Assembly: GCA_018900835.1 (NCBI GenBank)
Contig: JAHIFQ010000015.1
Location: 1-50,300 of the forward strand
From: Patescibacteria group bacterium
Lineage (GTDB): Bacteria; Patescibacteriota; Minisyncoccia; Minisyncoccales; PEYH01
Direction: 5' to 3'
DNA length: 50,300 nucleotides
Notes under the pieces: model-generated
Told to the model about the DNA's origin: nothing
Database searches by the model: none
What the model saw: only the letters and a program-made list of their open reading frames with translations
Shown here: piece after piece, positions 1 to 50,300 of the stretch
Layout: every line of letters begins with the position of its first letter
How positions within the stretch are numbered: position 1 is the first letter of the stretch
Translations under genes and position numbers: made by a program

Positions 1-474
1 TGTACTATTTTATTCTTTTAGGAATTTGGTACGCATGAGCATATTCTCTTGCCCAAGGGTTAACCCTTAGGCTTTTTTTGTTAATTGGGGACGTGTACTA
101 TTTTATTCTTCTTGCCCAAGTAATTGTTAATTGGGGACGTGCACTATTTATCTATTTATTCACAATAAATTGGGGACGTGCACCATTTTATTCTTCTTGC
201 CCAAGGGTTACCCCTTACTTAATTGGTTAATTGCTAATTGGGGACGTGTACGATTTAATTCTATCCGAAAAATTAAATTGGGGACGTGTACCATTGGAAA
301 TTGGGGACGTGTACCATTTTATAATTAGCTCAAGTGTTAATTGGGTTAATTGGGTTAATTGGGGACGTGTACCATTTTATTCACTCGCATCTTCTTAGAT
401 GAGAGTTTTTTGTTTATAATAATATAATAATAAGAATGTGTTTATATTTAAATTAAATAAGAAAGAATAAACTT
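1..474 (+). repeat. Array of short REP-like repeats upstream of a Y1 transposase
   Basis: This gene-free stretch holds seven copies of a core reading TTGGGGACGTGYAC, usually followed by YATTTTATT, all in the plus orientation, starting near 85, 131, 170, 239, 279, 301 and 359. A truncated eighth copy (TGTACTATTTTATTC) opens the window. Spacers are AT-rich and include recurring CTTGCCCAAGGGTTA pieces. Copies in the opposite orientation lie on the far side of the transposase gene. This matches the arrangement of REP-type elements mobilised by REP-associated tyrosine transposases. Any ORF running through the array is an artefact of the repeat. Confidence 0.8.
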
Positions 475-1203
475 ATGCCTAGAGGACCACGCGTAATTTT
501 AGATAATTCCATTTTTCATATTATTAATCGAGGAAACGGCCGTCAGGAGGTTTTTCATAATAAAGAAGATTTTAAGACATTTCTTTCCATTGTTGCTTTT
601 TATAAAGACAAGTGGGGGTTCAAGCTTTATCATTTTTGTTTGATGCCTAATCATTTTCATCTTCTCGGAGAAGTGGGAGATGCCAAACTTATTTCCAAAG
701 CAATGCACGACATTACGGCAAGCTATACCCGAAGCCATCATTCAAAACACAGAACAGTTGGATATTTATGGCAGGGGCGTTTTAAAAATATGATTATTGA
801 GAAGGATAATTATTTGTTGGCTTGTGGAGCTTATATTGAGAGAAATCCTAAAAGAGCAGGATTAGTGGAGAATTCGGAAGACTGGCCCTGGTCAAGTTAT
901 CAAGTTTATGTTTCTGGGATACCAATTGTGATTCCAATTACTAATATAAAGGGAGAGAAAAAATTGATAAAACTTTTAGATGAAAATCCGTTTTATAAAG
1001 AATTTGGTGATACAGAAAAAGAACGTCAAGAAGTTTATAGGAATTTAAGCTTAGAGTTGGGGAAAAATGAAGCGGATAAAAAGTTCGGTTTTAGAGAAAA
1101 TAAAATCTTGGGAAGCCAAGAATTTAAAATAGGATTACAAAAGGAGGGTATTAGGATAGAACCAGCAAAGAGAGGCCGTCCGTTGGGGAATAATAAAGAA
1201 TAG
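475..1203 (+). CDS. REP-associated tyrosine transposase (IS200/Y1_Tnp-like, RAYT)
   Basis: A 242-residue HUH-type single-strand transposase of the RAYT group, which recognises and moves short REP repeats rather than a classical insertion sequence. The N-terminal Y1_Tnp fold is clear: HIINRGN near residues 15-21, MPNHFHLL at 58-65 carrying the HUH pair (H60, H62), and CGAYIERNPKRAGLV near 117-131, where Y120 is the likely catalytic tyrosine. The C-terminal 90 residues are Lys/Arg-rich and end with a basic motif typical of the family. The ATG at 475 starts the conserved MPRGPR opening. REP-like repeats flank the gene in opposite orientations, supporting the assignment. All key residues are present, so it is probably active. 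Confidence 0.92.
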   Translation: MPRGPRVILDNSIFHIINRGNGRQEVFHNKEDFKTFLSIVAFYKDKWGFKLYHFCLMPNHFHLLGEVGDAKLISKAMHDITASYTRSHHSKHRTVGYLWQGRFKNMIIEKDNYLLACGAYIERNPKRAGLVENSEDWPWSSYQVYVSGIPIVIPITNIKGEKKLIKLLDENPFYKEFGDTEKERQEVYRNLSLELGKNEADKKFGFRENKILGSQEFKIGLQKEGIRIEPAKRGRPLGNNKE

Positions 1204-1229
1204 TAAATAAAAAAATTAGAGAAAAAATA

Positions 1230-1291
1230 GTACACGTCCCCGATTTAAAGAATAGAAAATAAATAGAATAAATAGTACACGTCCCCGATTT
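1230..1291 (-). repeat. Two inverted REP-like copies downstream of the transposase
   Basis: Two copies of GTACACGTCCCCGATTT (1230-1246 and 1275-1291) are the reverse complement of the upstream array. They are separated by an AATAGAATAAATA-type spacer, so the transposase gene is bracketed by oppositely oriented repeats. Confidence 0.8.
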
Positions 1292-1307
1292 CGGCATCAA
1301 CAAACGA

Positions 1308-1329
1308 GAACTTCCTAAAGTTCTTTTTT
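1308..1329 (+). terminator. Short intrinsic terminator
   Basis: GAACTT and AAGTTC form a 6-bp stem with a CCTA loop, followed directly by six T. It separates the transposase region from the next gene. Confidence 0.55.
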
Positions 1330-1332
1330 GTT

Positions 1333-1340
1333 GCTATAAT
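1333..1340 (+). promoter_or_regulatory. Extended -10 promoter for the lectin-like gene
   Basis: TGCTATAAT is a consensus extended -10 element ending 10 bases before the ATG at 1350. The -35 region is weak (TTCCTA, 17 bp upstream). A start this close to the ATG suggests a very short leader. Confidence 0.5.
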
Positions 1341-1349
1341 ATATTCATA

Positions 1350-1892
1350 ATGAAAGCAAAATCTTCAAAAAAGAATCATAGTTTGAAAAACCAAATTATA
1401 AGCATCATTATTGGTTTTTGTTTAGGAATAACAATTACTTTGCTGTTCATCTTTTTATTTACTGATAGTTTTTCTTATTTAAAAGTAGATATAGTGGATG
1501 TTATAGATGATGAGGCCACATATGATGTTAATGATGCGGAACCAGATGTTCCAGATTCTTCTGTAGATGATATGTCTTGTGAAACAGGATTTGCTGACAT
1601 TGGAACATATTGTATTCAGATAGATGAAGCAAACTCTGGCGACATTTTAGATTGGTATGCAGCCTGGGATTATTGTGTTGATAATTACGATGGAGCGAGA
1701 TTATGTGAATTTAACGAGTGGTATCAGTCCTGTCTTGATGGTGTTTTAACAAATGGTATTGATGATTATGAGTGGGTGGATAATTGGTGTGAACACGGAG
1801 ATGTCAATGTGGTAGGGAGTGGCTCGTGTCAAAATGTTGAAAACTTTGAAAGCGCAACATCTAATTCTCGCGCGTTCCGCTGTTGTAAATAA
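1350..1892 (+). CDS. Membrane-anchored C-type-lectin-like (FGE-sulfatase-fold-like) protein
   Basis: A 180-residue protein exported with an uncleaved anchor: a basic N-terminus (KAKSSKKNHSLK), a hydrophobic span at about 15-37, and an acidic linker at 46-76 rich in Asp, Glu and Val. Residues 77-180 form a small Cys- and Trp-rich domain with ARLCEFNEWYQSC, EWVDNWC and a terminal AFRCCK. These are hallmarks of the C-type-lectin/formylglycine-generating-enzyme-like fold found in phage tail and surface proteins. Eight or more cysteines suggest disulfides outside the cell. Function is unknown; ligand binding or adhesion is an inference. This fold is also the usual variable protein of diversity-generating retroelements, but no reverse transcriptase is visible here. 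Confidence 0.65.
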   Translation: MKAKSSKKNHSLKNQIISIIIGFCLGITITLLFIFLFTDSFSYLKVDIVDVIDDEATYDVNDAEPDVPDSSVDDMSCETGFADIGTYCIQIDEANSGDILDWYAAWDYCVDNYDGARLCEFNEWYQSCLDGVLTNGIDDYEWVDNWCEHGDVNVVGSGSCQNVENFESATSNSRAFRCCK

Positions 1893-2002
1893 TCCACATT
1901 GATTTTTGTTTTTCGTTGTGTTTTATTTATGCTTCATGCTTTGAATAAAAAGCAGGCAGAAAGGAATATCAAAAAATAAAAGGTAGAATAATTAAAATCT
2001 TG

Positions 2003-2117
2003 AAGAAGGGGTTTTTTGTTTTCCACTATTTCTCCACTACTTTTGCTTTGAATTTTTTGAGAATTAGTTTAAAATAGATTTAATAGAATAAAGAACAATT
2101 AAAGGCCTGCTTAGGAG
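2003..2117 (+). repeat. 115-bp perfect direct repeat, copy 1
   Basis: It is identical base for base to 3707-3821 (offset 1704). Copy 2 supplies the natural promoter region of the giant gene, so copy 1 is probably the duplicated flank. Both copies contain the same TTGAAT-16-TAAAAT promoter-like element. Confidence 0.92.
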
Positions 2118-2231
2118 TACAGAAAAAATAGTACACGTCCCCGATTTAAGAAAATAAATAGAATAAATAGTACACGTCCCCGATTTGTGCCGATTTGTGC
2201 GATTTCCCTGTTGCTTGTGAATATCTTATGG

Positions 2232-2260
2232 TTGACAGGCGATTTTGCAAGAGATATTAT
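2232..2260 (+). promoter_or_regulatory. Sigma70-type promoter for the AAA/DUF4143 gene
   Basis: TTGACA (2232-2237), a 17-bp spacer and TATTAT (2255-2260), about 58 bp before the ATG at 2318. It lies inside the repeat-bounded segment, so the ATPase gene carries its own promoter. Confidence 0.7.
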
Positions 2261-2317
2261 GTAAATATGTGGAGTGTCATTCCATAAATTCTTATAAATT
2301 TAAGGATAAGCAAAACT

Positions 2318-3451
2318 ATGATTAAACGTTATTATAATTTAGAAAAGTTAATAAAACCAAACAAAGCTCTGATTATTTATGGTCCTCGTAGAGTGGGTAA
2401 AACGACCTTACTTAATGATTTTTTATCATTTACTAAATTGAAATATAAATTGGACTCTGGAGACAATATCCGGATTCAAGAAATTTTCAGCTCTCAAAAT
2501 TTCTCGCAAATTAAGGAGTATGCTGCTGGTTATCAACTTATCGCAATAGATGAGGCGCAGCAAATTCCCAACATCGGCATAGGATTAAAAATTCTCATTG
2601 ACCAAGTGCCTGGTTTAAGCATAATCGCTACAGGTTCTTCTTCTTTTGATTTGGCGCAAAAAGTAGGCGAACCACTTACTGGTAGGAAGAAAACACTAAT
2701 TCTGTATCCTTTTTCTCAAGTGGAGCTTTTGGAAGAATATAATAAATATGAATTAAAAGAGAAACTTGAAGAATTTTTGATTTTTGGTTCTTATCCTGAA
2801 ATCATTACTGCCAAAAGTAACAAAGAAAAGATATCTTTATTAAACGAATTAGTTAATTCGTATTTATTGAAAGATGTTTTTAGTTTGGATAAAATAAAGG
2901 CATCAAAACAATTACTTGATTTATTAAAATTAATTGCTTTCCAAGTGGGCAGCGAGGTTTCTTTAAGCGAGCTGGCTACTCAAGTGAGGTTGGATGTTAA
3001 GACAGTGGGCAGATATTTGGATATTTTAGAAAAGGCCTTTGTTTTAAAACGAATCGGGGGATTTAATAGAAATTTACGGAAGGAAGTTTCTGGAAAAGCA
3101 AAATATTATTTTTATGATAATGGAGTCCGTAATGCAGTTATTTCTCAGTTTAATAATTTGAGCGATAGAGATGATGTCGGCGCTTTATTTGAGAATTTTG
3201 TTGTTATGGAAAGATTGAAAGACAATAGTTATAAAGCGAGGTCGGGAGATAGTTATTTCTGGCGGACTTACGATGGGCAGGAAGTCGATTTAGTAGAAGA
3301 AAGAAACGGCAAACTTTATGGATTTGAAATCAAATGGTCGCCTAAAGCAAAAATAAAAGAGCCAAAGGACTGGCTTGGAAGTTATAAGAATGCCCAATAT
3401 AAAGTAATCAATAAAGAGAATTATTTAGATTTCATTGGTTTAAGAGGTTAA
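2318..3451 (+). CDS. AAA_14/DUF4143 family ATPase with nuclease-like C-terminus
   Basis: A 377-residue ATPase of the family pairing an AAA_14 domain with DUF4143. Walker A is GPRRVGKTT (residues 22-30) and Walker B is LIAIDEA (74-80). A winged-helix-like stretch lies around 210-250 (SLSELATQVRLDVKTVGRYLDIL). The C-terminus has D324, E337 and K339 in the pattern of a degraded or active PD-(D/E)XK fold (EVDLVEE...FEIKWS). Such proteins are abundant in CPR, archaea and Bacteroidetes; their role is poorly known, with mobile-element or toxin-like behaviour often suggested. An AAGGAT Shine-Dalgarno-like site precedes the ATG. The whole gene lies between two identical 115-bp repeats, as expected for an inserted unit. 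Confidence 0.85.
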   Translation: MIKRYYNLEKLIKPNKALIIYGPRRVGKTTLLNDFLSFTKLKYKLDSGDNIRIQEIFSSQNFSQIKEYAAGYQLIAIDEAQQIPNIGIGLKILIDQVPGLSIIATGSSSFDLAQKVGEPLTGRKKTLILYPFSQVELLEEYNKYELKEKLEEFLIFGSYPEIITAKSNKEKISLLNELVNSYLLKDVFSLDKIKASKQLLDLLKLIAFQVGSEVSLSELATQVRLDVKTVGRYLDILEKAFVLKRIGGFNRNLRKEVSGKAKYYFYDNGVRNAVISQFNNLSDRDDVGALFENFVVMERLKDNSYKARSGDSYFWRTYDGQEVDLVEERNGKLYGFEIKWSPKAKIKEPKDWLGSYKNAQYKVINKENYLDFIGLRG

Positions 3452-3706
3452 GGCGCTAAAATGGTAAAATAGTGTCAATTCTATTTTATTGAAAGAGGAA
3501 TTATGATAAGATGAATGAGTATGGGAAGACCTCTAAGAATCGTTGTTCCGAATTTATTATCATTTTATTAGCCATTTTATTAGAAGAGCGAGGGAAAAAA
3601 GATTTATTGGGTTGACGGATTAAGGGGCCTCTGGGCGATTGTGAAGTACAGGATTGTAAAATAATCAATAATCAATAATCAATAATTAGTGATTAGTTAG
3701 GGCCCC

Positions 3707-3821
3707 AAGAAGGGGTTTTTTGTTTTCCACTATTTCTCCACTACTTTTGCTTTGAATTTTTTGAGAATTAGTTTAAAATAGATTTAATAGAATAAAGAAC
3801 AATTAAAGGCCTGCTTAGGAG
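3707..3821 (+). repeat. 115-bp perfect direct repeat, copy 2
   Basis: Second copy of the repeat at 2003-2117. It runs to within 20 bases of the GTG start of the giant gene and contains its likely promoter. Confidence 0.92.
3752..3779 (+). promoter_or_regulatory. Probable promoter of the giant surface-protein gene
   Basis: TTGAAT (3752-3757), a 16-bp spacer and TAAAAT (3774-3779), about 62 bp before the GTG at 3842. The same element exists in repeat copy 1 at 2048-2075, where it could read into the ATPase region. Confidence 0.55.
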
Positions 3822-3841
3822 CAGGGGAGTTATTTGGTATT

Positions 3842-6800
3842 GTGGTAATATTTAGAAAAAAATATTTATCGCTCGAAGAGGCAAGAAGATATTTGCGAAG
3901 AAGGGGCAAGACATATTCCTCTGCTTATTTGAGTTTGTTGGCGAAAAAGGAAAAATTACAAGCGATAAAAATTAATAAGAAATGGATTACTACAAGGGTG
4001 TGGTTGAAAGAATTTTTGAGTCAATCAAAGCTTGACCCCCAAAAACTCCAAAAGAATAAGAAAGCCAAAAAACTTGAGGTTCAAAAAGAAGGATTAGTTT
4101 TGCCATTATACTTTGGTTGGGCGATTAAACTTGATTTTGTAAAGTTTTATCGCGAAAATCTTGATTGGCATTTAGAGTGGCATCTAAAATTACCGAAATT
4201 GCCGATTAAGTTGAATATTAAATTTTTTCACAAAAAATGGCAGAGGATTATGAGCGCATTTTTTGCTGTTTGTATAATCGGGCTTGGAGGATTCCTGTTT
4301 TATCACATATATTTTACCTCCAGCGTAACTTATCAATGGGTTCAGACAGATTGGTCAGGAGGAGAGGACCAAGTCAATTATCCTTTACATCCGACAAATC
4401 AAACTAATTGGACAAAATACTGGTCTAAGGCGAGTGATATTAAAATATCTGTTGCAGGCGAAGTTAGTTATGAAACAAGCGCAACCCTACCTCCTAAAAC
4501 CGCCATTTTGCCAACTGCCAGATACGATGCTCCGGCTGTTTACGACACTACTTCTAATAAGTTTTACATTATCGGCGGGTATGATTTAGATGGCTCGGAT
4601 GACCCGAGATTTTTAACAGAGATAGTGCAATATAATTCATCTACTGATGTTGCTACAACAACAGGCATGGGCTCTCTGCCTGTTCAATTAAGAGGACATT
4701 CAGCAGACCTGAATCCTGATAATGGAAAAATATATATCTTTGGCGGATACGACAATACTAATTCTCAATTCAACAGCACTATTTATACTTTTAATCCTGC
4801 CAGTCCTTCAGGCGATGCCACGAGCACTGCTTATTCTTTGCCTTCTGGCAGGGAATATGCGCCAGCTGTTTATGCGCCTAATGTTGATAAATTCTACATC
4901 TTTGGCGGATTCTATTTAGACGGCTCACTAAACCAGACATATTTAGATGAGATTATTGAATTTAATCCATCCACAGGAGCAACTTCTACAATTACCGCAG
5001 GGTCTTTGCCAGCGCTTAAAGGCAGTTCAGCAGTATATTACCCAGTTAACGGGTTGATTTATATCTTCGGCGGTTATGACAATACCGCAGGAGATTATTC
5101 GGATAAAATATATTCTTTTAATCCTCTAAATCCAACTGCTGGCGCTTCTGATACAGGGTATATGATGCCGAGTAAAAGAGCTTACACCACAGCAGCTTAT
5201 TATTATAGTTTCGGCGATGCGAGTATTAAAAAAATGTATATTTTTGGCGGTTATCGTTTAACCGGAGACACTTCGTTTTATCTTAACGAAGTTTTAAAAT
5301 TTGATGGCACTGCCAGCCCTGCTGCGCAAGCAAATCCTTTGGCAAAAAATTTAAAAAGCGCATCAGCTGTTTTTAATTCTTCGGAAAATAAGATATATGT
5401 TTTTGCTGGCTTTGACGGAGACGGGGAGGCATTTTCAGACACAATTTACCATTATCCTCTTACTCCTATGGCCCCATTGGTATCTTCTCCATACAACACT
5501 ACTGACCCAGCAGTCACCTTGGCCCAGCTTTCTTGGAGCGAGACATTGGCTGGTGGCACAACGATTCTTTTCCAGATAAGAACAGCGAGTAATGATGATA
5601 ATAGCACGCCAGCTGACCCAAGCGATGATACCCCAAATATTTGGACTGATTGGTGCGGACCTGATAATGGAGCAGCAGGATGCGACACTAACACCTATTT
5701 CACTGATAATGCCGGCGGAGAGGCGATTGATGCGATATTTAAAGATGCTGCTGATGACCAATGGATTCAGTACAAAGTTTTCTTAATCACTGACTCTTTG
5801 GATCAAACTCCGGTTTTGAGCGATGTAACAATGACTTATGTTGTTAATACTGCGCCCACTGTTTCCGATGTAACAGGTTCACAGGATTCTGTTGGGGCAG
5901 TGAATATTAGTTATGGTTGGACAGACGCAGAAGAGGCGACAAGCACGATTTATCTTTTTTACGATTTAGGAATTACTTTGGATGGAGATATTGACGCGGA
6001 TGTTACTACGATTTCTGTTTCTGACGCCACTTACTTGGCTAATTCAGGGACCATTCAACTTGATTCTGAACAGATTACTTATATTGGGAAAAGCGGAAAT
6101 GATTTAACAGGGTGCACAAGAGGAGCTAACAATACTGTTTATTATAAGGCGACACATTCGTCAGGCGGAACGGTTTGGATTAAAGCGAATACCGCAACAG
6201 GAGATATTGGGTCTGGTATATCAGCTGGCAGCGGAAAGGCGATTGTTTGGACTCCAAAAACAGACATTGACGGTTATTACGCAGCCAGTACAGTCAAAGT
6301 TAGGGTGGTGGCAAATGACGGCAATGCTGCCAGACAAGCGGGTTCAGCGGATTCGTCTGTTTTTGAATTTGATACCAAAGACCCAGTAATTGGCTTAACA
6401 GCAGTGGGCAGTACAGGCATAGATATAAACGGAAATGCCACTACCAGCAAAGGGATAGAGAAAACTAATGTTTTGAGCAATATTGTTCATCTTGCAAGCA
6501 CTGATGATACTGCTTTAGAATTTATCTTATCTAATGACGGAACATTTGACACTGAAGTTTATGAGTCATACGCATCTTCAACCAACTGGTCGTTAGATGA
6601 GTTTTGCGCAGACCAGGAGTATGGCTGCGTGAAAACAGTTTATGTAAAATTCAAAGATACAAAGGGCAATGAAATCGGACCTTACACTGATACCATTACT
6701 TTGGATAATAATCCGCCAGCCATACCATCCAACTCCTTTATTCAGGATGTGTCTAATGCCAGCACAAGCCAGTTCCGGCTGTTTGTTACATGGGACAAGG

Positions 6801-9800
6801 CCACAGTTTCTGACTGGATAAGGTACGAGATTTATCGCTCAACAAACGGAATCGATTTCGCCTTGTATGACACTATTACTGATATTAATCTTAATTACAA
6901 GTTGGAAATTGACCTTGTCCAGGGCAATACATATTATTATAAAATACGGTCTGTTGACGACATTATTAATAATTCCGACTACTCCACAACCGTGTCAATG
7001 GAGGCAGGTGGGAATCCTGCTGATAATGTTCCGCCTGCAATATCAGGAGTCGCCACTTCCACACCGACAATCAATTCAGTCATTGTCACCTGGTCAACAG
7101 ATGAAATATCAACTTCGCAGGTTATTTATTCCACTAATGCCTCGGTTCCCGAGGGCTCTCCAACCCAAGGGGTGAGCGGATATGGTACTGCTCATTCTGT
7201 TACGCTTACAGGTTTAGTCCACACAACCACGTATTATTTTAAGGCCCATTCATGCGATGCTTCCAGCAACTGCTCTGATTCAACCATTGGTCAATTTACC
7301 ACTGCGACCCCTGACCAGACAGGTCCGTTTATTTTCACACCGATTATTGTATCTGATATTAGCGAAAACTCTGCCACAATATCATGGGACACTGATGAAT
7401 CATCCACTTCCTTTGTGGAATACTCTATTAGTTCGGGATTCAGTTCTGGCACAATACAGGGTGATTTTGCTTATGTGACTTCGCACGAGGTTACTATACA
7501 TGGATTAAGTCCCTCAACTAATTATTATTTCAAAGTGCGTTCAACTGATTCTTCGGGCAATGAATCAATATCTGCGGAAAATAGTTTTAGCACCAGCGCT
7601 TCAAGTGAAGATGTTACTCCGCCGAGCATTTCTGATGTTTCGACTTCCGGCATTGCATATAACACTGCCACAGCAACTTGGACAACTAATGAAAACTCAT
7701 CTTCTTTTGTTGAATTTGGTTTATCCACTTCTTATGGAAGAATTTACGGACAAGACGATTCAGTGACTTCGCATTCAGTTAATTTGCCCCAAGACCTTTT
7801 GCCTGCCACGCTTTACCATTTTAGAGTAAGGTCGGTTGATGGAGCTGGGAATGAAGGCATATCTGGCGACTACACATTTACCACCAGCGGAGACCCGAGT
7901 GACAGCACTGCTCCAACTATTTCCAATGTCCAAATAGGCGAGCCAGCCAAAACATCAATTACAATTACCTGGGACACAGACGAAGTAGCTGATTCATATA
8001 TTGGTTTTTCCGCTGCTACAACCACTTATTCACATGAACAAGGATTGCCGACAATGGCAACAAGCCATTCAGTGACCTTGGTTGGCTTATGGCCTGATAC
8101 TACTTATTATTTCCAAGTAAAATCAAAAGACCCTTCTGGCAATCAACAAATTGATAGTAATAGTGGACAGGGATACTCTTTTACCACCCTCACTTCTGTA
8201 TCAGACCCGCCAGTAATTTCCAATGTCCAAATTATTGATACTGGTTCAAACACTGCAACCATTACTTGGAGTACTAATAAAAGCGCTAATTCTTTTGTTG
8301 AGTATGGGCTAGATACTGCCTATGGTTATTCGCAAGGGCTATATAATTCTGCGACTTCCCACTCTGTGACTTTAGTAGGGCTTTTGTCTCAAGCCACTTA
8401 TCATTTCAGAGTAAGGTCCACTGATTCTGACAGCAACGAAGGCGTATCACAGGATTACACTCTTACCACAGAATCAGCAGCGGATATTACTCCACCAGTC
8501 ATTTCTAGTGTTCAGGCAACCAATATCACCCTAATAACAGCTGATATAACCTGGACTACAAATGAAAATACTGACAATATAGTTACTTACGGTTCTGCTA
8601 CTTCAAGCTTGGATAGGGTTGCTGGTAGCAATGCCAGTTCAACAACTTCGCATACTGTTTCCTTAACAAATTTAACCCCAGGCACAACTTATTATTATCA
8701 GGTTCAATCAAGAGACGCTGCTGGTAATATCACAATAGACAACAATAGCGGAAGTTATTATAGTTTTACTGCCACATCAGACACCACAGCGCCGGTTATC
8801 AGCAATGTTGCGGTTCCGGTAAAAGATAGAAATTCTGCCACCATCACTTGGGATACAGATGAAGATGCTACATCGCAGGCAGAATATTCTTTGAACAGCG
8901 ATTTATCAAGTTCAACTGCTACTACAGAAATTACTAATCTTCGGCAACAACACAGCGTTATCGTATCAGGCCTGACATCTGACACCACTTATTATTACCG
9001 GGTAATTTCCAAAGATGCCTACAATAATTCTGCTACTTCAAGTATTTCTTCTTTTGACACCACTGGAGCTAAAGAGGACAGCACTGCGCCAGTCATTTCC
9101 AGCGTTTCTTCTGGGTCTATTACTCTTATATCCGCAGTAATTATTTGGACCACTAATGAGAATTCAAATTCAATAGTTGACTATGGCACAACAGTATCGC
9201 TTGGCTCTATGGCAGGCCAGATTACTGACTCCGCAACCAGTCACTCGGTAAGTTTGGTTGGATTAGATTCAGGAACCCTTTATTATTATCAGGTGCGGTC
9301 CCAGGATTCTTCAGGCAATATTGGCACAGATAATAATTCAGGGAGTTATTATACTTTTACAACAACAGCAGATACTACTGGCCCTGTTATTTCAAGCGTT
9401 ACTGCTTCCACTATTTCAGACACATCAGCAACCATCACTTGGAATACGGATGAATTATCAACTTCACAGGTTGTTTATGGGGTCTCTACAACATACGGTT
9501 CCCAAACAACAGAGGATTCTACTTTGACTTATCAGCATTCAGTAACAGTTACGGGATTAGAGAGGGAGACCACTTATTATTATAAAGTTATTTCAAAAGA
9601 TTCTGCTGATAATTCCACAACAGATGATAATTCAGGCAGTGGTTACACTTTCACTACCACGAGAGAGCCGGGCCAGACCGTGTATGTCGGCGGAGGCGGA
9701 GGCGGAGGAATCAGTTATGAAAGAGCAGACCAAAAACCGCCTACAATCAACGATTTAAAGATAGACGAAATAACTGCCATTTCTGCCAAGGTTTACTGGA

Positions 9801-11101
9801 AGACAGATGAAAAAGCAAGCGGATTAGTTGAGTATGGGACAACTGCCAGCTATGGCCAATCACAAGGGTTTTACGAAGCAACAGAATTAGAGCATACAGT
9901 TGTTGTAGACGGTTTGCTTCCCAATACCACTTATCATTTAAGACCAGTTTCTATTGATGATTGGGGAAATATTGGCAGGGGAACAGACAATAGCATCACA
10001 ACTATGTCAGGAGTGGCAGAGCTACCAATAGGGGAAATTACAATAGAGCAGATTATGGAAAGAATTGGGGGCATTACCACAAGCGAAGAATTGCAAGACA
10101 TTTATGCAATAATAGAAGAAACAGCTCAAAGGATTATGGAACCGCCATTTATTGCCGGAGAATATCCTGTGGTAGAGACAACTTCTGATTCAGCAAGGAT
10201 TATTTGGGTGACTGATCAAAATGCGAATAGTATGGTTGCTTATTCGCCTACTGGACAATATAGCCCTAATTCCCCTGATGCTTACAGGTATGTTGTTGGG
10301 AACCGCGAAGAATCGGCAACTTATCACTTTGTTGAGCTTTTGAACTTGAAACCGGACTCCACTTATCATTATCAAATTCGTTCGCAAGGAAAAATAGGAC
10401 CAGTAGCTAAGAGCGTTGACGCGACATTTAAGACCAAGCCAATTGGAATTGAGATTATTGGTTTAAGAATGACAAAACTTGGCCAGGATTTCGCAGAATT
10501 TACTTGGGACACCAATATCCCGGCCAGCTCCATTGTTGAATACACTGATTTGAAAACAGGAAAGACCCTTAGCCAAGGAGACAAGAGTTTAATTAAAGGC
10601 CATGTCTTTAAATTAGAAAAACTTGCTCTTAACACCGAGTATTCAGCAGTGGTAATTTGTCGGGATGAAGCTGGTAATGAAGCTAAGAGTACAAATATTG
10701 AGTTCACCACAGGCAAAGACAGTGTTGCCCCAACAATCACTCAAGTAAGAGCAAACTCCACGCTTTATCCAGGACAGGAATTAAAAGTTCAGACCATTAT
10801 TGATTGGCAGACCAACGAACCAGCGACCAGTCAGCTTTTCTGGAAAGAAGGGTCAATGACAAATGCGCAAGTGTTCAGCTCTACTGTGGATACGGCTTTG
10901 ACCAATAAACATGTGGTGGTGACCACTCGCTTTAAACCATCTACGGTCTACCGATTCTGGGTAGAATCAAAGGATATTGCTGGAAATACTGCCAGGTCAA
11001 AGGAATTTACTATCCTTACTCCGCAACGCACAGAGAGCGTGCTTGAAATGATAATTAGGAATTTTGAAGAAATATTCGGATGGACAAAAAGATTAAGATA
11101 A
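3842..11101 (+). CDS. Giant HTH-TM-kelch-fibronectin surface protein (2419 aa)
   Basis: A single-span membrane protein with a long extracellular part. Residues 7-60 resemble a MerR/excisionase-type helix-turn-helix (YLSLEEARRYLRR, then a second helix and KKWITTRVWLKEFL) and would lie in the cytoplasm. After a Lys-rich linker, one membrane span sits at about 137-158. Outside follow six kelch repeats (about 215-545, each with a YIFGGYD-type core), a middle region (545-985) of Ig-like segments, and about 14 fibronectin-III or purple-acid-phosphatase-N-like domains marked by ITWDTDE, HSVTLVGL and TTYYFQVKS motifs. A Gly-rich linker lies near 1950. The start is a GTG with GGGGAG about 12 bases upstream. 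Adhesion or surface-layer function is an inference; the HTH fusion is unusual. An ABC transporter pair follows 12 bp downstream. Confidence 0.85.
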   Translation: MVIFRKKYLSLEEARRYLRRRGKTYSSAYLSLLAKKEKLQAIKINKKWITTRVWLKEFLSQSKLDPQKLQKNKKAKKLEVQKEGLVLPLYFGWAIKLDFVKFYRENLDWHLEWHLKLPKLPIKLNIKFFHKKWQRIMSAFFAVCIIGLGGFLFYHIYFTSSVTYQWVQTDWSGGEDQVNYPLHPTNQTNWTKYWSKASDIKISVAGEVSYETSATLPPKTAILPTARYDAPAVYDTTSNKFYIIGGYDLDGSDDPRFLTEIVQYNSSTDVATTTGMGSLPVQLRGHSADLNPDNGKIYIFGGYDNTNSQFNSTIYTFNPASPSGDATSTAYSLPSGREYAPAVYAPNVDKFYIFGGFYLDGSLNQTYLDEIIEFNPSTGATSTITAGSLPALKGSSAVYYPVNGLIYIFGGYDNTAGDYSDKIYSFNPLNPTAGASDTGYMMPSKRAYTTAAYYYSFGDASIKKMYIFGGYRLTGDTSFYLNEVLKFDGTASPAAQANPLAKNLKSASAVFNSSENKIYVFAGFDGDGEAFSDTIYHYPLTPMAPLVSSPYNTTDPAVTLAQLSWSETLAGGTTILFQIRTASNDDNSTPADPSDDTPNIWTDWCGPDNGAAGCDTNTYFTDNAGGEAIDAIFKDAADDQWIQYKVFLITDSLDQTPVLSDVTMTYVVNTAPTVSDVTGSQDSVGAVNISYGWTDAEEATSTIYLFYDLGITLDGDIDADVTTISVSDATYLANSGTIQLDSEQITYIGKSGNDLTGCTRGANNTVYYKATHSSGGTVWIKANTATGDIGSGISAGSGKAIVWTPKTDIDGYYAASTVKVRVVANDGNAARQAGSADSSVFEFDTKDPVIGLTAVGSTGIDINGNATTSKGIEKTNVLSNIVHLASTDDTALEFILSNDGTFDTEVYESYASSTNWSLDEFCADQEYGCVKTVYVKFKDTKGNEIGPYTDTITLDNNPPAIPSNSFIQDVSNASTSQFRLFVTWDKATVSDWIRYEIYRSTNGIDFALYDTITDINLNYKLEIDLVQGNTYYYKIRSVDDIINNSDYSTTVSMEAGGNPADNVPPAISGVATSTPTINSVIVTWSTDEISTSQVIYSTNASVPEGSPTQGVSGYGTAHSVTLTGLVHTTTYYFKAHSCDASSNCSDSTIGQFTTATPDQTGPFIFTPIIVSDISENSATISWDTDESSTSFVEYSISSGFSSGTIQGDFAYVTSHEVTIHGLSPSTNYYFKVRSTDSSGNESISAENSFSTSASSEDVTPPSISDVSTSGIAYNTATATWTTNENSSSFVEFGLSTSYGRIYGQDDSVTSHSVNLPQDLLPATLYHFRVRSVDGAGNEGISGDYTFTTSGDPSDSTAPTISNVQIGEPAKTSITITWDTDEVADSYIGFSAATTTYSHEQGLPTMATSHSVTLVGLWPDTTYYFQVKSKDPSGNQQIDSNSGQGYSFTTLTSVSDPPVISNVQIIDTGSNTATITWSTNKSANSFVEYGLDTAYGYSQGLYNSATSHSVTLVGLLSQATYHFRVRSTDSDSNEGVSQDYTLTTESAADITPPVISSVQATNITLITADITWTTNENTDNIVTYGSATSSLDRVAGSNASSTTSHTVSLTNLTPGTTYYYQVQSRDAAGNITIDNNSGSYYSFTATSDTTAPVISNVAVPVKDRNSATITWDTDEDATSQAEYSLNSDLSSSTATTEITNLRQQHSVIVSGLTSDTTYYYRVISKDAYNNSATSSISSFDTTGAKEDSTAPVISSVSSGSITLISAVIIWTTNENSNSIVDYGTTVSLGSMAGQITDSATSHSVSLVGLDSGTLYYYQVRSQDSSGNIGTDNNSGSYYTFTTTADTTGPVISSVTASTISDTSATITWNTDELSTSQVVYGVSTTYGSQTTEDSTLTYQHSVTVTGLERETTYYYKVISKDSADNSTTDDNSGSGYTFTTTREPGQTVYVGGGGGGGISYERADQKPPTINDLKIDEITAISAKVYWKTDEKASGLVEYGTTASYGQSQGFYEATELEHTVVVDGLLPNTTYHLRPVSIDDWGNIGRGTDNSITTMSGVAELPIGEITIEQIMERIGGITTSEELQDIYAIIEETAQRIMEPPFIAGEYPVVETTSDSARIIWVTDQNANSMVAYSPTGQYSPNSPDAYRYVVGNREESATYHFVELLNLKPDSTYHYQIRSQGKIGPVAKSVDATFKTKPIGIEIIGLRMTKLGQDFAEFTWDTNIPASSIVEYTDLKTGKTLSQGDKSLIKGHVFKLEKLALNTEYSAVVICRDEAGNEAKSTNIEFTTGKDSVAPTITQVRANSTLYPGQELKVQTIIDWQTNEPATSQLFWKEGSMTNAQVFSSTVDTALTNKHVVVTTRFKPSTVYRFWVESKDIAGNTARSKEFTILTPQRTESVLEMIIRNFEEIFGWTKRLR

Positions 11102-11113
11102 AACAATAAAATA

Positions 11114-12403
11114 ATGGAACCCTTAATAAAGGCTCAAGGATTGAGCGTTATTTACAATGCTGGTCGTTCCAATGAGAATCGGGCGTTGGATAATGTGAGC
11201 ATAGAAATATACCCAAAGGAATATATTGTCTTGTTTGGTCCGTCTGGTTGTGGAAAATCAACTTTACTTTATGTTATTTTAGGACTTAGAAAACCGAGCT
11301 TGGGCTCTCTTTTTGTCAATAACAGGAATGTTGCTGATTTTAGTGAGAGCGACTTAGTTGAACATCGCAGAAGAACAATGGGCATAATTTTTCAAGCGTA
11401 TCATTTGATACCTACTTTGGATATTATGCAGAACGCTGTTCTCCCCAAGATGTTTATAAACGAGGGTGTAGTTGAAAGAGAGTTAAAGGCGGAAATGCTT
11501 TTAAGGCGTTTTGAAATTTGGCCCCAAAGTAAAAAATTTCCGTCTGCATTATCTGGCGGTGAGCAGCAGAGAGCTGCCATTGTAAGAGCGCTGATGAACG
11601 ACCCGCAAATAATTTTAGCTGATGAGCCAGTTGGCAATTTGGACAGTAAGTCAGCGGGGACAGTAATGGAGACATTGAAAGATATCAATGATAAAGATGG
11701 GAAAACAATCATTTTAGTCACCCATGACCAGAGATATTTACATTACGCTCACAGAGCTTATTTTATGCAGGATGGTAAAATTATCCGCGAGGTTATTAAT
11801 CCAGAGAAAAAACAATTTCGCAAAATGACAGAAAGAGAGCATGTCCACGAGGCCTTATTCAGAATGGCGAAAACATATCCGCACGCCTTAGTCGGCGAGC
11901 TGAAAGCAAAGGTCTTGGCTGATTATTTGACTAGGGAATTGAGCGAATACCAATGCGAAATTCTTGAAAAATCAATTAAGGATGTGTTGGAAAAAAGGAT
12001 TAATTTTGATGACCTATATTCTATTTTAGACAAACCCATAGAAGACGGCGGAGTTGGTCTTTACAAGCAGACAGCCCAGAGGTTTGTTGACCAAATAAAA
12101 GAACTTTTGAAAGGAGCAGAAACCTTAAGGGTTGAGCTCGGAAAAGAAATACCAGTATCAGAGCAGTTAGAACTGATAATGAAGCTAAGAAGATTATTGC
12201 TTGATGATTATAAGGGAGAACTTTCTTATCTTCGAGCCCAAAGAATTGAAGAGGGGATAGAACAGAGAATAAAAGGAACTTGGGATAAAAAGTTATTTCA
12301 AGAACTTTTAGATAGACCAGTGAAAGACGGGGGAGTTGGTCTTAAGCGTTCCACAGCAAGGAGATTAGCCAAGAAATTAGAAGTTATTTTATCACAGTCG
12401 TAA
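11114..12403 (+). CDS. MacB/LolD-type ABC transporter ATPase with duplicated C-terminal module
   Basis: The first 225 residues are a complete ABC ATPase of the LolD/MacB/FtsE branch: Walker A GPSGCGKST (42-50), Q-loop IIFQAYH, signature LSGGE (146-150), Walker B IILADEP (165-171) and H-loop H204. The protein is 429 residues, about 200 longer than the family norm. The tail holds two related modules (about 255-332 and 352-427), each ending in DKPIEDGGVGL or DRPVKDGGVGL followed by a basic helix. The partner permease begins 2 bp after the stop, so the two form a transporter of the type that moves lipoproteins, peptides or drugs across the membrane by mechanotransmission. The tail's role is unknown; regulation or docking is a guess. 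Confidence 0.9.
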   Translation: MEPLIKAQGLSVIYNAGRSNENRALDNVSIEIYPKEYIVLFGPSGCGKSTLLYVILGLRKPSLGSLFVNNRNVADFSESDLVEHRRRTMGIIFQAYHLIPTLDIMQNAVLPKMFINEGVVERELKAEMLLRRFEIWPQSKKFPSALSGGEQQRAAIVRALMNDPQIILADEPVGNLDSKSAGTVMETLKDINDKDGKTIILVTHDQRYLHYAHRAYFMQDGKIIREVINPEKKQFRKMTEREHVHEALFRMAKTYPHALVGELKAKVLADYLTRELSEYQCEILEKSIKDVLEKRINFDDLYSILDKPIEDGGVGLYKQTAQRFVDQIKELLKGAETLRVELGKEIPVSEQLELIMKLRRLLLDDYKGELSYLRAQRIEEGIEQRIKGTWDKKLFQELLDRPVKDGGVGLKRSTARRLAKKLEVILSQS

Positions 12404-12405
12404 TT

Positions 12406-13605
12406 ATGAAATTTTCTGATTCATTAAAACTTTCATTACGAATGTTTAGAACTAGGCCGTCTAGGACCTGGTTGACTATTTTCGGTATGGGTATTGGGAC
12501 TGGTGCGGTTTTATTTTTGATAGGTCTTGGATATGGTTTCCAACATTTGATTTTATCTAATATTGTAAGTAGCGACACTTTATTGAGCTTGACTATTTCC
12601 AGCACCCAACCTGATGTGATTATAATCAATGACCAGGCGTTAACAGAAATGAGGGAAATAGAGGGCATTAAAGATATTTCGCCAATTGTAAGTTATCCTG
12701 CCCAAATTGCGATGGGGGATTTAATCGGGAATATAGTTCTTAAAGGAATAGATGATAACTATTTGAAATACGAAGGAATCAATGTTAAAGATGGTGAGGA
12801 AATGGGAAAAGAAAAAAAAGAAGTTCTTGTTTCAGAAGCAGTTGTGATGCTTTTTGGAGCAGAAACTAATAGCGAGATTATAGGCAAAGAAGTCGAGGTT
12901 CAGATTTCAGGCGCCTTAGGAGAATCTGCTGTTGGTGGCGAGGAATTTATCCAATTTGACGATAAGTATAAAATTGTGGGAGTAGTTGTTGGAACGGAAT
13001 CTGTCTTTATATTCTTTCCATTATCGGATTTGCAAAAAAGGGTTGATATCTTTGAATACGAATCAGCTAAGGTAAGAGTTACTAAAGAGGCCAGCATAAT
13101 TCCTGTAAGCGATGCTTTAATTGATAAAGGTTTTCAAGTCATCTCTTTGTCTGAAACAGTAAATCAGGCAAATCAAATTTTTAGAGGAATACAATTTGCT
13201 TTGGGATTTTTTGGCGCCATTGCTTTGTTTGTTGCAGCCATTGGAATGGTCAACACAATGACTGTTACCCTATTAGAGCGCACTAATGAAATAGGAATTA
13301 TGAGAGCAACAGGCGCTTCAAAAAAAGATATTTTAACAATTTTCATGAGCGAGGCAACAGTAATGGGATTTTTAGGTGGAGTGGCTGGATTGATACTCGG
13401 AATTTTGGGTGGCTCTTTATTTAATTTGACAATAAATATAATTGCCGGAGCTTTTGGAGGAAAATCAATTAGTTTATTTTACTATCCAGCTTGGTTTATT
13501 ATCACTTTGATTGTAGTGTCCACTTCTGTTGGTTTGGCTGCTGGATTTTTCCCAGGCAGGAAAGCAGCTAAACTTGACCCATTGGACGCCTTACGGTATA
13601 AATAG
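12406..13605 (+). CDS. MacB/FtsX-family ABC transporter permease
   Basis: A 399-residue permease with the standard MacB layout. The N-terminal motif MKFSDSLKLSLRMFRTRPSR leads into the first membrane span (about 22-42); an extracytoplasmic MacB_PCD domain occupies about 45-255; and a C-terminal FtsX domain has three spans (roughly 262-288, 315-345 and 362-388) with TVTLLERTNEIGIMRATGAS, the conserved cytoplasmic coupling region. The C-terminus GRKAAKLDPLDALRYK is a family signature. It is translationally coupled to the ATPase gene (2-bp gap). The substrate is unknown; position behind a giant surface protein suggests envelope work but does not prove it. Confidence 0.93.
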   Translation: MKFSDSLKLSLRMFRTRPSRTWLTIFGMGIGTGAVLFLIGLGYGFQHLILSNIVSSDTLLSLTISSTQPDVIIINDQALTEMREIEGIKDISPIVSYPAQIAMGDLIGNIVLKGIDDNYLKYEGINVKDGEEMGKEKKEVLVSEAVVMLFGAETNSEIIGKEVEVQISGALGESAVGGEEFIQFDDKYKIVGVVVGTESVFIFFPLSDLQKRVDIFEYESAKVRVTKEASIIPVSDALIDKGFQVISLSETVNQANQIFRGIQFALGFFGAIALFVAAIGMVNTMTVTLLERTNEIGIMRATGASKKDILTIFMSEATVMGFLGGVAGLILGILGGSLFNLTINIIAGAFGGKSISLFYYPAWFIITLIVVSTSVGLAAGFFPGRKAAKLDPLDALRYK

Positions 13606-13697
13606 TTTTATAGTCCTTCGTCGCCCCTTGCTTCGCTCGGGACTCCTCAGGACATAAGATTTTGTAAAGCTCATTTCATTTGCTAACAAAATCTAAT

Positions 13698-13770
13698 GGG
13701 CGCGTAGCTCAGTTGGCAGAGCACGTCACTGATAATGACGGGGTCGATGGTTCAAGTCCATCCGCGCCCA
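13698..13770 (+). tRNA. tRNA-Ile (GAT)
   Basis: A complete 73-nt cloverleaf. Acceptor GGGCGCG pairs with CGCGCCC; the anticodon stem CGTCA/TGACG encloses loop CTGATAA with anticodon GAT; the T arm contains GGTTCAAGTCC. No CCA is encoded. Together with the adjacent tRNA-Ala this is the pair normally found in the 16S-23S spacer. Confidence 0.95.
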
Positions 13771-13775
13771 CATGC

Positions 13776-13849
13776 GGGCCGTTAGCTTAGTTTGGTAGAG
13801 CGCCTCGTTTGCAACGAGGAGGTCGCCAGTTCGAATCTGGCACGGTCCA
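13776..13849 (+). tRNA. tRNA-Ala (TGC)
   Basis: A complete 74-nt cloverleaf. Acceptor GGGCCGT pairs with ACGGTCC (one G.U); anticodon stem CCTCG/CGAGG encloses TTTGCAA with anticodon TGC. No encoded CCA. It lies 5 bp after tRNA-Ile. Confidence 0.95.
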
Positions 13850-13853
13850 CGAA

Positions 13854-13881
13854 TTGACTTTGTTATTCTAAGAGTTATAAT
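13854..13881 (+). promoter_or_regulatory. Promoter for the DUF5678-protease pair
   Basis: TTGACT (13854-13859), a 16-bp spacer and consensus TATAAT (13876-13881), just downstream of tRNA-Ala. The ATG at 13888 is only 6 bp beyond the -10 box, which implies a nearly leaderless mRNA. Confidence 0.65.
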
Positions 13882-13887
13882 AAAAAT

Positions 13888-14097
13888 ATGAAGAATTCAA
13901 ATTTGAAATCTATTAATCTTGTTCAAAAATTAAGACCTCATGAAAACAAATGGGTGGCTTTGTCTTTGGACCATAGAGAAGTTTTAGGGACTGGCAAAAA
14001 CCTGAGGGAGGCAAAACAAAAAGCAGAAAAGAAAAACAAGGAATATGTTTTTATCAAACTGCCCCCATTTGATGTAAATTATATACCCTCTTTTTGA
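13888..14097 (+). CDS. Small DUF5678-like protein
   Basis: A 69-residue protein with the pattern NKWVALSLDHREVLGTGKNLREAKQKAEKKN, typical of DUF5678: a strand (WVAL), a turn with a small-residue motif (VLGTGK), and a basic helix. It is predicted soluble and cytoplasmic. The next gene is a retropepsin-like aspartic protease that effectively abuts it, an association known for this family in archaea and cyanobacteria. Molecular function is unknown; an antitoxin-like or adaptor role is speculation based on the pairing. Confidence 0.65.
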   Translation: MKNSNLKSINLVQKLRPHENKWVALSLDHREVLGTGKNLREAKQKAEKKNKEYVFIKLPPFDVNYIPSF

Positions 14098-14099
14098 TT

Positions 14100-14516
14100 A
14101 TGAAATTTTCTTACTTTAAGATTCCTGGCAATGGCCCAACAGGAAAATGGATTAGCAGACCAATAATACCCATTATGTTAATTGGTCCCAAGAAGAGCGT
14201 CATGGTCGATGCTCTTATTGATTCCGGGGCAGATAAATGTTTGTTTCATAGCGACATAGGCAGAGAAATTGGATTAGATATAGAAAAAGGCAGAGAGGAG
14301 TTTTTTGGCGGAATTGAAGGAGGCAAGATTAAAACCTTTATCCATAAAATTCAACTTCGGATTATAGGAACAGAGAAAGAAATAGAAATTCCAGCAGGAT
14401 TTGCAGATGTTTCCGGCGTGTTTGCTATTTTGGGGCAAGAGGGATTCTTTGATGCTTATAAAATAAAATTTGAAAAAGATCATAATTCTATTGAAATTAC
14501 GCCAGTAAATAAATAG
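14100..14516 (+). CDS. Retropepsin-like aspartic protease (clan AA)
   Basis: A 138-residue single-domain protease-like protein. The catalytic motif of retroviral-type aspartic proteases is visible as ALIDSGADKC (D41 in the ATG-initiated protein), preceded by a strand-forming stretch and followed by FFGGIEGGKI, which could be the flap, and FAILGQEGFF near the C-terminus, the usual second conserved element. Single-domain members work as homodimers. An in-frame TTG at 14094 overlaps the stop of the upstream gene, but the ATG at 14100 fits the conserved MKFSYFKIPG start better. Likely co-transcribed with the DUF5678 gene; the target is unknown. Confidence 0.75.
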   Translation: MKFSYFKIPGNGPTGKWISRPIIPIMLIGPKKSVMVDALIDSGADKCLFHSDIGREIGLDIEKGREEFFGGIEGGKIKTFIHKIQLRIIGTEKEIEIPAGFADVSGVFAILGQEGFFDAYKIKFEKDHNSIEITPVNK

Positions 14517-14577
14517 AAATAAAACTATGTGGGGAAGCAATCAAATCTTACGAAGTCCACGGACAAAAAACGCCCGT

Positions 14578-14598
14578 ACGCCCGAAAGGGCGTTTTTT
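14578..14598 (+). terminator. Intrinsic terminator after the protease gene
   Basis: ACGCCC and GGGCGT form a perfect 6-bp stem with a GAAA tetraloop followed by a T tract. An AAAAAACGCCC copy just upstream at 14565 could pair alternatively. Confidence 0.8.
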
Positions 14599-14757
14599 GT
14601 GGAAGAAAAGTTTTCCACAGCCCATTTACTGGAAAATGAGGTAAAATATTATAATACTAAGTTAAGCCGTCTTGTGTCGGAGGGCATTGTTTTGAACATA
14701 AGGTCGGCGAAAAAAAGGTCGGGCAAAAGTTAAACAAAAATTTTAATTAATAAAAAT

Positions 14758-15432
14758 ATGGATGCTTGGACAACAATAGCGTGGGCTGGCGTAGAAAATT
14801 TTTGGATTGGCTTCTTGGATTTTATTCCTAAGCTGATTATGGCAATTATTGTTTTCATAATCGGTTGGTTGATAGCTGTTTTTATAGGACGGATTATTCA
14901 GGAGGTTCTAAAGAGATTGCAGCTTGATAAACTTTTTCAGGCAAGGAAGTGGACAGAGGCATTGGAAAAAGCAGAATTTGAAGCAAAGCCATCCGAGTTT
15001 ATCGGGTCATTGATAAAGTGGATTCTCGTGATAGTTGTGCTGTCTATTTCAGTAGAGGTATTGGGACTTACTCAATTCAGCGCATTTTTAGGACAAGTGG
15101 TTAATTGGCTGCCAAATCTGTTGGCTGCTGTGTTAATCTTTGTTGCCACTGTAATCATTGCTTCAATTTCAGAAAAATTAGTAAGAGCAAGTGTTCACGG
15201 AACCAAAGTGGGTTACAGTAAATTGGCAGGGACTATTACCAAGTGGGCTATTTGGACATTCGGTATTTCCGCAATTTTAATCCAATTAGGCATTGGCAGA
15301 AGTTTAATCTTGGTTATTTTCCAAGGCATTGTCGCCTTCCTTGCCATTGCAGGAGGATTGGCATTTGGTCTTGGAGGAAAGGAATCAGCTTCTGGTTTTC
15401 TGCACGAATTAAAGGGCAAATTCTCAAGGTAG
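14758..15432 (+). CDS. TM-helix-repeat membrane protein (MscS/CmpX-like)
   Basis: A 224-residue integral membrane protein with five predicted spans (about 25-46, 84-106, 117-138, 160-178 and 184-206). The segment FLDFIPKLIMAIIVFIIGWLIAV and the later NWLPNLLAAVLIFVATVII are the repeated TM_helix units (PF05552-type). The last span, FLAIAGGLAFGLGGKES, resembles the pore-lining helix of MscS channels. The cytoplasmic beta domain of true MscS is missing, so it belongs with CmpX/TM-helix proteins. A role in osmotic or envelope stress is plausible. Upstream, 14650-14655 (TATAAT) may be its -10 box. It is the last protein gene before the 23S rRNA. Confidence 0.8.
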   Translation: MDAWTTIAWAGVENFWIGFLDFIPKLIMAIIVFIIGWLIAVFIGRIIQEVLKRLQLDKLFQARKWTEALEKAEFEAKPSEFIGSLIKWILVIVVLSISVEVLGLTQFSAFLGQVVNWLPNLLAAVLIFVATVIIASISEKLVRASVHGTKVGYSKLAGTITKWAIWTFGISAILIQLGIGRSLILVIFQGIVAFLAIAGGLAFGLGGKESASGFLHELKGKFSR

Positions 15433-15451
15433 ATTAATCCACAGAAAAAAC

Positions 15452-15479
15452 TTGACAAGATTTTAATTTTTGATACACT
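15452..15479 (+). promoter_or_regulatory. Strong promoter upstream of the 23S rRNA
   Basis: TTGACA (15452-15457), a 16-bp spacer and TACACT (15474-15479). It is the only near-consensus promoter between the TM-helix gene and 23S, yet a strong terminator hairpin lies about 85 bp downstream, before the rRNA starts. Confidence 0.65.
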
Positions 15480-15561
15480 TCTTTGTAGCTATGATAAATA
15501 GTATTACTGATTATATAATGAATAAACAAGGAAGCGGTATGTGATGCATTTTGATTTTGAT

Positions 15562-15599
15562 TATCAAAAAACCGCTTCACTTGAAGCGGTTTTTTGATA
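15562..15599 (+). terminator. Perfect bidirectional terminator between promoter and 23S
   Basis: An 18-bp perfect inverted repeat: TATCAAAAAACCGCTTCA, a CT loop, then its exact complement ending in a T tract. It works on either strand. Between promoter and hairpin is an 8-codon reading frame (MNKQGSGM, 15519-15545). The arrangement looks like a small RNA or a leader attenuator. Confidence 0.75.
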
Positions 15600-17750
15600 G
15601 TAAAGATAAAGGGATAGAAAGACAGATGTGTTGGGCAAGAACATTGAAAAATAAATAACAAAAGTTAAGGAAGTTTAGAAAGGAAATCGAGGTAACTTTA
15701 TTTTTTATGGGCAGATGGTGGATGCCTTGGGACCGGAAGGCGATGAAGGACGTGGCGTGGCTGCGATAAGCTTCGGTGAGGTGCCTAGCAACCTTTGACC
15801 CGAAGATCTCCCAATGGGGAAACCTAACATTGTAAACCAATGTTGCGTACTGCTTGCAGTACGAGCAAAACCTGGAGAAGTGAAACATCCCAGTATCCAG
15901 AGGAAAAGAAAAAAATGTCATTGTTTATCAATGACGCATTCCTTTAGTAGCGGCGAGCGAAACAGGAAGTAGCCTAAACCGAGTACATAATTTATTATGT
16001 GCTTGGGGTTGTAGGGAAATTTCATCAGGATCTTGCCCTTTAGGCGTTGTGCTTCGGCACATGCTTAGAGGGCTGGATTGCTGAGGAAGTAATTCATAAA
16101 ATTGTTAGTTGAATGCTCTGGAAAGAGCAGCTAAAAAAGGTGATAGCCCTGTAAGCGAAAATGATTTTATGCTTCTTGAAATTTTTCCTGAGTACCGCCG
16201 GAAACGATAACTTGGCGGGAATCAAGCTGAACTATCAGCTAAGGCTAAATACTAACCGGTCACCGATAGTGAACCAGTACCGTGAGGGAAAGGTGAAAAG
16301 TAGCCCGGTGAGGGCGGTGAAATAGTACCTGAAACCATTATGCCTACAATGAGTCAGAGCCCTTCGCATAACTTTGTTATGCTCAGGGTGATGGCGTGCT
16401 TTTTGTAGAACGAGCCAACGAGTTATAGTACACAACCAGGCGAAGCCCCTCTGGGGCACAGCCACAGGGAAACCGAGTATTAATAGTGCGTAGTCGATTT
16501 ATCGACTTTGTTGTGTGCTATAGACCCGAAGCCAGGCGATTTTGCCCTGGGCAGGATGAACCCCGCCGAAAGGTGGGAGGAGGTCCGAACCCGTAGGTCG
16601 TGCAATTCCTTGGGATGACCTGGGGCAGGCAGTGAAAAGCTAATCGAGCTTGGTAATAGCTGGTTCTCCCCGAAATAGCTTTAGGGCTAGCTCTTCATAT
16701 TTTTCTGGGGGTAGAGCACTGGATGGAATTTCTTGGATTTATCCGGATTTTCCAACCAAACTCCGAATACCAGAATGTATTTTATGGAGAAGTAAGTCTG
16801 CGAGGGCTAAGCTTCGTGGACAAAAGGGAAACAGCCCAGATCCTCATCTAAGGTCCCTAAATTTAAACTAAGTGCATCAAAGGAGGTGAGATTCTTTCGA
16901 CAGCTAGGAGGTTAGCTTAGAGGCAGCTATCCTTTAAAGAGTGCGTAACAGCTCACTAGTCAAAGAGTTTTGCGCCGAAGATTCACGGGGCTAAAGTTTA
17001 ATACCGAAGATAGGAATGTCAGCGCTTTGCGCTGGCGTGGTAGGGGAGCGTTCTCTCGACACTGAAGCCGAACCGTGAGGTTTGGTGGAGTTGAGAGAAG
17101 TGAGAATGTTGGCATGAGTAACCACAATTCCGATGCAAACTCGGAACACCGTAAACCCAAGGTTTCCTTGGCAATGACAATCAGCCAAGGGTTAGGCGGA
17201 CCTAAGGAAAAGCCGAAAGGCGTATCCGAACGGACAGCCGGTCAATATTCCGGCCCTCCGATTCTTTTTCAAGAGAGTGCGGAATTTAGTAAGCGGGGCG
17301 AGTTATTGGATTCACGTTGTTGGCTTGAGCTTTGGCAAGAGCTGACAGGAAGTCCGTCCTCGGACGGGTGAACTCCGCTGAGCAAGTTTCCTAGAAAAGC
17401 TCTCAAGAGCTAAAAGAATTGGAACCGTACCAAAAACCGACACAGGTGGGTAGGCGTTAGTGTGCCAAGGTGAACGAGTGAAACCTCGTCAAGGAACTCG
17501 GCAATCAAGTGACCGTAACTTCGGGATAAGGTCTCCCTGTGAGGTAGCAATATCTCATGGGGCGCAGCGAAAGTTTCCCTGGCGACTGTTTATCAAAAAC
17601 ACAGGTCCCTGCTCAACTCGCAAGAGGATGTATAGGGGCTGAGGCCTGACCAGTGCTGGAACGTTAACCTCGTCGGTCGCGCACTTTTGTGTGCGGCTAA
17701 GCGAGCGAAGCGCCAGTAAACGTCGGCGATAACTATAATCGTCCAAAGGT

Positions 17751-18358
17751 ATCAACGATGCTTTTGTAAAACTCGGCTATATGCTGGAAAGTCTGGAGTA
17801 TCTGGAGCTACTTATGGTAAAATAATTTAAAGGGGTAGTTGGCCCTTAAATATTATGCCAAGTAAAAATGCTTCCAGTGCAGATAATCAGCAGGAAAGGA
17901 TAGAAATGTGTGGATGGATAGTCGGCCTTGTAGATGGAGAAGGATCATTTTTGATCAATATATTCCGTTCTCCAAGAGCCAAAATGGGTTGGCAAGTTTT
18001 TCCAGAATTTAATGTTTCTCAAGCAAAAAAAGGAATAGATTTGCTCTATGAGCTGAAATCATAGAGACAAGTCAACATTTGAGTATAGACGGCATGAGAA
18101 ATATTGCTAAAATTGTGGAAGGAATGACCCACAGAAAACCATTTAATCAATCATCCGCTTCAAAATTTCTATCATCCTCAGAGACTATACGCCGAGACCG
18201 TTAATTTTTTGTCAAAAACGAAAAATAATAACGGTAAGATATAGTCCGAGCTCTACTGCGAGGTAGAGAGAGTGAGTTTAAATACTCGCTCCGCCCCGCA
18301 CATAAATTATGTGTTGGGTTAGTACCTGCTTGAAAAAGTTGGGAAAGTAACAGACCTG
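17751..18358 (+). ncRNA. Group I intron 1 (L1931)
   Basis: 608 nt. The 5' exon ends CAAAGGT, pairing with the internal guide GCTTTTG (17760-17766) and closing on a U.G pair; the terminal G is 18358, after which the conserved AGCG resumes. Core motifs include GCTATATGCTGGAAAGTC (P/Q side), CAGAGACTATACGC (R) and AAGATATAGTCC (S, about 18234). The site matches the position of known bacterial introns in Thermotoga and Simkania (L1931). It carries a decayed LAGLIDADG gene. Confidence 0.88.
17855..18204 (+). pseudogene. Decayed LAGLIDADG endonuclease in intron 1
   Basis: The open N-terminal part (17855-18064, 69 aa) begins after an ATG and contains GWIVGLVDGEGSF, the LAGLIDADG catalytic helix, followed by EFNVSQAKKG. 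It stops at 18062. A continuation in the +1 frame to 18204 encodes LSIDGMRNIAKIVEGMTHRKP, typical of the family's C-terminal part. About 45 residues expected between the halves are missing. So the gene suffered an internal deletion plus a frameshift and cannot make an active homing enzyme. Its 3' end merges into the R element of the intron. Confidence 0.8.
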
Positions 18359-18378
18359 AGCGTAATCCCTTGCCAGGT

Positions 18379-19181
18379 AAGAAATTGCCTGTCTAGAGAG
18401 TGATCTCTAGAAAAAATTCGGCTAATAACGGTGAAACCCAAGTTATTTCTATGTTATAATAATAGAAGTAACGGGTAATACCGTGGGAAGTCGTCCCGCT
18501 CTTTCTATATTTTGAAAACCGTTTTTCTACTTGTTTAGCAGTAGTAGATAATGAAGGCGGTTAAGATTCGAAGTTTAGAAAGAGCGGGATTGACCCCGTA
18601 ACGACTCTAATTGCTAAGCAATTAGGATGATGGGGAGTTTTCTAAAAGAAAATTTAACCAACATAATATGCCGACTCTTAATAAAGTGAATTTAGAATCC
18701 TATATAAGTGGATACGTAGACGGAGAAGGAAGTTTTTGTGTCTCAATGAGACCACGTAAAGGAAATATAGTGGGGTGGGAAGTAGTAGCAAGCTTTTCTG
18801 TCTCACAGAACGAAGACAGATCAGAAGTGTTATATCTAATCAGGAATTATTTCAAATGTGGTTTTATTAGGAAAAATGTCAGCGATAAGACGCTGAAATA
18901 CGAGACAAGAAACTTGAGTGATTTAACTACAAAGATAATCCCTCACTTCGAAATATATCCCCTACAATCTGGCAGACAAAAAGATTTTGAAATCTTTAAG
19001 AAAGCTTGTCAGAAAATGAGAAGAGGAGAACATTTGAGGAAGAAGGGGTTAATCGAAATCGCTGAATTAGTCTCTAATATGAATCCTTCTGGAAGACGTC
19101 TCTATCAAAAGAATATGATTCTATATTCTCTGAATAAGATGAAGATATAGTCTGTACCATTAGTAATAATGGAGTAATGTG
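18379..19181 (+). ncRNA. Group I intron 2 (L1951)
   Basis: 803 nt. The 5' exon end CAGGT pairs with guide GCCTG (18387-18391) closing on U.G. The terminal G is 19181; the following AATTTCTGG... aligns base for base with E. coli 1952 onward. Core elements: hairpin CTAGAGA/TCTCTAG, GGCTAATAACGGTGAAACCC, CCGTGGGAAG, the R-like GACCCCGTAACGACTC and S GAAGATATAG. Coxiella has an intron at the same site (L1951). The endonuclease gene sits between R and S (P8 region). Confidence 0.88.
18668..19150 (+). CDS. LAGLIDADG homing endonuclease in intron 2 (intact)
   Basis: A 160-residue single-motif LAGLIDADG enzyme, the length expected for a homodimeric I-CreI-type protein. The catalytic helix is YISGYVDGEGSFCVS (about 12-26), with D19 and E21 region residues as metal ligands. 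It is followed by VASFSVSQNEDRSEVLYLI, FKCGFIRKNV and HFEIYPLQSGRQKDFEIFKKA, all standard family elements. It would cut intron-free 23S alleles at or near position 1951 and so drive intron spread. The stop codon lies within the S element of the intron, so coding sequence and ribozyme core overlap. It is the best candidate for an active enzyme here. Confidence 0.9.
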   Translation: MPTLNKVNLESYISGYVDGEGSFCVSMRPRKGNIVGWEVVASFSVSQNEDRSEVLYLIRNYFKCGFIRKNVSDKTLKYETRNLSDLTTKIIPHFEIYPLQSGRQKDFEIFKKACQKMRRGEHLRKKGLIEIAELVSNMNPSGRRLYQKNMILYSLNKMKI

Positions 19182-19670
19182 AATTTCTGGCCCGCATGAA
19201 TGGCTTAACGGCTGGGGAGCTGTCTCGACGAGGTGCTCGGTGAAAATGCAATCCCGGTAAAGATGCCGGATACTTGCGGCTAGACGGAAAGACCCCGGGA
19301 GCTTTACTATATCTAGATATTGGTCTTTGGTTTTGGATGCAGAGAATAGCGGGGAGGCTTTGAAGCTTCGCTTTCGGGCGGAGTGGAGCCGACAGTGGAA
19401 TACCCGTCTTTTAAAATCTTAGTTCTAACCCGCCTTAGGCGGAGACAGTGTCTGGTGGGTAGTTTAAGTGGGGCGCTTTTCTCCTAAAAAGTAACGGAGA
19501 AGTTTATAAGGTCAGCTAGCTCCGGATGGAAATCGGAGTGATTGTACAAAGGCATAAGCTGGCTTTACTGCAAGGCGGATATGCCAAGCAGTCTCGAAAG
19601 AGGAACTTAGTGAACCGACCTTGGTTCATAGAACCGAGGAAGATCATCAAACAAAAGTTACCCCGGGGAT

Positions 19671-20575
19671 AGACCTAACTATTATGTTATAATAATAGAA
19701 TAGGGTTGTTGTCCCCCGAGAGAGAGATCTCTTGATTAAAAAATCGGCTTATAACGGAGAACCCCTACAATGTTTTGGGGTAGTAGGGCAACCCCGTGGG
19801 AAGTCAAGAAGAAAAACATGGTTTTAAGCAAAAAACAAGAGTCAGCGTTAGTTGGAATGATTTTGGGAGATGGGTTTTTGCAAAAAACTGGGGAAAATAA
19901 TGCGAGATTGAGATTAGAGCATTCTTCCAAGCAGAAAGAATATCTTAAATGGAAAATGGAATTATTTCCTCAATTTTTTCAGAGCAATGTCAAAGAATTA
20001 AGCAGGATACATCCCAAAACCCAAAAAAAATACCATTATGTAAGAGGACAATCTACCGCGTCTCCGCTTCTGGGTAAATTGAGAAGAATATTTTATCCTG
20101 GAGGGGGGAAAAGGATACCTGAAAATCTTTCAAGATATTTAAGGCATCCATTAGGATTGGCCATATGGTATTTAGACGATGGTTATTACTATGCCAGAGA
20201 TAAGGTTATTTATCTTTATCTAGGCAGAGTTGCTTTAAACGATGCAAAAGTTGCTCAAAAGTCAATTGAAGAAAGATTTGAGCTGAAAAGTATTTTAAAG
20301 GATAAGAAAGATAAAGGATATGTTCTTTATTTTTCTCCTTCGGAAACACAAAAATTTAATGTCTTGATCAATGAGTTCGTGATTACTCAGATGAGATATA
20401 AATTACCTTCTTTGACCCCGTAGAGACTTGCTTGCGATGATTCCATGCTCATAGTGAGCTTGGAAGAGCAGGCGGGGCGTTCAGTAATTGTTTTACTGAA
20501 TGTCAATACGCCGATCCCCGTTGTAATCTTACAGATATCAATGGGTGAAGATATAGTCCATGTAACCAAAACATG
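19671..20575 (+). ncRNA. Group I intron 3 (L2449)
   Basis: 905 nt. It interrupts the peptidyl-transferase loop after GGGGAT; guide GTCCCC (19710-19715) pairs with the exon and closes on U.G. The terminal G is 20575, before AACAGGCTGG (A2450-A2451). Core: CGGCTTATAACGG, CCGTGGGAAGTC, GACCCCGTAGAGACTTG (R) and GAAGATATAGTCC (S). L2449 is a known insertion site in other lineages. It carries a full-length endonuclease gene. Confidence 0.88.
19818..20423 (+). CDS. LAGLIDADG_2-type homing endonuclease in intron 3 (intact)
   Basis: About 201 residues from the ATG at 19818. An in-frame ATG at 19770 lies in the intron core, so I chose the later one, which opens MVLSKKQESALVG. Motif 1 is LVGMILGDGFLQ and motif 2 is GLAIWYLDDGYYY; together they mark the LAGLIDADG DNA endonuclease family PF03161, distinct from the enzyme of intron 2. 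The conserved SKQKEYLKWKMELF, the Pro/Asn segment RIPENLSRYL and C-terminal QMRYKLP are present. The stop TAG lies inside the R element (CCCCGTAGAGACTTG). The gene occupies the loop after CCGTGGGAAG. It appears complete and could be active against intronless 2449 sites. Confidence 0.88.
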   Translation: MVLSKKQESALVGMILGDGFLQKTGENNARLRLEHSSKQKEYLKWKMELFPQFFQSNVKELSRIHPKTQKKYHYVRGQSTASPLLGKLRRIFYPGGGKRIPENLSRYLRHPLGLAIWYLDDGYYYARDKVIYLYLGRVALNDAKVAQKSIEERFELKSILKDKKDKGYVLYFSPSETQKFNVLINEFVITQMRYKLPSLTP

Positions 20576-20626
20576 AACAGGCTGGTAGGGCCCGAGAGTC
20601 CACATCTACGGCCCTGTTCGGCACCT

Positions 20627-20981
20627 CAAAAACAAATCGGGGTGCTATGACAGTAATGTCATACCAAATCCTTCGATAAAACTCAGGATAGTCCTAAGTA
20701 ATTTCGAAGGGCAAAAAACTGGCTAAAAACGGTGAAACCCAAATTCTTTTGTGGCAAGATCGAAAAAGATGGGTAATACCGTGGGAAGTCGTCCCGCACA
20801 TAAGTTCTTATGTGCTCGATTGACCCTGTAGAGACTTGTTGCATAATTTTATGCAGCTGATAAGGGGAATTCTTTTTTAGAATATCCTTTATAACACGCC
20901 AGCCCCTATCAAATATGAAATATAATAATTATTTTATAGGGTGAAGATATAGTCCATACCATTAGAAATAATGGATAATAG
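20627..20981 (+). ncRNA. Group I intron 4 (L2500), no ORF
   Basis: 355 nt. The exon end GCACCT pairs with guide GGGTGC (20640-20645), closing on U.G. The terminal G is 20981, before CGATGTCGG. Core: GGCTAAAAACGGTGAAACCC, CCGTGGGAAGTC, GACCCTGTAGAGACTTG and GAAGATATAGTCC. No protein gene. A 46-nt block (20771-20816) is identical to one in intron 5. Confidence 0.88.
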
Positions 20982-20992
20982 CGATGTCGGCT

Positions 20993-21290
20993 AACAGTGA
21001 TTGGCCGCTTCTACCGCGAGGTAGATGCCTAAAATCGGCTCATAACGGTGAAGCCCTAATTCTTTTGTGGTAAAATTAAAGAATGGGTAATACCGTGGGA
21101 AGTCGTCCCGCACATAAGTTCTTATGTGCTGGATTGACCCCGTAACGACTGAATCTACTTTTAAGATAAGTAGATGAGATAGTGGCGATCTAAGTTGGAC
21201 AACCATTATCAAACGCCGATCGCCGCCAAGATTTTAAGATATTGGCGGATGGTGGTATAGTCTATTCTACTAGAAATAGTGGGTAAAATG
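20993..21290 (+). ncRNA. Group I intron 5 (L2511), no ORF
   Basis: 298 nt, the shortest of the six. The exon end CGGCT pairs with guide GGCCG (21001-21005), closing on U.G. The terminal G is 21290, before CAACACATCC. The core motifs CGGCTCATAACGGTGAAGCCC, CCGTGGGAAGTC, GACCCCGTAACGACTG and a degenerate S (GGTATAGTC) are present. It shares 46 identical nt with intron 4 and 43 with intron 6. Confidence 0.86.
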
Positions 21291-21315
21291 CAACACATCC
21301 TGGGGGTGAAGCAGC

Positions 21316-21346
<31 letters not shown>

Positions 21347-21363
21347 TGTTACGCGAGCTGGGT

Positions 21364-21825
21364 AAGTGTAAAATGAGCCCAGTCTAAATCGACTAATAAC
21401 GGTGAAGCCCAACTTCTTTTGTGGTAAAATTAAAGAATGGGTAATACCGTGGGAAGACAATTTTATCTCTCTAAACAGCAAAAAGAGATAATATTCGGAT
21501 GTCTTTTGGGAGACGGGAGATTAGAATCCAGATCTTTGGATAATACTTCAAGATTAAGGATTCATCATGGATGGAAACAGAGAGATAGGGATAAGTTTCG
21601 ATTGAGGTTTCCTAAACAGGAAGCAGCTAAATTGATAAATATCATATCTTCTCATATCATCCCGTCAATGAGATACAAAATTGTCCCCGTAGAGACTTCT
21701 CAAAAATGAGAGATGGTAGGTAAATTCTTATAAAGAGCTAAACTATCATAATACGTCGATAAAGTGCTTTGAAAAACGCACTTGATAAGTTATAGTCCGT
21801 ACTTGTAGTAATACAAGAATATACG
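21364..21825 (+). ncRNA. Group I intron 6 (L2584)
   Basis: 462 nt. The exon end CTGGGT pairs with guide GCCCAG (21377-21382), closing on U.G. The terminal G is 21825, before TCAGACCGTCGTGAGACAG (E. coli 2585 onward). Core: CGACTAATAACGGTGAAGCCC, CCGTGGGAAG, CCCCGTAGAGACTTC and a late GTTATAGTCC. It carries an internally deleted endonuclease gene. Confidence 0.86.
21437..21709 (+). pseudogene. Internally deleted LAGLIDADG_2 endonuclease remnant in intron 6
   Basis: A 90-codon open frame begins inside the intron core (ATGGGTAATACCGTGGGAAG) and encodes LSKQQKEIIFGCLLGDGRLES, clearly motif 1 of the same family as the intron 3 enzyme, then RLRIHHGWKQRDRDKF. It jumps directly to a C-terminal piece, KLINIISSHIIPSMRYKI, equivalent to the last 30 residues of that enzyme. 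About 110 central residues, including the second LAGLIDADG helix, are gone in frame. The remnant cannot be an active nuclease; it records an earlier full-length gene in this intron. Confidence 0.82.
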
Positions 21826-22169
21826 TCAGACCGTCGTGAGACAGGTTGGTCCCTATCTACCGCAAGCGACGAGGATTGAGGGAAGTTGCAGATAGTACGA
21901 GAGGACCTCTGCGAACTAACCTCTGGTGTGCCAGTTGTCCTGCCAAGGGCATTGCTGGGTAGCTAAGTTAGGACAGGATAACCGCTGAAAGCATATAAGC
22001 GGGAAGCCCCTCCCAAGATTAATCCTCATAGACAGGTTGGAGATCACAACCTTGATAGGCCTTAGATGTAAGCTCTGTAAAGAGTTTAGTCGAGAGGTAC
22101 TAATTAGTCATTAATATATTGTGCCTTGATTTCCTTTTTAAGAGTCCTTAACAAAAAAAGAGCGTAGTT

Positions 22170-22284
22170 ACTGTAAGGGGGCTATACTGGAAGTGCTCCA
22201 CCCGATCCCATACCGAACTCGGAAGTGAAATCTTCCAAGGCCGATGATAGTGCTTTGCGCGAAAGTAGGTAGCTCTCTTACAGT
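22170..22284 (+). rRNA. rrf: 5S rRNA
   Basis: About 115 nt. Helix I ACTGTAAG pairs with CTTACAGT, and the conserved loop region CCCGATCCCATACCGAACTCGGAAGTGAAA is visible. The pairing extends outward (AGCGTAG with CTATGCT, 22161-22291) and is followed by TTTTT, so the outer stem may act as both processing signal and terminator. It lies 44 nt after 23S. Confidence 0.93.
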
Positions 22285-22360
22285 GACTATGCTTTTTAGT
22301 TCTTGTGCGATACTTTCAAAAACACTTGATTTTTGTTAGAATAACAAAACGATTATTTTT

Positions 22361-23149
22361 ATGATGTATTGGATTAAGAAAAATCAAAAGTTTTTTTGGT
22401 TAGTTGTCGCGATTTTTGTAATAATGATTTTTGTTTTCCTTCACAGACCGATTAGGTCTGTTTTCCATTCTATAAGCAATTCATTGGAATCGTGGTGTTG
22501 GGAAAAAGGACAGAACGATTCAAATTTTTGGATTGGCTTTTTTAACGCCACAAACATTAAAATTCAAAATCAGAATCTAAAGCAGGAGAATCAGGCGTTA
22601 TTGGGAGACCTCTTGGGGTTTAAAGAACTTGAAGAAGAAAATCAGAGATTGCGCAATGCGTTAGAATTGGGGCTTGCTGAAGAATTTAAATTAAAAGAAA
22701 CAGTTATTCTGGCGAAAGATGCGATGATGGATTATGTGATTATTAATAAAGGCAAACAAGATGGAATAAGCGAAGGTATGGCTGTAATCACTTATGAAAA
22801 AGTTTTAGTTGGTAAGGTTGCGGAGGTTTATCAAGATTCTTGTCAGGTGCGCTTAGCTACTGATGCTGGAACAAAATTCGGAGTGAAAATAGCTGATACA
22901 AATATCCAAGCGCTTGCTAAGGGCGAGGGTGACGAAAAATTGACTTTAGACCTGATGCCAAAAGATGTAGATATTCCAATTGGAGCGCTCGTCTATACTA
23001 GTGGGCCAGAGGGCGGGTATCCAATAGGGCTTTTGATTGGAACCATTAGCGAGACAAGTAATGCTGACGCAGAGCCATTTCAAACAGCTAAAATAGATAA
23101 TTTTTTCAAAGTCCTAAATGCAACTTTATTATTCGTAATTATTAACTGA
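22361..23149 (+). CDS. mreC: Rod-shape-determining protein MreC
   Basis: A 262-residue MreC, the periplasm-side organiser of the elongasome that binds PBP2. It has a short cytoplasmic start, a membrane span at about 10-27, a helical coiled-coil (about 67-102, rich in Leu, Asn and Glu heptads) and a beta-rich C-terminal region with VIINKGKQDGISEGMAVI, VLVGKVAEVYQDSCQVRLATD and a late GYPIGLLIG motif, all MreC signatures. Two adjacent ATG codons (22361, 22364) could start it. A weak extended -10 promoter (TGTTAGAAT, ending 22342) precedes it. It begins the mreC-mreD-mrdA operon; the stop overlaps the mreD start by one base (TGATG). Confidence 0.93.
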   Translation: MMYWIKKNQKFFWLVVAIFVIMIFVFLHRPIRSVFHSISNSLESWCWEKGQNDSNFWIGFFNATNIKIQNQNLKQENQALLGDLLGFKELEEENQRLRNALELGLAEEFKLKETVILAKDAMMDYVIINKGKQDGISEGMAVITYEKVLVGKVAEVYQDSCQVRLATDAGTKFGVKIADTNIQALAKGEGDEKLTLDLMPKDVDIPIGALVYTSGPEGGYPIGLLIGTISETSNADAEPFQTAKIDNFFKVLNATLLFVIIN

Positions 23150-23631
23150 TGCAGTCAGTCAAAATTATCATTTCGCTTATAGTTTTTTATTTCTTGGCTG
23201 TTTTTCAAGCCAGTTATTTAATTCATTTTAAAATAGTAGGCGGAATCTGGAATCCAATTTTAGTCGCCATAATATTTTTGAATTTTTTTGAAAAATATAA
23301 AGACAAATCAGGATTAGTAATGGGCGGTTTGGCAGGATTTTATTTGGATTTATTTTCATCATATTTTTTCGGATTCTTTACTTTGATTGGAATATTGGTT
23401 GCCTTTGCGATCAAATCCATAAAACCGCTACTTGAAACAAAGAGGTTTATAAGCTTCGCCCTTGTTTTGTTTTCTTGCTTACTTTTTTATGAAATATCCA
23501 TAACCCTTGCCATGGTGACCCGTGGATTATCTTTTAATGTCTTCAGTATTATCATTAATTTTTTGGCAGGCATAATAATTTATTGGACTTTAAGATTATT
23601 CAATGTTCCAAGCAGGAAAAAGATTAGATAA
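23149..23631 (+). CDS. mreD: Rod-shape-determining membrane protein MreD
   Basis: A 160-residue, highly hydrophobic protein with five to six spans and few charges. Features of MreD: FYFLAVFQASYL in the first span, NPILVAIIFLNFFEKYK, and GGLAGFYLDLFSSYFFGFFTL, the family's best conserved stretch. Its identity is reinforced by position between mreC and a PBP2-type transpeptidase, and by overlap with both neighbours (1 base with mreC, 29 bases with mrdA), meaning tight translational coupling. It is an elongasome component of uncertain biochemical role. Confidence 0.88.
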   Translation: MQSVKIIISLIVFYFLAVFQASYLIHFKIVGGIWNPILVAIIFLNFFEKYKDKSGLVMGGLAGFYLDLFSSYFFGFFTLIGILVAFAIKSIKPLLETKRFISFALVLFSCLLFYEISITLAMVTRGLSFNVFSIIINFLAGIIIYWTLRLFNVPSRKKIR

Positions 23632-25513
23632 AATCAAGATAAAAAGTTCGGGGTTGGAGATAGAGCCAGAAGAAGTATTCTGGGATGCTTTGGTTCAAAG
23701 AAAAGAACAGACGCCTTTTAAAAAGAAGCTGGAGGTGCCTATCAAATCAAGGTCGCTCAAAATTCTGTGGCTGATTTTTTTTGTTTTTGCGATTGTTGTC
23801 TTTGTGAAGAATTTTCAATTCCAAATCATTCAGTATGATAAATTTTCCATATTGGCGCAGAAAAATAAATTTGTAGTGAGCAAGCTGGAGGCGCAGAGGG
23901 GGATTATTTATGACAAAAATTTTGAGCAGTTGGTCTATAATCGGTCTTCGTATGATTTATTTTTTGACAAATCCGAATTAGGGGCGATAGAGGACTCAAA
24001 GCAGACCATTTTTACCAAAATTGCTTGGATTTTAAAAGTAAAACCCGAGGCCATAGAGGAGAAAATCTATAATACTGAAAATGGTTCGGTCTTAATATCT
24101 CAAAATCTTGATTACCAAAAACTTATTCTGTTTGAGTCCAACGCAGATGAGCTTAAAGGGTTTAGCATCAAAAATGTGGGGGCAAGAGAATATCCTGATG
24201 GTCAAGTATTTTCGCATATTATTGGATACTATAGAGAGAGTGGGCAAAACGCTGGTTTAGAGGATTTTTACAGCGATTATTTGTCTCCAGAGCTTGGCGA
24301 AATGAAATCAGAAAGAGATGTTTATGGAGAAATTATGTCGGAAGAAATGGCTAAGTCCCCGGAGCCGGGTGATAACTTAGTGCTTTGGCTGGATGCTGGT
24401 TTGCAAAAGAAACTTTATAACACAATGTCCAGCCAGATTAAAAATGCGGGAGTGAAAAGGGCTGCTGGTGTTGCCATAGACCCTAAAACAGGAGGTATAT
24501 TAGCTTTGGTAAGTTTTCCAGGTTTTGATAATAATCTTTTCAGTGAAGGAATCAGTCAGGACGATTGGAGCGCGTTGTCTAATAACAAAGATATGCCGTT
24601 CTTGAATAGGGTGATAGCAGGGCGATATGTGGTTGGTTCAACTATCAAGCCATTAATAGCTGGCGCTGCATTAGAAGAAAATATTATTTCAGAAAATACA
24701 ATTGTAAATTGTGAAGGGAAAATTGTGATTGATAATCCATGGTATCCGGACCAACCCTTTACCTTCAAGGACTGGATGACCCATGGCATTACAAACATTA
24801 AAGACGCAATTGCCCGTTCCTGTAATGTTTTCTTTTACACAATAGGAGGTGGGTACAAAAATTTTCAGGGGCTTGGCGCGGATAAAATTAAAGAATATTT
24901 GGAATATTTTGGGTGGGCAGAGAAATTAGGAATTGACTTGCCTGGCGAGATAGCTGGTTTTGTTCCTGACAGGGAATGGAAAAAAGAGAAATTTTCTTCG
25001 CCTGACAGCATTTGGATGCCGGGAGATACTTATAATCTTTCTATTGGTCAGGGATTTTTATCCACAACTCCATTGGAAGTTGTTGCGTCTTTTGCCGCGC
25101 TTGTTAATGGCGGAACTTTATTCAAACCGCAAATAGCCAAAGAAATAGTGGATAAGGATAAAAATATAATTGAAGAGTTTTTGCCTGTTGTAATAAGAGA
25201 TAATTTTATTGATAAACACAATTTGGATATTGTCAAAGAGGGAATGAGGGGGACAGTTACTTACGGCTCGGCAACGGTTCTCAACGGTTTGCCAGTAAAA
25301 GCGGGAGCAAAAACCGGTACTGCGGAAATTCCGCGGGAGGGATACTACCACAGCTGGATAACCGTGTTTGCGCCCTATGACGACCCGCAAATTGTTTTAA
25401 CATTGATGGTTGAAGAGGGGTTGGGGATGCATGTGGCAGTAGCGCCGACAGTAAAAGAGGTTTTAGAATGGTATTTCAGAGGAGAAGAAGTTGTTCCAAC
25501 ATTGACAGAATAG
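23603..25513 (+). CDS. mrdA: Penicillin-binding protein 2 (transpeptidase)
   Basis: A 636-residue class B PBP that crosslinks peptidoglycan during elongation. A long cytoplasmic N-terminus (about 50 residues) precedes one span (about 51-68). The dimerisation domain follows, with AQRGIIYDKNFEQLVYNR. The transpeptidase domain carries all three active-site motifs: S346-T-I-K349, S406-C-N408 and K570-T-G572. It could be confused with FtsI, but the mreC-mreD context favours PBP2. The start at 23603 lies inside the end of mreD. The C-terminal part is complete, ending soon after the KTGTAE strand as in short class B PBPs. Confidence 0.92.
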   Translation: MFQAGKRLDKIKIKSSGLEIEPEEVFWDALVQRKEQTPFKKKLEVPIKSRSLKILWLIFFVFAIVVFVKNFQFQIIQYDKFSILAQKNKFVVSKLEAQRGIIYDKNFEQLVYNRSSYDLFFDKSELGAIEDSKQTIFTKIAWILKVKPEAIEEKIYNTENGSVLISQNLDYQKLILFESNADELKGFSIKNVGAREYPDGQVFSHIIGYYRESGQNAGLEDFYSDYLSPELGEMKSERDVYGEIMSEEMAKSPEPGDNLVLWLDAGLQKKLYNTMSSQIKNAGVKRAAGVAIDPKTGGILALVSFPGFDNNLFSEGISQDDWSALSNNKDMPFLNRVIAGRYVVGSTIKPLIAGAALEENIISENTIVNCEGKIVIDNPWYPDQPFTFKDWMTHGITNIKDAIARSCNVFFYTIGGGYKNFQGLGADKIKEYLEYFGWAEKLGIDLPGEIAGFVPDREWKKEKFSSPDSIWMPGDTYNLSIGQGFLSTTPLEVVASFAALVNGGTLFKPQIAKEIVDKDKNIIEEFLPVVIRDNFIDKHNLDIVKEGMRGTVTYGSATVLNGLPVKAGAKTGTAEIPREGYYHSWITVFAPYDDPQIVLTLMVEEGLGMHVAVAPTVKEVLEWYFRGEEVVPTLTE

Positions 25514-25548
25514 TAGCAATATATTATTACCCGCCCGTTATTACGAGG

Positions 25549-25643
25549 TTATTACGAGGCCGGGCCTCGTAATTTTCGTAAAATGGCGGAACCCTTGCCA
25601 GTATTGAGGATTCTCACAACCCGCCCAGGGCTGGTAATTTTTG
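25549..25643 (+). repeat. 95-bp dispersed intergenic repeat, copy A (with palindromic head)
   Basis: It starts with a near-perfect palindrome TTACGAGGCC-G-GGCCTCGTAA, followed by TTTTCGTAAAATGGCGG and a tail ending CACAACCCGCCC. It is highly similar over 95 bp to 38068-38162; the palindrome alone recurs near 48651-48669. Each copy follows a gene end, so the palindrome may act as a terminator. The rest of 25514-25789 also holds a GCCGAGA/TCTCGGC hairpin (25687-25710, repeated at 37960-37983) and TAATTA-type low-complexity sequence. I see no gene here. Confidence 0.8.
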
Positions 25644-25789
25644 GGGGAAAGTTATCCACAGACCCGCCAATATCATCCGCCGAGATCCGCCGAGATCGTT
25701 TCTCGGCAAGAAAGGTGTGTTGCTTTTTGAGGGTAAATATCGTAAAATTGATTAATAATCAATAATTAGTAATTAATTATATTTTTTAA

Positions 25790-27253
25790 ATGCCACAGAT
25801 AGATGAAGTCAAAAAAACAAGGATTGAAAAACTAAAAGCAATGCAGAATGCTCGTATTGATGTTTATCCTTTGACCACAAAGAGAACTCATACAATTTCA
25901 GATGCTTTAAATAATTTTTCAAAATTAGAACGAGCAAAAAAAGAAATTATTTTAACTGGCAGGATTAAATCGTTCCGCGGGCATGGTGGCGCAACTTTTT
26001 CAGACATAGAAGATGGAACGAATAAAATCCAAGTGTTTTTCAAAAAAGATAATTTGGGACCCAGAAAATATGAATTGCTTCATAAATATTTTGATGTTGG
26101 TGACTTTATTGAAACAAGAGGAATATTATTTAAAACAAAAGCCCAAGAGAAAACTCTTTTAGTCAATGATTTTAAAATTTTGGCGAAATCAGTCTTGCCT
26201 TTGCCTGAAAAATGGCATGGCTTGAAAGATGTTGAAGATCGATTCAGGAAAAGATATCTTGACCTTATTTTTAATAAAGATGTAAGAGAAAAATTCGTTT
26301 TAAGGCATAAGATAATAAACGAATTAAGAGTTTTCCTTATTGAACAGGGATTCCTTGAGGTTGAGACCCCGATTCTACAGACAATATATGGCGGAGCCAA
26401 GGCCGAGCCATTTACAACCCACCTAAACGCCTTAGATATTGATTTGTACCTGCGAATTGCGCCAGAGCTCTACTTAAAACAACTTCTTGTCGGCGGATTT
26501 GAAAAGGTCTTTGAAATAGGCAGAAACTTCAGGAACGAGGGAATGGACAGATACCATAATCCGGAATTTACATTTTTGGAGTTTTATTGGGCTTATGCGG
26601 ATTATAAGGAATTAATGAAATTCACTGAGCAGATGTTGGAATCAGTTATTAAAAAGGTATTTGGAACTTTAAAATTGGAATATCAAGGAAAAACGATTGA
26701 TTTTAAAACGCCTTGGAAAAGAGTTGATTTTTATCAGCTTATTAAGAAAGATGCCAAGATTGATTTGGAAACAATCCATCCAGAAGCATTGGCAGATAAG
26801 GCAAGGGAAATGAATATAAAAATTGAAAAAGGCGAGGGTTTTGCAGAAATAGCGGATAAAATTTACAAACAATGTTCCAGAGATAAAATTTGGAGCCCAA
26901 CTTTTGTTATCCATCATCCGCACGGCAATTTTCCGTTAGCAAAAGCCAAAGACGAGAAGCGATTGGCGAATTTTCAATTGATTATCGGAGGATGGGAAAT
27001 GGTGAACGCTTTTTCAGAGTTAAATGACCCAAGCATCCAGAGGGCAAGATTTGAAGAGCAAGAAGAAATGTGGAAGAAAGGATTTAAAGAAGGAATGAGA
27101 ATTGACGAAAATTTTATAGAAGCACTGGAGTATGGAATGCCTCCAGCAGCTGGTTTCGGTATGGGAATTGACCGGCTCGTAACACTTCTAACTGATTCTC
27201 ATTCTCTTCGGGAAGTGATTTTATTCCCGACAATGAAACCAAAAGGAAGTTAA
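25790..27253 (+). CDS. lysS: Lysyl-tRNA synthetase, class II
   Basis: A 487-residue class IIb enzyme that charges tRNA-Lys. The N-terminal OB-fold anticodon-binding domain (about 55-150) contains LTGRIKSFRGHGGATFSDIEDG. The catalytic domain shows motif 1 (FLIEQGFLEVETPIL), motif 2 (FEIGRNFRNEGMDRYHNPEFT) and motif 3 (AAGFGMGIDRLVTLL). The active-site loop HHPHGNFPLAK deviates from the usual HPxxxSPLAK by having Asn-Phe in place of Ser, but is otherwise in place. Length is normal. The cognate tRNA-Lys gene (47294) is in the same window but not adjacent. Confidence 0.95.
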   Translation: MPQIDEVKKTRIEKLKAMQNARIDVYPLTTKRTHTISDALNNFSKLERAKKEIILTGRIKSFRGHGGATFSDIEDGTNKIQVFFKKDNLGPRKYELLHKYFDVGDFIETRGILFKTKAQEKTLLVNDFKILAKSVLPLPEKWHGLKDVEDRFRKRYLDLIFNKDVREKFVLRHKIINELRVFLIEQGFLEVETPILQTIYGGAKAEPFTTHLNALDIDLYLRIAPELYLKQLLVGGFEKVFEIGRNFRNEGMDRYHNPEFTFLEFYWAYADYKELMKFTEQMLESVIKKVFGTLKLEYQGKTIDFKTPWKRVDFYQLIKKDAKIDLETIHPEALADKAREMNIKIEKGEGFAEIADKIYKQCSRDKIWSPTFVIHHPHGNFPLAKAKDEKRLANFQLIIGGWEMVNAFSELNDPSIQRARFEEQEEMWKKGFKEGMRIDENFIEALEYGMPPAAGFGMGIDRLVTLLTDSHSLREVILFPTMKPKGS

Positions 27254-27350
27254 AAATCCAAAGTCCAAAATTAAAAGTTTCAGCATTCAGTCCAAAATAT
27301 TTTATACTTTTTATTGATACTTTTAATTTTTAACTTTTAATTTATTATCT

Positions 27351-28595
27351 ATGATTGATATAAAATTACTAAGAGAAAATCCGGAATTAATTAAACAAGC
27401 CCTTGGAAAAAGAGGAGTGGATATAGATATTGAAAAAATCTTAGGGTTGGAAAAAGAAAGGCGGGTGATTCTTCAGGAAGTGGAGCAATTGCGTTCCCAG
27501 AGGAACGAGATTTCTTCCCAGAAAGGCAAGCCAGATGACTTGGATAAAGCCAGAAAAATAAAAGAGGGTTTGAAGACAAAAGAGGACCAGCTCAAGATTA
27601 TAGAAACAGGATTTGAAGCGCTTTATGCGTTAATACCCAATATTCCTCTTGATGATGTGCCTGTTGGAAAAAATCAGGAGGACAAAAAAGTAATCAAGGA
27701 GTGGGGCAAGGTTCCGAAGTTTAATTTTGAACCAAAAGACCATTTGGAAATAGGCAAGGCATTGGACTTGATAGACACAGAAAGAGCAGCTAAGATTTCA
27801 GGCGCTCGTTTTGGGATTTTAAAAAATGAAGCAGTTTTATTGGAGTTTGCTTTAATCAGATTGGCTATGGATACGCTTTTGAAGGAAGGATTTATCCCTG
27901 TGGTTCCGCCGACCTTGCTTAGACCGGAGATGATGAAAGCAATGGGATATATAGACACAGAGGAGGATAGAGCTGAAAGATATTTCCTAGAAAAAGATAA
28001 TTTGTATCTTGCTGGCACTGCTGAACAGATGCTTGGGTCTATGCACCAAGGAGAAGTTTTTGATAAAAATGAACTGCCCAAGAGATATATTGGTTTCTCT
28101 TCTTGTTTTCGGGAGGAGGCCGGCTCTTATGGGAAAGACACGAAAGGAATATTCAGAGTCCATCAGTTTGATAAGATAGAAATGTTTAGCTTCACCAAAC
28201 CAGATGATTCTCAATTAGAACATCAATTTTTTATTTCCCTTGAAGAAAAATTGATGCAAAAACTTGAACTGCCTTATAGATTAGTCCATCTTTGCACCGC
28301 AGATATGGCTCGGCCGTCTGCTTCAACTTATGATATAGAGGCATGGATTCCTTCTCAAAAGAAATACAGGGAATTAATGTCCAGTTCAAACTGCACTGAT
28401 TTTCAGGCAAGGCGTCTAGGGATAAGGTATAAAGAAAGCGACAAGACAGGATTCGTCCACACTTTAAATGCCACTGGTTTTGCAATTGGCAGAACTATTA
28501 TTGCAATTTTAGAGAATTATCAGCAGAAAGATGGGAGTGTCGTAATTCCGAAGGCGCTTAGAAAATATATGGGGAAGAAATATATATTGGGATAA
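27351..28595 (+). CDS. serS: Seryl-tRNA synthetase
   Basis: A 414-residue class IIa synthetase. The N-terminal tRNA-binding coiled coil occupies about 25-105 (LEKERRVILQEVEQLRSQRNEISS and a Lys-rich return helix). The catalytic core shows motif 1 (around FIPVVPPTLLR), motif 2 (YIGFSSCFREEAGSYGKDTKGIFRVHQFDKIEMF) and motif 3 (LNATGFAIGRTIIAILENYQ). TAEQ in YLAGTAEQML is the serine-recognition motif. Length and ends are normal. It lies 97 bp after lysS in an AT-rich spacer without a clear terminator, so co-transcription is possible. Confidence 0.95.
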   Translation: MIDIKLLRENPELIKQALGKRGVDIDIEKILGLEKERRVILQEVEQLRSQRNEISSQKGKPDDLDKARKIKEGLKTKEDQLKIIETGFEALYALIPNIPLDDVPVGKNQEDKKVIKEWGKVPKFNFEPKDHLEIGKALDLIDTERAAKISGARFGILKNEAVLLEFALIRLAMDTLLKEGFIPVVPPTLLRPEMMKAMGYIDTEEDRAERYFLEKDNLYLAGTAEQMLGSMHQGEVFDKNELPKRYIGFSSCFREEAGSYGKDTKGIFRVHQFDKIEMFSFTKPDDSQLEHQFFISLEEKLMQKLELPYRLVHLCTADMARPSASTYDIEAWIPSQKKYRELMSSSNCTDFQARRLGIRYKESDKTGFVHTLNATGFAIGRTIIAILENYQQKDGSVVIPKALRKYMGKKYILG

Positions 28596-28691
28596 GGTAC
28601 TCGGATATCCTCGCACAAACCCATCTGTTTCCGGGAGCCGCCCTGAAATCTTATTGCCTCGCGCCTTGTTCTTAAACGATGTTTCAGCATC

Positions 28692-29462
28692 ATGGAAGAA
28701 AAATTTGTAGACATTAACGGAATAAAAACTTTTACAAGAATCGGAGGCACAGGAACTCCTTTTTTAATATTGCACGGCTGGGGAGGGAGCTCTGATTCTT
28801 GGTTTAAGGTTCAGAAAATTTTGGCAAAGAATTTTCAGGTATTTGTTTTGGATTTGCCAGGGTTTGGGAAAAGTGGGTCTCCGCCAAGACCGTGGGATGT
28901 TCAAGATTATATGGAATTCGTCTTGGATTTCTTGGAAACTTATAATATAAAGCAATATTATCTTTTGGGCCATTCTTTTGGTGGAAGAATCTCTATAAAA
29001 TTATCAGCCCAATTTTCAGACAGCATTATAAAATTAATGCTCGTTGATTCTGCTGGCGCACAGCCAATTAAAAAGAAATTTTTTAAGAGGATTTTGTCTT
29101 CAATCGCTTCGTTTGTCAGTATTTTTTCGTTCTTGCCGGGATTTAAGCTATTCCGAAGATTTTTTTACCGATTTATCATCAGAAGTACTGATTATCTTAA
29201 AGTTATGGGAGTGATGAAGGAAACATTCTTAAAGGTTATCTCAGAGGACTTGTCTCCATATCTTGAAAAGATAAAAGCTAAAACCATGATTGTCTGGGGA
29301 GAAAGAGACAGAATTACACCTCTTAGAGACGGTCATTTTATGAATTCAAAAATACAACATTCGGACTTGGTTATTTTGCCCTGCAATCACAATCCCCACA
29401 TTGAAATACCCGAGGACTTATCAAAAAGAATTCTGGATTTTTTAAATAAAAATGGAGATTAG
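28692..29462 (+). CDS. Alpha/beta-hydrolase fold protein
   Basis: A 256-residue alpha/beta hydrolase. HGWGG (29-33) supplies the oxyanion hole, the nucleophile elbow is GHSFGG with S95, the acid is probably D206 in WGERDRITP, and the histidine is H233 or H236 in LPCNHNPHIEIPE. A basic cap insert (about 125-170) contains hydrophobic helices that may touch the membrane. There is no signal peptide, so it is cytoplasmic. Its end overlaps the downstream FemAB gene by 11 bases, and a Mur ligase follows, which places it in an envelope-synthesis cluster. The substrate cannot be told from sequence; an ester or amide in precursor metabolism is a guess. Confidence 0.82.
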   Translation: MEEKFVDINGIKTFTRIGGTGTPFLILHGWGGSSDSWFKVQKILAKNFQVFVLDLPGFGKSGSPPRPWDVQDYMEFVLDFLETYNIKQYYLLGHSFGGRISIKLSAQFSDSIIKLMLVDSAGAQPIKKKFFKRILSSIASFVSIFSFLPGFKLFRRFFYRFIIRSTDYLKVMGVMKETFLKVISEDLSPYLEKIKAKTMIVWGERDRITPLRDGHFMNSKIQHSDLVILPCNHNPHIEIPEDLSKRILDFLNKNGD

Positions 29463-30441
29463 AATTATCAATAATGAGCCCTTGCGTCGAGAGTGGAATA
29501 AATTTTTATTTGAAAACAATGGAAGTTTTTTACAGTCGTTTGAGTGGGGGAAATTCCAGCAATCTTTAGGCAAACAAATTTGGAGGATACAAGTAATAGA
29601 TAGACAAATTGTTTTAGCACAGGCATTGCTCATTGAAGAGGCCTTCCCTCTTAGACGAAAATCCTGTCTTTATATCCCTTTCGGTCCCATTATTAGAAAA
29701 AAATCATTACCAGAAGAACAAAAAGAAGTCATTGCATCTATTTTAAGACAGATACAAAATATAGCCCAAGAACAAGGGGCAATATTTTTGAAGATAGAGC
29801 CACACACAGAATTGATTCTTCCTGACGGGCTGAATGCTGTTATTCCTGATAAAAGAATTCAGCCGCAAAAAACCCTTATTTTGGATTTGCTTCAAGAGGA
29901 AGATGAGATTTTCAAGAATTTTTCTTCAAAAACAAGATATAATGTCGGCTTGGCGCAGAGAAAAGGAGTCAAGATAAAATTTGAAGAGCAATATCGTAAA
30001 GAATTTTATCATTTGATTAAGGGCACATCAGAGAGAGATAGCTTTACGCCATTTAAAGAAGAGCATTACAAAAAATTATTTGAAATTAGCAGTGATGATT
30101 TTGGGGTCAAGCTTTGCTTAGCTGATTATAATAATAAAATTGTTGCTTCATATATTCTGATTCTTTTTAACAAAACCGCTATTGGCCTTCACGGAGCCAA
30201 TGATTGGCAGTATAGGTCTCTAAAGGCAGCCAATCTTTTGCAGTGGGAAAGGATTAAAATGGTCAAGAATCTTGGTTACGAGAAGTTTGATTTTTGGGGT
30301 ATAGATGAAAAGAAATGGCAAGGGATTACGGACTTTAAAAAAGGTTTTGGCGGGACAGGGTTTGAATATCCATGTTCTAAAGATATTGTTTTTCAGAAAG
30401 CATGGTATAAGCTTTATAGCATAGCAAGGCGAGTAATTTAA
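29452..30441 (+). CDS. FemAB-family peptidoglycan amino-acid transferase-like protein (1)
   Basis: A 329-residue FemX/FemAB-type protein, which uses aminoacyl-tRNA to add amino acids to the peptidoglycan stem. Two GNAT-like halves are recognisable: FLQSFEWGKFQQSLGKQIWR near the start, FSSKTRYNVGLAQRKGVKIKFE in the middle, and GANDWQYRSLKAANLLQWERIKMVKNLGYEKFDFWGID near the end, the last being a strong family signature. The coiled-coil arm of staphylococcal Fem proteins is absent. The gene overlaps the hydrolase gene and sits 4 bp before a Mur ligase. A paralogue lies at 38223-39248. Confidence 0.9.
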   Translation: MEIRIINNEPLRREWNKFLFENNGSFLQSFEWGKFQQSLGKQIWRIQVIDRQIVLAQALLIEEAFPLRRKSCLYIPFGPIIRKKSLPEEQKEVIASILRQIQNIAQEQGAIFLKIEPHTELILPDGLNAVIPDKRIQPQKTLILDLLQEEDEIFKNFSSKTRYNVGLAQRKGVKIKFEEQYRKEFYHLIKGTSERDSFTPFKEEHYKKLFEISSDDFGVKLCLADYNNKIVASYILILFNKTAIGLHGANDWQYRSLKAANLLQWERIKMVKNLGYEKFDFWGIDEKKWQGITDFKKGFGGTGFEYPCSKDIVFQKAWYKLYSIARRVI

Positions 30442-30445
30442 TTTT

Positions 30446-32044
30446 ATGATTTCCATTGAACATCCATTTATTAAAATCACAATTATCCTTTTATTGTGGT
30501 ATTTTCATATCTTCCGCAGGAAGGTCTTTTTCCTTTATTTTTGGCAATTAAAAGAATACCGGTTGGACAGATTTCTTGAAGAAGCCAAAAGGAGGAGTGG
30601 AATTATATTTTCAAAATTTTTCTTTTTAGCCATAATTACGATTGCAATGTGGTTATTCCTTCCTATCCAAGAGTCATTAAAAGAATGGATAATTTTGGTT
30701 CTCTATTTTCTGTTTGCAATGTATTCTTTGCGCCTACTTTTAAAGCAAAAATGGGTTTTTCCGAAATTTACTCAGAAAATGGTTGTTCTTTTCGGCTTTG
30801 TTCTCGTGGTTGAAGGGCTGTTGATTTGGCGCTTTATCAGCGACCCATTTTTGTTCATATTGGTCTTTGAAGCGCTTTTGCCTTTATTTATTTTCTTAAA
30901 CCTTGAAATAATTCAGATTCCGACATTTTTTCTAAAGAAAAGAATTATTATTATGGCTAAAAAGAAAATTTTGAATAATCCCAATATTGTTACAATTGGG
31001 ATTACCGGCTCTTACGGAAAAACCTCGGTTAAGGAGATTCTATACAGCTTGATTTCTGGTAATAACGAGGTTCTTAAAACAAAAGAACACATTAATACTG
31101 AAATGGGCGTTGCTCGGACCGTGCTTGCTGAAATAAATAATTCACAAACCAATTTTATTTGTGAAATGGCTGCCTACAGGAAGGGCGAGATAAAAGCGAT
31201 TTGCAGGATAACCAAGCCAAGGATAGGGATTATCACAGGCATTAACGCTCAACATATGGCGTTGTTCGGTTCACAGGAAAAAATTGTTGAAGCCAAATAC
31301 GAATTAATTGAATCATTGCCTGATGATGGAATAGCAATTTTCAACGGAGACAATGAATATTGTCTGGAACTTTACAAGAAAACAAACAAGGCGAAAAGAG
31401 TTTATGGGTTGAATAGAAATATGGAAGGCATGGCTTTTGATGTCTGGGCAGACGACATCAAGACAGGAAGTGAATTTACTTTTTTCAAGATTGTTTTTAA
31501 AACAGGGGAAACCATAGATTGTAAAACCAATTTATTGGGTAGGCATAATGTTTTAAACATACTCGGAGCTGTTTGTATTGCAAAGGAACTCGGCGTTAAG
31601 CCACTTGAACTTTCTAAAGTATGCGCCCACCTTTTTCAGAAAGGAGGGATGAGAGTCCAAAAAGGGATTGATAATTTGGATATTATTGACTCAAGTTATT
31701 CTGCCAATCCTGACGGAGTGATAGCGGATTTGGATTATTTAAAAAATTGGGATTCTAAAAAAGTGATTGTTATGCCGAGCTTGATTGAATTGGGCAAGGA
31801 TGCGAAAAAAATACATCAAGATATCGGGAGGAGAATACAGCAAGTTTGTGATTTGGCAATCATAACCACTGAAGATAATTTTCAGGATATAAAAGAGGGG
31901 GCAGGAGGTAAAAATATTTTGCTTATTAAAGACCCGCAGGCGATTATGAGGAAAATAAAAGAATTCTGTAAGCCCGGGGATGTGGTTCTTTTAGAGGGCA
32001 GGGCGCCGAAAGGGACAAAAGAATCATTAATCATTAATAAATAA
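30446..32044 (+). CDS. Membrane-tethered MurF-like Mur ligase
   Basis: A 532-residue fusion of a membrane domain and a Mur ligase. The first 160 residues hold about five hydrophobic spans (8-22, 52-72, 80-98, 111-128 and 132-153). The Mur ligase ATP-binding motif ITGSYGKTS is at 187-195, followed by KEHINTEMGVA, GITGINAQHMALFGS, FNGDNE and the C-terminal domain with DSSYSANPDGV and LLEGRAPKGTKESL. The MurF substrate-binding N-terminal domain is missing and is replaced by the membrane part. MurF adds D-Ala-D-Ala to the UDP-MurNAc tripeptide; with a membrane domain this enzyme may act on a lipid-linked or unusual substrate. Clustering with FemAB and a hydrolase supports an envelope role. Confidence 0.85.
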   Translation: MISIEHPFIKITIILLLWYFHIFRRKVFFLYFWQLKEYRLDRFLEEAKRRSGIIFSKFFFLAIITIAMWLFLPIQESLKEWIILVLYFLFAMYSLRLLLKQKWVFPKFTQKMVVLFGFVLVVEGLLIWRFISDPFLFILVFEALLPLFIFLNLEIIQIPTFFLKKRIIIMAKKKILNNPNIVTIGITGSYGKTSVKEILYSLISGNNEVLKTKEHINTEMGVARTVLAEINNSQTNFICEMAAYRKGEIKAICRITKPRIGIITGINAQHMALFGSQEKIVEAKYELIESLPDDGIAIFNGDNEYCLELYKKTNKAKRVYGLNRNMEGMAFDVWADDIKTGSEFTFFKIVFKTGETIDCKTNLLGRHNVLNILGAVCIAKELGVKPLELSKVCAHLFQKGGMRVQKGIDNLDIIDSSYSANPDGVIADLDYLKNWDSKKVIVMPSLIELGKDAKKIHQDIGRRIQQVCDLAIITTEDNFQDIKEGAGGKNILLIKDPQAIMRKIKEFCKPGDVVLLEGRAPKGTKESLIINK

Positions 32045-32160
32045 TAAATAATCAATAATAAATAATCATTAATAAATAATAAATAATCATTAATAAATAA
32101 TAAATAATCATTAATAAATAATCATTAATAAATAATAAATAATCACTTACCAATAAATAA
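32034..32160 (+). repeat. Tandem AT-rich repeat (AATAAATAATCATT-type)
   Basis: Four to five tandem copies of a unit close to 21 bp built from AATAATAAATAATCATT, starting within the last codons of the Mur ligase. Similar TAATCAATAAT/TAATTAGTAATTA runs recur at 3660, 25750, 47265, 47424 and 48546. Confidence 0.8.
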
Positions 32161-32195
32161 TTACTTATCCGCCTCGGGTGGGTTAATTACTAAAA

Positions 32196-33452
32196 ATGTT
32201 TACGAAGCCCATATTTATATCATTATCTCCTAATGTCCAGAAACATGATTTTTACATGGCTTTTAAATTGATTTTTATGCCATGGAAATGGAAAAAGGGG
32301 AGAGAAATTAAAAAACTGGAAGAAAAATTTAGAAATTATTTGGCTGTGAATAATGCTTTTTCCTTTAACAGCGGACGGTCTGCGTTTATGGCTATTCTGA
32401 AATCCTTGGAATTAGAAAAGGGAAGCGAGATTTTGGTTCAGGCATTCACCTGCAACGCAGCAGTTAATCCCATTATTTGGTCTGGGTTAAAACCAGCTTT
32501 TGTGGATATTCAAAAAGAGTCATTGAACATTGACCCAGCGGATTTGGAAAGAAAAATTACTTCTAATAGCAAGGCCGTCTTGGTCCAGCATACTTTTGGT
32601 TTTCCAGCTAAGATTGATAAAATTTTGGAAATTTGTGAAAAGCATAATTTGATTTTAATAGAGGATTGCGCCCATTCTTTGGGCGCGGAATATCGCAATA
32701 GGAAAGTTGGGACATTTGGGAAAGCAGCATTTTTCAGTTTTGGCAGAGACAAAGTAATCTCCTCTATTTATGGCGGAATGGCGATTTCTAATGACCCTGT
32801 CTTAGCTGAAAAAATAAAAAATATCCAAGGCGATTATCAATATCCATGTTTTTATTGGGTATTCCAACAGCTTTTACATCCAATATTGATTAAAGTTTTA
32901 GTAATGCCTTTTTACAATTTTTTCGGGCTTGGAAAAATTTTCTTAATCACATTACAGAAATTAAAAATAATTTCAAAGGCAGTGACAAAATCCGAGAAGC
33001 AGGGGATAATGCCGAAATATTTTCCCAAAAGAATGCCGAACGCATTGGCGGTTCTTGGTTTGAAACAATTAAACAAAATTGATGAGTTTAACAAGCATCG
33101 TGAAAAAATATCGGAAATATATAGACAAGGGTTAAGCCAGTCAAGCTTTGATTTTTTAGAATTAAAAGACAATGAAAGAAAAAATATTTATATGAGATTT
33201 CCGATTCTTTGTAAGAAAAATGAATCAGACAATATTTTAGAATATTTCAAAAAGCAAAATATTTTCTTGGATGATGGATGGAGAAAATCAGCGATTGTCC
33301 CTATTGGCACAAATATAGATAAAATGAATTATATCAAAGGTTCTTGCCCTGTTGCGGAAGATGTGAGCCAGAGGATTATAAATCTGCCTACGCATATAAA
33401 TATCTCGCCTAACACGGCTGAAAAAATAAAAAAACTTTTATTGGATTTCTAA
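32196..33452 (+). CDS. DegT/DnrJ/EryC1/StrS-family PLP aminotransferase
   Basis: A 418-residue fold-type I PLP enzyme of the DegT family, which makes amino sugars or other aminated building blocks for surface polymers. Evidence: FSFNSGRSAFMAILKSL near the N-terminus, QAFTCNAAVNPIIWSGLKPAFVDI, the Asp that contacts the pyridine nitrogen in LILIEDCAHSLGAEYRNRKVGTFG, and the PLP lysine K186 in FFSFGRDKVISSIYGG. A hydrophobic insert at about 228-260 is longer than in typical sugar aminotransferases and may be membrane-associated. No sugar-nucleotide genes are adjacent, so the substrate is open. Confidence 0.87.
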   Translation: MFTKPIFISLSPNVQKHDFYMAFKLIFMPWKWKKGREIKKLEEKFRNYLAVNNAFSFNSGRSAFMAILKSLELEKGSEILVQAFTCNAAVNPIIWSGLKPAFVDIQKESLNIDPADLERKITSNSKAVLVQHTFGFPAKIDKILEICEKHNLILIEDCAHSLGAEYRNRKVGTFGKAAFFSFGRDKVISSIYGGMAISNDPVLAEKIKNIQGDYQYPCFYWVFQQLLHPILIKVLVMPFYNFFGLGKIFLITLQKLKIISKAVTKSEKQGIMPKYFPKRMPNALAVLGLKQLNKIDEFNKHREKISEIYRQGLSQSSFDFLELKDNERKNIYMRFPILCKKNESDNILEYFKKQNIFLDDGWRKSAIVPIGTNIDKMNYIKGSCPVAEDVSQRIINLPTHINISPNTAEKIKKLLLDF

Positions 33453-33473
33453 AGATAGTGTTTAAAAATGAAT

Positions 33474-33525
33474 AGGACCTCCGCTTAATGAGTTCTCGCA
33501 ATGCGAGATCTCTGGCGGAGGTCCT
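33474..33525 (-). terminator. Terminator of the minus-strand barrel-like gene
   Basis: Reading the minus strand, AGGACCTCCGC pairs perfectly with GCGGAGGTCCT (11 bp, 33474-33484 with 33515-33525), with an inner CTCGC/GCGAG hairpin. The stem is followed on that strand by ATTCATTTTTAAA. It lies 31 bp beyond the stop of the gene. Confidence 0.7.
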
Positions 33526-33555
33526 GTTGTGTGTCGTGGTCTCATAGCGTCCTCC

Positions 33556-34356
33556 TTAAAACCAGAGGAAGATATTGAGGCCAAGACCCCAGACCAGCCC
33601 ATAATTTTCACAGTCATGGGTTTGGTAACTAGCGCGAATCTCGGTTTGGAACCCGAATGAGAAGCCAGACCTACAAATTCGTGCTGTGCCACCAATAAGC
33701 AGGGTATTGCTCTCCACATATCCCAGGAGTTGTGAAAGATGAACGAATCTTTCGGCTCCGAGATATAAGAGCGCTGACATCTGTCCGATAGGCGCACCGA
33801 GAACTGGGATACGGAGACCGACTTCTTCGTAGTACAATCCATTGGTCCATTGTGGGAACCAGATGAATCGCGCTATATCAAAGTATGGTCCTGGGTCAGC
33901 GAATGAAACGCCGAACTTAGCGTTTACGCCGAATATTGGTTGGTCTCCAATGGCGCCACCAGACAAGCCGATTGCCATATCAAGACCAATCCATCCATTA
34001 TCTCCAATATTCAGGTTACCGAGTTTTGGTCGCCAATCAAGATTGGCTGCCAGTAACATTGTGTCTGGCCCGAACATACTGAACCCGACTTCGAAGTTTT
34101 GGTTCGCGCAAGGCAATGGTTCTTTCTCTATCACCACTGTCTCTGTCACGACAATAGGAACTTCTCTGATTATCGTGGTCGGCGGCGGACAACATTGTGC
34201 TCTGCCAGCAAATCCAACTCCGATACAGAGTCCGACGACTATCAATGCGACAGTTGCTATGAACGCCTTCTGTCCAAAAGTAAGCTTTCGCCTACTCACC
34301 TTGCTTCCTTCCCGACCCACGAATGGGTTTGGGTCCCACTTGTCTATTCTGGGCAT
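33556..34356 (-). CDS. Exported protein with beta-barrel-like C-terminal domain
   Basis: A 266-residue protein with a basic cytoplasmic start, one hydrophobic segment (about 31-50, ending GFAGRAQCCPPP, possibly cleavable or an anchor), a Val/Thr/Glu-rich linker (58-82), and a C-terminal domain of about 180 residues. That domain shows alternating hydrophobic and polar strands (FEVGFSMFG, LLAANLDWRP, WIGLDMAIGLSG, IFGVNAKFGVSFA) and ends NIFLWF, with the terminal phenylalanine typical of outer-membrane barrels. That would be odd in a CPR-like cell without an outer membrane, so a soluble beta domain is equally possible. A strong AAGGAGGGTG site precedes the ATG. Base composition is clearly GC-richer than its neighbours. 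No specific family recognised. Confidence 0.7.
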   Translation of the reverse strand: MPRIDKWDPNPFVGREGSKVSRRKLTFGQKAFIATVALIVVGLCIGVGFAGRAQCCPPPTTIIREVPIVVTETVVIEKEPLPCANQNFEVGFSMFGPDTMLLAANLDWRPKLGNLNIGDNGWIGLDMAIGLSGGAIGDQPIFGVNAKFGVSFADPGPYFDIARFIWFPQWTNGLYYEEVGLRIPVLGAPIGQMSALLYLGAERFVHLSQLLGYVESNTLLIGGTARICRSGFSFGFQTEIRASYQTHDCENYGLVWGLGLNIFLWF

Positions 34357-34379
34357 AACACCCTCCTTTTCGTATTGTT

Positions 34380-34408
34380 ATTATACTAAATTATATCGCC
34401 AATGTCAA
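34380..34408 (-). promoter_or_regulatory. Perfect consensus promoter for the barrel-like gene
   Basis: On the minus strand: TTGACA (34408-34403), a 17-bp spacer and TATAAT (34385-34380), 23 bp before the ATG. This is the textbook sigma70 consensus and among the strongest-looking promoters in the window. Confidence 0.88.
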
Positions 34409-34572
34409 TAGCATTGACAAATTCTAAAAATATGATAGTATTATAATCAGTAAAAAGTTAAAAAGTTGTGAGTATTAGCAGTACCTTGGCAATCTATATA
34501 CTACTTTGATTTAAGGAGGACTGTCCTCTGTTAATTTAGAAAAAGAAAGCGACGCCAAAGGAGGTGTCAGCG

Positions 34573-35481
34573 ATGTTTAAGAGAGTTGCAGTAGCACTAT
34601 TGGTCGGGGCAGTTATGGTTTTTTTGGCCAGCTGCGCATTGTTTAATCAGGAACCAGTCGCCTCCTTTGATGTGTCAGGCGATGTGAAGTTAGTCGGTCA
34701 GGGCTATCAAGTTGAGACAGGAGCAGAGATTGATTTTGACGCTTCTGACTCATTTGACCCGGATGGAGAGATAGGGTCCCATTTATGGGACTTTGGAGAC
34801 GGTATCAGTGAGGAAATAGATTCTTATCTAACGAGTCATTCTTTTTCGCAGATAGGAATATACTGGGTTACACTTCAAGTTTTTGATGAGTTTGGTAAAC
34901 CCAGTTGCGCCAACTGTATGGAAAAGAAGTTCGTGGTAACAAACCCAATCCCGCCTCCACCTCCACCTCCGCCTCCACCTCCGCCTCCGCCGCCTCCACC
35001 TCCGCCTCCGCCTCCACCTCCACCTCCACCTCCGCCACCTCCTCCGCCACCTCCACCTCCACCGCCTCCGCCACCTCCGCCTCCGACACCGCCTCCGCCA
35101 CCTCCACCTCCGCCACCACCTCCTCCGCCTCCGCCGCCGGTCTGTGACCAACCGCCAGTTGCGTATGTGCTAATCTCGGCTACGCCGTATCCACAGACAG
35201 TGCTGATGTTCCAGCTGGTTGGATACCAAGAGCCGTATCACAGCTCTGGGTATCATCCAGAGGACTTAGACCGGTTCAGGTTGACCTTCCTATCTCCGAC
35301 TGGAATTCCTCAATCGTTTGATAGTTGGGGGATAGCTGGACAACAAATTCCTTCCAATGGAAGGATTGAGGTCATCCTGAATGAAGCAGGGTCGTGGCAG
35401 GCCACTGGTACTGGATGGGGATTCTGTGGAGAGTGTCCAGTTTGCGACTTTTCTCACGCGTTCGAGGTAGTAGCTCCATAA
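34573..35481 (+). CDS. PKD-domain lipoprotein with a 45-proline run
   Basis: A 302-residue predicted lipoprotein. The signal peptide MFKRVAVALLVGAVMVFLAS ends in lipobox LAS-C21. Residues about 25-120 form a PKD domain (FDASDSFDPDGEIGSHLWDFGDG, then a strand-rich end with two cysteines). Codons 127-189 (34951-35139) are proline without exception apart from one threonine: 45 in a row, Thr, then 17. A C-terminal domain follows, with RFRLTFLSPTG and CGECPVCDFSHAFEV. The ATG at 34573 is preferred over a GTG at 34564 because GGAGG lies 8-9 bases upstream. Such a run would need EF-P for translation and could act as a rigid cell-wall spacer. GC-rich relative to its neighbours. Related to the next gene. 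Confidence 0.85.
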   Translation: MFKRVAVALLVGAVMVFLASCALFNQEPVASFDVSGDVKLVGQGYQVETGAEIDFDASDSFDPDGEIGSHLWDFGDGISEEIDSYLTSHSFSQIGIYWVTLQVFDEFGKPSCANCMEKKFVVTNPIPPPPPPPPPPPPPPPPPPPPPPPPPPPPPPPPPPPPPPPPPPPPPTPPPPPPPPPPPPPPPPPVCDQPPVAYVLISATPYPQTVLMFQLVGYQEPYHSSGYHPEDLDRFRLTFLSPTGIPQSFDSWGIAGQQIPSNGRIEVILNEAGSWQATGTGWGFCGECPVCDFSHAFEVVAP

Positions 35482-35502
35482 TGGAGTAAAAAAGCAAATT
35501 AC

Positions 35503-35550
35503 GAGGGCAGTCAGGCGCTTAACAGCAACCTGACTGCCCTCTTTTATTTT
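35503..35550 (+). terminator. Strong intrinsic terminator after the polyproline lipoprotein
   Basis: A perfect 13-bp stem GAGGGCAGTCAGG/CCTGACTGCCCTC (35503-35515 with 35529-35541), a 13-nt loop, then TTTTATTTTTTT. Confidence 0.92.
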
Positions 35551-35593
35551 TTTGATGGTATTATATCTATAATATGATCAACATCTTTTAGTG

Positions 35594-35622
35594 TTGACAA
35601 TATCATCGTCAGATGATATAAA
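35594..35622 (+). promoter_or_regulatory. Near-consensus promoter for the second PKD lipoprotein
   Basis: TTGACA (35594-35599), a 17-bp spacer and TATAAA (35617-35622), about 100 bp before the ATG at 35724. The spacer contains the inverted repeat ATCATC/GATGAT, which may be an operator. Confidence 0.8.
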
Positions 35623-35723
35623 ATAGACAGTAGTAGCTTTTTTTACAACCAGACCTGGATTGTTTTTTGCACAGTTGTGGTTTTTGTGTAGTAAAAAAGA
35701 AAGCAAAGAGAGAGGAGGACGCA

Positions 35724-36536
35724 ATGAAGAAGTGTGCATGGTTGGCGGTGGTGTTGACGGCGTTGGGGCTGGCGGTTGTTCTGTGTTCCTGTGAGTATAT
35801 AGGGAATCAGGCGCCGATAGCGATGGTCAATTGCGATACCACGGGAATCGTGGCAGAGTGGCTATGTTTCGACCCTACGAATTCGTGCGATTCGGACGGG
35901 ACGATCGTATTCTACAGCTGGAACTTCGGAGATGGAAGCAGTTCCCAATCGGGGACCGCGATAGTGGCCGAACATCGGTACGCTGAGGGAGACAGAACCT
36001 ACCATGGTTTGCTCACCGTAACGGACGATAGGGGCGCAACTGCGTCATGTCCATTCACGGTCAGTGTGGAATGGGAACCTTGCCCCAATGGCGAGAGCGA
36101 TGGAGAGGCGGATATCGACATCTACCTCATTCAAGGGACGGACGCGGCTTTTCTCCACGACCCCACGCTCTTCACTGTTGAGCTTGACAGCGAATACATA
36201 ATGGATATCGTGGCTCGTGACGGACAGGCTGGGTCCTCGGCACGCTCGCTCGGCAATCGCAGATTCGCGATTAAGTCGGGGCAAGTTCTGGCCGAGACCG
36301 ATGGCATTGCGTGGATTCAAGTGGTGGTGAGGAAGCCGAGTGGCGAAATCATCACCTACGATACCCGCAATCAGCCGGGCTCCAAGCCATTGGACTTGGA
36401 CCATCCTCGACTATCGCTCAAGTGCGATGAGCTGGAGAAAACCACTATCACGATTTATGCCCGCGACAACGATGAGTGCGGAACACAAACCGTGTTCTGT
36501 CAGACAATCCAGGTCGGCGAGTGCCCGGTATGTTAA
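35724..36536 (+). CDS. PKD-domain lipoprotein
   Basis: A 270-residue predicted lipoprotein. The signal MKKCAWLAVVLTALGLAVVLCS leads to lipobox LCS-C. A PKD domain follows (NQAPIAMVNCDTTG, DPTNSCDSDGTIVFYSWNFGDGSS, LLTVTDDRGATASCPFTVSVE), then a C-terminal domain with many acidic residues that ends exactly at GECPVC, a motif shared with the polyproline lipoprotein upstream. So the two are paralogues in a mini-cluster. The ATG at 35724 is chosen because GAGGAGG lies 9 bases upstream; an upstream ATG at 35667 would bury the signal peptide. This gene is markedly GC-rich, unlike the envelope genes around it. Function is unknown; surface display is likely. Confidence 0.83.
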   Translation: MKKCAWLAVVLTALGLAVVLCSCEYIGNQAPIAMVNCDTTGIVAEWLCFDPTNSCDSDGTIVFYSWNFGDGSSSQSGTAIVAEHRYAEGDRTYHGLLTVTDDRGATASCPFTVSVEWEPCPNGESDGEADIDIYLIQGTDAAFLHDPTLFTVELDSEYIMDIVARDGQAGSSARSLGNRRFAIKSGQVLAETDGIAWIQVVVRKPSGEIITYDTRNQPGSKPLDLDHPRLSLKCDELEKTTITIYARDNDECGTQTVFCQTIQVGECPVC

Positions 36537-36548
36537 CGGGCACGCAAC

Positions 36549-36590
36549 GGGGGCGGGTTCTTTTCGGAATTCGCCCCCACTTCACTTTTA
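36549..36590 (+). terminator. Intrinsic terminator after the second PKD lipoprotein
   Basis: GGGGGCGGGTT pairs with AATTCGCCCCC (36549-36559 with 36568-36578, two G.U pairs), followed by ACTTCACTTTTATTAT. Confidence 0.75.
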
Positions 36591-36620
36591 TTATAGGAGA
36601 AAAAGTATTAATATAGTTTA

Positions 36621-37436
36621 ATGTTTATAAAAGTTAAGGTTTTTCCAAACTCAAAAAAGGAATCAGTTATTCAAAAGGAAACTGATTTTTTTGAAGTTCG
36701 GGTCAAAGCAGAAGCAAAACAAGGACAAGCAAATAAATCAGTTATTAATATCTTAGCTGAATTTTTTAATTTGAAAACAGACGATATAAAAATAATTAAA
36801 GGAGCGAAAACAAGAAATAAAGTTTTTGAAATAAAAGGAGTTAAAAATCAAATTGAAAAAGCAGTGGAAATTTTAAAAAAAGGAGGCATAATTGCTTATC
36901 CCACTGATACGGTTTATGGAATCGGATGTAATGCGCTTGATAATAAAGCAGTAAAGAAGGTTTTAGGCATTAAGGATAGGCCTGCGAATAGCGCACTCTT
37001 AATAGCAGTTTCGGATTTTAAGATGATGGAAGATATCGTATTTTTTACAAAAAAAGAACATGGATTTATGGAGAAATTTTTGCCCGGACCAATTACTTTT
37101 ATTTTGCCCAAAAAATCAAAAATTTCTGATTTGGTCACTGCAGGAAAGAAAACATTGGGAGTCAGGATTCCAGACAGCAAAGAAACAATGGAGATTATAA
37201 AACAAGCTGGATTCCCGATTATCACCACTTCTGCCAATGTTTCAGGTAAAAAACCAGCTGTAAAAAGTAGAGATATTGATTTAAAAGTGGATTTTGTGGT
37301 AGAAGGAAAGTGTAAATATAAAAAGCCATCAACTATTGTTGATTTAATAAACAAGATAATTATAAGGGAAGGGGAGGAAGCGGAAAAAGTAAGAAAAGCA
37401 TTAAACGCAGAGTTTTCTCTGCAAAAATATGGTTAA
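36621..37436 (+). CDS. YggU (DUF167)-TsaC/YrdC fusion, threonylcarbamoyl-AMP synthase
   Basis: A 271-residue fusion. Residues 1-73 are a DUF167/YggU domain (MFIKVKVFPNSKKESV, VRVKAEAKQGQANKSVINILAEFF, GAKTRNKVFEIKG). Residues about 75-271 are a YrdC/TsaC domain: GIIAYPTDTVYGIGCNA, IKDRPANSALLIAV, LPGPITFILPKK, TLGVRIPDS, ITTSANVSGKKP and a C-terminal STIVDL. TsaC makes threonylcarbamoyl-AMP, the first step of the t6A modification at position 37 of ANN-decoding tRNAs. DUF167 has no settled function. Each domain is full length with no stop between them, so this is a real fusion. The next gene overlaps the last 8 bases. Confidence 0.88.
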   Translation: MFIKVKVFPNSKKESVIQKETDFFEVRVKAEAKQGQANKSVINILAEFFNLKTDDIKIIKGAKTRNKVFEIKGVKNQIEKAVEILKKGGIIAYPTDTVYGIGCNALDNKAVKKVLGIKDRPANSALLIAVSDFKMMEDIVFFTKKEHGFMEKFLPGPITFILPKKSKISDLVTAGKKTLGVRIPDSKETMEIIKQAGFPIITTSANVSGKKPAVKSRDIDLKVDFVVEGKCKYKKPSTIVDLINKIIIREGEEAEKVRKALNAEFSLQKYG

Positions 37437-37914
37437 ACAAATTCTCTCTATTTTGGTCATTGTTCTAATCGGCATTGTTGCCGGAGCGTTGATTTATTTT
37501 TTTTATCCAGAGAATTGGGAAACAACCACTGTGACTCTTTTTTGGGGAAATAAAATTGAAGACCCAGAAGGATTATTCTGTGAAAGAGTTTATCCATTGG
37601 AAAGAAAAATAAAAGGCGCTATAGATAATGGTGTTTTGCTCGCTGTTGAAGAGTTGTTAAAAGGCCCGGATGAAGAAGAGATGGAAAAAGGATTTTTCAC
37701 TGCCATAAACCCTGGCGTGAAAGTTCAGAACCTTATTATTGAAAATAAGAATGCAGTTGTTGATTTTGACGAGACATTGGGAGATGGGGTGGGCGGTTCT
37801 TGTATGGTAGGCGCAATCAGGGCCCAGATTACAGAGACATTAAAATATTTTCCAGAGATAGACAATGTCATTATCTCAATAGACAACAGGATAGAAGATA
37901 TCCTCCAGCCATAA
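37429..37914 (+). CDS. Membrane-anchored GerMN-domain protein
   Basis: A 161-residue protein with an N-terminal membrane anchor (about 4-26) and a GerMN domain (Pfam PF10646-type): VTLFWGNKIED, VYPLERKI, LLAVEELLKGPDEEEMEKGFFTAINPGVKVQNLIIENKNAVVDFDETL, and a last strand NVIISIDNR. GerMN domains occur in sporulation GerM and in many non-sporulating surface lipoproteins, where they are thought to be peptidoglycan- or protein-binding. Here the domain lies outside the membrane. It is translationally coupled to the YggU-TsaC gene (8-base overlap), though no functional link is obvious. Confidence 0.85.
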   Translation: MVKQILSILVIVLIGIVAGALIYFFYPENWETTTVTLFWGNKIEDPEGLFCERVYPLERKIKGAIDNGVLLAVEELLKGPDEEEMEKGFFTAINPGVKVQNLIIENKNAVVDFDETLGDGVGGSCMVGAIRAQITETLKYFPEIDNVIISIDNRIEDILQP

Positions 37915-38222
37915 ATAATCAATTCAAGATAAAATAACGCTCGGCAATTCCGCCGAATTCCGCCGAGATCGTTTCTCGGCAAGTTCTCACACCGAACAAT
38001 GCACTCTTTTGGAAACATGGTTTCCAAAATTGCTGGTTTCCAAAATTGTTTTCCAACCACTTTTTTATTATTACGAGGCCCGGCCTCGTAATTTTCGTAA
38101 AATGGCGGAAGCCACGCTAGTATTGAGGATTCTCACAACCCGCCCAAGGCGGGTAATTTTTGCATAACAACTGACAAGAATGTATGGTTTTTTTAACAGA
38201 AGGAATATGTTAAGATATTGGA
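37915..38222. other. Repeat-rich intergenic stretch
   Basis: No gene. It holds a hairpin GCCGAGA/TCTCGGC (within 37960-37983, identical to 25687-25710), a local duplication of GGTTTCCAAAATTG at about 38020-38050, and copy B of the 95-bp repeat. The order of the two shared modules is reversed relative to 25549-25710, so they move or recombine separately. Confidence 0.7.
38068..38162 (+). repeat. 95-bp dispersed intergenic repeat, copy B
   Basis: It matches 25549-25643 over its full length with a handful of differences. The head is a perfect palindrome TTACGAGGCC-C-GGCCTCGTAA (38071-38091). Confidence 0.85.
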
Positions 38223-39248
38223 ATGATTAAAGAGATAGACAACCGGATAGAATGGGAAGGATTTTTAAAGGAGTGCAAAGAAAAAACATTCCTTCATTCT
38301 TGGAATTGGGGCGAATTTCAAAAATTAATGGGAAGCAGAATTTGGCGACTTGGTATTTATCAAGATAGCTCTTTGTTGGCAATTTTTTCAGCATCTATAG
38401 TAAGGGCCAAAAGAGGGTCTTTTTTGTTGGTTGAACATGGACCGATAATAAATCCAAAAGCCGAAAGCCAAAAGCCGAAAATATTAGAAGAGATTTTGGA
38501 ATATTTAAAAGAGTTAGGAAAAAAAGAGAAAGTTGGATTTACTAGAGTGTGTCCGATTTGGGAAAGGACGGAAGAGAATGAAAAAGCCTTCAAAGAACTT
38601 GGGTTTAGAGATGCGCAGATACATATTAGGCCAGAGGTAAGTTGGGTTTTGAATATTGATAAGTCAGAAGATGAACTTTTGAGAGATATGAGAAAAACTA
38701 CCCGTTATTTAATCCGTCAGGCAGGCAATAATCCAGACATAGAGATTATAAAGAGCGTAAACCCCTTTGATGTAGAAATTTTTAATAACATTTATCAGCA
38801 AACAGGAGAGAGAGCTCATTTCGTGCCGTTTTCGTTGAATTATCTTAAAAAAGAGTTTGAATCGTTTTTAAAAAATGACCAAGCATTATTATTTTTAGGC
38901 AAATATAAAGGAGAAGTTGTGGCTGGGGCAATGATAATCTTTTGGCAAGATAGCGCTTTTTATCATCAAGGAGCTTCTTTGAGAAAATATGCCAAAATCC
39001 CAGTCAGCTATCTCTTACAATGGGAAGCGATAAAAGAAGCAAAAACAAGAGGGTTGAAAGAGTATAGCTTCTGGGGAATTGCTTCAAACAACAAAACAAA
39101 TCATCCATGGAAAGGGCTCACCTTATTCAAGCAGGGCTTTGGTGGAGAGAGGAAGGAGTATGTAAAGACACAAGATTATATTATTTCCTCAAAATATTGG
39201 CTTAATTATATAGTGGAGAAAGTTAGGAAGAAGAAGAGGGGTTTTTAA
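38223..39248 (+). CDS. FemAB-family peptidoglycan amino-acid transferase-like protein (2)
   Basis: A 341-residue FemAB/FemX-type protein. Signatures: FLHSWNWGEFQKLMGSRIWRLGIY, LRDMRKTTRYLIRQAGNN, QTGERAHFVPFSLNYLKKEFESF, YHQGASLRKYAKIPVSYLLQWEAIKEAKTRGLKEYSFWGIA and KQGFGG, matching the other FemAB of this window (29452-30441). Both probably build the interpeptide bridge or modify stem peptides with aminoacyl-tRNA. The gene lies 4 bp before ftsQ, so the pair is likely co-transcribed, tying it to septal wall synthesis. Confidence 0.9.
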   Translation: MIKEIDNRIEWEGFLKECKEKTFLHSWNWGEFQKLMGSRIWRLGIYQDSSLLAIFSASIVRAKRGSFLLVEHGPIINPKAESQKPKILEEILEYLKELGKKEKVGFTRVCPIWERTEENEKAFKELGFRDAQIHIRPEVSWVLNIDKSEDELLRDMRKTTRYLIRQAGNNPDIEIIKSVNPFDVEIFNNIYQQTGERAHFVPFSLNYLKKEFESFLKNDQALLFLGKYKGEVVAGAMIIFWQDSAFYHQGASLRKYAKIPVSYLLQWEAIKEAKTRGLKEYSFWGIASNNKTNHPWKGLTLFKQGFGGERKEYVKTQDYIISSKYWLNYIVEKVRKKKRGF

Positions 39249-39252
39249 TACA

Positions 39253-40065
39253 ATGCAGGGGAAAAAACGATATCATCAAAATTATCAGGCAAAAAAGCGC
39301 AGCTACACGCGCAAGAAGAAATCAATTTTTAGAAATCGGTTTTTTTGGTATTTTGTTCTATTAGTTATCGCTGGCGCTGGAATATTTTATTTCCTTGTTT
39401 TTTCTCCGGTTTTTCAGTTAAGGGAAACAATAATAAATGGCACATCATTTATAAGCGCCAACGAGGTGGGGGATATAATAAGAGAGCAGACAGCAAATAG
39501 TGTTTTGTTTTTTCCAACCAAAAGTATTATTGTTTTTAATTCCAAGAACACAGAGTCATTGATTCTGGAAAGATTCTTACAAGCCAAAGAAGCAATAATT
39601 AGGAAGCAATTTTTTAATAAATTGATTGTCAATATTTTTGAACGCGAACCAGAGGCAATTTTTTGCTCTTCTGGCAGTTGCTTTTTATTAGATGAACAAG
39701 GGCTTATTTTTCAACCCGCAGAAAGGGAAACATATTTCCCAAATAAGGCGGTTATTGTTTCTGATGAGAATATGGAGTTAGGGACGACAGTGACTTCAGA
39801 AGAAAATCTTATCTTTATTAATGATGTTTTTAGACAGTTGAAACAAGGGAATATTTTAGTCAACGAGTTTAAGATATCTTCGTCAAAAATAGAGGCGCTA
39901 ATTTCCGAAAACGGATTATCAATCTATTTTAACCCTCAAAAAGATTCTGAATTGCAAGTTCAGGATTTAATATTGGTGCTTAAAAATCAAAACTCCCCTG
40001 ACTCTGAAACCAGGGGAGCGCAGGAGTATATTGACCTCCGCTTTGATAAGATTTTTCTAAAATAG
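39253..40065 (+). CDS. ftsQ: FtsQ/DivIB-like cell division protein
   Basis: A 270-residue bitopic protein. A strongly basic cytoplasmic tail (first 28 residues) and one span (about 29-50) are followed by a POTRA-like region starting FQLRETIINGTSFISANEVGDII (about 54-76), then IIRKQFFNKLIVNIFEREPEAIF, the characteristic FtsQ beta-domain entry with the E-R-x-P motif, and SCFLLDEQGLIF. FtsQ links the divisome cytoplasmic and wall-synthesis parts. Length is typical. It ends 4 bp from the convergent glycosyltransferase gene; no clear terminator hairpin lies between. Confidence 0.8.
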   Translation: MQGKKRYHQNYQAKKRSYTRKKKSIFRNRFFWYFVLLVIAGAGIFYFLVFSPVFQLRETIINGTSFISANEVGDIIREQTANSVLFFPTKSIIVFNSKNTESLILERFLQAKEAIIRKQFFNKLIVNIFEREPEAIFCSSGSCFLLDEQGLIFQPAERETYFPNKAVIVSDENMELGTTVTSEENLIFINDVFRQLKQGNILVNEFKISSSKIEALISENGLSIYFNPQKDSELQVQDLILVLKNQNSPDSETRGAQEYIDLRFDKIFLK

Positions 40066-40069
40066 CTGG

Positions 40070-41842
40070 TTATGGAATATTGTAGATGAAGATTGAGTAG
40101 CCAGCTCTGCCAACTGGCTCAAAATTGTTTAACCACTCAAATCCGGTAGTATTCTGTTTAAAGCCAGCCACTGCTTTTGCCCGGCCTTCTTGCAGAAAAG
40201 TTGCAGAAATTGCTATCCATCCCTTATTATCTGCTGGGTCTTTATATATTGATGTTCCTATCAACTTATCTCCCAATCTGTAGCTCGGGTTGTCTCCGCC
40301 AAAATAGGAGACATTTATTCCTTCAATATTATTTTTTTCCACAAAATCAGCGAGCCGTTTCAAATCCTGGCCCCAGTCGTAATTAGAATCAACAGCGTAT
40401 TTATAGCCATTTTCAGACCCGCCAGCCAGTTCGTTATAATAGGATATGTAGTGTGGGAAGGCAGCCAGAGAAGCGATTATATACCATAGCATTAAGATTG
40501 CCATAACTACATTTAAGGCGATTTTTATTTCCCTTTTTCTTAATTCATTTGTAAGCCGGAAAAATCCAACGCTGATAAAAATATACATTATCGGAAAAAC
40601 AGGGAGAATATGCCTTACCCCTATATTTAAATTACCAATGATAGAAGTGAACCAATATACAATCAGAATAACTAAAAGAGAAAATTCTGCAATATGACCC
40701 CTTGTCCATTCGAAAGATCTTTTTATTGATTTCTTAAAAGAACCGAATTTTCTTATAAAAATCAACCAAAGCGCAAGCACAATTAAAGTCAAAATATGAA
40801 AGGCCAAAGGCGCTTTCAAGAGATACATTGTGGGGAAATATTCTTTCCATGCTTGATTATTAACTTCGCCCAAGAAATACACAGTGTTGCCTCCAGCGAC
40901 TCGCTGTGTTGCCATCAACAATCCAAGAGCATATTGGGCAACAGGCCTTAAAATAGGGATTGACGCTGCTTTGGCTGTTATCCTTGCTGGAAGTTGGTCG
41001 CCAAGAATGTGTTGGGTATCGCTCACCTGTTTTTCTATAGGATAATTTAATATATGGAATTGGTATATTGGCCAGATAACAAAAACTAATGCGATTATGC
41101 CTGCTATTGTGGCTTTCCCGATATAGCTTAATACTGATTTCAGTTTGTTTTTAGAATGATTGTTTCCAGATAGTAAAGCATAGACAATTGTGATTAAAGC
41201 AAAAGAAGGTATCAATAGAATAAGGGAAAATTTTAGACACAGGGCTATTCCTAAAATTATGCCAGCGATAAATACATTTTTGCGTGTCGGGTTTTTAAGA
41301 AAATTTACCCAAAAATAAGTGGCGATAAGAAATCCTAAAACCGCAGCCACATCAGTAGTCACAAGCCGTCCGTGGGCGAGAAATGTTGGTGAAAATGAGA
41401 ATAATGCCAAAGCCATTAGCCCGGCTTTATTGCCCCCTATTTTTTTTACCCAGAAAAACAAGAACCAAGCGAGAAATACCAAAAGAATCATCATTGGCAA
41501 ACGGGTCCAAAATATTATCTGGTCGGGGTCGTTTCCAGAATTGAATATGAATTCAGAGCCAGAATCCCATTGTCCGTTTATATCTTCTGTCCACGATTTG
41601 TGTTCAGTGGGGAAATTGAGGTCAAGAAATAACAAAGGAAGCGCAGCCAAATCTTTCGCCAAAGGAGGGTGTTCCGGGTTAAGTCGATAATCCATGAAAG
41701 CAAGATAAGAATATCCGGATGGGATATGCGCTTTTTCATCCATTGTAAGCGACATATTCCGGGAGCTTAAGAAAGCCATTAAGAAACAAGCTCCCAATAA
41801 AATAATTGCTATAATATTCGTTGTTTTGTTTGTTAGTTTCAT
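40070..41842 (-). CDS. PMT-type membrane glycosyltransferase (GT39-like) 1
   Basis: A 590-residue polytopic protein with about 11-12 predicted spans, of the dolichyl-phosphate-mannose-protein mannosyltransferase superfamily (PMT_2/ArnT-like, GT-C fold). The first outer loop has MSLTMDEKAHIPSGYSYL and LNPEHPPLAKDLAALPLLFL, where the acidic DE pair is the catalytic-site motif. Later comes GVRHILPVFPIMYIF and a soluble C-terminal region with YYNELAGGSENGYKYAVDSNYDWGQDLKRLADFV, a common conserved block. It would transfer a sugar from a lipid carrier to protein or polymer outside the membrane. The related gene 41849-43477 lies 6 bp upstream, forming a two-gene operon. Confidence 0.88.
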   Translation of the reverse strand: MKLTNKTTNIIAIILLGACFLMAFLSSRNMSLTMDEKAHIPSGYSYLAFMDYRLNPEHPPLAKDLAALPLLFLDLNFPTEHKSWTEDINGQWDSGSEFIFNSGNDPDQIIFWTRLPMMILLVFLAWFLFFWVKKIGGNKAGLMALALFSFSPTFLAHGRLVTTDVAAVLGFLIATYFWVNFLKNPTRKNVFIAGIILGIALCLKFSLILLIPSFALITIVYALLSGNNHSKNKLKSVLSYIGKATIAGIIALVFVIWPIYQFHILNYPIEKQVSDTQHILGDQLPARITAKAASIPILRPVAQYALGLLMATQRVAGGNTVYFLGEVNNQAWKEYFPTMYLLKAPLAFHILTLIVLALWLIFIRKFGSFKKSIKRSFEWTRGHIAEFSLLVILIVYWFTSIIGNLNIGVRHILPVFPIMYIFISVGFFRLTNELRKREIKIALNVVMAILMLWYIIASLAAFPHYISYYNELAGGSENGYKYAVDSNYDWGQDLKRLADFVEKNNIEGINVSYFGGDNPSYRLGDKLIGTSIYKDPADNKGWIAISATFLQEGRAKAVAGFKQNTTGFEWLNNFEPVGRAGYSIFIYNIP

Positions 41843-41848
41843 ATATTT

Positions 41849-43477
41849 TTAATTATTTATAATTGGATTTATCCAAAATATTTTTACATTATTACTGATT
41901 TCCATTTTACCTCCTGGAAAAATGGTTTTAAGCTCGTTCAAAATATCATCATTGAATTTCATAGGCACAATGACTATTTTATTGTTAGCGATTCTAATTT
42001 GGTCCAATTGGTTTGGATTGAGATATATTGCTCTTAATTTTCCATACTCCATTCTCTCAATAAACATTATTGTTTGGGCCGATGTAGATACGCCGTCTGG
42101 AAATGGCACAGGAGTTCCAGATTCATTGACTACCACATACTTGTCTATTTCATCTGGAAGCGCGTTGATTACCTCGCCTATTTTCACGAAATTTTCTGTA
42201 AAAGCGTTTTTAATTTCCGGATTCTGCGCCCAATCAATGAAATATTTTTGAGTTGATGCGACAGATAAACTTAAAAAAATGAAACCAATTATTAGATAGA
42301 TAAACCATTTTTGCCATTTGTTGTCAGGGACCAATGACGGCAATCGTTTTATTCTTTTAATTTTTTCAAAAACCCAAAGAGCGCCAAAAGCGGCAAAAAT
42401 CATTGTTACAGGGATTATACCAATAGTCCTCAAAGAATGAGGCATTCCTTCATAAGTAAGAGCGCCGGGTAGAATCATTACAAAAAACCAAGAGAATAAC
42501 AGCAAATAAACGGATTGCAATTTGGAGTCATTATTCTTAAAAGATAAAAAGAGTTTTTTTATTGAGATAATGAAACCGATAAGGAATAGAATTCCAATCG
42601 GCCAAAGTAATTGCGGTGAGCCGGAAAGATTATGCCTCCAGTTAAAATCGCCTGATATGTTAAACATAACAAGGTGCCTCCCCAAACTTTCGGCAAAAGC
42701 AATGATAAAATTCGGTTGAGAGAAAATAGATACTGCGCCTAATCGGCCGAAGAAATCAGCAGGATGAGCCATGAAATAGAAAGCCAGAGGCAGGGCGATT
42801 ATTATAGTAGACATAGCAAAGGCAAAAACAAATAAGAGAAATTTTTTCTGCTGTTTTTCTTTGTAATATGAAATCCAATAAGGAATTAGAGCAAAGGGCA
42901 ATACCAGAAACACTAAACGGAATGAAGAATAAGTATAGAATCCCAATCCCAAAATAATTCCAGACAAAATCAAGAGAAAAATATTTTTTTTGCGCAATCC
43001 TTTGAATAGGAAATAGAAACAGAATATTAGAATAAACGGCAAGAGTATTCCTCTGAATCCGATTCTTGAGAAATTGATATGCCAAAAACAAGTGGCAATA
43101 AAAAAGCTTGCCAACAAGGCAAGGCAATCCGCATTTTTGTCGCCTTGGTTAATGTTTTTAAGCAGCTCTTTCATCAAGAGATATAGGCCCAGAACAGAGA
43201 TTATTCCGATAATCGCAGAAATTAATCGCAAAGAAAATGGGCTTGGTCCAAATATTTTAAAACTCAAAAAAGCAAGATTCATAAACAGTCCTTCACGCCC
43301 TCCGTTTTCCGGATAAAATACCTTGCCTGGATTGGTGAAAGCGTCATTGGCGTTCATCGCTTCGTCAGGGTATAGTCCCGGCGGAACACTGTGGAGACCG
43401 TATAATCTTAGAAAGCCGGCAATCAAAAGAATCACTAATAGAAAAATAGTTATTTTGATTTTATATGATTTAGACAT
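41849..43477 (-). CDS. PMT-type membrane glycosyltransferase (GT39-like) 2
   Basis: A 542-residue polytopic GT-C protein with about 11 spans. The first outer loop carries LHSVPPGLYPDEAMNANDAF with the catalytic-type Asp-Glu pair, and NGGREGLFMNLAFLSFKIFGPSPFSLRLISAIIGI follows, a signature of bacterial PMT_2-like transferases. The C-terminal 120 residues are extracytoplasmic (NEIKNAFTENFVKIGEVINALPDEIDKYVVV type sequence). It is divergent from grpE and first in its operon. Sugar and acceptor are unknown; candidates include the very large Ser/Thr-rich surface protein encoded in this window. Confidence 0.86.
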   Translation of the reverse strand: MSKSYKIKITIFLLVILLIAGFLRLYGLHSVPPGLYPDEAMNANDAFTNPGKVFYPENGGREGLFMNLAFLSFKIFGPSPFSLRLISAIIGIISVLGLYLLMKELLKNINQGDKNADCLALLASFFIATCFWHINFSRIGFRGILLPFILIFCFYFLFKGLRKKNIFLLILSGIILGLGFYTYSSFRLVFLVLPFALIPYWISYYKEKQQKKFLLFVFAFAMSTIIIALPLAFYFMAHPADFFGRLGAVSIFSQPNFIIAFAESLGRHLVMFNISGDFNWRHNLSGSPQLLWPIGILFLIGFIISIKKLFLSFKNNDSKLQSVYLLLFSWFFVMILPGALTYEGMPHSLRTIGIIPVTMIFAAFGALWVFEKIKRIKRLPSLVPDNKWQKWFIYLIIGFIFLSLSVASTQKYFIDWAQNPEIKNAFTENFVKIGEVINALPDEIDKYVVVNESGTPVPFPDGVSTSAQTIMFIERMEYGKLRAIYLNPNQLDQIRIANNKIVIVPMKFNDDILNELKTIFPGGKMEISNNVKIFWINPIINN

Positions 43478-43554
43478 TAAAACATTATAGCAAAGATTTT
43501 GATTGCCAAGTATAGCAATAATCCACAGATATAATTTTTTGAATAATTTTTATC

Positions 43555-43582
43555 TTGACAAAGGGGATTATTGGTGTAAAAT
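43555..43582 (+). promoter_or_regulatory. Promoter of grpE-dnaK
   Basis: TTGACA (43555-43560), a 16-bp spacer and TAAAAT (43577-43582), 33 bp before grpE. No CIRCE inverted repeat (TTAGCACTC-type) is visible, so HrcA control is not indicated. Confidence 0.72.
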
Positions 43583-43615
43583 AAGCATATTAAAACTTGA
43601 ACCAAATTCGTTCTG

Positions 43616-44134
43616 ATGGAAGAAAAAACTAAAAAAAGATCTGCAAAGGATCATTTTTCAGATAAGGAATTAAAACAAATCAGAGAAGAGAGAGACAAGT
43701 ATTTAGCGGGTTGGCAAAGAAGCCAGGCAGATTTTTTGAATTATAAAAAGGGAGAGGGAGAGAAATTTCAAAGAATATTTGATTATAAAAAAGAAGAATG
43801 GATTTTGGAATTATTGGACATACTTGATTTATTTGACCAAGCAGAGAAACAGAACAAACAAGACAAAAAAGAGCAAGGCAAGGCCTATGTTCTTGAGGGA
43901 TTTCTGCAGATTAAAAAGTATTTTGAAGATTTTTTAAAAAGACACGGAGTGCAAGAAATAATCATTGAGTCAGGCAAAGAATTTAACCCGCATTTTGAGG
44001 AAGTGGTGGAAACAGTTGATGGCAAAGAAGACGGGATAATCATAGAGGTTGTGAGAAAGGGATATCAAATAAATGAAAAAGTTATCCGCGTGGCGCAAGT
44101 CAAGGTTACAAAGACGAAAAACAGTGAACAATAA
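43616..44134 (+). CDS. grpE: Nucleotide exchange factor GrpE
   Basis: A 172-residue GrpE, which releases ADP from DnaK. A charged N-terminus leads into the long dimerising helix (EERDKYLAGWQRSQADFLNYKKGEGEKFQRIFDYKKEEWILELLDILDLFDQAEK). The C-terminal beta domain has GVQEIIIESGKEFNPHFEEVVETV and the terminal signature VVRKGYQINEKVIRVAQVKVTK. Length is normal. It lies 28 bp before dnaK and shares a promoter with it. Confidence 0.95.
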   Translation: MEEKTKKRSAKDHFSDKELKQIREERDKYLAGWQRSQADFLNYKKGEGEKFQRIFDYKKEEWILELLDILDLFDQAEKQNKQDKKEQGKAYVLEGFLQIKKYFEDFLKRHGVQEIIIESGKEFNPHFEEVVETVDGKEDGIIIEVVRKGYQINEKVIRVAQVKVTKTKNSEQ

Positions 44135-44162
44135 TTGAATAATAATTAATCATCTAAACAAT

Positions 44163-46049
44163 ATGTCTAAAATTTTAGGAATTGATCTTGGAACAACCAA
44201 TTCAGCAATGGCTATCGTTATCAACAGCGAACCAGAAATTGTAGAAAACAAGGAAGGAGCAAGAACCACGCCTTCCATCGTTACTATAACTAAAAACAAC
44301 GAGAGAATGGTTGGTGTTTTGGCTAAACGGCAGCAGATTACCAATCCGGAAAATACCATTTTCTCTATCAAAAGATTAATGGGCAGAAAATTCAGCGACC
44401 CATCTGTGCAGAAAGATATAAAGCTTCTACCTTATGAGATAAGAGAGAGCCAGGATGCTGGAGTGGAAATCAAGATGGGGGACAAATGGTATCGTCCTTT
44501 TGAAATTTCAGCAATGATTCTTCAGAAATTAAAAAATGACGCAGAAGATCGGCTTGGAGAAATAATAGAGGAGGCCATTATCACTTGTCCTGCCTATTTT
44601 GACGATTCGCAGAGAAAGGCGACAAAAGTTGCTGGCGAAATTGCCGGCTTTAAGGTTAGGAGAGTTATTAACGAACCAACAGCAGCTGCCTTGGCTTATG
44701 GTTTGGCCAAAAAAACTGAACAGCAAATCGTTGTTTATGATTTTGGAGGAGGAACTTTTGATATTTCTATATTAGACATTGGAGAAGATACAGTAGAGGT
44801 CAAGGCAACCAACGGCGACACTCATCTGGGTGGAGACGATTTTGACCAGGAAATTATTGATTGGATAGTTAATCAATTTAAAAAAGACCAAGGTATAGAT
44901 TTGTCTAAAGATAAATTAGCTCTTCAACGCCTGAAAGAAGCAGGAGAGAAAGCAAAAATTGAACTTTCCACTACTTTGGAGAGCGATATAAATCTTCCGT
45001 TTATCACATCTGACGCTTCTGGGCCGAAACATCTTAATTACAAATTATCCCGCGCCCAATTTGAAGATATGGTCAAGGATTATATTGATACTTCAATAGA
45101 GTTAGTGAGAAAGACCCTCAAAGATGCCAAGCTCGAGACCAAAGACATTGAAGAAATTGTTTTGGTTGGCGGGCAGACAAGGATGCCGAGAATTCAAGAG
45201 GAGATAAAAAAGATGTTTGGCAAGGAAGCGAGAAAAGATATTAACCCCGATGAAGTTGTTGCTGTTGGAGCTGCGATTCAGGGGGGCATTCTTCAGGGAG
45301 ATATGAAAGATGTTTTGCTCTTGGATGTTATTCCTCTGTCTTTAGGCATAGAGACCTTGGGAGGAGTGAACACAATTCTTATTTCCAAAAATACAACCAT
45401 CCCGACTTCTAAAACACAAGTATTCTCCACAGCTGCTGACAATCAGCCATCAGTGGAAATAAAGATTCTTCAAGGGGAAAGACCAATGTCAAACGACAAC
45501 AAATCACTGGGGAGATTCATATTAGATGGAATACCTCCATCTCCTCGTGGAGTTCCGCAAATAGAAGTTTCTTTTGAAATTGATGCGAATGGAATTCTTC
45601 AAGTTTCCGCTACTGATAAAGCGACAAGCAAAAAACAATCTATAAGAATTGAAGGTTCTTGCGGAGCATCTGATGAAGAAGTTGAAAAAATGAAAAAAGA
45701 AGCGGAAGCGCACGCTGAAGAAGACAGAAAAAAGAAGGATTTGATAGAATCAAAAAATCAGGCAGATGCGCTGATTTATAGTTGCGAGAGGACATTGAAA
45801 GATTCAAAGGACAAAATTCTTTCTGATGCTGTCAAGGAAATAGAGAATAAAATTTCTGAATTGAAGAAAGTAAAAGATAGTGATAAGATGGAGGAGATAA
45901 AACAAAAGAGCGATGAGCTCTCAAGCGCTATCCAAAAAATCGGAGCGGATTTGTATAAGAACCAGCAAGAACAGACAGGTCCTAGTCAACCCGAGGAAGA
46001 AAAGAAAGAAGAAGATAAGCCAGAGGAAGGGGAGACCACGGAGAAATAA
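44163..46049 (+). CDS. dnaK: Chaperone DnaK (Hsp70)
   Basis: A 628-residue Hsp70. The nucleotide-binding domain has [16 protein letters not shown] (phosphate 1), [26 protein letters not shown] (phosphate 2) and [13 protein letters not shown] (adenosine motif). The linker [19 protein letters not shown] leads to the substrate-binding beta domain, then the helical lid (from about 505). The acidic C-terminal tail is Glu/Lys-rich and ends without the EEVD of eukaryotes. Length and motifs are standard. It is the centre of the grpE-dnaK-dnaJ heat-shock set. Confidence 0.97.
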
Positions 46050-46151
46050 AAGTTAAATTTTCAATTACCAATTTACGAATTTTCAAGTTTGAAAATTGAG
46101 ATTTGGGATTTCATTGAAAATTAGAAATTGAAAATTGTAAATTTCGTGATT

Positions 46152-47261
46152 ATGGCTGAAGATTATTACAAAGTTTTGGGAGTTGAGAGGGGCGCTTCAC
46201 AGGAAGAAATCAAGAAGGCGTATCGTAGGTTAGCGCACCAGCATCATCCTGATAAAGGAGGAGAAGACAAAAAGTTTCACAAAATCAGTGAGGCGTATAA
46301 TATTTTGTCTGATAAGGAAAAAAGACAGCAATACGACCAATTCGGCTCCGCTTTTGACAATATGGGTGGGCAAGGCGGTTTTAACGGATTTTCTAATTTT
46401 GATTTTGGGTCGTTTTGGGAGCAGGCGCAGCAACAGGGCGGAGGAAGAGAGGGTTCTGGTTTTGATAATTTGGGCGATATTTTTGATGAATTTTTTGGAG
46501 GAAGGAGAACTAAAGGTGAGGACTTGAGAAGGGGAGATGATATTCAAATAGATGTTGAGATTAATCTGGAGGACACGCTCTCATCTGCAAAAAAAGAATT
46601 TAAGATTTATAAAAATGAAATTTGCGGGCGTTGCGCGGGGACTGGCGCTGAACCTGGAACAAAATTAAAGCAATGCCAGACCTGCCGTGGAATTGGACAA
46701 GTTCAGGAGATAAAGAGAACGGTTTTTGGAACAATCAGCCACAATACTATTTGCCCCTCATGCCAGGGACAGGGCAATATTCCAGAAAAAATCTGTAATG
46801 TCTGTAGGGGTGATGGCAGGATAAAAAAAGAGGAAATAATAGAAATAATTATTCCTGCTGGCGTGGACTCTGGGCAGGTGCTGAAATTTAAAGGAAAAGG
46901 AGAGGCAGGCAGGCGAGGTGGAGCCTTTGGAGATTTATATGTAAGAGTTTTTGTGCGTGAGCATAAAGTGTTTGATAGAAAAGGAGATGATTTATTTACT
47001 GAAATACCTGCGCAATTTTCCCAAATAGCTTTAGGTGATGACATTGAGGCGCCTATGTTGGAAAAAGGAAAGAAAATATTCCTTAAGGTTCCAGCAGGCG
47101 TAGAACCAGGGAAAATATTTAGAATCAGCGGTAAGGGAATACCAAGATTTTCCAGCTATGGAAGGGGTGATTTGTATGTTAAAATACGAGTGGATACGCC
47201 GAAAAGATTGACAAGAAAGCAGAAAGAGTTGTTAAACAAATTAAAACAAGAAGGGCTCTAA
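46152..47261 (+). CDS. dnaJ: Chaperone DnaJ (Hsp40, type I)
   Basis: A 369-residue type I J-protein from the ATG at 46152 ([16 protein letters not shown]); an upstream TTG at 46128 would only add AT-rich spacer codons. The J domain contains HHPDKGG with the essential HPD. A Gly/Phe-rich region follows (about 70-115), then four zinc-binding repeats [24 protein letters not shown] and CNVCRGDG, and the C-terminal substrate-binding domains with [17 protein letters not shown]. Everything needed for a functional DnaK co-chaperone is present. It is separated from dnaK by about 100 bp of AT-rich sequence with TTTTCAATT/AATTGAAAA inverted repeats. Confidence 0.96.
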
Positions 47262-47293
47262 TTATTATTAATCATTAATCATTAATCATTTCT

Positions 47294-47366
47294 GCCCCCG
47301 TAACTCAATTGGTAGAGTAACTCCCTTTTAAGGAGGCGGTTCCAGGTTCGAGTCCTGGTGGGGGCA
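47294..47366 (+). tRNA. tRNA-Lys (TTT)
   Basis: A complete 73-nt tRNA. Acceptor GCCCCCG pairs with TGGGGGC (one G.U), the D arm is ACTCAATTGGTAGAGT, and loop CTTTTAA holds anticodon TTT. The first anticodon-stem pair is A-G mismatched. The T arm is CCAGGTTCGAGTCCTGG. No CCA is encoded. The 86-bp direct repeat begins in its last three bases. Confidence 0.93.
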
Positions 47367-47449
47367 CATAAATTTTTGCCTTTACAAAAATTTGAGTAGT
47401 TGGCCCGCCCGATGCGGGCGAGTAATTAGTAATTAGTAATTAGGACAAG
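47364..47449 (+). repeat. 86-bp perfect direct repeat, copy 1
   Basis: It starts in the last three nucleotides of tRNA-Lys and is identical to 48487-48572 (offset 1123). It contains a GCCCGCCCGATGCGGGCG hairpin (about 47403-47420) and TAATTAGTAATTAGTAATTAG. Confidence 0.92.
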
Positions 47450-47609
47450 AAATCAAACAAGAAGTTAAAACGCGCTATGACAGATTTGCTAAAGAAGGTG
47501 GTTCGGCTGAAGGATGTTGCCCCGTAGGGGGAGAAAGTACCGAGAGTTTTGCCTTGGAGCACGGGCTTTACAGCAAAGAATATCTGCTGTTTGATTTTTT
47601 CATGTACAC
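47443..47609 (+). pseudogene. Truncated methyltransferase-like fragment (ArsM-like start)
   Basis: A 55-codon open frame without its own ATG begins at the end of repeat copy 1 and encodes QEIKQEVKTRYDRFAKEGGS, then AEGCCPVGG and ALEHGLYSKEYL, before stopping at 47607. The pattern (RY, GGS, CCP, then GLYSKE) resembles the N-terminal stretch of ArsM-type arsenite and related SAM methyltransferases, just before the SAM-binding LGCG motif, which is missing. I read it as a 5' gene fragment left when this segment was built. Identification is tentative because only about 50 residues remain. Confidence 0.45.
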
Positions 47610-47697
47610 ATGTTAGTGTTTAATGTTACGAAAATAACTTGGTAGTCCCTGCCACGAGGGTGTCGTGGTGAACGCACATTTGCAAAAGGAGGGTACC

Positions 47698-48234
47698 ATG
47701 CCCAAGAGAGCGGTAGTAGCTGTACCGAAGAGCTTAAATGAGGCGGCTCAGTTTTTGGCGGAGATAGGGCAAGAGCAGCGCGCCACCGATAAGATTCGGT
47801 CAGGCCTTAATGCCAAGGTGGACGAACTGAAAGCCAAGGCGATGGTCGAAGACGAGCATCATCAGGAAAAGATTTCACAGCTTGTCGAAGGTCTCTTCGC
47901 TTTCGCTGAAGCCCATCGCGATGAGCTGACCGATCACGGCAAGAGCAAGACAGTTGAAGTGCCAACGGGTACCTTCGGCTGGCGCATGACACCGCCAGCT
48001 GTATCGCTTCGTGATGTCGAAGCAATTCTGGAGTCTCTGAAGTCGCTTAAACTGAAGCGCTTCATCAGAACCAAGGAGGAAATAGACAAGGAAGCGATGC
48101 TGAAGGAACCTGACGTAGCCAAAACCGTCAAGGGTGTCTCTATCAGCCAGCGTGAGGAGTTCGTGGCAAAGCCGGCAGAGTTGGAAGTAGAGATAGCGAC
48201 TCAGGTCGACAAACTCAAGAAAGCTGTGGCTTAA
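47698..48234 (+). CDS. gam: Mu Gam-like host-nuclease inhibitor
   Basis: A 178-residue protein matching the phage Mu Gam family, a DNA-end-binding Ku-like protein that shields linear DNA from exonucleases. Visible features: a helical N-terminal half with coiled-coil heptads (EQRATDKIRSGLNAKVDELKAKAM), FAEAHRDELT with GKSKTVEVPTGTFGWRMTPPAVSLRDVEAILESL, and LKRFIRTKEEIDKEAMLKEPDVAKTVKGVSI, very close to the Mu Gam core. The ATG at 47698 has AAGGAGGG 5-6 bases upstream; an earlier GTG frame is not needed. The gene is GC-richer than its neighbours and lies alone between 86-bp direct repeats, without other phage genes. Confidence 0.88.
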   Translation: MPKRAVVAVPKSLNEAAQFLAEIGQEQRATDKIRSGLNAKVDELKAKAMVEDEHHQEKISQLVEGLFAFAEAHRDELTDHGKSKTVEVPTGTFGWRMTPPAVSLRDVEAILESLKSLKLKRFIRTKEEIDKEAMLKEPDVAKTVKGVSISQREEFVAKPAELEVEIATQVDKLKKAVA

Positions 48235-48273
48235 GAAGTTCCTCAATCAACGGACTGAGCAGTCCAACTGCTT

Positions 48274-48310
48274 CCCGCTATGTCTTCGGACCTCTGGCGG
48301 GTTTCCTTTT
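48274..48310 (+). terminator. Likely terminator of the gam-like gene
   Basis: CCCGC pairs with GCGGG (48274-48278 with 48297-48301), enclosing a GTC-TTCG-GAC hairpin with a UUCG tetraloop, followed by TTTCCTTTTCTT. The internal bulge makes it moderate rather than strong. Confidence 0.55.
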
Positions 48311-48486
48311 CTTATGCTTTTATGAAAGAACAATTGTGTGCACTCTGTGCACTCGAAATTTATTTGCAGCCAAAGAAAAACTTGAAATTGTCATTCGTGC
48401 GGCTCCGCCGCATTTTCAGAATTTCGTGGGGGGTTTTCCTCGCCGCCGCAGGCGGCGAAATGCGTTCGGACTATTTTCAATATACT

Positions 48487-48572
48487 GCACATAAATTTTT
48501 GCCTTTACAAAAATTTGAGTAGTTGGCCCGCCCGATGCGGGCGAGTAATTAGTAATTAGTAATTAGGACAAG
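48487..48572 (+). repeat. 86-bp perfect direct repeat, copy 2
   Basis: Second copy of 47364-47449. The pair brackets the methyltransferase-like fragment and the gam-like gene. Confidence 0.92.
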
Positions 48573-48691
48573 GAAACAAACATTTGCTTCCAAGCAAAAA
48601 TTTATTCCTAACTACAAATTACTCACACAAAATACAAATTTAATAAAAGATTACGAGGCCCGGCCTCGTTGTTTTTATTCAGTGCGTTTTG

Positions 48692-48720
48692 TTGTTTTTG
48701 GAGTTGGAAAAGTATATAAT
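48692..48720 (+). promoter_or_regulatory. Promoter for the flippase-like gene
   Basis: TTGTTT (48692-48697), a 17-bp spacer and consensus TATAAT (48715-48720), 48 bp before the ATG at 48769. A 20-bp duplication containing AGAGTAAGTTAATCA lies between promoter and start. Confidence 0.55.
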
Positions 48721-48768
48721 AGAGTAAGTTAATCAAAATAGAGTAAGTTAATCAGATAATCAAAAGAT

Positions 48769-49812
48769 ATGCGTAAAGGGTTTTGGCTTCTAATATTTTT
48801 TATTTTGGGAGCGGTTCTTTTTTACTTCACGCTCCGAGGAGTAGGAATTGAAGGCGTAGTTTCCATTTTATCTATGATTAGGGCTTGGCAAACGCTTTTA
48901 GCTATTTTCATTTTATTTACAGGCATAGTAATCATTGGTGGCTATAAATGGTGGATGATAATTCATTTAAATAAAAAAGAAGACGCAAAACTGTCTAGAG
49001 TAATGATTGCGAAGTTCATTGGCTATAGTATCAGTTATGTGACGCCTTCATCGTTAGTCGGAGGAGAGCCAGCAAAAGTTCTTTACTTAAAAGAAGAAAC
49101 AAAGCTTTCCACAAGCAGGATTATAAGTTCCATTATATTAGACGAGATAATACTGTTCTTTTTAATAATCATGGTGTTTTTTATGGGCATTTTCTTTCTG
49201 TTGATTTATATGCATTTATCATGGTTGGCAGAAATTATCGGACTTGGGTTAATGGCTGGGGCAATATCAGCAATCTTATTGATAATATGCAAGACGAGGA
49301 AAATGGCGTCTGGCAAGGGCTTGTTCAAGACATTCGCAGAGCGATTTTATTTAAATAAACTCAAAATAATAAAACAGAATATGGGCGCGTTGGATGAAAT
49401 AGAAAGAGATATTATAAAATTTTTTCGCAGGCCAAAAAAAGAGCTTATAGAAATTTTCATATTGGCTATAATGGAGCTTTCAGCTCTTTTATTAGCTGCT
49501 TGGTTAATATTGGCATTTTTGGGAGTTCGGCTTGATATTACACGATTGTTCGTGGTAAGAAGTATGACAGATGTTTCTGGTTTTTTTCCGCTTCCAGCAT
49601 CATTGGGCACATTAGAGATTTCACAAGCGTTTGTTTTTGTAGGGCTTGGGATGGATTCTGCTGTTGGGGTCGCATTTAGTTTGATATGGAGAGGGTTAAA
49701 CCTGATTATGGCCGCTTGCGGACTGATAGTATTTATGTTTATTCAGTTCGGTTTTTTGAAAAAAAGGATTATTGTATTTATAGAAACATTAACGGATAAA
49801 ATAAAAAAATGA
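48769..49812 (+). CDS. Flippase-like/lysylphosphatidylglycerol synthase TM-domain protein (UPF0104)
   Basis: A 347-residue membrane protein with about eight spans, of the LPG_synthase_TM/UPF0104 family (PF03706-type). Conserved features: WWMIIHLNKKEDAKLSRVMIAKFIGYSISYVTPSSLVGGEPAKVLYLKEE, the family's core G-x-x-x-x-x-x-P-x-x-x-G-G-E-P block, and VRSMTDVSGFFPLPASLGTLEISQAFVFVGLG toward the C-terminus. The catalytic domain of MprF is absent, so it is probably a lipid or glycolipid translocase-type protein rather than an aminoacyl-lipid synthase. Its stop overlaps the next start (ATGA), coupling it to a CtpA protease. Confidence 0.87.
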   Translation: MRKGFWLLIFFILGAVLFYFTLRGVGIEGVVSILSMIRAWQTLLAIFILFTGIVIIGGYKWWMIIHLNKKEDAKLSRVMIAKFIGYSISYVTPSSLVGGEPAKVLYLKEETKLSTSRIISSIILDEIILFFLIIMVFFMGIFFLLIYMHLSWLAEIIGLGLMAGAISAILLIICKTRKMASGKGLFKTFAERFYLNKLKIIKQNMGALDEIERDIIKFFRRPKKELIEIFILAIMELSALLLAAWLILAFLGVRLDITRLFVVRSMTDVSGFFPLPASLGTLEISQAFVFVGLGMDSAVGVAFSLIWRGLNLIMAACGLIVFMFIQFGFLKKRIIVFIETLTDKIKK

Positions 49813-50300
49813 AAAAAACATTTATTTTGAAAATTCTATTTGGCATAATTTTAATTATTATCGGTGTTTTCGTTTTTAGCTTTGGTTATCGCTATGGCTA
49901 TAACCAGATTCCGCGACCGCCAGTGGGTTTGCCAGCAGACGCTGATTTTACCTTATTATGGGATGTATGGTATAAGCTTGGAGAAAAATATTCGGGCGAA
50001 TTGGATTATCAGAAAATGATTTATGGCGCTGCCCAAGGACTTGTGAGGGGATTGGGTGACCCTTATACGGTATTTTTTAATCCAGAAGATAGCCAGATAT
50101 TTAAAGATGATATTGCCGGCTCTTTTGAAGGCGTGGGAATGGAAATAGGTATTAGAAAAGGGGAGTTGACGGTAGTGACTCCGCTTGAGGGTACGCCTGC
50201 CCAGAAAGCAGGACTTTTGCCAGGGGATATTATTATGAAGATAGACGATTCATTTTCACGAGACATTGCTACAGACGAAGCGGTCAAGCTGATTCGCGGA
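49809..50300 (+). CDS. ctpA: C-terminal processing peptidase CtpA/Prc (partial, runs off the window)
   Basis: The first 164 codons of an S41-family protease. An N-terminal signal anchor (MKKTFILKILFGIILIIIGVFVFSF) is followed by the N-terminal helical domain with LGEKYSGELDYQKMIYGAAQGLVRGLGDPYTVFFNPEDSQIF, a family signature, and then a PDZ domain (GSFEGVGMEIGIRKGELTVVTPLEGTPAQKAGLLPGDIIMKID). The catalytic Ser-Lys domain lies beyond the window end. The ATG at 49809 overlaps the preceding stop by four bases. CtpA trims or degrades exported and membrane proteins, often with effects on the wall. Confidence 0.93.
   Translation, partial: MKKTFILKILFGIILIIIGVFVFSFGYRYGYNQIPRPPVGLPADADFTLLWDVWYKLGEKYSGELDYQKMIYGAAQGLVRGLGDPYTVFFNPEDSQIFKDDIAGSFEGVGMEIGIRKGELTVVTPLEGTPAQKAGLLPGDIIMKIDDSFSRDIATDEAVKLIRG

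Follow-up and report, generated by a model that had tools for sequence, protein, structure and literature searches.

The gene at positions 3842 to 11101 (+ strand) of the 50,300-nucleotide stretch of Patescibacteria DNA analyzed here (the window) encodes a single-pass membrane protein of 2,419 amino acids with a helix-turn-helix (HTH) domain inside the cell and kelch and fibronectin-like (fn3) repeats outside. It belongs to a family of HTH-span proteins with characteristic promoter motifs. Our best explanation, held with modest confidence on sequence grounds, is that the family would consist of membrane-tethered autoregulators of the BldC type with DnaA-linked expression, and that the window HTH is carried by the partner of an ABC transporter. 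The source organism is an ultra-small bacterium. Few regulators are known from Patescibacteria, and most of their surface proteins, on which contact with host cells probably depends, are uncharacterized.

Layout and HTH fold of the window protein

From its GTG start, the protein runs through a winged HTH of the BldC/Xis/HTH_17 type (residues 8-62; 3863 to 4027, + strand, as are all features of the gene and its operon), a fast-evolving cytoplasmic linker (residues 63-82; 4028 to 4087), a constrained juxtamembrane cytoplasmic segment with the motif GLVLPLYFGW (residues 83-133; 4088 to 4240), and a transmembrane helix (residues ~134-160; 4241 to 4321). Directly outside the membrane lies a TDWSGG module (4343 to 4483) that is present in 10 of 144 relatives. 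Pfam places a kelch-type propeller region at residues ~218-530 (4493 to 5431) and fn3/purple-acid-phosphatase-N-like (Pur_ac_phosph_N) repeats, in 11 stretches, at residues ~1168-2400 (7343 to 11041). The protein ends in an amphipathic-looking tail, ESVLEMIIRNFEEIFGWTKRLR (residues 2396-2419; 11027 to 11098), that is conserved and recurs in relatives. Hydropathy shows one strong membrane span, AlphaFold2 places this span within a single long helix (residues 126-161), and the inner side of the span is rich in lysine and arginine, which gives an N-in, C-out orientation. The initial annotation, made from the letters alone, had described an HTH near residues 7-60, a single span, and a kelch and fibronectin-like exterior, and all three were recovered. 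The GTG start and the HTH codons are kept in the orthologs of genomes G001 and G042, which indicates that the start is right and that residues 1-130 are not removed by a later one.

Structure prediction likewise returned the HTH that the annotation had read from the sequence. With an alignment of 58 relatives as input, AlphaFold2 modeled the N terminus as a winged HTH with a block pLDDT of 94 to 96. The best fold matches were two BldC-DNA structures, 6ama (Z 7.4, rmsd 2.4 over 53 residues) and 6amk (Z 7.2, rmsd 1.7 over 51), with phage Xis, RdfS, BmrR, and RacA (Z 5.2) among the others. These Z values are modest, but the top matches all share a functional class and extend over the complete domain, and the window HTH is therefore predicted to have the winged-HTH fold of the BldC/Xis class. 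Pfam found no HTH in the window protein, and a phmmer search of the HTH against PDB sequences gave no match. HTH_17 (PF12728) was matched by 47 of the 58 aligned N-terminal relatives, with a best E value of 1.1e-5, weaker than a confident Pfam call. The window HTH has a 5-residue insertion relative to canonical family members and is a divergent side branch of the family.

Comparison with the G001 ortholog gave dN/dS of 0.088/1.69, or about 0.05, for residues 7-61, with synonymous divergence saturated; by this sequence measure, the HTH is under purifying selection. Against the G001 and G042 orthologs, dN rises to 0.46 to 0.69 in the linker (residues about 62-82), while residues 83-133 are 88 to 96% identical (dN 0.025 to 0.059). 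These values bear on the view that the HTH is a decayed passenger without function, a view favored by the lack of an HTH in several relatives of this giant protein and of a Pfam score in the window protein. Because of the selection signal on the HTH, and with a confident fold besides, we give that view very little weight.

An ABC transporter operon as the probable partner of the exterior

The giant gene heads a three-gene operon. It is followed by an ABC ATPase of the MacB type (11114 to 12403), recognized by Pfam and by a fold match to the MacB nucleotide-binding domain (NBD; Z 32.7), and by a MacB/FtsX-type permease (12406 to 13605; Pfam FtsX, 3.1e-20; MacB_PCD, 2.5e-18). The genes at 11114 to 13605 are thus a MacB-type ABC system. 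The ATPase carries a C-terminal helical extension of ~200 residues with two DGGVGL repeats (11804 to 12400). This extension and the C-terminal tail of the giant protein have one distribution: of 144 genomes, the 8 with the extension are exactly the 8 with the tail. The naive probability of this by chance is 3e-13, a value inflated by close relatives. The order giant-ATPase-permease is kept in seven of the eight, the genes not being adjacent in G038. Downstream of the ABC genes, positions 14758 to 15432 encode a small membrane protein resembling a mechanosensitive channel (MS_channel_1st_1, E value of 2e-19).

Homologs of the giant protein without the HTH are found in G005, G038, G061, G090, G135, and G060; relatives sharing the exterior and C-terminal tail can lack the HTH, so it is optional rather than intrinsic there. 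The motif GLVLPLYFGW is also present in the HTH-less relatives in G135 and G060. The nearest homolog, in G084, keeps the HTH and has FG-GAP repeats instead of kelch. The steadier partner of the exterior and tail is the MacB-type ABC transporter, not the HTH, and the window protein is best read as the ABC system's outer partner, which gained an HTH end in some lineages. A stronger version, to which we assign close to an even chance, holds that the protein is mainly the outer arm of a MacB/FtsX-type system for mechanical signaling or export and that the HTH is a lineage-specific add-on. The shared distribution of tail and extension, the conserved gene order, the HTH-less homologs, and the MacB-like NBD all argue for it; it leaves the purifying selection on the HTH unexplained. 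It is compatible with our best explanation and does not exclude it. Quite apart from the HTH, the tail and the ATPase extension that goes with it delineate a new surface system linked to an ABC transporter.

The HTH-span family and its promoters

The annotation had suggested looking for the same order of HTH, membrane span, and exterior elsewhere, and this architecture proved to be recurrent in Patescibacteria. Relatives encoding the HTH were found in 63 of 147 genomes of the order by N-terminus search, and a profile search found the HTH in 76 of 380 genomes across the phylum, with the membrane span checked in part of the matches. A collection-wide scan with the window N terminus returned one locus only. 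From the stretches fetched we collected ~75 distinct HTH proteins, 66 of which have a single membrane span no more than 100 residues from the HTH. The HTH is near-constant (YISLQEATKYCxYSQEYLSLRARQGKLKAVKxGRNWVTTKEWLxEYL), and some proteins carry two in tandem. The exteriors are very diverse, with collagen, LamG, kelch, FG-GAP, LVIVD, and beta-helix types and adhesin-like repeats, and reach 4,800 residues. A short HTH-span gene paired with a giant neighbor is a recurrent arrangement, both within the order and elsewhere in the class (loci L125-L130, L036, L072, and L090-L093). Outside the order, the same HTH also occurs in small soluble proteins. Fic-like proteins with an HTH of this family at the C terminus (L060, L068, L094, L101, L103, L114, L118, L122, and L123) are found both within the order and outside it.

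The upstream regions of 66 HTH-span genes were compared with 303 other upstream regions from the same loci, and the words TTATCCACA and TATCGGATA were enriched. TTATCCACA, which is the DnaA-box consensus (PMC11317965), occurs in 33 of the 66 promoters versus 9 of the 303 controls; permuted words of the same letters occur in 0.33 promoters on average and in 7 at most. In family promoters TTATCCACA precedes a TTGAC -35 element by a few bases, a pattern with ~95 matches in 100 genomes versus 1 for the reversed control. This class of promoter is also seen ahead of genes for RNR, lexA, mraZ, a sigma-like protein, rpoB, and Gp49-like proteins (L191-L240). An origin of replication was sought at a cluster of TTATCCACA on contig C14 of G000, and no dnaA was present there, so the label "DnaA box" draws on the consensus and the downstream genes rather than on a known origin. 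From sequence, these promoters look like a DnaA or cell-cycle class, a putative DnaA regulon in Patescibacteria.

A second element, TATCSGATA, is specific to HTH genes: it occurs at 1.61 per kb upstream of HTH-span genes versus 0.058 per kb elsewhere and in none of 39 other promoters carrying a DnaA-like box. With up to 3 mismatches allowed in 14 positions, the palindrome ATATCGG-N4-CCGATAT is found in 38% of the 66 promoters, near or over the promoter, and in 42% of a held-out set of 31 promoters, taken from HTH-TM genes that played no part in finding the motif and come almost entirely from other orders and classes, versus 1.4% of 353 control promoters (Fisher P = 8e-18 for the 66 and 3e-12 for the held-out set, values that ignore phylogeny). 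Enrichment peaks only at a spacer of 4 nt. The palindrome was found in 19 of 22 families, many HTH-TM gene promoters do without it, and 9 promoters of Fic proteins carrying a related HTH, examined as a further control, all lacked it. In the IKGKKI subfamily, giants with tandem HTHs (L036, L072, and L131) have another leader palindrome, approximately ATCTCGA-N3-TCGAGAT, and the site may thus change with the recognition helix.

Known BldC sites carry AATTCGG repeats (PMC5859096), which are close to the ATATCGG of the family. This similarity, together with the palindrome in promoters of HTH genes, held-out genes included, suggests that the HTH reads the palindrome, and from these sequences we infer that the family members are probably membrane-tethered autoregulators. 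At odds with this reading, BldC itself binds direct rather than inverted repeats. Motif and HTH could also be linked through a third factor, with another protein reading the palindrome.

In one such arrangement the HTH would be a module for protein interaction of the RodZ kind, linking the surface protein with the wall-growth machinery (SEDS/MreB), and the palindrome would be left to another regulator. An FtsW/RodA gene, identified by PF01098 (E value of 1.6e-86), lies directly ahead of 42 of 65 family genes, 36 within 500 nt, and the second family copy in the window genome is also behind one. All 60 relatives searched encode MreB, while the RodZ-type HTH_25 scores above the cutoff in only 3 of 60; both results speak for a RodZ-like role. 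HTH_25 (PF13413) had no match in the window protein or in the leading families of the 58 N-terminal relatives. This module reading is nonetheless unlikely in our estimate. Structurally, the HTH matches the BldC/Xis/MerR class, the family occurs in under half of the genomes, and the window gene has no FtsW/RodA (SEDS) neighbor. The promoter motif is tied to HTH genes with or without such a neighbor, TATCSGATA being found in 26 of 43 with and 7 of 23 without.

Near-exact copies of the palindrome number ~1 per genome where present, and those that are not ahead of HTH genes are almost all inside open reading frames (ORFs). These counts weigh on the annotation's alternative that the HTH anchors the chromosome to the envelope, as RacA does. 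The fold match to RacA and the membrane location of each protein speak for an anchor, but a dense set of sites was not seen, and the claim gained no positive support; we regard an anchor as very improbable.

The promoter of the window gene departs from the family pattern. Direct repeats that look like DnaA boxes, the 9-mers TTTTCCACT-AT-TTCTCCACT (3723 to 3742, + strand; 7 of 9 matches each), lie 2 bp apart and are conserved in G001 and G042; exact matches elsewhere in the genome are confined to a duplicate of this promoter. E. coli DnaA prefers double boxes 2 or 3 bp apart (PMC11317965), and the window boxes have this geometry. They are followed by a promoter-like TTGAAT-16 nt-TAAAAT (3752 to 3779, + strand), conserved in the orthologs, and by a 5' leader hairpin, CCTGCTTAGGAGCAGG (3810 to 3825, + strand; CCTGCT-N4-AGCAGG, paired by eye), kept in G001 and G042. 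The hairpin was set aside as an operator because its loop length differs between orthologs. The family palindrome was not found in this promoter. The proposal that the window protein is a one-component regulator linking surface contact to transcription accordingly stands in part: the DNA-binding fold and the palindrome of the family speak for it, and the gene's own promoter does not.

The duplicate is a 115-nt exact direct repeat (2003-2117 and 3707-3821) that flanks an AAA/DUF4143 gene (2318-3451), which now lies behind a promoter copy. The second box copy (2022-2038) falls within the repeat and was rejected as independent evidence. Nearby, at 475-1203 and 1209-2186, an IS200-like (RAYT-type) transposase gene lies beside four copies of AATAGTACACGTCCCCGATTT, possibly REP-like elements, and a similar transposase gene and element are found upstream of the G042 ortholog.

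Proposed mechanism and comparison with known systems

In the mechanism we propose, the HTH would remain cytoplasmic, one helix would span the membrane, and the variable, often giant part would be displayed outside. Paired on the membrane, the HTH would bind the palindrome in the promoter of its gene; transcription of the gene would then be under feedback from how much surface protein is present or how far it is engaged, and the DnaA-like box would tie expression to the cell cycle. By analogy, the window HTH might regulate its three-gene operon via a different site. A sensor role is plausible for the family on these data and unproven for the window protein. We extend the proposal only tentatively to the whole phylum, where hypervariable giant surface proteins would share a constant HTH reading a constant operator in their own promoters, with the DnaA box tying them to the replication cycle. 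The surface coat may then control its own genes from the membrane, and, since the HTH is constant and its candidate operator specific, the regulation of surface proteins is directly testable by one binding assay.

The window protein resembles transmembrane transcription regulators of the CadC/ToxR class in combining a cytoplasmic winged HTH, a DNA-binding-type domain, with a single span and an exterior in one polypeptide. The HTH of CadC and ToxR is of the OmpR type, whereas that of the family is of the BldC type, and the family exteriors, of up to 4,800 residues, consist of adhesin-like repeats. The main text of a survey of transmembrane regulators does not mention Patescibacteria, Parcubacteria, or HTH_17 (PMC10269533). 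If our reading is true, membrane-bound transcription regulation would reach into a major bacterial branch that has hardly been studied.

The family is like BldC and the phage excisionases in its MerR-like winged HTH and in a candidate site where CGG follows AT-rich bases. BldC, a protein of 68 residues, is untethered and binds direct repeats (PMC5859096), whereas the HTH here is membrane-tethered and the two halves of its candidate site are inverted, with a 4-nt spacer between them. Like RodZ, the family has the order HTH, membrane span, and exterior and often lies beside SEDS genes; unlike RodZ, its HTH is of another Pfam family, and HTH_25 is rarely detected in these genomes. Finally, the window operon is like the MacB, FtsEX, and LolCDE systems in its adjacent ATPase and permease with MacB_PCD and FtsX domains and in its MacB-like NBD, and differs from them in the long C-terminal extension of its ATPase and in having a giant fn3 protein as the neighboring partner.

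Follow-up and report, generated by a model that had tools for sequence, protein, structure and literature searches.

A Mu Gam-like gene behind tRNA-Lys in a Patescibacterium: a probable damaged relative of a family of small tRNA-end cassettes

What brought a solitary Mu Gam-like gene to the 3' end of a tRNA gene in a Patescibacterium, and why is it framed by two long and perfect direct repeats? The locus lies on contig JAHIFQ010000015.1 (C15 of the host genome, G000, a 20-contig draft of 654,511 bp), in a stretch of 50,300 nt called the window here. Our comparisons suggest that the unit is probably a damaged cassette without a recombinase, lodged at the 3' end of tRNA-Lys and belonging to a family of small elements found across the Patescibacteria, and that its 86-bp repeat was added by a secondary event. 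The features on which this reading is based are collected in Table 1.

Table 1. Features of the repeat-bounded Gam unit and its flanks, in window coordinates.
Feature	Position	Strand	Evidence
dnaJ, upstream flank common to same-genus genomes	46128-47261	+	Pfam, synteny
tRNA-Lys (UUU), intact; 3' end is the insertion point	47294-47366	+	ARAGORN, Rfam RF00005
Left 86-bp repeat: GCAC core and truncated copy of the tRNA-trailer element	47364-47449	+	Sequence comparison
ArsM-like methyltransferase remnant, codons 42-88	47446-47586	+	83% match; Pfam of full-length relative
Conserved leader of the Gam gene	47588-47697	+	88% over 100 bp with L001
Mu Gam-like gene, 178 aa	47698-48234	+	PF07352 (Phage_Mu_Gam), E 2.8e-35
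Conserved right end (RE), abutting the right repeat	48427-48486	+	Profile match 48432-48492, E 3.7e-22
Right 86-bp repeat: GCAC core and first part of the trailer element	48487-48572	+	Sequence comparison
Full-length tRNA-trailer element (end approximate), presumed to have flanked tRNA-Lys downstream before the insertion	48490-48640	+	Same element at tRNA-Ser (G000), tRNA-Arg (G001, G004)
LPG_synthase_TM gene, downstream flank common to same-genus genomes	48769-49812	+	Pfam, gene-order comparison

The anatomy reported in a preliminary description of the window was confirmed throughout. The perfect 86-bp repeats are identical at every base (100%) at both coordinates and start 1123 bp apart; the bases preceding them differ (TGGGG and ATACT), and ungapped extension of the match gives 96 bp at 98%. 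The left copy does begin within the last three bases of tRNA-Lys(UUU) when the gene is delimited by Rfam, the ARAGORN boundary lying one base further on, at 47367. Within G000 the 86-mer occurs in these two full copies, in one further copy that matches at 76% along almost the entire length, and in two partial matches, and the G+C content of the insert is 49% against 39% for the window. The two coding features said to lie between the repeats, a Mu Gam-like gene and a truncated methyltransferase, were likewise recovered by a Pfam match and by alignment with an ArsM-like gene whose full-length relative is a methyltransferase; the remnant has lost codons 1-41, together with the left end (LE) discussed below, and a second deletion follows codon 88. 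No integrase ORF was found between the repeats, as had been stated, nor any recombinase gene, and the contents of the unit, Gam and the arsM remnant only, include neither a Mu transposase nor the structural genes of a Mu-like prophage. The leader of the Gam gene, seen also at L001, L002 and L004, contains an inverted repeat, CCACGA...TCGTGG, with a possible role in regulation or in binding of Gam.

Gam is a single-copy gene in G000 and a rare one in the phylum (6 of 379 genomes, G000 counted in); 3 of the 60 nearest genomes have it, all of the same genus. Searches with tblastn placed it on seven Patescibacterial contigs at 67-81% identity, and at L001 and L002 a full arsM stands directly 5' of it, so that the fragment in the window can be read as the leftover of that pair. 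As in phage Mu, the Gam domain spans most of the protein, which is 34.9-42% identical to Gam of Mu-like phages in the 20 matches listed; unlike the Mu gene, it stands alone here. The Patescibacterial clade is about 63-92% identical internally and at most 47% identical to viral contigs. By pairwise identity the nearest relative of the window Gam is that of L004, from the Uhrbacteria (90%), and the partial Gam sequence of G003 is nearest to that of L002 (92%). Whether relatives share the arrangement, a matter raised in the preliminary description, has a divided answer: in the same-genus genome G001, Gam does stand beside the same tRNA-Lys, but without the repeats, and since it is only 72% identical to the window gene its arrival there looks separate. 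Most forks of the Gam tree are weakly supported; on the three identities (72%, 90% and, for a partial sequence, 92%) vertical inheritance of Gam within the genus was rejected, and related Gam genes have spread horizontally. A tRNA or tmRNA occurs within 1.6 kb at 10 of 14 Patescibacterial Gam loci; in the G000 sample the figure is 15.7% (5,535 positions). Among the 14 loci, L107 and L113 probably represent a single orthologous site, the tRNA is the same for the window and L005, and a contig end truncates one locus.

The sequence abutting the right repeat, which we call RE, recurs 3' of Gam at L002 and in G003 (L024, L111) and 5' of Gam at L004. Used as a pattern with at most two mismatches, it was found in 18 places in 12 of 379 genomes, and the reversed pattern, a control, had no match in the genomes listed. 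With a profile of RE, 31 of the 379 Patescibacteria genomes gave matches, at 60 places in all, a lower bound given the strict filters; 53 of the 60 were examined, leaving out six weak ones and one beside the recombinase of G378. An origin of RE as a phage part was rejected, there being no exact match in viral contigs. The association with tRNA genes was measured on the 36 RE matches of at least 27 bits that have at least 3 kb of readable sequence upstream: a same-strand tRNA lies within 3 kb upstream in 22 and an opposite-strand one in 2, the background for a same-strand tRNA being 9.1% of random positions, drawn from the G000 sample only. No same-strand tRNA lies within 3 kb of the other 14. 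With a limit of 1.5 kb the counts are 14 of 41 and 2 of 41; within 900 bp to both sides (39 sites) they are 7 upstream on the same strand, 0 upstream on the opposite strand, 4 downstream on the same strand and 3 downstream on the opposite strand. Inverted pairs of RE in these counts are not independent sites. Agreement between the core that follows RE and the 3' end of the upstream tRNA was discarded as proof, since it holds in some units only and RE mostly ends in GCACCA anyway.

Complete relatives of the unit read from a tRNA ending in CCA through an LE of about 120 bp, cargo and RE to a second CCA, and their direct repeats measure about 3-7 bp. The layout of the family is tRNA...(GC)ACCA, LE, cargo, RE, (GC)ACCA, with the junction just after the CCA-like end of the tRNA. 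Examples of LE lie behind tRNA-Leu (G028, G303), tRNA-Arg (L004, G195), tRNA-Gly (G280) and tRNA-Lys (G003). An LE profile, built from 13 chosen seeds of which many had been picked for following a tRNA, gave 25 non-redundant matches at E<=1e-5: 11 at the 3' end of a tRNA or tmRNA, 8 directly after RE and 6 in neither position. Seeds make up 12 of the 25, and the other 13 divide into 2 after a tRNA, 6 after RE and 5 neither; two of the six 'neither' matches (L186 plus strand, L159) follow a sequence that resembles a tRNA 3' end by eye and is not called by ARAGORN. At one site the insertion can be compared with its absence. About 1.9 kb (1.87 kb) separate tRNA-Leu(caa) of G028 from RE, GCACCA and ATTAAAAATCTC, beside a conserved neighbour gene that is YrdC-like by eye; at the empty site of G022, tRNA-Leu ends in GGCACCA and continues into ATCAAAAATATT beside the same neighbour gene. 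The comparison shows, for one unit, insertion at the CCA end. Among 19 loci of relatives with this neighbour gene, tRNA-Leu(caa) is nearby in 5, and none of the 5 has LE in the 120 bp behind it.

The ORFs between tRNA and RE mostly encode small membrane-anchored proteins without a Pfam match (9/40 cargo ORFs scanned); one carries a prepilin N-terminal motif (PF07963), and the cargo at L004 includes a Bestrophin-like gene. At L150 (G240:C1, 1023-3846) cassette-like copies of 97-99% identity follow each other in tandem, 920 bp apart, behind tRNA-Arg. A plain cassette does not account for the inverted pairs in which several RE and LE are found.

Set against this layout, the Gam unit has RE at its right border with the GCAC core directly after it, and tRNA-Lys on the same strand at its left border, 1065 bp from RE. 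LE is absent from its place directly after the tRNA CCA, where the 86-bp trailer copy stands instead, and the LE profile has no match in the window or in the rest of the 409-kb G000 sample. Because LE is missing, the unit is a damaged relative of the LE/RE cassette family and not an intact member. Several other Gam relatives (L003, L005, L006, L007) have neither LE nor RE. Another reading is an artefact of assembly, in which the 86-bp repeat had joined two strain variants or two loci; G000 is a draft in 20 contigs, and the length of the repeat is near the k-mer sizes used by assemblers. We consider this quite improbable, given that G001 has Gam beside the same tRNA-Lys and that RE is placed as in other genomes.

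The 86-bp repeat itself corresponds to the first part of a longer trailer element, some 125-150 bp in length. In G000 this element is found immediately behind tRNA-Lys (in two copies, one of them via RE), tRNA-Ser and tRNA-Tyr; it lies behind tRNA-Arg in G001 and G004, and a further G004 contig starts at its GCAC. The trailer pattern has 7 matches (four in G000, one in G001, two in G004), in 3 of 247 genomes of the order, and in none of the 7 is the trailer copy followed by intact cargo. In the window the right copy is full length, whereas the left copy breaks off at 86 bp, where arsM takes over at codon 42. A duplication of 86 bp as the normal product of insertion was rejected, the complete relatives having about 3-7 bp, and in G003 the same tRNA-Lys bears LE and, further on, GCAC and then trailer-like sequence, as expected of a cassette site. 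Every one of the 7 pattern matches abuts a tRNA 3' end or a GCAC core, which would suit a history in which the trailer is itself a mobile end and the 86 bp are the common left end of two elements inserted successively at the same tRNA. Stacking of this kind is seen at L004, with 75-bp repeats at 93%, and in the tandem cassettes of G240. For the Gam unit we regard it as unlikely: the left copy ends prematurely and is fused within arsM, and the two copies are perfectly identical, down to a 19-bp insert that is missing from the tRNA-Ser copy and that points to local duplication.

The preferred origin of the repeat is sought in a cassette already in place. An older ArsM-Gam cassette would have sat at tRNA-Lys and undergone an aberrant excision in which LE and the first part of arsM stayed in place while GCAC and 82 bp of the trailer went with the excised DNA. 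The resulting circle would have re-entered by a single crossover through the 86 bp, catalysed by RecA or by the serine recombinase described below acting at the core, to give tRNA-GCAC-trailer86-arsM'-gam-RE-GCAC-trailer, which matches the observed order. Judged by the anatomy of the unit, aberrant excision with single-crossover re-insertion is the likeliest source of the repeat and would account for all four junctions. The same product would result if, after a normal insertion, replication had slipped from the left GCAC to the right GCAC and, after copying 86 bp of trailer, switched at a short match into arsM, so that LE and the arsM start were replaced; a few bases could indeed pair between the trailer GGACAAGGAAACAAAC and the arsM relatives, (A)GGAAATAAAAC or CAGAAATAAAAC. 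Such template switching seems to us an improbable course, as it takes two switches, one of them at a match of about 4 bp, and does not explain why the repeats extend beyond the core.

A large serine recombinase (PF00239 and PF07508) occurs in 9 places at an identity of some 70% or higher, 2 of the 9 being partial or broken, and in 6 of the 9 it adjoins RE; the copies beside RE are those of G195, G210, G386, G085 and G294 and the broken copies in G280 C17, and close copies in G280 C18, G344 and G195 C3 (partial) have no RE match nearby. At six loci the gene lies between two inverted LE copies (both matches E<1e-5), two more loci, in G344 and G352, being weak, and the inverted arms are perfect over 100 bp in G195 and 84 bp in G386. 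A tRNA is present in 8 of the 12 best recombinase loci. Members of the wider recombinase family are common, being present at E<=1e-30 in 178 of 360 genomes, and presence by itself therefore means little; G000 has no such recombinase at that threshold. We infer that the large serine recombinase moves the cassettes, also in trans. The proposal of an integrase-less satellite at a tRNA survives these results in modified form: RE is associated with the 3' ends of tRNA genes and, in other genomes, with a serine recombinase not present in G000. The 86-bp repeat, however, is neither an attachment site nor a normal target duplication. At L144 (G195:C1) the recombinase at 1215-2838 lies between the 100-bp inverted LE, and cargo at 2846-3917 lies between inverted RE (54 bp, 94%); both may be invertible segments.

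The preliminary description had further linked the Gam unit to a 115-bp case, in which perfect repeats bound a gene for an AAA_14/DUF4143 ATPase (window 2003-3821); it suggested a common mechanism that inserts single genes with long flanking duplications, and end joining helped by a Ku-like Gam as one possible form of it. Other repeat-bounded single-gene units do occur in the G000 sample. At L070 (G000:C4, 10459-13430) two extra copies of a promoter and 5' end, comM by eye, bracket a membrane protein with a Gp49/HTH pair and a 166-aa repeat protein, with intact comM next; at L072 (G000:C7, 7813-8640) repeats of about 120-130 bp bracket an NYN-domain gene. The common mechanism is nevertheless not upheld. 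The RE model matches G000 at the Gam unit only, the LE profile has no match in the 409-kb sample, the 115-bp unit included, and neither profile finds its end in the 115-bp, comM or NYN units. Complete relatives of the Gam unit, moreover, carry repeats of only about 3-7 bp, and no sign of Ku-like end joining was seen in this sequence analysis of the unit and its relatives; we hold Gam-helped end joining to be very improbable here. Short repeats like TAGTACACGTCCCCGATTT adjoin the 115-bp unit and also bracket an ORF at 475-1203, transposase-like by eye. A GC-rich hairpin repeat family (ACGAGGCCGGGCCTCGT...) is dispersed in G000 (L065, G000:C14, 2274-13163; window 25549-25643 and 38068-38162), and a long CCT/CCG/CCA-rich tandem tract occupies 34930-35177 of the window.

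The cassettes resemble several known systems in part. Integrative mobilizable elements (IMEs), tycheposons and genomic islands insert at tRNA 3' ends, keep the tRNA whole, share a short core, carry cargo and stack, and the cassettes described here share these traits; they differ in their association with a large serine recombinase, in the use of many different tRNAs and a tmRNA, and in size, most of the units examined measuring about 0.6-3 kb and containing no recombinase. Integron cassettes are genes between recurrent sites, arranged in tandem arrays and served by a tyrosine recombinase encoded in another unit. The present cassettes likewise hold one to three genes between recurrent sites, form tandem arrays and have their recombinase in another unit, whereas the enzyme is a serine recombinase and the anchor a tRNA 3' end. 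The pdif modules of Acinetobacter are Xer-flanked resistance modules that use XerCD and dif sites; they are, similarly, gene modules without a recombinase between recombination sites, and they differ from the cassettes, which have RE, LE and tRNA ends. Titles and abstract openings of work on tRNA-end integration, serine recombinases, integrons or gene cassettes in Patescibacteria/CPR contained no description of such cassettes, which is not proof of absence.

More tentatively, and as a proposal that still falls somewhat short of probable, the Patescibacteria may possess an integron-like system in which a large serine recombinase uses the generic 3' end of almost any tRNA, from T-arm to CCA, as its attachment site. 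It would comprise LE-recombinase-LE platforms with an inverted RE/LE site, together with non-autonomous cassettes whose one to three genes encode Gam, ArsM, pilin-like or small membrane proteins. The cassettes would also form tandem arrays, and all of these would be shared horizontally between distant lineages. For the reading of single genomes, the Gam unit teaches that a long perfect repeat beside a tRNA is not necessarily an attachment site. Gene gain in the reduced and mostly uncultured Patescibacteria is little understood, and a recurrent element end, a generic target at tRNA ends and an associated recombinase together provide a concrete and testable route for it, with RE and LE as a search model for cassette cargo in Patescibacteria genomes.
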